A stretch of 39,079 bases of DNA, taken from the NCBI GenBank assembly GCA_003557865.1, contig PWNK01000094.1, forward strand, positions 1 to 39,079, written 5' to 3'. The stretch is from Desulfonatronovibrio sp. (GTDB lineage Bacteria > Desulfobacterota > Desulfovibrionia > Desulfovibrionales > Desulfonatronovibrionaceae). Shown one piece after another: positions 1 to 39,079 of this stretch (within the stretch, counting starts at the first letter, position 1; every line of letters starts with the position of its first letter). Under the pieces are notes generated by a model. The model ran no database searches, was not told the origin of the DNA, and was given only the letters and a program-made list of their open reading frames with translations. The position numbers and the translations under genes were made by a program.

Positions 1-263
1 ACCGAGCCAAAGGGCGGGGCCAGAGTTCCGAAAGGCCCCAGAAAAAGTCTTGTATAGTCAAGATTCATTTCAGCAAGCCCGTTGCTTTGTTTGCCAAGGT
101 CCGCAATCATGGACTTAAGCGTTTCCCGTCCTTGAGGAACCCATGATTCCAGGTGCTCCTCAAGCTGGTTTACCAGTGCTGCCAGGTTTTCATCAGGAGG
201 CAGATAGCATCCTGAGAGGGCGCTATAGGTATTGATTATTGCGAGACTGTCGTGATCAGGCAT
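1..263 (-). CDS. arrD: TorD-family molybdoenzyme chaperone (partial, C-terminus outside window)
   Basis: The first 87 residues of a protein that runs off the left edge can be read. The stretch LDYTRLFLGPFGTLAPPFGS is characteristic of the TorD/DmsD family of cytoplasmic chaperones, which bind the TAT signal and apoprotein of DMSO-reductase-family enzymes and help load the molybdopterin cofactor. The start is the ATG at 261-263. It lies 91 bases after the end of the NrfD-type membrane subunit on the same strand and is the last visible gene of the arrABCD-like operon. The family is clear from sequence; the arrD name rests on the neighbours. Confidence 0.8.
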   Translation of the reverse strand, partial: MPDHDSLAIINTYSALSGCYLPPDENLAALVNQLEEHLESWVPQGRETLKSMIADLGKQSNGLAEMNLDYTRLFLGPFGTLAPPFGS

Positions 264-354
264 GGACGTCCTCCGCTGGGTCTTTGTGAATCCCGGTCCG
301 TCACGTTTTTGGGACGGACCGGGGTTGAACATGGTTTGTCTGTTGAGAAAGAGC

Positions 355-1470
355 TTATTCCGGGGTGGCTTCCAGTCTTAAGTATTTCACCCCTATGGAG
401 TAGATGAGCAGGGACAGGGACAGGGCGAGCACAATAATTCCGATTTCGTACATGCTTGGGAAGTAGGAGACGAATTCAGGACGGGTTTCAGCAAGGTTTC
501 CCACCGGCTTGACCTGGGCGGAAAGCAGCATGACCAGCCGGCCGAAAAACATGCCCACCAGAACGAAGCTGGAGGCCAGAATGATTCCGGCCCTGGAGTT
601 GCGAACTTTGGGAATGACTACCATGATAAAGGGAATAATCAGCCCTACCCACATTTCAACATTATACATTCCTGTACCCGCGATATGCCTGAAGCCGTCA
701 AAGGCCTCCTGCAGAGAGGTGAAGCCGATTACCGCCCTGAGGATAAAGATGAACAATGCCGCGCCCAGCAGTCCGGCAAACATCTTGGAAACATTGTCAA
801 AAATTGGGGCCTGTTCTTTGGGCATTCCACCGGTCAGGGCAAAGTGAAAATGAGAAGCCAGGACCAGAACTGCCATGCCGCTGGTCAGGGCGGTCACCGC
901 GAAATAGATGGCGGTAAAGTGTCCGAAAAAGGCGGGTCTTGCGTCTGCCGTGCCAAAGACTATGCTCAGGGCGGTGTAGGACATGAACATGAGCAGCAGG
1001 GCCAGAAGACCGGAAACCTTGCCTCCCATGCTGTGCCACTGATTTTTATGAATAAAGTAAAACTTGATGATTACAAAGGTGATGTAAATACCGTAAAGGA
1101 CTGCCATCCACCAGATGGGAGACATGAAATTGGGTGAGAGGGCCAGGTTGACGGTGTTGAGCAGGGTGGATAACGGACCCAGGTCCAGGCCCTTGCACAT
1201 TACCCCCACCACCAGAGTGGCCCCGGCCAGGATGGACGCTCTTTTGGCGATGGGATAATACTGCTTCATTCCGAAGACCGAAGGCAGGGAAGACAGGAGT
1301 GTCAGCCCGGCCGCGGTCAGGGCGAAAAACAGGTATCCGGCCATGGGCAGGACCCAGAAGGTGATGTCATTGGCGTTGTAAACTCCCAGTCCCCTGGACA
1401 CCACGGTCAGGGCCGCGAAAAGCCCCGCCAGGACGCCTATTCCCAGCAGGCCAAACCATAATTTACTCAT
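355..1470 (-). CDS. arrC: NrfD/PsrC-type membrane subunit of the putative arsenate reductase
   Basis: A 371-residue, very hydrophobic protein with about nine or ten membrane-spanning stretches separated by short basic loops, as in the NrfD/PsrC family of quinone-interacting membrane subunits. It would anchor the periplasmic catalytic and ferredoxin subunits and pass electrons from menaquinol to them. The ATG at 1470 is preceded by a good GGAGG site six bases upstream. It follows the ferredoxin gene by 81 bases and precedes the TorD-type chaperone gene, giving the order A-B-C-D known for arr operons. NrfD-type subunits also serve polysulfide and thiosulfate reductases, so the arsenic assignment comes from the catalytic subunit. 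Confidence 0.8.
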   Translation of the reverse strand: MSKLWFGLLGIGVLAGLFAALTVVSRGLGVYNANDITFWVLPMAGYLFFALTAAGLTLLSSLPSVFGMKQYYPIAKRASILAGATLVVGVMCKGLDLGPLSTLLNTVNLALSPNFMSPIWWMAVLYGIYITFVIIKFYFIHKNQWHSMGGKVSGLLALLLMFMSYTALSIVFGTADARPAFFGHFTAIYFAVTALTSGMAVLVLASHFHFALTGGMPKEQAPIFDNVSKMFAGLLGAALFIFILRAVIGFTSLQEAFDGFRHIAGTGMYNVEMWVGLIIPFIMVVIPKVRNSRAGIILASSFVLVGMFFGRLVMLLSAQVKPVGNLAETRPEFVSYFPSMYEIGIIVLALSLSLLIYSIGVKYLRLEATPE

Positions 1471-1551
1471 ATTATCCTCCAGAATACGCTGTTTGTAAAC
1501 AGGTTTGTGTGTTTCATTTAAAGATACTCAACCAATTCAGATCATGTCTGA

Positions 1552-2277
1552 TCAGATCATCCCCTTGCCCGGTTCATAAGCGCACGGGCAAAATTCCCGG
1601 ATATAGAAAACCTTGGGCCTGGTACCCAGTTCCGGCCTGAGCCGTTCAGCGCGAAACATGCCCAGCAGCTCATTGACCTTACTGCCGGGGTCGTCCAGGT
1701 CGCCGAATATCCGGGCGCTGCTGGGGCAGACCTCAACACAGTAGGGCAGTTTTCCGGCTTCCACCCGGTGCAGACAGAAATGACACTTTTCAATAACCCC
1801 GGTTGGGCGGATGGCCTTGTAATTGACGTCAGGATCAGGGTTGAAGATGGGCCATCCTTTTGCGTCTACGGCATTTACCAGTCCCCGGGGAGAATAAGTG
1901 CAGCCCGGGATAACCTCGGTATTGTCCTCCCATTCCTGGTGAGGCTTGTTCCAGGTGTAGTTGACCGCCCCGTAGGGGCAATTGACCATGCAGTACCGGC
2001 AGCCGATGCATTTGTCCGGATCATGGGCGGTTATCCCGTCTTTTGTCTTGTAAAGGGCCCTGGTGGGACATCCCCGGACACAGGGAGCGTTTTCGCAGTG
2101 ATTGCACAGGGTGGGGCGGTAATGGTAGCGCACATGGGGAAACCGGCCCAGGGTCTCGGTCAGTTTGTTGGACCAGCGCACACCCTCGGGCAGGTTGTTT
2201 TCATTTTTACAGCCTATGATGCACCCACCGCAGCCGGTGCAAAGCTGCAGGTCTATCACCATCGCGTAATTGGCCAT
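1552..2277 (-). CDS. arrB: Four [4Fe-4S] cluster ferredoxin subunit of the putative arsenate reductase
   Basis: A 241-residue DmsB/PsrB-type electron-transfer subunit. Four cysteine groups are visible: C13-C16-C19-C23, C58-C61-C66-C70 (CNHCENAPCVRGC), C90-C93-C96-C100 (CIGCRYCMVNC) and C165-C168-C180-C184. This is the usual set for four [4Fe-4S] clusters that wire the molybdenum subunit to the membrane quinol oxidase. There is no signal peptide, as expected for a subunit carried across the membrane with its TAT-bearing partner. It lies 107 bases after the catalytic gene. That gap contains AT-rich TATAAT-like stretches near 2358-2375, which could be a minor internal promoter, though I see no matching -35 element. 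Confidence 0.85.
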   Translation of the reverse strand: MANYAMVIDLQLCTGCGGCIIGCKNENNLPEGVRWSNKLTETLGRFPHVRYHYRPTLCNHCENAPCVRGCPTRALYKTKDGITAHDPDKCIGCRYCMVNCPYGAVNYTWNKPHQEWEDNTEVIPGCTYSPRGLVNAVDAKGWPIFNPDPDVNYKAIRPTGVIEKCHFCLHRVEAGKLPYCVEVCPSSARIFGDLDDPGSKVNELLGMFRAERLRPELGTRPKVFYIREFCPCAYEPGKGMI

Positions 2278-2384
2278 TTATCTAACCTCCTGCCGGAAAT
2301 TTGTTTTTTTCCAGCTGATCTGTTTTTTGAAAGTTAAGTTCATCCCAGCTCTTTCACTATATAATTTATATTTTTCAATTCAGA

Positions 2385-4949
2385 TTATACTTTTTCCACC
2401 TTTAACCTGATATGGCCGTAAAAGGCTGTTGATCCGCTCAATCGATCATTGTCCGTGGGGATGATATCATTGTTGTTGGCTCCTCTGGGCTCTTTGCCAA
2501 AAACCTTGGCAGCCCAGCGACCATATGCCCAATGCCCCTGGCCAAAGGCCTTGGCCACGGTTCCGGGCTGTGTTCCCTCCCACAGAGCTGCGGTGCAGGT
2601 GATGCTGCCGATGGGTGTGGTAAGCCTGACCTTGTCCCCGGTCTTGATGCCCAGCCTTTCACCGTCGACCGGGTTGAGCTTGGCCACATCTTCATAAGCC
2701 AGGTCGCCCGGATCAAGGTCTTTGAGTTCCATGTACCACGGGCAGTTGGCGCTGCGGCCTTCCCTGTTCAGCCTGGCCTTGTAGTCCACGAACTTGAATG
2801 GGTATTCCTGGGGACTTCCCCATTCATATGGTTCTTCGTGATGGGGGACAAAGGCCAGCTCTCCACGGGCCTCGTAGTTGCACACCTCCATGACCCGGTC
2901 CACACTCACCCCGTGCTTCCGGGCATGGTTTTCCAGAGCTTCTTTGAGGGTCTGGCTGTAAAACTCAAATTTGCCCGTGGCTGTGCCCATATTGCTCCAG
3001 CGGGCCCGGTACTGGTAAGGACCTGAATTCCAGACTCCGATTTTTTTGAATTCCTCCCAGCCGGAAAATGTGTCTCCCCCTCTGGAGGCAGACGGATCCC
3101 AGAAATGCTGCAGCAGATGTTTGCAGGCATACAGATCAAATTCTTCAGCAGTGGTCGGTGTTCTTCCGGTTTCAGGGTCAACAATGGTTCTCAGGTATCT
3201 TTGCAGGTTGTCAAACCCGCGCTCAGCCAGTTTTTCCGCCAGGATCCAGGAAAACTCGGTCTCCATGGCCCTGGCGTCCCAGACGGATCTGATGGCCGGC
3301 TGGCTCAGACTCACTGAACGATGGCCGTTGCTGGAGTGGTCAAGGCTGGCCCACTGCTCGAACATGCAGTTTTTGACCGGCAGAACCACGTCGGCGTAAA
3401 AGCTCATTTCCGACGCGTGGGTGGTCAGATGGGCAAAGAAATCAACCTTGGACATGGCCTGGTCCCAGCGCTTGGTTCCGGGACAGGAAAAGTTGAAATT
3501 GTTGAAAAAACCCACCGCGACCTTTATGTGGTAGGGATCTTCACTGTTGATGGCATCGGCCACATTATTGGTGTTAACACCAGCTCCAGACCCCCCTCTG
3601 GCCAGGTTAGGCCATTCCAGACGGCCCCGCTGATCGATCTTTTCGTATTTCAAACCTTCTTTGGCAATGTCGTCCTGGAAATCCCCGGGAGAGGGGTATC
3701 CCTGGTAAGACCTTGAATTATAGGTCAGAACACCACCTTCATTGTCGCATCCACCTACCAGCCCGCTGAGGGCATTGGCAGCCAGGCATCCATAAGAACC
3801 CCTGGGCTGCATGGCCGGACCTCCTCCCACCCAGGATATGCAGTTGGGGGCTGCTGCGGCAAAGCCCAGAGCCACTCGTCTGATCTGCTCGGCAGGTACG
3901 CCACAGATGCCTGCAGCCCATTCAGGGGTGGCATCCTTGAGGTAGATATTCCACCACTTGACCAGGCCGTGAGTATGTCTTTCCAGAAACATATGCTGGT
4001 TGACGGTTTTACCGGTCTCAAAATGATTGACCCCGTCTATGAAGTCGCCCACAAAAGGCTTGTACCACATCCCTTCAACCAGGATGGTGTGGGCCATGGC
4101 CGTGGCCAGGGCTCCATCGTAGCCGGGCTTGACCGGCAGCCATTCATCGCACTTGGTGCCGGTCCCGGACAGCCTGGGCTCCACTGAGGCTATGCGGGCG
4201 TTGTCCAGGGCGTGGCCCCAGCTGTTGAGGTATGAAGAGACTCCTCTGTTGGCCACCAGGGGGTCGGCTCCCCACAGAAGCACATATCTGGTTTTGGGGA
4301 TGTCGTATTGCATGTACGCCCACTGACCTTCCTGGAAGTAGCGCATTTTCTCGGCCTCTGCACATATGGAGCTGTGGGAGATGTTGTTGGGTGAGCCGAT
4401 GATCTTGGGAACCCGGTCATAAAGAAGGGCATTGAGAGCTGTGTATCTGCCCCGCATAACCATGAACTTGTGAGTCTCATTTTCCCGGCGCAGTTCCATT
4501 ATCTTGTCGGCCAGCATGCCCACGGCTTCATCCCATGATATGGGCACGAACCCTGGGTCTTCATTGCGGCCCTTTCTGGGGTTGGTGCGCTTCATGGGAG
4601 TTTTTAGACGGTCCGGATCATAGCATTGCTGCAGGGCCATGTGAGCTCTGGGACATGAATTGATGCCGTTGGATTTTGAATTGGGGTTGCCTCGGATCTT
4701 TATGGCCCTGCCGTTAACCACATAAATTTGCTTGGTGCACCAGGCGGTACATCCGGTACAAAAGCTGCTGACCCATTCCCCCTGGGCAAGTTTCCGGGCA
4801 TCTGCCGTGCCTTTTGGTGACAAGGCCCGCAGCACCGGGCCGCCCATGGCCATGCCGGCACAGGCAACGGCCGTGCCCTTGACAAATGTTCGCCGGGAAA
4901 GTTTTACGCCGGCCAGACCTTCGTTTTTTTCAATCTGCAGTTTTTTCAT
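2385..4949 (-). CDS. arrA: Respiratory arsenate reductase catalytic subunit (ArrA-type molybdopterin oxidoreductase)
   Basis: An 854-residue DMSO-reductase-family enzyme expected to reduce arsenate to arsenite in the periplasm. Residues 18-24 (SRRTFVK) form a twin-arginine signal. The [4Fe-4S] motif is C64-x2-C67-x3-C71-x27-C99. The motif RGRY is at 166-169, and the Mo ligand region HSSICAEAEK spans 192-201 with Cys196. The spacing Tyr-23-His-4-Cys-5-Lys matches what I recall of the Shewanella ArrA pocket (R165, Y166, H189, C193, K198) with an offset of three. RGRY is the signature reported for ArrA, in contrast to GRGWG in arsenite-oxidising ArxA. The frame stays open to 5063, but the ATG at 4949 has a strong AGGAGG site and places the TAT motif correctly. 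Length and order (A-B-C-D) fit arr operons. The alternative is a close relative with another oxyanion substrate such as antimonate or polysulfide. Confidence 0.8.
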   Translation of the reverse strand: MKKLQIEKNEGLAGVKLSRRTFVKGTAVACAGMAMGGPVLRALSPKGTADARKLAQGEWVSSFCTGCTAWCTKQIYVVNGRAIKIRGNPNSKSNGINSCPRAHMALQQCYDPDRLKTPMKRTNPRKGRNEDPGFVPISWDEAVGMLADKIMELRRENETHKFMVMRGRYTALNALLYDRVPKIIGSPNNISHSSICAEAEKMRYFQEGQWAYMQYDIPKTRYVLLWGADPLVANRGVSSYLNSWGHALDNARIASVEPRLSGTGTKCDEWLPVKPGYDGALATAMAHTILVEGMWYKPFVGDFIDGVNHFETGKTVNQHMFLERHTHGLVKWWNIYLKDATPEWAAGICGVPAEQIRRVALGFAAAAPNCISWVGGGPAMQPRGSYGCLAANALSGLVGGCDNEGGVLTYNSRSYQGYPSPGDFQDDIAKEGLKYEKIDQRGRLEWPNLARGGSGAGVNTNNVADAINSEDPYHIKVAVGFFNNFNFSCPGTKRWDQAMSKVDFFAHLTTHASEMSFYADVVLPVKNCMFEQWASLDHSSNGHRSVSLSQPAIRSVWDARAMETEFSWILAEKLAERGFDNLQRYLRTIVDPETGRTPTTAEEFDLYACKHLLQHFWDPSASRGGDTFSGWEEFKKIGVWNSGPYQYRARWSNMGTATGKFEFYSQTLKEALENHARKHGVSVDRVMEVCNYEARGELAFVPHHEEPYEWGSPQEYPFKFVDYKARLNREGRSANCPWYMELKDLDPGDLAYEDVAKLNPVDGERLGIKTGDKVRLTTPIGSITCTAALWEGTQPGTVAKAFGQGHWAYGRWAAKVFGKEPRGANNNDIIPTDNDRLSGSTAFYGHIRLKVEKV

Positions 4950-4965
4950 ACCCCCTCCTGTTGGG

Positions 4966-4994
4966 TTTGGCTGATATATTGCTTTTTGGCTGAT
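4966..4994. repeat. 10-bp direct repeat in the arrA leader
   Basis: TTTGGCTGAT occurs at 4966-4975 and again at 4985-4994, a period of 19 bases, within 50 bases upstream of the arrA start. On the coding strand it reads ATCAGCCAAA twice. Two half-sites about two helical turns apart could be an operator, or the result of a small duplication. No regulator gene is present in the window. Confidence 0.6.
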
Positions 4995-5020
4995 CCCGTT
5001 AATAGCTATTTGAGGATCTG

Positions 5021-5169
5021 TACCACTACAGCGACACTTTGTGTTAATTATTGCCTCGGCCACCGGGGACAGGCACTTTTGCCGACCTTAAACCGTAAAA
5101 CGGTAGGACTGTCCGGCGGCAAAAGAGCCAGTCCCTTTCCAGCTTAAATAAAGTGTCGCTGTAGTGGTA
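5021..5169. repeat. 149-bp nested inverted-repeat element between arrA and arsC
   Basis: The outer arms are perfect 20-bp inverted repeats: TACCACTACAGCGACACTTT at 5021-5040 and its reverse complement at 5150-5169. Inside lies a second, imperfect 20-bp inverted repeat (5065-5084 against 5117-5136) sharing CTTTTGCCG/CGGCAAAAG exactly. At the centre is the small palindrome ACCGT-AAA-ACGGT (5092-5104). The motif GGGGACAGGCAC at 5065-5076 resembles repeated extragenic palindromes linked to REP-associated transposases; this comparison is from memory. It has no coding capacity, so a MITE-like or REP-like element is the simplest reading. It sits 72 bases upstream of the arrA start. I see no clear target-site duplication. 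Confidence 0.75.
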
Positions 5170-5546
5170 ATAATTATCCCGGAACTGCAAAAAGGATATT
5201 CGCAATGTTTGTGCCATGAACACTTGATTGTGGCTGAATCCCCCCAAAACATACTGTTTTAGAAGGGATATAAGTTTGTTTCTTGAAATATCGCCACTGC
5301 CGGCATGTGATTATTGATGACAGTGTGTGGTTGTTTTAGACATCATGAAAAAGCAAATAGTAATGCTCATCTATTCCAGGATGTTACCGATGTGCTATAT
5401 TTGGACACGTGGATTTAAAATGAAAAGGCCGGACACATCCGCAAGGGGCTGTGGACAAAGGAACCCGCTTCGATTGTCCCGGGAAGGGTCGGGGGCAACT
5501 GTCAAGATGCTGTAATGCAGAGATATTCAGGACAGGTGGTTAATAT
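5170..5546. other. Intergenic region without a recognisable gene
   Basis: This is most of the divergent region between arrA and arsC. Only short open frames occur, none with a credible ribosome binding site and protein-like composition. The promoters for both directions probably lie here or in the flanking repeats, but I could not assign a convincing -35/-10 pair. Confidence 0.5.
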
Positions 5547-5597
5547 GCGGCACAAGAGACTCTAAAGAGGGGTGTTTCCCGCTTGTGTTGTTTTTTT
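5547..5597 (+). terminator. Terminator-like hairpin in the arsC leader
   Basis: GCGGCACAAG (5547-5556) can pair with CTTGTGTTGT (5582-5591), using G-U wobbles in the outer part, and is followed by a run of T to 5597. It ends 38 bases before the arsC start. It could stop read-through from the intergenic region or act as a leader attenuator. The 25-base loop and the wobble pairs make this weak. Confidence 0.3.
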
Positions 5598-5635
5598 GAG
5601 ATAAATGATGTATTATTTGTACAAGGAGAAAAAAC

Positions 5636-6070
5636 ATGAACCATAAAAAGAACATCCTTTTCCTGTGCACCGGGAATTCCTGCCGCAGTCAGATGGCTGA
5701 AGCGTGGACAAATTATCTGCACGGGGATAAGTTTCAGGCCTATTCAGCCGGAGTAGAAAAAACAAGGGTTGATTCCCTGGCCATAAAAGTCATGAACGAG
5801 GCGGGGATAGATATTTCAGGCAATTCTTCAAAACTTGTTGACGAGCTTTCAGGAATTGATTTTGACCTGGTCATCACCCTTTGCGACCATGCCAGGGAGA
5901 GCTGTCCGTTTTTCCCGGGCAGTACCAGGAAAATGCATCAGGGCTTTGACGACCCGCCGTCCCTGGCCCGAAATTCAGCCAGTGAAGAGGAAAGTCTGGG
6001 GCATTACCGAAGAGTCAGGGATGAAATCAGAAAGTTTGTCCTTGATTTGCCCCAGGCAGTCAAGCTCTGA
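5636..6070 (+). CDS. arsC: Thioredoxin-coupled arsenate reductase (LMW phosphatase fold)
   Basis: A 144-residue cytoplasmic enzyme that reduces arsenate to arsenite for detoxification. The P-loop CTGNSCR (C11 to R17) is the CX5R signature of low-molecular-weight tyrosine phosphatases. The second and third redox cysteines, C83 and C90 in TLCDHARESC, have the spacing of the plasmid pI258 ArsC (C82/C89), where a disulfide cascade is resolved by thioredoxin. DDPPS (105-109) supplies the conserved DP acid. An AAGGAG site precedes the ATG. It is divergent from arrA, so respiratory and detoxifying arsenate reductases sit side by side. No arsenite efflux pump or ArsR is visible here. Confidence 0.9.
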   Translation: MNHKKNILFLCTGNSCRSQMAEAWTNYLHGDKFQAYSAGVEKTRVDSLAIKVMNEAGIDISGNSSKLVDELSGIDFDLVITLCDHARESCPFFPGSTRKMHQGFDDPPSLARNSASEEESLGHYRRVRDEIRKFVLDLPQAVKL

Positions 6071-6213
6071 TAATTACGGAAGCGACAATGTTGTGCGCAA
6101 ACTTTGGCCGGGCTTGCCTGGCAGGTGCTGACCCGCCAGGGATTGATGCCGCAAGAGAGGTTGAGTAAGGAACGGACATTTAAGATCGCCTGCCTTTAGC
6201 GTGGACCTGTCTG

Positions 6214-7119
6214 CTAACCATTGAGCACATGCAGAACAGGCAGCACGCTCTTGGGGAATTCAAAGCGGACTGTCTTTAATGGGTCAACCATCTGGCAGAA
6301 GCAGAGGTTCCCGGCCATGCTCATGAGCATGACCGCGTGATTTACCGGGAGACCGGCAAACCTGTTGAGAAACTCGACCATATTATTCACCGCCCCGGTT
6401 ACAGCCTGGTCTGATGTCTGGGCTGAACAGATGGTGGCCACCATGCTGTCCGTTTCCACAAAAGGGGTGGGCAGCCCCTTGAGTCTGGGATAAACCGCCG
6501 CCTTGAGCCGGACCTGTCCGGAGGTTTCAGCTCCTGAAACACCGATTTCCCCGTCACCCTGGGCTGAATGCAGGTCCCCGCACCCAAAAAGAGCCCCTTC
6601 CACCTCCACCTGAAAATACACCCTGGACCCAGCGGTTATGATCTTGCAGTCCATGTTTCCGCCGTGTCTGTCCGGTGTTCCATTGGGGATATTTCCTTCT
6701 TTAGGGGCTACGCCCATTACTCCCACCATGGGGTTGATCGGAATTTCAGCCATTCCCTTGAAATCCAGAAAATTGCCTTTGTGATGTACAATGGCGGTCT
6801 CCATCTGTTTGATCATTTCCCCGGGAACACCTTCCCCGGGGGCAACAACCACCCTTGAGTCCTCGCCGATTTTGATGTGCAGGATATCAAAGCCGATGAT
6901 CTCGCCGGGCATGGCTCCTGAAATGAAAACCGGACCAGTGGCCGGATTGACGTGTTCCCAGTCCAGACGGTCCAGACGGTCATTTTCTGTTTTGATCTGG
7001 CCTGAAAAACAGTCCTGGGTCTCAAGAATGAACTCCTGCCCCTGCTCTACGGTCAGGGCCGGTTTATTCTTGGAAGAGAAGGAGTAGAAAGAATTGTCCG
7101 GACCTAAGAACGGGTGCAT
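6214..7119 (-). CDS. Acetamidase/formamidase family protein
   Basis: A 301-residue protein of the FmdA/AmdA family, whose members hydrolyse short amides such as formamide or acetamide to ammonia and the acid. Family-like features are the N-terminal stretch ending in GPVFISGAMPGEIIGFDIL, the glycine-rich PMVGVMGVAP segment, and GALFGCGDLHSAQGDGEIG with its histidine and acid residues near the middle. The length fits short bacterial members. The ATG at 7119 has GGAGGAAT just upstream. It lies 174 bases downstream of dapL on the same strand, so co-transcription is possible. Many family members have no known substrate, so only the family is assigned. Confidence 0.8.
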   Translation of the reverse strand: MHPFLGPDNSFYSFSSKNKPALTVEQGQEFILETQDCFSGQIKTENDRLDRLDWEHVNPATGPVFISGAMPGEIIGFDILHIKIGEDSRVVVAPGEGVPGEMIKQMETAIVHHKGNFLDFKGMAEIPINPMVGVMGVAPKEGNIPNGTPDRHGGNMDCKIITAGSRVYFQVEVEGALFGCGDLHSAQGDGEIGVSGAETSGQVRLKAAVYPRLKGLPTPFVETDSMVATICSAQTSDQAVTGAVNNMVEFLNRFAGLPVNHAVMLMSMAGNLCFCQMVDPLKTVRFEFPKSVLPVLHVLNG

Positions 7120-7293
7120 ATTGATTCCTCCCTCATAAGGTGAAACTGGAAAAAGTCGAAACAGGGATGCCAGGCTTTAGTTGAAGGTCAGCCAGGTCTT
7201 TGTTTTTTCAGTCTGCCACGCTTCCTGGCGTGGTCATCCGTCTTCTGTTTTCTGTCATCTGGGTCTGCAAAAAATAATTCTTGCAGGCCTATC

Positions 7294-8514
7294 TCATAAA
7301 GCGGATTCAATTCTGTGCATGGCTTTTTCCACGTTTTCAAGACTGTTGAAAGCGCTGATGCGGATGTATCCCTTGCCGCACAGCCCGAATCCATCGCCAG
7401 GAGTACAGACGACTCCTGCCTTATTCAGGAGATCATCAAAAAAACTCCAGGAATCTTTATTTCCGTTGATCCAGATGTACGGGGAATTAATCCCGCCGGT
7501 GCACTCAAATCCCAGTTTTTCCATCTTTTCCCTGATGATCCGGGCGTTGCCCAGATAGTATTCAATGTTGGTCAGGACCTGCTGCTGCCCTTCCTTGCTG
7601 TAGACGGCCAGGGCGGCTTTCTGCACTGGGTAGGACACACCGTTGAACTTTGTGGAATGCCGTCTGTTCCAGAGGCTGTGCAGCATGATCTCCCTGCCCT
7701 GGCGGTCATAGGCCCTGCAGTTCCTGGGGACGACGGTAAACGCGCATCTGGTTCCGGTGAATCCGGCTGTTTTGGAAAAACTGCGAAATTCAATGGCTAC
7801 CTGGGTCGCTCCGTCTATTTCATAAATTGACCTGGGCAGTTCCGGATCGCGGATAAAGGCTTCATAAGCAGCATCATAAAGGATCAGGGCCTTGTTTTTC
7901 ATGGCGTATTCAACCCACCTGGCAAGTTCATCCCTGGTGATAACCGCCCCTGTGGGGTTGTTGGGATAGCAAAGATAAATCAGGTCAACCGGTGTTTCAG
8001 GGAGGTCGGGAATGAAACTGTTTTCTCTGGTTGACTCCAGATAGACAAGTCCCTGATAACGACCATCCTGAAAGTTTCCTGTCCTGCCGGCCATTACATT
8101 GGTGTCCACGTAAACTGGATAAACCGGATCAGTTACCGCAACAACGGTATTGGCGTCGAATATTTCCTGGATATTCCCTGTATCGCATTTTGCCCCATCG
8201 CTGATGAAAATTTCATCAGGGTCAATGGCCGCCCCTCTTGACCTGAAGTCAGAGTCGGAAATGGCCTGACGCAGAAAACCATATCCCTGTTCCGGGCCAT
8301 AGCCTCTGAACGTACTGGATATGGCCATCTCATCAACAGCCTGGTGCATGGCTTTAACGCAGGCCAGGGGCAGGGGAAGGGTCACGTCTCCAATGCCAAG
8401 CTTGATGATTTCCCTGTGGGGATTGTCCTTTTGAAATTTCTCAACCCGCCTGGCAATGTCGGCAAACAGATATGAAGATTTGAGCTTCTGATAATTCTCA
8501 TTGATTCTGATCAT
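7294..8514 (-). CDS. dapL: LL-diaminopimelate aminotransferase
   Basis: A 406-residue PLP-dependent class I/II aminotransferase that converts tetrahydrodipicolinate plus glutamate directly to LL-2,6-diaminopimelate, bypassing the succinylase route. The N-terminus ([12 protein letters not shown], then [19 protein letters not shown]) and [14 protein letters not shown] are typical of DapL. The PLP lysine lies in [13 protein letters not shown]. The frame could begin at a TTG at 8520, but that codon touches the AGGAG site. The ATG at 8514 is six bases from it and is preferred. dapF and dapA, which supply the steps on either side, are about 13 kb away on the other strand. The leader carries a 12-bp AT palindrome (TATTTTAAAATA, 8535-8546). 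Confidence 0.92.
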
Positions 8515-8702
8515 GGACAACTCCTGAAACTTGGTATTTTAAAATATTTAAAGCATTGGACTTATGGTGTCAAACACCTGACCGGGACAATTGAAGCTGA
8601 CTTTTGACATTATGCATTCCAAGGAATAATAGCCCGTTCTTCACTCCCGGTTGGCGCAGCCCTGTCTCTGCCGGACCTGGGGATCAATACTTGAGAATAG
8701 TC

Positions 8703-9635
8703 ATGAAAATATCAGTTCCGGACACATTCAAGGCCGATCTTCTTCTTCTTATCACCGCCATTATCTGGGGCTCGGCCTTTGTGGCCCAAAGAGCGGGCAT
8801 GGATCACATGGAGCCGTTTATCTTTAACGCGGTCCGTTTTGCTCTAGGTGCTCTGACCCTTTTACCAGTTATCTGGTACAGAGAAAAAAAAGGGCTGGTT
8901 GATCATTTTCTGCAAAACAATTCAACCAAAGATCTGTTCAAGGCCGGGCTGATTACCGGTCTGCTTCTTTTTCTGGGCAGCAGCCTGCAGCAGACGGGCA
9001 TTGTGTATACAACGGCCGGCAAGGCAGGTTTTATTACCGGACTCTATGTAGTTATTGTGCCGGTGCTGGGTCTTATCTGGAGGCAGCGCCCCGGCTCAGG
9101 GGTCTGGATGGGCGCGGTCCTGGCGGTGCTGGGCCTTTATTTTCTGACAATATCCAATGGGTTAAGGATAGAACTTGGAGATTTTCTGGTGCTGTTATGC
9201 GCGTTCGCCTATGCGCTCCATGTTCTGGCCATTGGCTGGCTGGTGACCAGGGTTGATTGCGTCAAGCTGGCCGCGGCACAGTTTGTTGTAACTTCGGTAC
9301 TTAGTTTCGCGGTGGCTGTGGTCTTTGAACATATTTCCTTCAGCGCCCTGGTTGAAGGTGCTGTCCCGCTGCTGTACGGGGGAGTAATGTCCGCCGGGGT
9401 AGCCTTTACTTTGCAGATTGTGGCCCAGCGTCAGGCTCCACCGGCTCACGCAGCCATCATCCTCAGCCTGGAATCTGTATTCGCGGTGATGGCCGGGTGG
9501 GCGATTCTCGGTGAGATTCTGTCCGGAAGAGAAATAGCCGGATGTCTGCTGATGTTTTCCGGGATGCTTTGCGCCCAGTTATATTCGATGAAAAGGAGCA
9601 GAACCAAGGTTGACAAAAAGGAAAAGGATATTTAG
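8703..9635 (+). CDS. EamA/DMT-family transporter
   Basis: A 310-residue inner-membrane protein with two EamA repeats and about ten transmembrane helices. The first repeat opens with LLLITAIIWGSAFVAQRAGM, and the second ends with LESVFAVMAGWAILGEILSG, a motif typical of the drug/metabolite transporter family. The substrate cannot be told. The frame is open from a TTG at 8604, but the ATG at 8703 gives the normal start just before the first helix; its ribosome binding site is weak. It is divergent from dapL and is followed after 34 bases by the HesB-like selenoprotein gene, which has its own strong ribosome binding site. Confidence 0.85.
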   Translation: MKISVPDTFKADLLLLITAIIWGSAFVAQRAGMDHMEPFIFNAVRFALGALTLLPVIWYREKKGLVDHFLQNNSTKDLFKAGLITGLLLFLGSSLQQTGIVYTTAGKAGFITGLYVVIVPVLGLIWRQRPGSGVWMGAVLAVLGLYFLTISNGLRIELGDFLVLLCAFAYALHVLAIGWLVTRVDCVKLAAAQFVVTSVLSFAVAVVFEHISFSALVEGAVPLLYGGVMSAGVAFTLQIVAQRQAPPAHAAIILSLESVFAVMAGWAILGEILSGREIAGCLLMFSGMLCAQLYSMKRSRTKVDKKEKDI

Positions 9636-9669
9636 TAAAACTTCTTTCACATAAGGAGGTTTTAGGATA

Positions 9670-9969
9670 ATGTTTGATTTAAGTGATTCAGCAAAGTCTC
9701 AACTGGATAAGTATTTTGAAAATCAGGATAAATCCCCGATAAGGGTTTATCTGGCAGCCGGCTGAGGCGGGCCGAGACTGGCCCTTGCTCTGGATGAGCA
9801 AAAAGACAACGACAGTTCCTTTGATGTCAAAGGCTTTCAATTCCTGGTTGATAGAAATCTCATGGACACGGTGGCTCCCATCCAAGTGGACATGACAGAG
9901 GCTGGTTTTGTAATCAATTCCAGACTCAAGGTCGATCCAAGTGGTTGTTCCTCCTGCACTTCCTGCTGA
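9670..9969 (+). CDS. HesB/IscA-like selenoprotein (in-frame UGA read as selenocysteine)
   Basis: A 99-residue protein when the TGA at 9763-9765 (codon 32) is read as selenocysteine. The context is VYLAAG-U-GGPRLALALDE, where HesB/IscA-like proteins carry the first conserved cysteine. The rest continues in frame as a normal HesB-like domain (GFQFLVDRNLMDTVAPIQVD, then GFVIN) and ends CSSCTSC. HesB-like proteins are among the known selenoprotein families of anaerobic bacteria. AAGGAGG precedes the ATG, and a candidate SECIS hairpin follows the UGA at the right distance. Automated calls would miss the gene or truncate it to 31 residues. The exact role in Fe-S or redox chemistry is not known to me. 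Confidence 0.85.
9785..9801 (+). promoter_or_regulatory. Candidate bacterial SECIS hairpin
   Basis: TTGCTC (9785-9790) and GAGCAA (9796-9801) form a perfect 6-bp stem with the loop TGGAT. The loop begins 26 bases after the UGA and has G in its second position, within the general rules for bacterial SECIS elements (apical loop roughly 16-37 bases away, a G in the first two positions). A second hairpin, GGGCC-GAGACT-GGCCC at 9769-9784, abuts it and could stack on it. Confidence 0.65.
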
Positions 9970-10047
9970 TTTTTATTCAGGTTTATAATTATTTGACAAA
10001 CCTTTATCTCAAGGCAGGCCAGGTCAAGCCTGTCTGCACGTTGAATT

Positions 10048-10080
10048 CAAACGGCCATGTCCCGGGATATGGCCGTTTTT
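10048..10080 (+). terminator. Rho-independent terminator after the HesB-like selenoprotein gene
   Basis: ACGGCCAT (10051-10058) pairs with ATGGCCGT (10069-10076), flanked by A on the left and a T run on the right (10076-10080). It lies about 80 bases after the stop codon. Confidence 0.75.
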
Positions 10081-10245
10081 CATGATTTTTAAATTATTGT
10101 TGACAGTCAAAGCTTGCTTGCAGCACCCTGCTCTTATTGACCTGTACCAGGTTCATACTTAAGCGCGGGCATGTTCAGCTGTATTTTAGTTTCCTTGGCT
10201 TGCTCTTAACCTTTTACATTTTATTCAGATAGTGAGGGTTATCCC

Positions 10246-10536
10246 ATGAAATGTATGACCATAAAAAAAGGTGTAGAATGCGCCCTCATGACTTCAGAGG
10301 GCTGTTCTTACCTCGGGGCGCACTGCCATCCTGTGGTGGAGAAGTGTGAAGGATGCGACAGGACCACAGAATTTCAGGGAAAGATATATTGTAAAAGTTA
10401 CCCCGAACCCGCTGCCAAGTGGGAGCGTGGAGCCTGCAATTTTGCCACCCATATCCAGGCTACCGTTGATAAGACCGGCAAGGTCAAGATCAACCCTCTC
10501 AAGGCTTCCAAGCGTGCCGCCAGAGGACGCCGCTAG
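10246..10536 (+). CDS. PxxKW-family cysteine-rich protein
   Basis: A 96-residue protein with seven cysteines (C3, C12, C20, C27, C34, C37 and further C in IYCKSYP and GACNF) and the motif PAAKW, the hallmark of a small family named PxxKW that is found mainly in Desulfobacterota. The basic tail KASKRAARGRR suggests nucleic acid or ribosome contact, but this is a guess. CXXC-like pairs suggest a metal site. It has a GAGGG site before the ATG and is flanked by a terminator upstream and the M20 hydrolase gene 33 bases downstream. No function is known to me. Confidence 0.75.
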   Translation: MKCMTIKKGVECALMTSEGCSYLGAHCHPVVEKCEGCDRTTEFQGKIYCKSYPEPAAKWERGACNFATHIQATVDKTGKVKINPLKASKRAARGRR

Positions 10537-10569
10537 CCGGGGCTTTTTTATCAGTTCATCAGGTGCGTC

Positions 10570-11793
10570 ATGAGCCGGATACCCCAACATCTTGAAACTA
10601 AACGGCAGAAAGTCGTTGAGCTTCAGGAGAAGCTGGTAGCCATTCCAGCCCTTGGGCCAGATAATCAGGGCCAGGGGGAAAAACAGAAGGCGGACTTTCT
10701 TCTTTCTTATCTGCGGGACTCGGGATTTGAAGACATAACCCTGATCAATTCTCCAGATTCCAGAGTCCCGGAAGGTTACAGGCCGAACATAATCGCCATG
10801 GTCCCAGGTGAAGAACCTGGCAGGACCCTTTGGATTATTTCCCATCTGGACATCGTTCCGCCTGGTGATACTTCCCTCTGGCAGGGTGATCCGTTCACTC
10901 TCAGGGTTGAGGATGACCTGATCTTTGGCCGGGGTGTTGAGGACAACCACCAGGGTATGGTTTCTTCCATCTTGGCCGCCCAATCCTTCAAGGAACTGGA
11001 CATCAAGCCGGCCATCAACCTGGGTCTGATCATGGTTTCGGATGAGGAAACAGGGAACAGGCACGGCCTGCCCTTTGTTCTTGATGAGCAAAGAGACCTT
11101 TTTGGCAGGGACGATCTTTACCTGATTCCCGACTTCGGCACTCCAGACTCAAAGCTTGTTGAAGTGGCCGAAAAAAGCATGCTCTGGGTTAAGATTTCCG
11201 TAACCGGAAGACAGTGTCACGCTTCAAGGCCCGACAGAGGCATTAACTCCCTTATTGCTTCGGCTGACTTTATTCTCAGGATTGCAGAGCTGAACAATTT
11301 CTTTTCGGATCAGAGCGAGCTGTTCAGTCCTCCAGAATCCACTTTCTGCCCCACCAAAAAAGAGGCCAATGTTCCCAATATCAATACAATTCCAGGAATG
11401 GACGTTTTTTATGTTGATTGCCGGATTCTGCCCAACTACAAGCTGGATGAAGTTCTTGAGCGGATTAAAGGAATTGGTTCGGAAATTGAGATAAAATACC
11501 GGGTGAAGGTTGAATATGAGACTGTGCTCAGGGAACAGGCCGCTCCTTTTACCGATCCATCCAGTGAGATCGTGGTCAGGATTTCCCAGGCCATCAAAAG
11601 TATTTATGGTGTAGAACCAGTTCCCCAGGGCGTTGGCGGCGGGACCGTGGCCGCCTTTCTACGGCACAGGGGTTATAATGCCGTAGTCTGGGCCACCCTC
11701 ATGGGAACAGCCCATCAGCCCAATGAATGTTCAAGCATCAGGAACACCATTAATGACGCCAAGGTCATGGCCTATCTTGCTGGGCCCTGGTAA
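10570..11793 (+). CDS. M20-family metallo-hydrolase
   Basis: A 407-residue zinc-dependent amidohydrolase/peptidase of the ArgE/DapE/peptidase V type. Metal-binding motifs are visible: HLDIVPPGD (first His and the catalytic Asp), GRGVEDNHQG (bridging Asp) and SDEETGN (general-base Glu and Zn-binding Glu), with GTAHQPNE near the C-terminus supplying the last His. The dimerisation domain lies between roughly residues 200 and 310. No signal peptide is present, so it is cytoplasmic. The substrate cannot be told: succinyl-diaminopimelate is unlikely because this genome uses DapL, so a dipeptidase or N-acyl amino acid hydrolase is more probable. mnmG begins nine bases after its stop codon. Confidence 0.85.
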   Translation: MSRIPQHLETKRQKVVELQEKLVAIPALGPDNQGQGEKQKADFLLSYLRDSGFEDITLINSPDSRVPEGYRPNIIAMVPGEEPGRTLWIISHLDIVPPGDTSLWQGDPFTLRVEDDLIFGRGVEDNHQGMVSSILAAQSFKELDIKPAINLGLIMVSDEETGNRHGLPFVLDEQRDLFGRDDLYLIPDFGTPDSKLVEVAEKSMLWVKISVTGRQCHASRPDRGINSLIASADFILRIAELNNFFSDQSELFSPPESTFCPTKKEANVPNINTIPGMDVFYVDCRILPNYKLDEVLERIKGIGSEIEIKYRVKVEYETVLREQAAPFTDPSSEIVVRISQAIKSIYGVEPVPQGVGGGTVAAFLRHRGYNAVVWATLMGTAHQPNECSSIRNTINDAKVMAYLAGPW

Positions 11794-11802
11794 TTTGACT
11801 CA

Positions 11803-13683
11803 ATGCACAAACCCCCACCTCCTGAAGTCTTTGATATTATAGTCGTGGGAGCGGGACACGCAGGATGTGAAGCCGCTCATGCCGCTGCCAGTCTAGGCCT
11901 CAAGACTCTTCTGCTGACCATCAATATCGACCGTATCGGTCATCTTTCCTGCAATCCGGCCATAGGCGGCCTGGCCAAGGGACACATGGTCAGGGAGATT
12001 GACGCCCTGGGCGGGGCTATGGGTGTCTGGGCAGACAGGGCGGGCATCCAGTTCAGAAGGCTGAACACCAGGAAAGGACCGGCTGTCCGTTCCACCAGGG
12101 CCCAGATTGATCGGAAGATATACATGAATGTGGTCCAGGAAACCCTTTTCAGCCTTGAAAATCTCTATATCCGTGAGGCTTCAGTGGAAGAGATCATGAC
12201 CCGGGAATCCAGGGTGACCGGGGTCAGAACCCGGATCAACGAAGAAATATCCTGCCGGCAATTGATTCTGACCACCGGGACCTTCATGCAGGGGCTCATC
12301 CATATCGGTCTGGACCATTATCAGGGCGGAAGACTTGGCGACCCTGCCAGTGTCGGTCTGTCCCGGTCCCTGAACAGACTCGGCATAGAAACGGGACGCT
12401 TGAAAACCGGCACTGTGCCCAGGCTGCTCAGGGACAGCATCGATTTTTCCCGCATGGAAGTACAGGATGGGGACGACCCTCCTCCCATGTTCAGCTTCAG
12501 GGAAAAAGCGGAAATACTTCCTCAGCTTCCCTGCCATATAACTTACACCAACCACAGGACCCACGAGGTCATTGAAAAGGGTTTTCAGCGTTCGCCTCTT
12601 TTTCAGGGAGTGATCAAGGGCACCGGGGCGAGGTACTGTCCCTCAATAGAGGATAAGGTGGCCAGATTCCCGGAGAAGCAAAGGCATCAATTGTTCATCG
12701 AGCCTGAAGGGCTGAACAGCCCTGAGGTGTATCCCAACGGTATACCCACCAGTCTTCCTCTGGACATCCAAAAAGAAATGCTGAGCACAATTTCCGGCCT
12801 GGAAAAGGCCATCATTGTCAGGCCCGGTTACGCCATTGAGTATGATTATGTCTTTCCCACCCAGCTTAAGCCTACACTGGAAACCAAGGCTGTTTCAGGC
12901 CTTTACTGTGCAGGCCAGGTCAACGGCACGTCAGGCTACGAGGAAGCAGCAGCCCAGGGATTGTGGGCTGCTGTCAACGCCTGCCGCAGACACACGGGAA
13001 GTGAAGATTTCGTGCTCAAAAGAAGTCAGGCCTACATGGGCGTTCTGGTAGATGATCTGGTGACCAAAGGGACCATGGAACCTTACCGGATGTTTACCTC
13101 CAGGGCTGAATACCGGCTGCTTCTGAGGGAGGACAACGCAGATCAGAGGCTTACGCCCATGGGCAGAGAGCTGGGTCTTGTTGGAGATAGCCAGTGGAAT
13201 AATTTTCAGGATAAGTCTCAAAAAATCTCCAGCCTCAGAAAAATCTTGGAATCCATTATCATCCGTCCTGACGCCGGAACAAGGGAAAAACTGCTGGAGA
13301 TCGGAGCTGCCCTGCCCAGAAAGGCTGTAACCCTTGCCGAGCTTCTGAGACAGCCCCAGCTTGAGATCACAGATCTTACCCCCTTGTGGCCGGATATAAA
13401 CGTTTATGAACATGATGTCCTGGACCAGGTTCAGATTGAGGTCAAATTTGAAGGATATCTCAAGAGGCAGGAGGAAATTGTTCGCAGATGGGAAAACATG
13501 GAAAACCGTGCACTGCCTCATGACCTTGATTACAGGAACGTTCCCGGGCTTTCATCAGAGGTTGTGGAAAAGCTGGCAGACATTCGTCCCAGGACCCTGG
13601 GACAGGCCGGCAGGATTTCCGGAGTTACCCCTGCTGCGGTCTCAAGTCTGCAGATTTATCTGAAATCAGCCGGATTAAAATAA
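11803..13683 (+). CDS. mnmG: tRNA uridine-34 carboxymethylaminomethyl-modifying enzyme MnmG (GidA)
   Basis: A 626-residue FAD enzyme that works with MnmE to install the carboxymethylaminomethyl group on U34 of tRNAs reading split codon boxes. It opens with the FAD-binding [19 protein letters not shown], followed by [55 protein letters not shown] and [19 protein letters not shown], all diagnostic for MnmG. The length matches the family. It begins nine bases after the M20 hydrolase gene, without a strong ribosome binding site, suggesting coupled translation. Confidence 0.96.
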
Positions 13684-14049
13684 TGAGCGTGCAACCCTGG
13701 TCATGGACCCGGGTGAGGCTGACTTTTTTCTCCGGGCTGGCCGCAGCTCCCTGCGGGGGCCGCCGATACCCCCCCCCTTAAGCATGGCATTAATAAATAT
13801 TTTATTGAAAACAAAAAAAAAATAATTCAAAATGAACTGCCTTTTGTAATTACTCACCAGGTTTTACCATGAGCAGTTATGCTGTCTGGACCTGCAATGA
13901 ATCATCAGCTGTCTTGAGTGTATGCTGCACATGAGAAAATTCAGGATCCGGGAATCCATATTCAACACCTGTTTTGTGATCCAGTGTATAGGGAGAAGGC
14001 GTTATCCGGATTGACTTAGATCTTTTCCAACCGTTCAACAATTATAATA
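13684..14049. other. Intergenic region with homopolymer tracts
   Basis: No gene is seen. The stretch has a short GC hairpin (CCGCAG-CTCC-CTGCGG, 13741-13756), a run of nine C (13769-13777) and a run of ten A (13813-13822). The hairpin lacks a T run directly behind it, so it is a poor terminator. The promoter of the PilZ gene should lie in the right half, but no convincing boxes were found. Confidence 0.5.
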
Positions 14050-15081
14050 ATGGATCAGCAGTTCTGGCCTCAAATCGGCTCCAGTTTTCAGGATGTGGTG
14101 CTGCGAAGCCAGGGGTTCTACTTTTTGGCCCTGGTTGTGTTCGCAGTGGCCGTAGCGTGTCTGGTCTATTATCTTAAGAAGCGCCTGGACAGGAAAAAAC
14201 AGCAGGAGGCGCACAAGTTTTTTGAGGTTATTTCCTCCAGGGAAATCAGGGAGATTTTTGAAGCCGCCATTGAACACAACAGTCGGTTTGATGTTCGGCT
14301 CAGCGGGCAACGCCGCGAAATACTGTGCCTTTTGAAAGAATATGACCGAAGTCATGTCTACCTTGAGCCGCCTTCCCAGATCAGACTGCCGGAAAGAATA
14401 GCCGGCAGGGATGTGTCGGTATATTTCAAGGTCAAGTCTCATAATGGCCGGATGTCTTTTTACAAGTTCCAGTCCAGGATAACAGCAGTTTCGGACAGGG
14501 ATGAATATCAGATTTTAAGTCTTGATATGCCGCAGTCCCTGGAAATGGAGCAGAAAAGGCAGCACCTCAGGCTTGAGGATGCCACGGAGTATTTGCTCAG
14601 GCTGGAAATAAGAAAGGTCTCCCATGATGCAAGAGGTAATTTTCACAGGGACATAAGAGAATTTGGAGAGGTACTCTGGTCCGGTGAGCCAGCAGGAAAC
14701 AGACCCTTTGTCATGCTTCTGGACATTTCCGGGGGCGGAATAAGACTCAAGGTTGCCGCCCCCAAGCTGGGCATGGACAAGGATTTTTTCAAGATCAATC
14801 CGCAGCTCCTTGTTTCCGTGTTTCTTTCAGATGAGCCCGGGTCAGTGGCTGACGCACAGTGGTTTCATCTTATCGGCCGCGTCAGAAAGCATTACTATGA
14901 CGGGTTTGGAAGCTATATTATCGGCTTGCAGCATGAGTACAGGGCAGTGCTGGATGAAGGCGGTGAAAAAATTATGGGCTGGGAAGCGGTCAGAGCTGTG
15001 GATGGAGTTGAGGACCTGGCTTCCTGGGTGGTCAAGGTCCATCTGAGGATGTTCCGGGAAAAAGGTTTGAAGTCCCGCTGA
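14050..15081 (+). CDS. Membrane-anchored PilZ-domain protein
   Basis: A 343-residue protein with one N-terminal membrane helix at about residues 22-41 followed by a basic KKRLDRKK stretch, so most of it should be cytoplasmic. The middle resembles YcgR-type proteins. The C-terminal half has the two PilZ hallmarks of cyclic di-GMP binding: RQHLR (R170 and R174, an RxxxR motif) and DISGGG (225-230, a D/NxSxxG motif). It probably senses cyclic di-GMP and acts on a surface or motility process. A GGEEF diguanylate cyclase and a FlhG-like ATPase are encoded 4-5 kb downstream. No good ribosome binding site precedes the ATG at 14050, so the start is less certain. Confidence 0.8.
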   Translation: MDQQFWPQIGSSFQDVVLRSQGFYFLALVVFAVAVACLVYYLKKRLDRKKQQEAHKFFEVISSREIREIFEAAIEHNSRFDVRLSGQRREILCLLKEYDRSHVYLEPPSQIRLPERIAGRDVSVYFKVKSHNGRMSFYKFQSRITAVSDRDEYQILSLDMPQSLEMEQKRQHLRLEDATEYLLRLEIRKVSHDARGNFHRDIREFGEVLWSGEPAGNRPFVMLLDISGGGIRLKVAAPKLGMDKDFFKINPQLLVSVFLSDEPGSVADAQWFHLIGRVRKHYYDGFGSYIIGLQHEYRAVLDEGGEKIMGWEAVRAVDGVEDLASWVVKVHLRMFREKGLKSR

Positions 15082-15248
15082 TGCCTCTGTGCAAAAGATC
15101 ATCTCATTGGCAGTTATCAGGATAAGGGTTATTATCAGCCAGGAGCTATGGCCCAGGCAGGTCTGGTTTATGGTGAATAGTTGCGAATTATTTATGTTTC
15201 CATTTTTTGCATGTCAGCTAAGTCTACAATCAGAAGGAGGCAGTGGTT

Positions 15249-16064
15249 TTGGAAGAGGGATCGGAAAGCAGGTTCTGGTCGGCACTACGTAGTATTTTCA
15301 CCTCCCGTTGCGAAGCGCCCCTGGAGGAAATAATCACCGAGGCCAGGAAGGATGGTGAGTTGAAAAATGAAGAATTCCTGATGCTTCTAAATGTGCTCAA
15401 ATTGAGCCATAAACAGGCTGTAGAAATCATGGTCCCCAGAACTGATCTTATATGCTGCGAAGTCAATGATTCCATGAGCGATGTGGCCAGGACAATGATT
15501 GAGAGCGGGCACTCAAGGGTTCCCATATACCGCGAGAACCGGGATCACATGGTCGGAGTTGTCCATGCCAAAGATTTGATGAACTATTTTATTGAAGACA
15601 AGGACGTTTCCCTGACCAGCATCATGCGCGCTCCCTATTTTATTCCTGAAACCAAGAATGTCCGGGAGGTTCTGCTTGAGTTTCAAGGAAAAAAGAATCA
15701 CATGGCCATAGTCATTGATGAATATGGGGGAACTTCAGGGGTGGTCACCCTGGAAGATGTTCTCGAGGAAATTGTGGGTGAAATTGAGGATGAATATGAT
15801 TCGCCCAAGCCTCAGGAAATCCAGGTTCAGCAGGATGGTTCATTTTATGTCTCAGGCAGGACCCCCCTTGACGAACTCAAGGATGAACTGGGAATAGACA
15901 TCCGTTCCGAGCAGGTGGAAACCATAGGAGGGTATGTCTGTCATATCGCGGGCAAAGTTCCTCAGGCGGAGGAGGAGTTTTTCGACGGATCTTTTCGTTT
16001 CAAGATCAGGGAAGCAGACGCCAAGCACATCCAATGGATGGAAATAACCCCAGTTGTCCGATGA
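15249..16064 (+). CDS. CorC/TlyC-family CBS-domain protein
   Basis: A 271-residue soluble protein with a CBS pair (roughly residues 55-175, including MVPRTDLI and [21 protein letters not shown] split over two motifs) and a C-terminal CorC_HlyC transporter-associated domain. This is the short form, without the DUF21 membrane domain. Such proteins are linked to magnesium/cobalt efflux and often precede lnt, as here. A GTG at 15243 is also in frame, but it is only two bases from AAGGAGG. The TTG at 15249 has eight-base spacing and is preferred. The stop codon overlaps the likely lnt start. Confidence 0.88.
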
Positions 16065-17584
16065 TTTTCAGAAAATCCGGGCCCGGACCATTTGTCTCAT
16101 TGTCCGTTTTTTTATGTGTCAGCGGGCTTTTTCTGGCTTTTGCCAATCCCGTGTTTCATTTTCCCCCGGCAATCTTTGTTTTTTTTCTGGGTCTGAATCA
16201 CATTTCCCTCTTGGCTGAATCAGGGAGGCAGGCATTTCTCCGCTCTTTTCTGGCCGCTGGCCTGGCCTATTCGGCCTGTCTCTACTGGATTGTCGTCCCG
16301 GTCAGTGTCTACGGGGGATTCCCCATGGTCCTGGCTGTTTTTTGTCCTCTGCTGCTTGGTTTCTGTGTGGCTCTTTTCGCTGCTCTTTATTCAACATTTC
16401 TTTTTTCTGTCAAAAATAGCTTTTCCTGGTTCTGGCTTGGTATTTTCAGCGGGTGTGCCTGGGCATTTCTGGAGTTCGTCAGGGAGTATGCCTTAACCGG
16501 ATTTCCCTGGTTTGTTGCCGCCCAGGCTTTTGCTGTCTGGCCCCAGACCATTCAGGCGGTCAGCAAAGTGGGAGCATTCGGCCTGGGAATGGTAATGGCT
16601 GCCTGCGGACTTTGGCTTTCACTGGGACGCGTCAAACCAGCCTGCTGCGGGGCTGCCGCGCTGATAATCACTATGGGTTATGGTTTTTTTCTTCCAGAGA
16701 GGGAGCCCGGACAGGAGAGGATAACCGTTCTGGCTGTCCAGGGTAATATTGACCAGACCCTCAAATGGGAGCGCGATATTCAGCTGCTGACCATCCGCAA
16801 GTATATCGAACTGACCCGTGGCGGCATGTCTGAGGGCAGGCCGGATTTGGTTATCTGGCCCGAAACAGCCCTGCCTTTCTACTTCCAGGATCCAACCGAG
16901 CTGTCTGAAAAAGTCAGACAGTTTGTACTGGATAATTCACTAGAGCTGGTTACCGGATCTCCAGCCTACAGATTTGAAGACGACGGTGTGGAATACTCTC
17001 TTTATAACCGGGCCTACTGGGTTTCGGCCGACGGGCTGATCCATGGCTACTATGATAAAGAGCGCCTGGTTCCCTTTGGTGAGTACATTCCCTTGGACAG
17101 ATATCTACCTTTTCTTGAAAAACTGGTGCACGGAGAACTGGATTTTTCTCCAGGCCGGAGCGTATCACCCATGACCAAAGGCAATCTTGCATTGGGGGTA
17201 CTCATATGCTACGAAATTATCTTTCCCGGTCTGGTCCGAACCAGAATGGAGCAGGGCGCAAATATTATCATCAATATTTCCAATGATGCCTGGTTCGGAA
17301 ATACTTCAGCCCCGGCACAGCATCTGCATTTGAGCGTACTCAGGGCGGTGGAGCAGAACAGATATGTCATCAGGGCGACCAACACAGGAATATCCGCCTT
17401 TATCAATCCGGCCGGAAAGGTCTATAACCGGTCCAGGCTTTTTGAAGATGCCAGTCTTCTGGATAAAGCCGGCCTTATTGATGAAAAATCAATCTATTTT
17501 CACCTGTACTGGGTGATCAATTTTGTGTTCATGGCCGGAGTTGTTTTTGCTCTGGGTCTGCGTTTTCTTTCCAGGAAAGCATGA
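16061..17584 (+). CDS. lnt: Apolipoprotein N-acyltransferase
   Basis: A 507-residue inner-membrane enzyme that adds the third acyl chain to lipoproteins. The N-terminal half is strongly hydrophobic (about six to eight helices), followed by a periplasmic nitrilase-type domain. The catalytic triad is visible as Glu in VIWPETALPF, Lys in DKERLVPFGEY and Cys in LICYEIIFP, and a C-terminal helix ends the protein. An ATG at 16034 is also in frame, but the ATG at 16061 overlaps the corC stop as ATGA, the usual arrangement for coupled translation. The TRAP substrate-binding lipoprotein in this window is a likely client. Confidence 0.93.
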   Translation: MIFRKSGPGPFVSLSVFLCVSGLFLAFANPVFHFPPAIFVFFLGLNHISLLAESGRQAFLRSFLAAGLAYSACLYWIVVPVSVYGGFPMVLAVFCPLLLGFCVALFAALYSTFLFSVKNSFSWFWLGIFSGCAWAFLEFVREYALTGFPWFVAAQAFAVWPQTIQAVSKVGAFGLGMVMAACGLWLSLGRVKPACCGAAALIITMGYGFFLPEREPGQERITVLAVQGNIDQTLKWERDIQLLTIRKYIELTRGGMSEGRPDLVIWPETALPFYFQDPTELSEKVRQFVLDNSLELVTGSPAYRFEDDGVEYSLYNRAYWVSADGLIHGYYDKERLVPFGEYIPLDRYLPFLEKLVHGELDFSPGRSVSPMTKGNLALGVLICYEIIFPGLVRTRMEQGANIIINISNDAWFGNTSAPAQHLHLSVLRAVEQNRYVIRATNTGISAFINPAGKVYNRSRLFEDASLLDKAGLIDEKSIYFHLYWVINFVFMAGVVFALGLRFLSRKA

Positions 17585-17665
17585 GCCGTAAGCACCTTGT
17601 TTCATGATATCCCGCAGGAATTCTGACTGCCTGTCGGAAGCGAATAGTCAAGAGAACACCTTAAA

Positions 17666-18770
17666 ATGATTCAATTTTCAGACCTGAAATCTCAATCGGC
17701 TAAAGTTATTGATCGGTTTACCGCCTTTTGGGGGCGTCTTTGACCTGGAGGGACAGCAGGAAAGGCTCAGGGAAATCGAACATCAGCTGTCCAGGCCAGG
17801 TGTCTGGGATAACCCTGAAAGCCTGACCCCGGTGCTCAGGGAAAAAAGCCATCTGGAAGAAGAATCAGCAAAATTTTTACAACTTGAAAAAATGTACCGG
17901 GACTTGCTGGAATGGCTCAGTTTTGCCGAGAATGATCAGAGCCCGGATATTCAGGAGGCCTTGAAGGAAAGCCTGGCCGCCTTTGAAAAGCAGCTGGAAA
18001 GGCTTGAGCTCGAAGCTTTCATGGGTGGCAAGGATGACCGCAATCCGGCGATTATTGAGATTCATCCCGGGGCAGGTGGGACCGAGGCCCAGGACTGGGC
18101 AGAAATGCTCCTTCGCATGTACATGAGGTGGGCAGAGAACTGCGGCCATCAGACAGAGTATCTCGACTACACCCAGGGAGAAGAAGCTGGAATCAAAAGC
18201 GTGGCCTTTCAGATAACAGGTGATTATGCCTATGGACAGCTCAAGGGGGAAAGGGGAATTCACAGGCTGATCCGCATATCCCCCTACGACGCATCGGGAC
18301 GCAGGCACACCTCTTTTGCTTCCGTAGATGTTTACCCCCAGGTTTCCGATGACATCACAATCGATATAAATGAAGAGGATATTCGCATCGATGTCTTCAA
18401 GGCCAGTGGACCGGGAGGACAACACGTCAACAAGACAAGTTCAGCCATCAGGATTACCCACTTTCCGTCGGGCATCGTGGTTCAGTGTCAGAGCGAGCGG
18501 TCCCAGAGAAGAAACAAGGAATCAGCCCTCAAGCTTCTGAGATCCAAGCTTTATGATCTTGAACTGGAAAAGATAGAGGATGAAAGGCAGGAGAAATACG
18601 CTGCCAAGGACGCCATTGCCTGGGGCAGTCAGATAAGGACTTACACACTGCACCCCTACCGTCTGGTAAAAGATCACAGAACCGGCACTGAAGTAAGCGA
18701 TGTAGATTCAGTGCTCGACGGAAACCTAAACCAGCTGATCCAAAGCTTTCTTTTGTACAGCCATGTCTGA
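17666..18770 (+). CDS. prfB: Peptide chain release factor 2, with programmed +1 frameshift
   Basis: A 367-residue RF2 that ends translation at UGA and UAA. Frame 1 starts at the ATG at 17666 and meets TGA at codon 26 (17741-17743). After a +1 shift the frame runs from GAC at 17742 to 18770. The catalytic GGQ lies in KASGPGGQHVNKTSSAIR. The stop-codon-recognition tripeptide, SPF in Escherichia coli, reads SPY here (RISPYDASGRRHTSF). A gene call starting at 17709 in the second frame would give a wrong N-terminus. The stop overlaps the start of the GGDEF gene. Confidence 0.95.
17730..17744 (+). other. prfB +1 programmed frameshift site
   Basis: The site reads GGGGG-CGT-CTT-TGA-C. A G-rich Shine-Dalgarno-like run lies three bases before the slippery CTT, and the in-frame TGA is followed by C, exactly the layout of the Escherichia coli prfB site. 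When RF2 is scarce, the ribosome stalls at UGA and slips forward one base to make more RF2. Confidence 0.95.
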
Positions 18771-19614
18771 AATCAATTCCCAGGATTTGGAACAGGTCCA
18801 AAAGGCCATCCTTGAGCTTCAGATTCTGGAGAAGATTCTGATGAGCAAGGCACGCTTCAAAAAGGCCGAGGATGCTCCAGACAGCCTGGCTCTGGTCAAA
18901 ATTTTTCGGGGAATGTCTGAAGAAAAGTGGAATACCGTCAGAAGAAGTCTGGATGTCAATCCAACCTGGATCCCCCTTTTTCTTGGAGGCCAGAAGTTTG
19001 CCACAGTGCTTAACCTCTTCAAAACCATTGACAACCTGGCCCTGGACCGTGACCGTGACTTTCTCACCGGGTTAAATAACCGGGGCTTTTTCGAAAGGGT
19101 CATGGAGAGGGAAATGAAAAAAACATACACCTATAAGTCCCCCCTGACCCTGGCAATGCTTGATATTGACGACTTCAAGCAGATTAATGACACTTACGGC
19201 CATGTGTGTGGGGATTATGTTCTGAAAGATCTTGCGGCGATACTCTCCTCACAGGTCAGGAGCGGGGATTATGTGGCCCGCATCGGCGGGGAGGAATTCG
19301 CCATCATTCTGCCCGGAACCGGCAGGATCAAGTCGGAACCGCTGCTGAGAAGGATTTCTTCAAAAATCAGCAACAACGCTGTTTTTTGCAGCCCTGAAGG
19401 CGACAGTATTGCCTATACGGTTTCAATCGGGTCGGCAACATACAAGGGAAGAGCAGAAATGCTGCCTGAACAGCTTATCTCCCAGGCTGATGCTCAGCTT
19501 TACCATGTCAAAAGGACCGGGAAAAATTGGGTAAGCTCTGTTTCAGCCATGGAGACCATGGATGATTCGTCAATGGTCAGACGGGATGAGAAGGATTTTC
19601 TGCTAAAGGGATAA
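18763..19614 (+). CDS. GGDEF-domain diguanylate cyclase
   Basis: A 283-residue cytoplasmic protein. The first 95 residues form a helical region that I do not recognise. The rest is a complete GGDEF domain: DFLTGLNNRGFFE, LAMLDIDDFKQINDTYGH and GGEEF at about 175-179, which is an active-site form, so it should make cyclic di-GMP. I see no RxxD inhibitory site directly before GGEEF. The start overlaps the prfB stop (ATG inside the last codons), implying translational coupling, and the FlhG-like ATPase begins three bases after its stop. Confidence 0.9.
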   Translation: MSEINSQDLEQVQKAILELQILEKILMSKARFKKAEDAPDSLALVKIFRGMSEEKWNTVRRSLDVNPTWIPLFLGGQKFATVLNLFKTIDNLALDRDRDFLTGLNNRGFFERVMEREMKKTYTYKSPLTLAMLDIDDFKQINDTYGHVCGDYVLKDLAAILSSQVRSGDYVARIGGEEFAIILPGTGRIKSEPLLRRISSKISNNAVFCSPEGDSIAYTVSIGSATYKGRAEMLPEQLISQADAQLYHVKRTGKNWVSSVSAMETMDDSSMVRRDEKDFLLKG

Positions 19615-19617
19615 ACT

Positions 19618-20424
19618 ATGGAAAACAACAGAACCCTGAGCCTGTCAATTCTTAGTGGAAAAGGCGGGGTAGGCAAAACCAATATAGCCCTGAACCTGGC
19701 TTTTGGTCTTCATCAGTTAGCCCAGAATACTCTTCTGGTTGACTGCGATCTTGGTCTGGCCAACCTTGATGTGATGCTGGGTATTGCCCCCGAGGGCAGC
19801 CTGCACGATGTTTTGAACCGCGACGTAAGGGTGGAGGATATTCTGTTCAACCTGGGAGGCAGGGGTCTTGACCTGATCCCTGCGGCTTCTGGTGTTACCG
19901 ATCTTCTGGACTTTGACGAGGACCAGCAGGACCAGGTTGTTCGCAGGCTGGATGGTATTTTGAAAAGATACAATTTCCTGATACTGGATATTGGGGCCGG
20001 GATCAGCAGGACGGTCCAGGCTTTCGCCTGCATGACCCATCACCGGGTGGTGGTCATCACCCCTGAACCAACCTCTCTTACTGACGGCTATGCTCTGATC
20101 AAGGTTCTTTCCACCCAGAAGAAGATTCAGGATTTTCATATTGTAGTGAACATGGTCGCATCGGAAAAGGAGGCCAATCTGGGGTTTGAAAGGATCAGGG
20201 CGGCCAGCGAAAAATTTCTTGGAATCAGCCCCAACTTTCTGGGTTATGTGCACCATGACAAGGTTGTGTCAGAATCAGTCCGGAAACAGAAGCCATTTTT
20301 TCAAGTCGGGCCTAAATCCGTGGCTGCCAGGGACATTATGAACATTGCCGGACGTCTGGCAGACCTCAGAAATGCATCAAAGGACACAATTGCCTCATCC
20401 GTCCCCCTCAGGCTGGGTGGATAA
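19618..20424 (+). CDS. FlhG/YlxH-like MinD-family ATPase
   Basis: A 268-residue P-loop ATPase with the deviant Walker A motif GKGGVGKTN (14-22), VDCDLGLANLDVMLG as in FlhG and MinD, and a switch segment LILDIGAGIS. FlhG-type proteins set flagellar number and position with FlhF. The C-terminus here (SSVPLRLGG) does not look like a MinD amphipathic membrane helix, which favours FlhG over MinD. It follows a GGDEF gene by three bases, but no flagellar genes are in the window, so the client process is open. The ribosome binding site AAAGGGA is moderate. Confidence 0.8.
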   Translation: MENNRTLSLSILSGKGGVGKTNIALNLAFGLHQLAQNTLLVDCDLGLANLDVMLGIAPEGSLHDVLNRDVRVEDILFNLGGRGLDLIPAASGVTDLLDFDEDQQDQVVRRLDGILKRYNFLILDIGAGISRTVQAFACMTHHRVVVITPEPTSLTDGYALIKVLSTQKKIQDFHIVVNMVASEKEANLGFERIRAASEKFLGISPNFLGYVHHDKVVSESVRKQKPFFQVGPKSVAARDIMNIAGRLADLRNASKDTIASSVPLRLGG

Positions 20425-20521
20425 AAGGGGCTGCAGCTGTCCCGGGAGGGTTTCAGCAGAGGAACCCTGGGCGGCGATTGCAATAAAAAACTGCTTGCTT
20501 TCATTTTTATTATCAGGATAT

Positions 20522-20533
20522 ATAACCGGTTAT
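20522..20533. promoter_or_regulatory. Palindrome upstream of the HU/IHF gene
   Basis: ATAACCGGTTAT is a perfect 12-bp palindrome ending 36 bases before the ATG of the HU/IHF-like gene. It may be an operator, but chance is possible. Confidence 0.3.
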
Positions 20534-20569
20534 GAATTTTTGGTCATCTGATAAACAAGGAGAAGCGCC

Positions 20570-20854
20570 ATGAACAAGAGTGAGCTGATCAGAAACCTGG
20601 CTACGGAGCGGGGTATCAGCATTGACGAGGCCACGGATATTGTGACCATCTTTTTCGATTCCATGAAGGATGCCCTGAAAAATGGAGAGAGGGTGGAAAT
20701 CAGAGGCTTCGGCAGTTTTAAGATCAAGGATTACAAGGGATATCAGGGACGAAATCCCAAAACAGGGCAGGTGGTCAGCGTGGGTCCCAAAAAGCTGCCT
20801 TTTTTCAGGGCCGGTAAGGAACTCAAAGACTATCTCAACAGCAGTCAGCCCTGA
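20570..20854 (+). CDS. HU/IHF-family DNA-bending protein
   Basis: A 94-residue histone-like protein. It begins MNKSELIRNLATERGIS, has GERVEIRGFGSFKIKDYKGYQGRNPKTGQ with the conserved GFGSF turn and RNPKTG at the tip of the DNA-binding arms, and ends FRAGKELKDYL. The conserved proline in the arm is present. These residues fit the IHF-beta/HU group, and I cannot choose between them. AAGGAG precedes the ATG. It is expected to shape the nucleoid or assist sigma-54 promoters. Confidence 0.93.
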   Translation: MNKSELIRNLATERGISIDEATDIVTIFFDSMKDALKNGERVEIRGFGSFKIKDYKGYQGRNPKTGQVVSVGPKKLPFFRAGKELKDYLNSSQP

Positions 20855-20892
20855 TTTTTTCCCCATCCAGGTCGTATTAAGGTGTTTTAAAT

Positions 20893-21729
20893 ATGAGGGA
20901 AACGCTTCATACTGTCCCGTTTTATAAAATGCATGGCAGCGGCAATGATTTTATCCTGTTTGACAACAGGGTAATCGGCCTGACCAGGGAGGAAATGCCT
21001 GACTGGGCTCTCAAGCTCTGTCCCCGGGCTTTTGCCGTGGGGGCTGACGGGATGATCTTTCTGGACTTAGATGATCGGAACAATCTTGATTATATATGGC
21101 ATTTTTTCAATTCAGACGGTTCAAGGGCCGAGATGTGCGGCAACGGATCAAGGTGCGCCTCATTGCTGGCCTATAAAATCGGACTTGCCGGGCGGAACCA
21201 GATTTTCGGAACAGATGCAGGGCCTGTTAAGGCCATGGTTCTGGATGAGGGCCTGGTTAAAGTTCAGCTCACAGCACCCAGGGAGCTTGCCCTGGATATT
21301 ACCCTGACCCTGGATGACAGACACGAGGTTAATGTCCATCGAGTCAACACCGGGGTCCCGCATGCCGTGGTAATTTGTGAAAGCGTAAAAAAGGTGGATG
21401 TTGCGCGTATGGGCAAGGCGATCCGTTTCCACCGCAAGTTTTCCCCATCCGGGACCAATGTTAACTTTATTCAGATTCTAAACAGCGATTCAATCCTTCT
21501 CAGAACGTATGAGCGCGGAGTGGAAAAAGAAACCTTTGCCTGTGGAACAGGTGCTGCAGCATCAGTTGTGGTGGGTTCTTCACTCGGGCTTGTTCAGTCT
21601 CCGGTCAGGGTGACCACTTCCGGAGGAGAGGAATTGTCGGTGGATATTTCCGGGAATGATGTATTTTTGACCGGAAATGCGGTTATGGTCTATAAGGGGG
21701 AACTCATGCGCCATTCTTTTGGTCTTTAA
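20893..21729 (+). CDS. dapF: Diaminopimelate epimerase
   Basis: A 278-residue cofactor-free epimerase converting LL- to meso-diaminopimelate for peptidoglycan and lysine. Both catalytic cysteines are visible: EMCGNGSRCASLLAY and FACGTGAAASVV. The N-terminal MHGSGNDFILFDN is also diagnostic. The product of DapL is its substrate. It follows the HU/IHF gene by 38 bases with a weak ribosome binding site and precedes dapA by 279 bases. Confidence 0.95.
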   Translation: MRETLHTVPFYKMHGSGNDFILFDNRVIGLTREEMPDWALKLCPRAFAVGADGMIFLDLDDRNNLDYIWHFFNSDGSRAEMCGNGSRCASLLAYKIGLAGRNQIFGTDAGPVKAMVLDEGLVKVQLTAPRELALDITLTLDDRHEVNVHRVNTGVPHAVVICESVKKVDVARMGKAIRFHRKFSPSGTNVNFIQILNSDSILLRTYERGVEKETFACGTGAAASVVVGSSLGLVQSPVRVTTSGGEELSVDISGNDVFLTGNAVMVYKGELMRHSFGL

Positions 21730-22008
21730 ATATCAGGCCCTCTTTGATCCGGCCTGGTTATGGTCCTGCTGCTTTTGGGATGCTTTCCGACTGCAGCCCT
21801 GCAAGCTGCAATTTTCTGTGCGAGTCCAGCCTGTTGTTTCAGACATGGCCCGTCTCCCTGGACTGATGATCAGTCTGTCTTTTGGTTGCTTTTCCAGGTT
21901 TGTTTCCCTTGATTTATTTTTAGCCTGGGAGTTGAGGCTGATATTGGGGTTAGACAAAAACTTTGGTGAATGATTTCTTCATAACTGTATTTCAAGAAGG
22001 AGGAAGCG

Positions 22009-22887
22009 ATGCAGTTCAGCGGCGCGTTTACTGCCCTGGTGACCCCATATAAGGATAACAGGATTGATGAGGAGGCCTACCGGGCGCTCATTGAATGGCA
22101 GCTTGAGCAGGGTATTGACGGGGTTGTTCCCTGTGGAACAACTGGTGAGTCAGCCACTTTGAGCCATGAAGAGCATAAAAAGGTTATAAGTATCTGCGTG
22201 GACCAGGTTAAGGGCAGAGTTCCGGTTATTGCCGGGGCGGGATCCAACTGCACCAGCGAGGCCATCGATCTGACCAGATATGCCAAGGAGGCAGGGGCCG
22301 ATGCAGCCCTGCTCATCACCCCCTATTACAACAAGCCCACCCCGGAGGGTCTGGTGGCTCACTTCAAGGCTATAGCCTCGGCCGTGTCCATTCCCTTTTT
22401 TGTGTATAATGTCCCTGGAAGGACTTCCCTTAACGTAATGCCGGGGACTGTGGCCAGAATATTCAATGAGATTCCCGAGGCCATCGGGATAAAAGAGGCA
22501 ACCGGAAACCTGAAGCAGGTTTCAGAGGTTGTTGAGGAATGCGGGCCTGATTTTATTGTCCTCTCAGGCGATGATTTTACCATTCTGCCTCTTTTGTCCG
22601 TGGGAGGGCACGGGGTCATATCGGTTGTATCCAACATCATTCCCAACATGGTTCATTCCATGTGCAGGGCATATGCCCATAAGGATCTGCAGAAGGCGCA
22701 GGAGCTGCACTTCAAGATGGCTCCCCTTTGCAGGGCCATGTTCCTGGAAACCAACCCCATTCCCGTAAAGACATCTCTGGCCATGATGGGTAAAGTGAGA
22801 AGAGAGTTCAGACTTCCACTGGTTGCGATGCTCCCTGAAAATGAAGATAAACTCAGGGCGGATCTTAGATCGGCTGGTTTGATTTAA
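22009..22887 (+). CDS. dapA: 4-hydroxy-tetrahydrodipicolinate synthase
   Basis: A 292-residue class I aldolase condensing pyruvate with aspartate semialdehyde, the first committed step to diaminopimelate and lysine. [35 protein letters not shown] and the Schiff-base lysine in IGIKEATGN are all present. AAGGAGG lies seven bases before the ATG. The upstream 279 bases have no gene and probably hold its promoter. Confidence 0.95.
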
Positions 22888-22948
22888 TAAGGCTGTAACC
22901 CCTTATTGTACACAGCATAACTGAAAGAATAGTTTTGAGGTTAGGAAA

Positions 22949-23971
22949 ATGAGTATTGATTATAAAACAGTTCGAAAAACAGGACGCAGCAGACTTAAAG
23001 GCTACTGCAGGGTATGTCCTGTATGTGACGGCCGGGCATGTTCCGGGGAAGTTCCCGGAATGGGAGGAATAGGCAGCGGCATGGCCTTCACGGCCAACCT
23101 TCAGGCTCTGGCATCCTTTCGTTTCCGGATGCGGGCCATTCATAATGTCAAGGACCCGGACACCACTGTGCAGATCTGGGGCAACAAACTTTCCCTGCCG
23201 CTGATGGCGGCCCCAATGACCGGCACTTCCTATAACATGGGCGGAGAGCTTTCTGAAGAAGAGTTTGTGTCCTGCATCATTACCGGTTCCATTGATGCCG
23301 GGACAATGGGTTTTACAGGCGATGGAGCAGATCCTGCCATGTTCGGCAGCGGAATAAAGGGCATAAAGGAAAGCGGCGGCCATGGAGTTGCTATTATCAA
23401 ACCCCGTTCCCAGCAGGAAATCATCAGCCGGATAAAAAAGGCTGAAGATGCCGGGGCAGTTGCTGTGGGTGTGGATATTGACGGGGCTGGTCTGGTGACC
23501 ATGGCCCAGATGGGGCAGGCCGTGGGTCCAAAGTCGGCTGACGAGCTTGCTGAGCTTGTCCGGAGCACCAGGCTGCCTTTTGTACTCAAGGGTATTATGT
23601 CCCCGGAGGATGCTCTGGCAGCAATGGAGGCTGGTGTTTCCGCAATTGTTGTTTCCAACCACGGGGGAAGGGTGCTTGACTGGACACCCGGAGCCGCTGA
23701 GGTCCTCCCGGGCATCTCATCGCTGGTCAGGGGGAGAATGACCGTGATTGCCGATGGAGGGGTGCGATACGGCGGAGACGTCCTCAAGCTTCTCGCTCTT
23801 GGAGCTGATGCAGTGCTGGTGGGTCGACCACTTATTACCGGAGCATTCGGAGGAGGCAAAGAAGGGGTCGCTCTTGTACTGAACAAGATGAAACAGGAAC
23901 TCATTCAGGCCATGCTTTTGACCGGAACTTCAAGCGTGTCCATGGTCGACCCTGGGATCATCGAAAGATAG
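22949..23971 (+). CDS. FMN-dependent alpha-hydroxy-acid dehydrogenase with N-terminal Cys cluster
   Basis: A 340-residue TIM-barrel flavoprotein of the lactate/glycolate oxidase superfamily. LPLMAAPMTGTSYN, VGVDIDGAG, FVLKGIMSPEDA, the active-site VVSNHGGRVLDWTPG and the phosphate-binding IADGGVRYGGD, ALGADAVLVGRPL are present. The unusual part is the N-terminus: C20-x2-C23-x2-C26-x4-C31 (CRVCPVCDGRAC), which could bind a metal or an Fe-S cluster that takes electrons from FMN in place of oxygen. That is inference. The gene is 61 bases after dapA. A lactate-related role is plausible for a sulfate reducer, but the substrate is not shown. Confidence 0.85.
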   Translation: MSIDYKTVRKTGRSRLKGYCRVCPVCDGRACSGEVPGMGGIGSGMAFTANLQALASFRFRMRAIHNVKDPDTTVQIWGNKLSLPLMAAPMTGTSYNMGGELSEEEFVSCIITGSIDAGTMGFTGDGADPAMFGSGIKGIKESGGHGVAIIKPRSQQEIISRIKKAEDAGAVAVGVDIDGAGLVTMAQMGQAVGPKSADELAELVRSTRLPFVLKGIMSPEDALAAMEAGVSAIVVSNHGGRVLDWTPGAAEVLPGISSLVRGRMTVIADGGVRYGGDVLKLLALGADAVLVGRPLITGAFGGGKEGVALVLNKMKQELIQAMLLTGTSSVSMVDPGIIER

Positions 23972-23998
23972 GACCCAGATCTGCTGATCAATTTGAAG

Positions 23999-24043
23999 CT
24001 GCCCCTCCCCCCTTTGAAAAACACAACAACCAGAGAGGGGCAG
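23999..24043. repeat. Inverted repeat between convergent genes
   Basis: CTGCCCCTC (23999-24007) and GAGGGGCAG (24035-24043) form a perfect 9-bp stem with a 27-base loop. It sits between the converging hydroxyacid dehydrogenase and pyrR genes. No T run follows on either side, so it is at best a transcription-stalling hairpin. Confidence 0.5.
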
Positions 24044-24167
24044 GCCGGAAATGAAGGACTCACCTGCTTTTAGCCTGATCAAGTGAGTGCCTGCAGGTCA
24101 GGCGGGTTGAAATAATCCCGGGGCGGTTTCCAGTTACAGGTGCAAGGTGCCGGGCAGGGAATAAAGT

Positions 24168-24722
24168 TTATGTATCCGGATGATCAGAATCTTCTTCCAG
24201 AAGCAGCACCTCGTCCTTGCCGTCTCTTTCTGTTGTCAGAACATCAACTTTTTCCCCGAGCGATGTATCAATTTTTTTGCCCACATAGTCAGCCTGGATG
24301 GGAAGTTCCCTGTGTCCCCTGTCTATGAGGACCGTCAGCTTTATGGTTTTCGGTCTTCCAAAATCCAGCAGGGCCTCCAGGGCGCACCTCACCGTACGCC
24401 CTGTAAAAAGGACATCATCAACCAGGATCAGGTCTTTTCCGGTGATGGAGAAGGTTATCTCAGTGCTGTTGATTACCGGGGCGGCGCTCAGATTGGTCCA
24501 GTCGTCCCGGTAAAGATTGATGTCAAGCTTGCCCAGACGAATAGCCTGACCTGTTTTTTTCTCAATTATGGACTTGATTCTTGACGCCAGGTCAACACCC
24601 CTTCTCTGGATGCCGATGAAGGCCAGATCATTGGTGTCCCGGACCTGCTCCAAAATTTCATAGGTGATCCTTTCCAGGGTCTTGTTGATTTCGTGAGCTT
24701 TCAGGACTGCTTTTTGTTTCAT
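24168..24722 (-). CDS. pyrR: PyrR bifunctional regulator / uracil phosphoribosyltransferase
   Basis: A 184-residue PRTase-fold protein. The PRPP-binding loop is LILVDDVLFTGRTVRCAL, and LAFIGIQRRGVDLA, LDINLYRDDW and LIDRGHRELPIQADYVGK are typical of PyrR. In Gram-positive bacteria PyrR binds pyr leader RNA and attenuates transcription; in Proteobacteria-like genomes its regulatory role is less clear and the enzyme activity may dominate. A GTG at 24725 is in frame, but the ATG at 24722 is better spaced from AAGGAG. No other pyrimidine gene is nearby. Confidence 0.92.
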   Translation of the reverse strand: MKQKAVLKAHEINKTLERITYEILEQVRDTNDLAFIGIQRRGVDLASRIKSIIEKKTGQAIRLGKLDINLYRDDWTNLSAAPVINSTEITFSITGKDLILVDDVLFTGRTVRCALEALLDFGRPKTIKLTVLIDRGHRELPIQADYVGKKIDTSLGEKVDVLTTERDGKDEVLLLEEDSDHPDT

Positions 24723-24858
24723 CACTGTCTCCTTGACATATGGGTGGACAAACCAATTTATAATCAGCTGTGCATGAATGCAAGCCCTGGTTTTGCAAGC
24801 TCACCTGCCTTTTTGTCTTTTTCGGACATAACCCTTTAGCCATACTATAAAGAAACCT

Positions 24859-27344
24859 ATGGCCAAGAAAAAAATGCAGTTTAAAATCAAGGGCATGACC
24901 TGCGCCGCCTGTGTTGCCAGAGTGGAAAGAGCCGTGGCCTGGGTTCCGGGCGTGGACAAGGTCAGTGTCAACCTGGCCAATGAGCTCATGTATCTTGAGA
25001 CCCAGGGTGAGGTGAGTATCGAGACCATTGTCGATGCTGTAAAAAAATCTGGTTATGAGGCTGATTACCAGGATGAGCAGCAAAAATCCGTCAGGTTTAA
25101 GGTCAAGGGCATGACCTGCTCGGCCTGCTCGGCCAGGGTGGAAAAAATACTGGGCAAGCAGCAGGGGGTTCTCCAGGCCAGGGTGAACCTTGCAGATGAA
25201 ACGGCCGTGGTCAGGATGGAACCTGGTGCGGATCTTGATAATATCTCAGAGGCAGTCCAAAAGGCAGGTTTTGAAATCCAGGCCGTCGAGGACAAAACCA
25301 GGGCCTATGATGAGGACATGACATTAAGGTTAAGACAGATGCGGGCTAGGGCGGTTATGGCCATGGCATTTGCAGTGCCCCTGATGATTGTTTCCATGGG
25401 AGAGATGGTGGGAATTCCCTTGCCGTCAGTCATCAGCCACCACGACAACCCTCTTAATTTCGCCCTGGTCCAGCTTCTGCTCACTCTGCCCATAGTCTGG
25501 TCCGGAAGAAATTTTTATTTCTTCGGCTTCAGAAATCTTTACCATCTTGCGCCCAACATGGATTCTCTCATTGCTATAGGCACCGGGGCGGCCCTGGTGT
25601 ACAGCTCATGGAACCTGGTTGAGATCATTCTTGGCCACATGCCCCATGAGAGGGCCATGGATCTATATTTTGAGTCCGCTGCAGTCATAATCGCCATGGT
25701 ATCTCTGGGCAAATTTCTTGAACAGCGGGCCAAGACCAGGACTTCCGACGCCATCAGGCAACTGATAAAGCTCCGGACGGATAAGGCTGTGGTGGTTGAA
25801 GGCGATGAACAGATAACCATTAATGTTGAAGACATAGAGCATGATCAGATACTGGTTGTCCGCCCGGGAGAGAGGATTCCGGTGGACGGGACAGTTGTCC
25901 AGGGAAGCTCTGCAGTGGATGAATCCATGCTCACTGGAGAAAGCATTCCCAGAACCAAGGCAGTGGGAGACAAGGTATACGGCGGAACATTGAACACCAA
26001 CGGGAATATCAGGTTCAGGGCTGAAAAGGTCGGTTCAGAGACGGCGCTGGCAAGGATAATCAAAATGATAGAAGAGGCACAGGGCTCAAAAGCACCCATA
26101 GCTTCTCTGGCGGACAGGGTCAGTCTGTACTTTGTTCCGGTGGTGATTGTTCTGGCATTTGTTTCAGGGCTGGCCTGGCTTTTGCTAGGACAGACCGAAT
26201 TTACGTTTGCTCTTAGAATATTCATCGCGGTTCTGGTGATAGCCTGTCCCTGTGCCCTGGGGCTGGCAACACCCACGGCAATAATGGTGGGTACGGGTCG
26301 GGGGCCCAGCTGGGCGTTCTGATTAAAGGGGGAGAAATCCTGGAGGCCGCCAAAAGTGTTCAGGTGGTCATCTTTGACAAGACAGGCACTTTGACCAGGG
26401 GCAAGCCTGCCCTGACCGATATTATCGTTCTGGATGAAAGTTATGACCGCCAGACCCTGCTGTCCATGCTGGGCGGAGTTGAGGATCAGTCGGAACATCC
26501 GCTGGCCAGAGCGGTCGTTTCCGGTTTGAAGCAGGAAGTCAAGGGTTCCTTCATCTATCCGGATAGTTTTGAGGCTCTTCCAGGAAAGGGGGTAAAGGCC
26601 AGGAATGAAAATGATGAGATTATTGTGGGCAGTTTCAGACTTTTTAAAGAACTGATGCCGGGCATGGTTGATGATCAAGAGCTTGAAAGACACAGGAAAG
26701 AACTGAGTTTACAGGGCAAGACTCCTCTTCTGATGTCAGTTAACGGCAGGATAAGGCTGGCACTGGGGGTGGCTGATGAAATTAGAAGCGAAGCCCCGGA
26801 CGTGGTTAAGAGTCTTAAATCAGCCGGCATGACCGTGGTCATGCTGACCGGGGACAACGAAGCAACAGCCCGGGCGGTTGCCGCCCAGGCCGGGATTGAT
26901 AACGTCAGGGCCCAGGTCCTGCCGGAGCACAAGGCCAGCGAGGTTGAATCATATCAGCAGCAGGGATTCAAGGTGGCCATGGTTGGGGACGGGATTAATG
27001 ATGCGCCGGCCCTGGCGGTTGCCGATGTGGGCATATCCATGGGTACAGGCATAGACGTGGCCATAGAGTCGGGTGATATTGTTCTCATGCGCGGAGATCT
27101 GAACGGGGTGCTCACCGCCCTTGACCTCAGCAGGGCAACGGTCAGAAATATCAAGCAGAATCTTTTCTGGGCATTTATTTACAATGTGCTTGGGCTTCCT
27201 GTGGCAGCCGGGGTGCTCAAGATTTTTGGTGGTCCGACACTGAGCCCCATGTTTGCAGGGGCGGCCATGGCCATGAGCTCTTTTTCGGTTGTTTCCAATG
27301 CCCTGAGGCTGAGATTTTTCAAGCCAAAAAATAGTCATAAATAA
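24859..27344 (+). CDS. copA: Copper-exporting P1B-type ATPase CopA, interrupted by a frameshift
   Basis: Two frames together make one ATPase of about 828 residues. The first (24859-26322) holds two heavy-metal-associated domains (GMTCAAC and GMTCSAC), the first six helices, TGES in the actuator domain and the Cu-binding CPC motif in [20 protein letters not shown]. The second (from 26304, first ATG 26364) starts in [13 protein letters not shown] and holds [35 protein letters not shown] and the last two helices. Restoring one G in the G5 run at 26300-26304 joins them as [20 protein letters not shown], the family consensus. Without it the protein ends before the phosphorylation domain and cannot pump Cu(I). 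Sequencing error, true mutation or slippage cannot be told apart here. pyrR is divergent. Confidence 0.9.
26300..26304 (+). other. One-base deletion (frameshift) in copA
   Basis: The reading frame passes CGG-GGG-CCC and stops at the TGA at 26320-26322. One more G gives CGG-GGG-GCC-CAG-CTG and restores homology through to 27344. A G homopolymer is a common place for sequencing and replication slips. Confidence 0.88.
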
Positions 27345-27481
27345 CTTAAAAAAAGCTTGATTTTAAAAAAAAATAAAAATAACTATATTCTCACTTGTCT
27401 ATCATCAGTTTATGTGACGGGTTGGAACGTAGTGACCTGGGCTGATGACTTTCTTATCTACTTTTCAGGAGTTTTTTTCTT

Positions 27482-27736
27482 ATGACCAATCTGTATGTCG
27501 GCAATCTGCCATGGAGCACAACTGAGGCTCAGCTCAAGGAGCTTTTCTCTCAGTTTGGTGAAGTCACTTCGGCAAAAATCATCGAAGATCGTGAAACCGG
27601 ACGTTCCCGGGGCTTTGGCTTCGTGGAGATGGAACAGGGTTCTGAAGAAGCCATTGAAGCTTTGAATGGATCTGATTTCAGCGGCCGCAACATCAAGGTC
27701 AATGTTGCCAAGCCAAAAAGAGAGTCCAGGTTCTAG
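27482..27736 (+). CDS. Single-RRM RNA-binding protein
   Basis: An 84-residue protein that is a single RNA recognition motif, with RNP2 LYVGNL (4-9), RNP1 RGFGFVEM (44-51) and a short basic tail. Such glycine-poor small RRM proteins occur in cyanobacteria and Desulfobacterota and are often cold- or stress-responsive. The CAGGAG site is ten bases from the ATG. The 137-base leader after copA is AT-rich, with A tracts that could act as an UP element. A strong terminator follows, so it is probably transcribed alone. Confidence 0.93.
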   Translation: MTNLYVGNLPWSTTEAQLKELFSQFGEVTSAKIIEDRETGRSRGFGFVEMEQGSEEAIEALNGSDFSGRNIKVNVAKPKRESRF

Positions 27737-27757
27737 TTTCAGGTCAAACCATTTTTT

Positions 27758-27792
27758 AGCCCATTCCGCCAGACGGAATGGGCTTTTTTTTT
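27758..27792 (+). terminator. Rho-independent terminator after the RRM gene
   Basis: AGCCCATTCCG (27758-27768) pairs perfectly with CGGAATGGGCT (27774-27784) around a 5-base loop and is followed by nine T. It works only for the plus strand, since the other side has no matching T run. Confidence 0.95.
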
Positions 27793-27802
27793 GCCTATAC
27801 CT

Positions 27803-27826
27803 CCTGACCTTCCCGGGAAGTACAGG
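27803..27826. repeat. Interrupted palindrome near the end of the host-attachment gene
   Basis: CCTG-ac-CTTCCCGGGAAG-ta-CAGG is a 24-base palindrome with two mismatched pairs, 14 bases beyond the stop of the minus-strand gene. It may help end that transcript, though no T run follows directly. Confidence 0.4.
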
Positions 27827-27839
27827 AAACATCTGCCGT

Positions 27840-28280
27840 TCACAGATAATCAGGCAGGTACTGCCTGATCTCTTCCATTTTCAGCTGGGTCACATTCTTA
27901 TCAATTTCAGTGCCGATTTTCTCTCTTGCCTGGGGACTGAGTTCAGTCCTAAGCATACCCAGAAAAGAGGGCGGAGCAAGGATGTATATTTTTTCAAATT
28001 CCTTTTCCAGGGCAGATTTATTAATTATTTCCCCAATGGATCTGGCGAATTGCTGAGCTTCATATTTTTTGGGGTCGGTTGACGGCGCGTAAGCCTTGCG
28101 CTGTTCGCTGCTTGAGGGGTGAACCGTGCGTCCGGGCCGGTCAGATAACATGTCCTGGGCTGACTGCCTGGAAGCAGGATGAACAATGCTCTGCACCTCT
28201 TTTTCCAGGGCTTTTCTTGTGCTGGTTTCAAATATTCTTGCCCGGCTGTTGTCTGCTGCTAAAACCCAGATTTTTTGCAT
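27840..28280 (-). CDS. Host-attachment family protein (eRF1-like fold)
   Basis: A 146-residue soluble protein of the family named for the Agrobacterium host-attachment protein. It begins IWVLAADNSRARIFE, has a middle segment rich in charged residues and DPKKYEAQQFARSIGEIINK, then IYILAPPSFLGMLRTELS and KNVTQLKMEEIRQYL, the usual family layout. The family is thought to resemble release-factor/Rossmann-type folds, and its cellular job is not settled. AAGGAG precedes the ATG. It stands alone between the RRM gene and the TRAP transporter. Confidence 0.85.
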   Translation of the reverse strand: MQKIWVLAADNSRARIFETSTRKALEKEVQSIVHPASRQSAQDMLSDRPGRTVHPSSSEQRKAYAPSTDPKKYEAQQFARSIGEIINKSALEKEFEKIYILAPPSFLGMLRTELSPQAREKIGTEIDKNVTQLKMEEIRQYLPDYL

Positions 28281-28362
28281 AACTTGTCTCCTTTATGGTT
28301 ATCAGTTTACTGATATGATATAAGGTACTGATAACATGCAATTCGTCAAGACAAAAAACGGG

Positions 28363-29670
28363 CTAATTTGCAAAAAGACCAGGAAGAAAAAGGGCAATCT
28401 GTGGAAACATGGTCAGAATGGCAATGCAGACCATGATTGTAACCAGATACGGCAACGATCCTCGAAAGATTGAAGTCACCGGCGTATCCTGAACTATTCC
28501 CGCCACCACATAAACATTGGCTCCTACCGGAGGGGTAATGACTCCCATGCCCACCACAAGCACGATTATCACCCCGAACCAGACAGGATCAAATCCAAGC
28601 TGGACAGCTACCGGATAGAAAATTGGAATGGTCAGCAGGATAAGGGCCAGGGCGTCGATAAAGCAGCCCAGAAGGAGATACATCAGCAGGATCACTGCCA
28701 GAACAGCCACCGGAGGGATGGGCAGTTCCGCGGCCCATAAGGCCATGGTCACGGGGATGTTTGTTATGGCCAGAAATCTTCCAAATACTGTTGCTGCGGC
28801 AACCAGGAACATGATCATGGCTGAAATTCGGATGGAGTCGCGAAGAGAGTAGAGAAATCCTTTCCATGTAAGCTGTCTGCGCAGAATGGCCACGGCAAGG
28901 GTTGATGCCGCTCCAACCGCACCGGCCTCAGTGGGTGTAAAATAGCCCAGAAACAGTCCGCCCATGACAGCCAGAAAGATAACGATCACTTCAACTCCGC
29001 CGCTGAGTACCGCCCGGACTTTATCCTTGAGTTCCACTTGGGGGCCTTTGGGTGCAAGATCGGGATTATTCCTGATCATGATCAGGGTGGTGATCATGAA
29101 AAGCAGCATCAGCAGCAGTCCCGGCAGAATGCCTGCCAGGAAAAGCAGGGTTATGGACTGACCCGTTGCGATCCCATAGATGATAAAAATTACGCTTGGA
29201 GGGATCATTACTCCCAGGATGGCTGATGAAGCCACAACAGAGGTAGCCAGAGAACGTGAATACCTGAATCTTTTCATTTCAGGAACGGCAACAGCGCTCA
29301 TGGTCGCGGCCGTGGCCGTTGTTGAACCGCAGATGGCCCCAAAGGCGGCGCTTGCGGCAATGGTGGCCAGGGCAAGACCGCCCGGAAAGGAGCCCATGAC
29401 TTTGTACGCAGCGTCGTAAATGCGCCGGCTGATGCCCGCATGGTAGGCTATGTACCCCATCCAGACGAAAAGAGGGACCACAATCAGGGAGTATGAGGCA
29501 AATGTGTTGTATATGGTCGAGGCGGCAATGGAAAGGGCGGCGTCGGGGGAGATGATAAACCCGTACCCGGCAACACCGACCACGATCATGACATAAGCAA
29601 CAGGCATCCTGGAGATGATGAGAACAAAGACCAGGATTATGGCCAGTATTCCGACTTGGACCGGAGACAC
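28363..29670 (-). CDS. dctM: TRAP transporter large permease subunit (DctM)
   Basis: A 435-residue integral membrane protein with about 12 helices, the sodium-coupled transport channel of a tripartite ATP-independent periplasmic transporter. GAICGSTTATAATMSAVAVP, ILGVMIPPSVIFIIYG, FLGYFTPTEAGAVGA and GVITPPVGANVYVVAG are typical DctM segments. The start is a GTG at 29670 whose G is shared with the TAG stop of dctQ (TAGTG), so the two are coupled. The substrate is an organic acid or similar anion and cannot be read from sequence. Confidence 0.93.
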   Translation of the reverse strand: MSPVQVGILAIILVFVLIISRMPVAYVMIVVGVAGYGFIISPDAALSIAASTIYNTFASYSLIVVPLFVWMGYIAYHAGISRRIYDAAYKVMGSFPGGLALATIAASAAFGAICGSTTATAATMSAVAVPEMKRFRYSRSLATSVVASSAILGVMIPPSVIFIIYGIATGQSITLLFLAGILPGLLLMLLFMITTLIMIRNNPDLAPKGPQVELKDKVRAVLSGGVEVIVIFLAVMGGLFLGYFTPTEAGAVGAASTLAVAILRRQLTWKGFLYSLRDSIRISAMIMFLVAAATVFGRFLAITNIPVTMALWAAELPIPPVAVLAVILLMYLLLGCFIDALALILLTIPIFYPVAVQLGFDPVWFGVIIVLVVGMGVITPPVGANVYVVAGIVQDTPVTSIFRGSLPYLVTIMVCIAILTMFPQIALFLPGLFAN

Positions 29671-30185
29671 TAACTGTTCCTTCCAATGACCAGAATGGTG
29701 ATGGACCTGATCAGGTCAAGCAGCGCGGTCAGGGCAAGCATGATAAGTCCAGCGGCTACCAGAAAGTAGACCGGATATAAAGGGATGGACAGGGTTGGTG
29801 TTTCCAGACCTCTGACCAGGGTCATCTTTGCATATTTGAGCAGTCCCCATCCTATGGCGGAAATAAAGAAAAAAGATATCAGACTGGTAATGAGATCCAC
29901 CGCAGCCTGTTTCCTTCTGGAAAGCTTGTCCACAAGCAGGGTGACCGTGACGTGTCCTCTGGCGGTGGCGCAGTATGCAGCTCCCATGGACAGGATGACG
30001 GCCCCGAGTATTTCAACCAGCTCGTAGCTTCCAGGCAGAGGTTTCCACCAGATGCGCATCAAAATGTTGGCAACGATAACCGCCATGACCAGAACCAGGG
30101 CAATCTGGGCAATCTGGGAGACCCGTCTGGCCATGGAATGGATGATTTTTTCCAGGCTGTTCAGTTCCTGAGACTTGAAATTCAT
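29670..30185 (-). CDS. dctQ: TRAP transporter small permease subunit (DctQ)
   Basis: A 171-residue membrane protein with four helices, the small subunit that partners DctM. The N-terminus (LEKIIHSMARRVSQIAQIAL) and the central WWKPLPGSYELVEILGAVI and ARGHVTVTLLVDKLS segments fit the DctQ family. It is translated just before dctM with a one-base overlap and lies 244 bases after dctP. The ribosome binding site is weak. Confidence 0.9.
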   Translation of the reverse strand: MNFKSQELNSLEKIIHSMARRVSQIAQIALVLVMAVIVANILMRIWWKPLPGSYELVEILGAVILSMGAAYCATARGHVTVTLLVDKLSRRKQAAVDLITSLISFFFISAIGWGLLKYAKMTLVRGLETPTLSIPLYPVYFLVAAGLIMLALTALLDLIRSITILVIGRNS

Positions 30186-30372
30186 TATGTATTACGTTGG
30201 TCTTTTAGCTTTAGGCATTGTATGTTTGCGCCCAAAACCTGCTTATCCCGGGGCTTGAGCTCTGCCATCACTGGCTGGATCTTTGGGGCGGGCCATGAAT
30301 TTGCAAAGTATGCACCCCAAAAGATTTTCAGGGGGTGATTTCGGATCATGGGAAATCAATTTTCAAAAGAAT

Positions 30373-30410
30373 TCCCCAGCCGGGAAATGTTGTCATGCCC
30401 CGGCCGGGGA
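30373..30410 (-). terminator. Hairpin (attenuator/partial terminator) between dctP and dctQ
   Basis: On the minus-strand RNA the arms 30410-30399 and 30384-30373 form a 12-pair GC-rich stem including one G-U wobble, with a 14-base loop, followed by AUUCUUUUG. It begins 20 bases after the dctP stop. Such a structure would let more binding protein than permease be made, or protect the dctP message. Confidence 0.55.
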
Positions 30411-30429
30411 AAGATTTGATCATGGCAGG

Positions 30430-31503
30430 TTAATTGCCGTACATGTCCGAATATTTTTCATCCAGCTCCCGGACAATATCCACAACCTGAGCAGCAGGCA
30501 AGCCCTGTCCCTCTCTTCTTGCAATCCAGTTTTCAGTGACAGGTTCGACCCTGCTGAGCCACCTCTGCCTTTCATCATCCGCCAGTTCAATTATAGAGAT
30601 TCCATGCTCTTCCACGGCCTGCTGCAGGATGTCCTCAGAGAACTCGTCCATCATGCTCGAATACTTCAGAGCAAATTCGTCATTCATTTCCTCAAACACC
30701 TGCTGAATATCGGCAGGCAGAGAATTCCAGGTATTTCTATTCATGATTTTGATAAAGGCGATATTATAAAGAAAAGGAGTGTTGGTAACGTAATCGATGA
30801 CCTCAGCCAGCCTGAAGGCCCTCAGGGTTTCGTTGGGGGCCAGGATGCCGTTGACCAGTCCCTGGTCCAGAGCCAGGTAGGCTTCGGACATGGGCATGGC
30901 GTGAGTGGTCGCCCCGAGCCTCTCTATTGAAGGAATTGTTCCTCCAACTGCCCGGATTTCCATGCCCTGCATATCCTCAAGAGTGTTGACCGGCCTTTTG
31001 GACATGATGTTCCCGGGACCAGTGGCCCACAAAAACAATACCTTGAGGTCATCAAACTCATCTCTGCCAAGCTCCTGTCTGATTCTCTTGTAGCCTTCGT
31101 TGATGGTCATTGAAGCGGCTGCAGCATTGACGTTGCGGAACCCTGGAAGCTCAAAGGCTTCGATGAGGGGGAACATGCCCGGGGTGTAGGATGGACATGT
31201 AGTCCCGAGATCTGCCACCCCGGTGGCTACTCCATTGTAGATCTCAGTGGCACCCAGAAGCACTCCTCCAGGATGAAGTGTAATTTTTACCCTGCCTTCA
31301 GTCCTTTTTTCAACTTCATCCATCCACAACTGATGCAGGTGGGTGACCTGGAAAGCGGTTGCAGGCCAGAAGGTTGCCATGGAAAGGTTGAATGTCTGGG
31401 GCCTGGTTTCGACATCCGCAGGGTCATCACTGGCGCAGCCAAGCAGTGACAGCGTCAGAAATGAAACAAGGATGGTCATGCACAGTTTTAATCCGGTTTT
31501 CAT
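30430..31503 (-). CDS. dctP: TRAP transporter substrate-binding lipoprotein (DctP)
   Basis: A 357-residue periplasmic solute-binding protein. The N-terminal signal ends in the lipobox LLGC (about residues 20-23), so it should be a lipoprotein and a client of Lnt. The body is a DctP fold: HPGGVLLGATEIYNGVATGVADLG, GMEIRAVGG with the carboxylate-binding Arg, MPMSEAYLALDQGLVNGIL and FEEMNDEFA. Most DctP proteins are soluble; membrane anchoring is less common. It is the first gene of the operon with dctQ and dctM. GAGGTAAGG precedes the ATG. Confidence 0.92.
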   Translation of the reverse strand: MKTGLKLCMTILVSFLTLSLLGCASDDPADVETRPQTFNLSMATFWPATAFQVTHLHQLWMDEVEKRTEGRVKITLHPGGVLLGATEIYNGVATGVADLGTTCPSYTPGMFPLIEAFELPGFRNVNAAAASMTINEGYKRIRQELGRDEFDDLKVLFLWATGPGNIMSKRPVNTLEDMQGMEIRAVGGTIPSIERLGATTHAMPMSEAYLALDQGLVNGILAPNETLRAFRLAEVIDYVTNTPFLYNIAFIKIMNRNTWNSLPADIQQVFEEMNDEFALKYSSMMDEFSEDILQQAVEEHGISIIELADDERQRWLSRVEPVTENWIARREGQGLPAAQVVDIVRELDEKYSDMYGN

Positions 31504-31970
31504 AATGCCTTACCTCACTGTTGTTTGATTGAGAAAAAAGCAAACCCAAAATACTGGCGGTTGACCGGACATGCACTGGAACATGTCCGGCAGTTAATGA
31601 TAACAACGGGAAAGGTCATGAAGGCTGTAGCCGGGAAAATGATCCGGCTTTACTCATGTGCCTTACATCCTTGTCCATGACCTGGGATCATTTAAGGACA
31701 GGGCCGCATCTTTCAAGGGCAGAAGAAAATCTGGATTGAGCATGCCTTCTGCCGCAGCTTAAGATGAATCATTAAACTATAAACAAACAGCAGATGATTG
31801 TAAATTCTTTGTTGCACCGGGTGCCAGCCAAAAGATCACCATCTGCTTTTTGTTTTTATTGAGCTGTGCAGGGCCAGGAATGTTCTGGCTGACAACTGAT
31901 TTAACGTTTCACCCGGGGCCTTTTAGTTGCATCCGCCCATTGAAGCTATTTTTTTATCCGGGAGCAGACA
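31504..31970. other. Intergenic region upstream of dctP
   Basis: No gene is supported. It contains the 9-bp inverted repeat at 31565-31590 and a second palindrome, GCACC-G-GGTGC, at 31814-31824. The dctP promoter should lie here, but I found no convincing sigma-70 or sigma-54 boxes. Confidence 0.5.
31565..31590. promoter_or_regulatory. Inverted repeat upstream of dctP (possible operator)
   Basis: CCGGACATG (31565-31573) and CATGTCCGG (31582-31590) are perfect 9-bp inverted repeats with an 8-base spacer, 62-87 bases upstream of the dctP start. The arm length and spacing suit a dimeric repressor or activator site, or an RNA hairpin in the leader. Confidence 0.45.
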
Positions 31971-32375
31971 TTATCTTTTCTTTGCCTGTTTGGATTCGAG
32001 TTCATTCTTTTTTTCCGGCTGGGTGGGCTTAACCGGTTTAGGGACCAGCTTAATCTGGGGGATAAGCACTTTGCTGACCAAGAGGACCTCTTCCACATCC
32101 TTTAGCTCATCCCAGCCCGGGTTGTTCTGGTCGAAGGTTTCAGGGGCCTGGGTCAGGCTTCCGTCCTTTTTCTTAAACAGATACATTTTCCTGCTCCTTG
32201 TTGTAAAACCGGCTATGATTTGGATAATACTGCCCTGGTCAATAAACTGTTGAATCATTTCCTCTGTGAAATACTCACATGGAAACTTTTTGCATGATTT
32301 GAGGCATCTTGCTGGGGTTGTGTAATAGCTCCCGGACAGACTGTGCTGGGCCTGGCAATAAATATTTCTATACAT
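31971..32375 (-). CDS. Hypothetical protein with basic proline/lysine-rich tail
   Basis: A protein of up to 134 residues that I do not recognise. A cysteine-containing N-terminal part (ARCLKSCKKFPCEYFTEE) leads into a compact-looking core (IIQIIAGFTTRSRKMYLFKKKDG, then DVEEVLLVSKVLIPQIKLV) and a tail of P, K, E and Q (about residues 112-134). It starts 32 bases after the stop of the membrane coiled-coil gene on the same strand, so the two are likely co-transcribed. No good ribosome binding site is seen at the ATG at 32375, so the start could lie further in. The composition is protein-like. Confidence 0.55.
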   Translation of the reverse strand: MYRNIYCQAQHSLSGSYYTTPARCLKSCKKFPCEYFTEEMIQQFIDQGSIIQIIAGFTTRSRKMYLFKKKDGSLTQAPETFDQNNPGWDELKDVEEVLLVSKVLIPQIKLVPKPVKPTQPEKKNELESKQAKKR

Positions 32376-32407
32376 TGTTTGCAGATTTTTACCTGGAAAA
32401 CAACGGG

Positions 32408-33778
32408 CTATTCTCCGACCATTACTTCTATTTCCGCTTTTTGGACCATGATCCCCTTGTGCCTGATCAGGGGCCTGGTCATTCTGGAGACCACCTGTTC
32501 ACCTGGAAGCAGCTCGTGGGTCAGAACGAACTCGGGGTTGGCTTCCATGTCCTCATGGTAGGTTTTACCCTGTAAATCAACCAGTTCGTAACCCTTTTCC
32601 CTGAAGGCGGTCCACAGCCGCCTCAAAGAAGACCTGAGCTCTTCATAGTACTCTGATTTTCCGGACAGTTCTTTGTTTCTCTTCATAATCCTGTATATCT
32701 CCTCTCCCAACACAATGGCCAGGCTGTGATCAGCGGGGGCAGCTGTACCCTGGGATGGATCATGTTCAGAAGCATCTTCTGTTTCCGCCAGCAGCGGAAT
32801 CTGCTTTTCCAGGAGCTCGACCAGCCTGGTGTCCAGAACTGCGGACTGGTCTTCAATCTTCTGCCGCAGCTGGGCATTAATCTGCTCATGTCTTTGCTCT
32901 ACCCGGGCTGTTTTTTTTCTTAAGAAAAAAGTCATTAAAAATGAAACCAGGGTCAGAAATCCCACGCCGGCAAGCAGTCCTGCAGCGTACACTTCTCGCT
33001 CCTCAATGTAGCCGCTAAGATCATCAATGCGGTTTTGTGCGGCATTGATCCGTTCTCCCACTCCCTGGTCAGAGTATGAAATCTTGTGTGCAAGCGCGGA
33101 CATCTCATCACTGACTCTTTTTTCCAGATGCTGAAAGTCCTTGACCAGCTTTTCTGATTCCTGGTCCATCCGTGATGACAGTTCATCCAGCTCTGACCCC
33201 GTCCGGAAAATATCCCCGGATATTTCTGAAAGTCTTGACTCAAGGCCGTCAAACTCAACCAGGATTTTTTCGGCGTCCTCAACTGAGGCGGTGATTTCCT
33301 GAAATGACTTTTCAAGGGCGGTCACAGCCTTGTCGACTGCGGCAAGGTCCTGGGCCACGCCGCCCATATCAGATCTTATTTCCGCCATGCTCTCATCGGC
33401 ATCCCTTGTTCTGGATTCCAGATTCTGCAGGCCGGCTTCAAGCGTTGCGGTGTTCTCTTCCAGTTTACTAATGTTGTTGTTCATGATGTCGATGTATTCG
33501 CGCAGAAGGGCATTGTCCCGGGACAGGGCCTGTTCTTTTTCGGAAATTTGACGCCCCAGGCTTTGCCTCAGGGTTTCCATATCCTCTTCCATCCTCATTA
33601 TTCTGGTGGTCTGTCGGTCGCGAAGCTCGGCCTCGCTTCTGATCAGTTCATCCATCTTTTGACGGATGGATCTTAGCTCTTCCTGAATACCCCCTGACTG
33701 GACAGGTTGAGCTTCCTGCGCAAAAGCCCCGATGCAGAGCATGAAAAAGGTGAAAATAAACAAGAAGAAAGTTTTCAT
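32408..33778 (-). CDS. Membrane-anchored coiled-coil protein with GrpE-like C-terminal segment
   Basis: A 456-residue protein I cannot name. Residues 1-20 are a signal peptide (cleavage near AFA-QE). Residues 30-260 are long heptad-rich coiled coil with many E, D, S and L. A membrane helix spans about 264-286, followed by RKKTAR. This predicts a periplasmic coiled coil and a cytoplasmic C-terminus. The last 100 residues (IYRIMKRNKEL, then WTAFREKGYELVDLQGKTYH, PGEQVVSRMTRPLI, GIMVQKAEIEVMVG) recall the four-helix/beta-domain end of GrpE-type nucleotide exchange factors, a weak resemblance judged by eye. The ATG at 33778 has a GGAGG site; upstream codons to 33901 lack one. A small unknown gene follows. 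Confidence 0.7.
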   Translation of the reverse strand: MKTFFLFIFTFFMLCIGAFAQEAQPVQSGGIQEELRSIRQKMDELIRSEAELRDRQTTRIMRMEEDMETLRQSLGRQISEKEQALSRDNALLREYIDIMNNNISKLEENTATLEAGLQNLESRTRDADESMAEIRSDMGGVAQDLAAVDKAVTALEKSFQEITASVEDAEKILVEFDGLESRLSEISGDIFRTGSELDELSSRMDQESEKLVKDFQHLEKRVSDEMSALAHKISYSDQGVGERINAAQNRIDDLSGYIEEREVYAAGLLAGVGFLTLVSFLMTFFLRKKTARVEQRHEQINAQLRQKIEDQSAVLDTRLVELLEKQIPLLAETEDASEHDPSQGTAAPADHSLAIVLGEEIYRIMKRNKELSGKSEYYEELRSSLRRLWTAFREKGYELVDLQGKTYHEDMEANPEFVLTHELLPGEQVVSRMTRPLIRHKGIMVQKAEIEVMVGE

Positions 33779-34457
33779 TACTGATTTCCTCCGGCTTTTG
33801 GCAGAATACAGATCCGTAAATGAGCATGTTTTGCGATCAGCTGCTTTCCCCCGGCCTTGCTGAGAATGGCTGGGCTGAACTGGATTATGGTGACTGAGCA
33901 TAAGGCAGATAAATACTGATTTTCTTCTCGGGTAAGCATAGTATTGCGTGACGGCCTAAAAATCAATTCAGGGTTTGTAAAGGGTGGAAAAATTTGAGAA
34001 GCTGGTGTGCGCAGTATTTAAAGTGTATTTATTTTAAGCTATTTCAAATAGTTACTTCGATGATTTGCGGAAAGCACCGGTGTCCGTTGTCCTTGGTACA
34101 GGATTTTGGTCAAGAACGGCCCTGCCCGGCTTTCAGGCCATGATGCGCTGGTGGACTCCCGGAGCTTGACTAAGGTATAATTTGACTTAATTAACAATGT
34201 CTGGATGTTATTTACTGCTGGAACAAGGTTGTTCTGATGTTGCCTGTTCCAGGGGCAGGGACTGATCTGATCTGCCAGGGTAACCAACTGCTGTTTCGCG
34301 AAAAGAGGTCAGTAAAGTTTTGATTTGGGATTAAAACAGATAAAGTCAAGGATTTTTATCCATAGACCATAAATTCAGTCTGGTTATGATACTTTTTGAA
34401 TTAAGCATTTCAGGCAGGCCTGATCAGGGCTAAACAAGTAAAGGGGGATCTTTTTAT
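33779..34457. other. Divergent intergenic region before dnaJ
   Basis: About 680 bases without a convincing gene between the coiled-coil gene and the dnaJ-cbpM-clpB group. It is relatively AT-rich and includes the palindrome TTTCGCGAAA at 34294-34303. I looked for a CIRCE element and for a sigma-32 promoter (CTTGAA with CCCCAT spacing) and found neither clearly. Confidence 0.5.
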
Positions 34458-35435
34458 ATGGAATACAAGGATTATTATGCAATCCTGGGGGTTGATAAAA
34501 AATCATCCAAAGAGGAGATTTCCAAGGCATATAAAAAACTGGCCAAGAAGTATCATCCCGACCTTAACCCCAATGATCCCACGGCTGAGGACAAGTTCAA
34601 GGATGTCACCGAGGCTTACGAGGTGCTAAAAGACGATGAAAAAAGAAGACTTTATGATTCCCTAGGTTCAAACTGGCAGCATGGCCAGAATTTTCAGCCG
34701 CCTCCTGGATATGAGAATGTTCATTTTAGCTTTCGCGGTGATCAGAGGAGTGCCGGGTTTGATTTCAGTGATTTTTTTGAAAATATTTTCGGGGGAGGAT
34801 TCCAGTCTTCAGGCAGGGGTTTTGAGAGGTCATACGGTGGTTTTCAGGGAGATCCTTTTTCCGGCGGGGGGTTTTCAAGAAAGGGTCAGGACGCTGAAGC
34901 GGCTCTGGAGCTGAGTCTGGAGGAAGCTTATAGGGGAGGTACCAAAAGCATTACCCTGCAGGAGCAGGTTGTCGGCCCTGAGGGCAGACCCATGGTCCAG
35001 AATAAGACCTTAAGCGTCAATATCCCTCCAGGAATAAAGGATGGAAATAAGATCAGACTAAGCGGACAGGGTTCACCCGGAGTCGGTTCCGGACATTCCG
35101 GCGACCTTTATCTCAAGGTGAAGATCCTGCCTCACCCCAAATTCAAACTCGACGGCAACAATATCATCTACGACCTTGCCCTTGCACCCTGGGAAGCTGC
35201 CCTGGGAAGCTCTGTCAGGGTGCCTACCCTGGAGGGGGACATTGAAATGAAAATTCCACCTGGAGCAAGCAGCGGACGCAAAATGAGAATCAGAGGAAAA
35301 GGCATGGGCAGGGGAGCTGCAAAGGGTGACCAGATGGTGCGAATCATGATTAAAGTTCCAGACAAGCTTTCGCCGGAAGAGGAAAAATTGTGGAAAAAAC
35401 TCTCTGAGGCATCGGGATATAACCCCAGGGCATAG
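34458..35435 (+). CDS. cbpA: CbpA-type DnaJ co-chaperone
   Basis: A 325-residue J-domain protein that delivers substrates to DnaK and stimulates its ATPase. The J domain is residues 1-70 with HPD at 33-35. A Gly/Phe-rich linker runs from about 75 to 135 (FGGGFQ, GGFQGDPFSGGGFS). The two C-terminal beta domains follow. The four-repeat CxxCxGxG zinc finger of DnaJ is absent, so it is the CbpA/type II form. The gene directly after it encodes a CbpM-like modulator, which supports this name. AAAGGGGGA precedes the ATG. Confidence 0.92.
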   Translation: MEYKDYYAILGVDKKSSKEEISKAYKKLAKKYHPDLNPNDPTAEDKFKDVTEAYEVLKDDEKRRLYDSLGSNWQHGQNFQPPPGYENVHFSFRGDQRSAGFDFSDFFENIFGGGFQSSGRGFERSYGGFQGDPFSGGGFSRKGQDAEAALELSLEEAYRGGTKSITLQEQVVGPEGRPMVQNKTLSVNIPPGIKDGNKIRLSGQGSPGVGSGHSGDLYLKVKILPHPKFKLDGNNIIYDLALAPWEAALGSSVRVPTLEGDIEMKIPPGASSGRKMRIRGKGMGRGAAKGDQMVRIMIKVPDKLSPEEEKLWKKLSEASGYNPRA

Positions 35436-35510
35436 AAGCATGCCTTCAGAGCTGACGGATGGTTTCTGATTTTTAGACACCTCACTTGAAAATTGGTGGA
35501 GGCAATATAT

Positions 35511-35831
35511 ATGCATGAGTATGTACTTCAGAAAAATACTGAAAAGGCACTGATCAAGTCGAACCTGATCCACTGGTCTCAGTTTGTTCAATGCACGGGA
35601 GTCTGTCCATACCGCCTTTCAGAACTGGTTGAAATGGGATGGGTGGAAGCTGTGCGTATTTCAAGCGACAATTTCCATTTTCCTGAAAGGGAGATATTCA
35701 GAGTACAAAAGTTGATGCGTATCTGCAGGGACTTTGAACTCCCCACCATTGGAGGGGCAATTATCGTGGATCTTTTGGAAAGGATTGAGGGTCTGGAAAA
35801 GGAAATCGCCCAGCTCAGAAATCTGATCTGA
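35511..35831 (+). CDS. cbpM: CbpM-like chaperone modulator (MerR-type helix-turn-helix)
   Basis: A 106-residue protein with an N-terminal MerR-like recognition fold (CTGVCPYRLSELVEMGWVEAV, then FPEREIFRVQKLMRICRDFE) and a C-terminal leucine-rich helix (IVDLLERIEGLEKEIAQLRNL). CbpM in Escherichia coli binds the J domain of CbpA and blocks it. The position between cbpA and clpB and the size fit that role. A TTG at 35493 is in frame, but the ATG at 35511 sits eight bases after GGAGG and is preferred. Confidence 0.85.
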   Translation: MHEYVLQKNTEKALIKSNLIHWSQFVQCTGVCPYRLSELVEMGWVEAVRISSDNFHFPEREIFRVQKLMRICRDFELPTIGGAIIVDLLERIEGLEKEIAQLRNLI

Positions 35832-35904
35832 TTTTTAAACGGGTCTGCGTCAAAAGGCTTGAAAAATTTCCGGATGCCGGAACAAGCACATATGGAGGAT
35901 AATT

Positions 35905-38511
35905 ATGGATTTAAATAAATTTACTCAAAAATCACAGGAAGCAGTGTCCCTGGCCCAGGAGCATGCCCTGCGGCACGGGCATCAGCAGGTTGACGCTGAA
36001 CATCTGTTCAAGGCTTTACTGCAGCAGGACAATGGTCTGGCCCCAAAGGTCCTCAGCCACGCCGGATATGATCCGGCTCAAATATTAAAGAATCTGGATG
36101 ATAAGCTGGCCAGGATGCCACAGGTAAGCGGGCCTGGTATTCAGCCGGGACAGATATACGTTACCCAGAGACTCAACTCCCTGCTCCTGAAGGCCCAGGA
36201 TCTGGCCAGAAGCATGCAGGACGAATACGTGAGCGTGGAACACATCCTTCTGCTTCTGCTGGATGAACCCCCTTCCACCGGTGTTGGCAAGGTGGTCCAT
36301 GAGCTGAAGCTGGATAAAGACAGGGTTCTGGCTTCGCTGACCGAGGTCAGGGGAAACCAGCGGGTTACATCGGCAAACCCGGAGGAAACCTATGACGCTT
36401 TGAAGAAATACGGACGGGATCTGGTGGAAGAAGCTGCCCAGGGAAAGCTTGATCCGGTTATTGGGCGTGACGGGGAGATAAGGCGCTGCGTGCGGATACT
36501 TTCCAGAAGGACCAAGAACAACCCAGTGCTCATAGGTGAGGCTGGAGTGGGCAAGACAGCCATTGCCGAGGGCCTGGCCCAGAGAATACTGAACAAGGAT
36601 GTCCCGGAAGGTCTTAAAGACAAAACTGTTTTCGCCCTGGACATGGGGGCCCTCATTGCCGGAGCAAAGTACAGGGGGGAGTTTGAAGAAAGGCTTAAGG
36701 CTGTACTTAAGGAAATACAGAAATCCCAGGGCCGTGTTCTGCTCTTTATTGATGAGATCCATACTATTGTCGGGGCAGGCAAGGCTGAAGGGGCCATGGA
36801 TGCCGGCAACCTGCTCAAGCCCATGCTGGCCAGAGGGGAACTGCACTGTATAGGGGCTACAACCATTGATGAATACCGCAAATATATTGAGAAGGATCCC
36901 GCGCTGGAGCGCAGGTTTCAGCCGGTGATGGTTGATGAGCCCAGTGTTACGGATACAGTATCCATACTCCGGGGGCTCAAGGAGAGATTCGAAGTCCACC
37001 ACGGGGTGCGCATCAGCGACAGCGCACTGGTTTCGGCTGCGGTGCTTTCCCAGAGATACATTTCCGACAGATTCCTGCCGGATAAGGCCATCGATCTCAT
37101 TGATGAGTCAGCAGCCATGATCAGGAGCGAAATTGATTCGCTTCCCACTGAACTTGATGAAATCAACAGGAAGATCATGCAGCTGGAAATTGAGCAGGAG
37201 GCACTGAAGAAGGAGAAGGATGAGGCGTCCCGGGAAAGGCTTGATAAGCTTGGGCAGGAACTGGCCGAGCTAAGAGAAAGCCAGACAGCGCTGAGCACGC
37301 AGTGGGAAAAGGAGAAAGGCTCCATTAATTCCCTGCGCAGTCTTAAGGAAGCCATTGAAAAAACGAAATATGAAATTGAAAGTGCTGAAAGGGCCTACGA
37401 TCTGAACAAGGCTGCTGAACTCAGATACGGCAAACTGAACCAGCTGGAAAAGGAGCTTGCCAGCAAGGAAGAGGATCTGACCAGACATACTGACGGCAGG
37501 ACTTTGCTCAAAGAGGAAGTCGGTCCGGATGATATTGCTGAAATAGTATCCAAGTGGACCGGTATCCCGGTTTCCAGGTTGATGGAAGGCGAACGGGAAA
37601 AACTGCTTAAGCTTTCGGATATTCTCCATGAAAGGGTGATCGGCCAGGATGAGGCTGTGGACGCGGTAGCTGATGCGGTACTCAGGGCAAGATCCGGACT
37701 AAAGGACCCCCAACGTCCCATTGGCTCCTTTCTTTTTCTTGGCCCCACAGGCGTGGGCAAGACCGAACTGACCAAGACCCTGGCCCGTAACCTTTTTGAC
37801 ACAGAAGAAAACATGATTCGTCTGGATATGTCTGAATACATGGAAAAACATACTGTGGCCAGGCTTATCGGAGCTCCCCCCGGGTATATCGGCTACGATG
37901 AGGGGGGGCAGCTTACAGAGGCTGTCCGGCGCAAGCCATACAGTGTTGTTCTTTTCGATGAGGTGGAAAAGGCCCATGCCGATGTGTTCAACGTCCTTCT
38001 TCAGATCATGGATGATGGCCGGCTGACCGACAGCCATGGCCGAACCGTGGATTTCAAGAACACGGTGATCATCATGACTTCCAATCTCGGTTCCCAGTTT
38101 CTGCTTGAAGGGATTACCGCCCAGGGGCTTTTAAGGGAGGAAGCCAGGGACCAGGTCATGAGAACCGTCAGAACCCATTTCAGGCCGGAATTTCTTAACC
38201 GGATTGATGAGATTGTACTCTTTAAGCCTCTGCTCGTTGAGGAGATCGAAAAGATTGTCCTGCTGCTGCTTGGAGATATCCAGAGCCGCCTCCAGGAACG
38301 CAAAATAGAGCTGGAGCTCACCATGCAGGCCAGGCAGTTTATCGCCAGGGAGGCTTATGACCCGGTATACGGGGCAAGACCCCTGCGCAGATATCTGCAG
38401 CAGAAGATTGAGACCCCCCTGGCCAGGGAAATCATTTCCGGAAGACTCATGGACGGCCAGCAGGTTGTGGTTGATCTTAAGGGTGAAGAACTTGCAATCA
38501 GCGTATCATGA
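35905..38511 (+). CDS. clpB: ClpB disaggregase
   Basis: An 868-residue AAA+ chaperone that extracts proteins from aggregates with DnaK, DnaJ and GrpE. It has the Clp N domain (1-150), the first Walker A GEAGVGKT (about 211-218), [13 protein letters not shown], the long coiled-coil middle domain (about 400-530) that distinguishes ClpB from ClpA, the second Walker A GPTGVGKT (about 613-620), and [15 protein letters not shown]. There is no ClpP-binding loop. The length matches the family. GGAGG lies seven bases before the ATG. It is third in the cbpA-cbpM-clpB group, with a strong terminator about 130 bases after the stop. Confidence 0.97.
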
Positions 38512-38643
38512 CCTGTTTTAGTCGAGAATGGATGCCATTTCTATCCCCAGGTTTAAATCCTGGAGTTTTCATGGCCGAGATTGGGTGATTTTTTTTGTTT
38601 TCCGGACAGCAGGGGCTGTTTTTCAGGTCTGGACAAGACCGAC

Positions 38644-38676
38644 TAAAAAGGGCAGTTAATGAGCTGCCCTTTTTTT
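38644..38676 (+). terminator. Rho-independent terminator after clpB
   Basis: AAAAGGGCAG (38646-38655) pairs with CTGCCCTTTT (38664-38673) around an 8-base loop, followed by more T. It closes the chaperone operon 25 bases before the next gene. Confidence 0.92.
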
Positions 38677-38701
38677 ATCATGAAAATGGAGTAATTTATC
38701 A

Positions 38702-39079
38702 ATGTCGGATCAGGGCATACTCTGTCTGGATATAGGCAGCGGGACCCAGGATGTGCTTTACTTCCTGGATGACCAGGAGCTGGAAAACTGCCCCAAGTTT
38801 GTTCTTCCGTCTCCAGCCATGCAGGTTTCAAAAAGAATTGCTGAGCTGGATTCTGCCGGCCAGAGCATTTATTTTTATGGCCGGAACATGGGGGGAGGGT
38901 TCTTCAGGACCTTGAGAAAGTGTCTTGATAAGGGTCTCAGGGCGGCCATACACCCTGATGCGGCTTACTCCCTTTCCGACTCCTTGGACCGGATCAGGGA
39001 ACTGGGACTGGAAATCGCCCGGCACTGCCCTTATGGATACTGCCCAGTTTACCTGTCTGACTATGATCCTGGATTCTGG
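38702..39079 (+). CDS. DUF1786-family protein (partial, C-terminus outside window)
   Basis: The first 126 residues of a protein that runs off the right edge. It begins GILCLDIGSGTQDVLYFLDD, an actin/Hsp70-like phosphate-1 motif typical of the DUF1786 family, whose members are sometimes annotated as related to pyruvate-formate-lyase activating enzymes. CPYGYCPVYLSDYDPGF may be a metal-binding or redox segment. GGAG precedes the ATG at 38702. The function is unknown. Confidence 0.75.
   Translation, partial: MSDQGILCLDIGSGTQDVLYFLDDQELENCPKFVLPSPAMQVSKRIAELDSAGQSIYFYGRNMGGGFFRTLRKCLDKGLRAAIHPDAAYSLSDSLDRIRELGLEIARHCPYGYCPVYLSDYDPGFW

Follow-up and report, generated by a model that had tools for sequence, protein, structure and literature searches.

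HesB-like selenoproteins have been listed since at least 2006, when Zhang and Gladyshev tabulated them from Desulfovibrio vulgaris, D. desulfuricans and other organisms, and the same study records conversions of selenocysteine (Sec) to cysteine and fossil SECIS elements for these proteins (PMC1794560). A 2026 review includes them under the motif UxGP (PMC13188914). Another HesB-like selenoprotein is MMJJ_08070 of Methanococcus maripaludis, which is cited in PMC11097638 as having been identified by mutagenesis and 75Se labelling. This HesB-like selenoprotein differs from the gene described below in being archaeal, and archaeal SECIS elements lie mostly in the 3'-UTR rather than in frame as a bSECIS (PMC13188914).

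The gene studied here lies in a window of 39,079 nucleotides, the whole stretch of DNA that was analysed, from the draft genome (1.8 Mb, 86.6% complete, 172 contigs) of a Desulfonatronovibrio-like sulphate reducer. A forward-strand frame at 9670-9969 runs from ATG to a TGA stop (99 codons plus stop) and contains an in-frame TGA at 9763-9765, codon 32; it translates as MFDLSDSAKSQLDKYFENQDKSPIRVYLAAG-U-GGPRLALALDEQKDNDSSFDVKGFQFLVDRNLMDTVAPIQVDMTEAGFVINSRLKVDPSGCSSCTSC. Close named relatives for this gene, with 85-86% protein identity, are MAGs of Desulfonatronovibrio sp. We read it as a 99-residue selenoprotein of the HesB/IscA family in which UGA codon 32 would be decoded as Sec, and from the sequence comparisons that follow we put the probability of this reading at roughly 0.95. 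The features of the locus, with the basis for each, are as follows.

9654 to 9660, forward strand: Shine-Dalgarno motif AAGGAGG, from the sequence; congeners, as well as a further genus of the family, carry it 5' of the start codon
9670 to 9969, forward strand: predicted hesB/iscA-like selenoprotein gene, 99 residues and a TGA stop; NF038090 at 105.3 bits, frame conserved on either side of the internal TGA
9763 to 9765, forward strand: predicted UGA selenocysteine codon, residue 32, motif AAG-U-GGP; TGA in all Sec homologues, TGC or TGT in Cys paralogues, Sec machinery in the genome
9766 to 9784, forward strand: second, UGA-proximal hairpin, from the minimum free energy (MFE) fold of the window; variable or absent in congeners
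9785 to 9801, forward strand: predicted bSECIS upper hairpin UUGCUC-UGGAU-GAGCAA, 6-bp stem; seen in all 45 Sec homologues from the class and 27/29 from the phylum set, with three pairs showing compensatory changes, and inside published limits
9946 to 9966, forward strand: C-terminal CSSCTSC (Cys93, Cys96, Cys99), the Cys-rich tail of the family, from the alignment
9967 to 9969, forward strand: TGA, by comparison a real stop codon; congeners stop after the same residue, using TAA or TAG
10049 to 10083, forward strand: predicted intrinsic transcription terminator 3' of the gene; 13-bp hairpin with a T run after it, -19.9 kcal/mol, z -4.0
10246 to 10536, forward strand: PxxKW family cysteine-rich protein; NF038144 at 129 bits

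A preliminary description of this DNA, made from the letters alone, had proposed that a TGA at codon 32 interrupts a HesB/IscA-like frame preceded by a strong ribosome binding site. Both proposals hold up. When the TGA is read as a residue, the product spans model positions 1-101 of 101 in NCBIfam NF038090 (IscA_HesB_Se) and scores well above the curated cut-off of 85 bits, and the Shine-Dalgarno motif sits 9-10 nt 5' of the ATG. The UGGP of the window gene fits the reviewed UxGP motif. Since HesB-like selenoproteins have been on record for so long, Desulfovibrio among their hosts, and share this motif, the gene is, judged by profile and motif, a further member of an already known and named selenoprotein family of anaerobic sulphate reducers, a point absent from the preliminary description. 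The likeness to the NF038090 family covers the fold family, the Sec in U-x-G-P, the existence of Cys paralogues, a bSECIS directly 3' of the UGA and an anaerobic delta-proteobacterial host. Nothing essential sets the window gene apart, and it adds one more species and genus record. The sister model TIGR01911 (HesB_rel_seleno), which also describes Sec- and Cys-containing HesB-like proteins, gives 39.6 bits (E 5.8e-10) against a cut-off of 66.35, and the window protein is therefore placed in NF038090. In Pfam, PF01521 gives 21.6 bits, under its gathering cut-off of 26.3. With both of these scores below their cut-offs, any equivalence to IscA is distant. Members of NF038090 above the cut-off were found in 262/297 genomes of the class and in 33/89 genomes sampled across the phylum. 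Within the family, 16/18 genomes carry the gene; all 16 have the TGA form, and 15 of these exceed the cut-off.

An AlphaFold model built with 53 homologues (mean pLDDT 86.9, tail disordered) matched E. coli IscA 1s98 with a TM of 0.74 and a Foldseek E of 8e-6; 1r94 and SufA were also matched. The fold is thus predicted to be IscA-like. A profile search of PDB sequences found IscA and SufA as well, and aligned the Sec column with the internal Cys that they conserve. In E. coli IscA, the cluster ligands are Cys35 and two C-terminal cysteines. By homology and on the model, Sec32 would replace the first of these cluster-binding residues. The window protein resembles the A-type carriers IscA, SufA and ErpA of E. 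coli (PF01521) in its predicted fold and in the Cys that aligned solved relatives carry at the Sec32 position, and differs from them in its sub-gathering Pfam score, in having Sec for Cys and in ending on C-x2-C-x2-C instead of C-x-C. This terminal CSSCTSC had been singled out in the preliminary description as a source of redox or metal residues. It is conserved as a Cys-rich tail across the family alignment, in which Cys96 is invariant and Cys93 and Cys99 are each present in at least 90%. Sec32 and this tail may together serve iron-sulphur cluster or metal binding, or thiol/selenol redox chemistry.

Taking the model and the homology together, we give a role as Fe-S or metal carrier about an even chance. 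A function like that of the A-type carriers is attractive because no protein over the PF01521 cut-off was found in the 18 family genomes searched (the window's own and 17 relatives), and hence no canonical A-type carrier. Two sub-threshold matches appeared in these genomes, both of them the Sec-HesB selenoprotein; as a control, the same search gave a match in 9/14 genomes. Against a carrier role, the mutant of the M. maripaludis HesB-like selenoprotein is unimpaired in N2 fixation (PMC11097638). At somewhat short of even odds, the protein would be not an Fe-S carrier but a redox (selenol/thiol) enzyme, or a heavy-metal- or selenium-binding protein, with a selenenylsulphide couple between Sec32 and the mobile Cys-rich tail. 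The review deems most uncharacterised prokaryotic selenoproteins likely to be redox proteins (PMC13188914), which favours such an enzyme, as does the tail, which is rich in Ser, Gly and Cys and poorly ordered in the model. To our knowledge, structural use of Sec as a cluster ligand is rare, and we count this towards the redox function too. That function is harder to square with the IscA fold, with a Sec32 position that matches a cluster-binding Cys, and with an A-type carrier job that would be left vacant in the family's genomes. A stronger form of the carrier proposal, in which the family has no A-type Fe-S carrier other than the HesB selenoprotein, with Sec as a cluster ligand, we consider unlikely.

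The case for Sec at codon 32 begins with the residues that alternate there. Among the loci of the class and family, codon 32 is TGA (n=45) or TGC/TGT (n=33), counts that are not phylogenetically independent, as the homologues are related; the pattern is far beyond chance because codon, frame and hairpin recur in dozens of genomes. The alternation bears out the earlier suggestion that the TGA occupies the position of a conserved Cys. Many genomes hold adjacent Sec and Cys copies, and the window's draft genome holds the Sec copy only. The frame was also said to remain protein-like after the TGA, and its downstream part proved strongly conserved in homologues. Over the 59 codons that follow the TGA, the window gene and its congener L064 differ at 4, 2 and 30 sites in codon positions 1, 2 and 3, a bias that marks the downstream frame as under strong purifying selection. 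The alignments show that the UGA at codon 32 has been retained as sense. The final TGA of the gene is, by the same comparison, an ordinary stop, because congeners terminate at the same residue via TAA or TAG; the idea of a second Sec codon at the terminal TGA was rejected for this reason. One genus contains a third tandem HesB paralogue (L034, L036, L037, L038, L039, L041, L043 and L045) with Glu, Ala or Tyr at the Sec/Cys site. Only this divergent paralogue has lost the Sec/Cys of residue 32, and it has kept a Cys-containing tail.

The second line of evidence is the hairpin. The preliminary description had noted a 6-bp hairpin with a G-containing loop 25 bases after the UGA; the hairpin is there, and the 25 bases are the distance to the apical loop, the stem beginning at 19 nt. 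Published limits for a bSECIS are a loop of 3-9 nt with a G in the first two positions, a stem of 4-16 bp, a distance of 16-37 nt from the UGA and an MFE of -7.5 or lower (PMC13188914). The hairpin falls within all four, with a 5-nt loop (UGGAU), 6 bp, 25 nt and, folded alone, -7.8 kcal/mol. Counted from the UGA, a 48-nt segment folds at -18.8 kcal/mol (z -3.25), and 0/200 shuffles did as well. A hairpin with a UGGAY loop occurs at exactly the same place in every Sec homologue of the class (45/45) and in 1/33 Cys homologues, and 98.8% of cells pair on the Sec alignment versus 45.3% on the Cys alignment; across the phylum, 27/29 Sec homologues have the hairpin. Double changes were seen at three stem pairs across the phylum (G-C/U-A, C-G/U-A and U-A/C-G). 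In L083 and L088 the stem GGCUC/GAGCC has become GGUCC/GGACC, at the cost of a change from Glu to Gly. Stem and loop codons are fixed in the Sec forms and vary in the Cys forms (GCT 45/45 versus 1/32, GAG 45/45 versus 15/28, CTG 45/45 versus 20/32). Because the homologues are related, p-values for these counts are not to be taken literally, but no such Sec/Cys difference is seen at most other codons of these genes. Given the compensatory changes, the frozen synonymous codons and the near-absence from Cys paralogues, comparative evidence identifies the hairpin at 9785-9801 as a genuine bSECIS under RNA-level selection.

Several related structures were seen beside it. The UGA-proximal hairpin (9769-9784) is strong in the window's own genome and was rejected as the SECIS; it probably lies outside the signal, because it is unconserved in relatives. 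An Rfam scan of the window returned nothing at gathering scores. The Cys copy in L017 (2313-2369, reverse strand), which adjoins a Sec copy, has an intact bSECIS-like hairpin; it probably changed from Sec to Cys recently, leaving the element as a fossil. Two distant Sec homologues, L092 and L093, have another hairpin, with a loop of GGCC or GGUC 20 nt from the UGA, in place of UGGAY at 25 nt.

The genome itself encodes the Sec machinery on which the preliminary description had made its reading depend: selA (611 bits), selB (380 bits), selD (373 bits) and a tRNA-Sec with anticodon UCA (81.9 bits). Within the family, selA exceeds its cut-off in 15/18 genomes, and in TGA-form genomes without a selA match a tRNA-Sec was found in 4/4 tested. 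Co-occurrence with selA is only weakly discriminating, because 80/89 genomes sampled across the phylum carry this gene. The selD of the window's own genome (L007, C122:49342-50268) contains an in-frame TGA close to the start, in the context GAGUASK, and is a second selenoprotein of the genome. On established bacterial Sec biology, SelA would make Sec-tRNA-Sec from the selenophosphate supplied by SelD, GTP-bound SelB would bind the hairpin and deliver this tRNA to the UGA, and the second UGA, at the gene end, would terminate translation normally.

An open frame alone cannot identify the inserted residue, and the UGA might be read as another amino acid, such as tryptophan through a code change or suppressor, or passed by programmed read-through without Sec. 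Such decoding is extremely improbable here: the site alternates with Cys and not Trp, on which ground tryptophan was rejected, and the genome has complete Sec machinery and a bSECIS that fits the published model. Nor is UGA a general sense codon, because the gene's own stop is a TGA where congeners have TAA or TAG. A further reading is that the gene is decaying and a nonsense mutation has turned a Cys codon into TGA, or that the TGA is a sequencing error; in its favour, TGA is one base away from TGC/TGT and the assembly is a draft. This reading was rejected as already refuted by conservation: the same TGA recurs in independent genomes spread over four genera of the family and over many families in the phylum, the bSECIS covaries, and strong purifying selection on the frame past the TGA rules out a decayed or mis-sequenced gene. 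The selenoprotein reading is, we suggest, settled by the Sec/Cys alternation at codon 32 together with the covarying bSECIS.

The selenoprotein gene is preceded by an EamA-type transporter and followed by the PxxKW Cys-rich protein and a peptidase-like gene; a terminator resembling the element at 10049-10083 is also present in relatives. In each of the family's four genera the PxxKW gene lies directly 3' of the Sec-hesB gene; at the loci of other families it is missing from this place. As the adjacency is confined to one family, the gene order is taken as synteny only. Elsewhere in the window, an apparent frameshift near 26300-26322, beside a GGGGG run, divides a copper-type P-type ATPase at 24859-27344 (forward strand) into two ORFs (487 and 326 aa), which points to an assembly error or a broken gene. 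A molybdopterin oxidoreductase at 2385-5063 (reverse strand) scores 1187 bits to ArrA, for which the cut-off is 1600, and is followed by 4Fe-4S and membrane subunits; near it lies a gene for a low-molecular-weight phosphatase/ArsC-like protein, and the cluster also spans 355-2277 (reverse strand) and 5636-6070 (forward strand). This is possibly an arsenic respiration cluster of the Arr/Arx type.

These results correct the annotation of a gene that simple ORF calling overlooks. The comparison of Sec and Cys forms shows, with unusual clarity, RNA-level selection on a bSECIS within a coding sequence. The apparent absence of canonical A-type carriers leads to a concrete and testable hypothesis of a selenium-dependent Fe-S carrier. 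If the HesB selenoprotein were indeed the sole carrier, with Sec as a ligand, Fe-S protein maturation in this family would be partly selenium-dependent.
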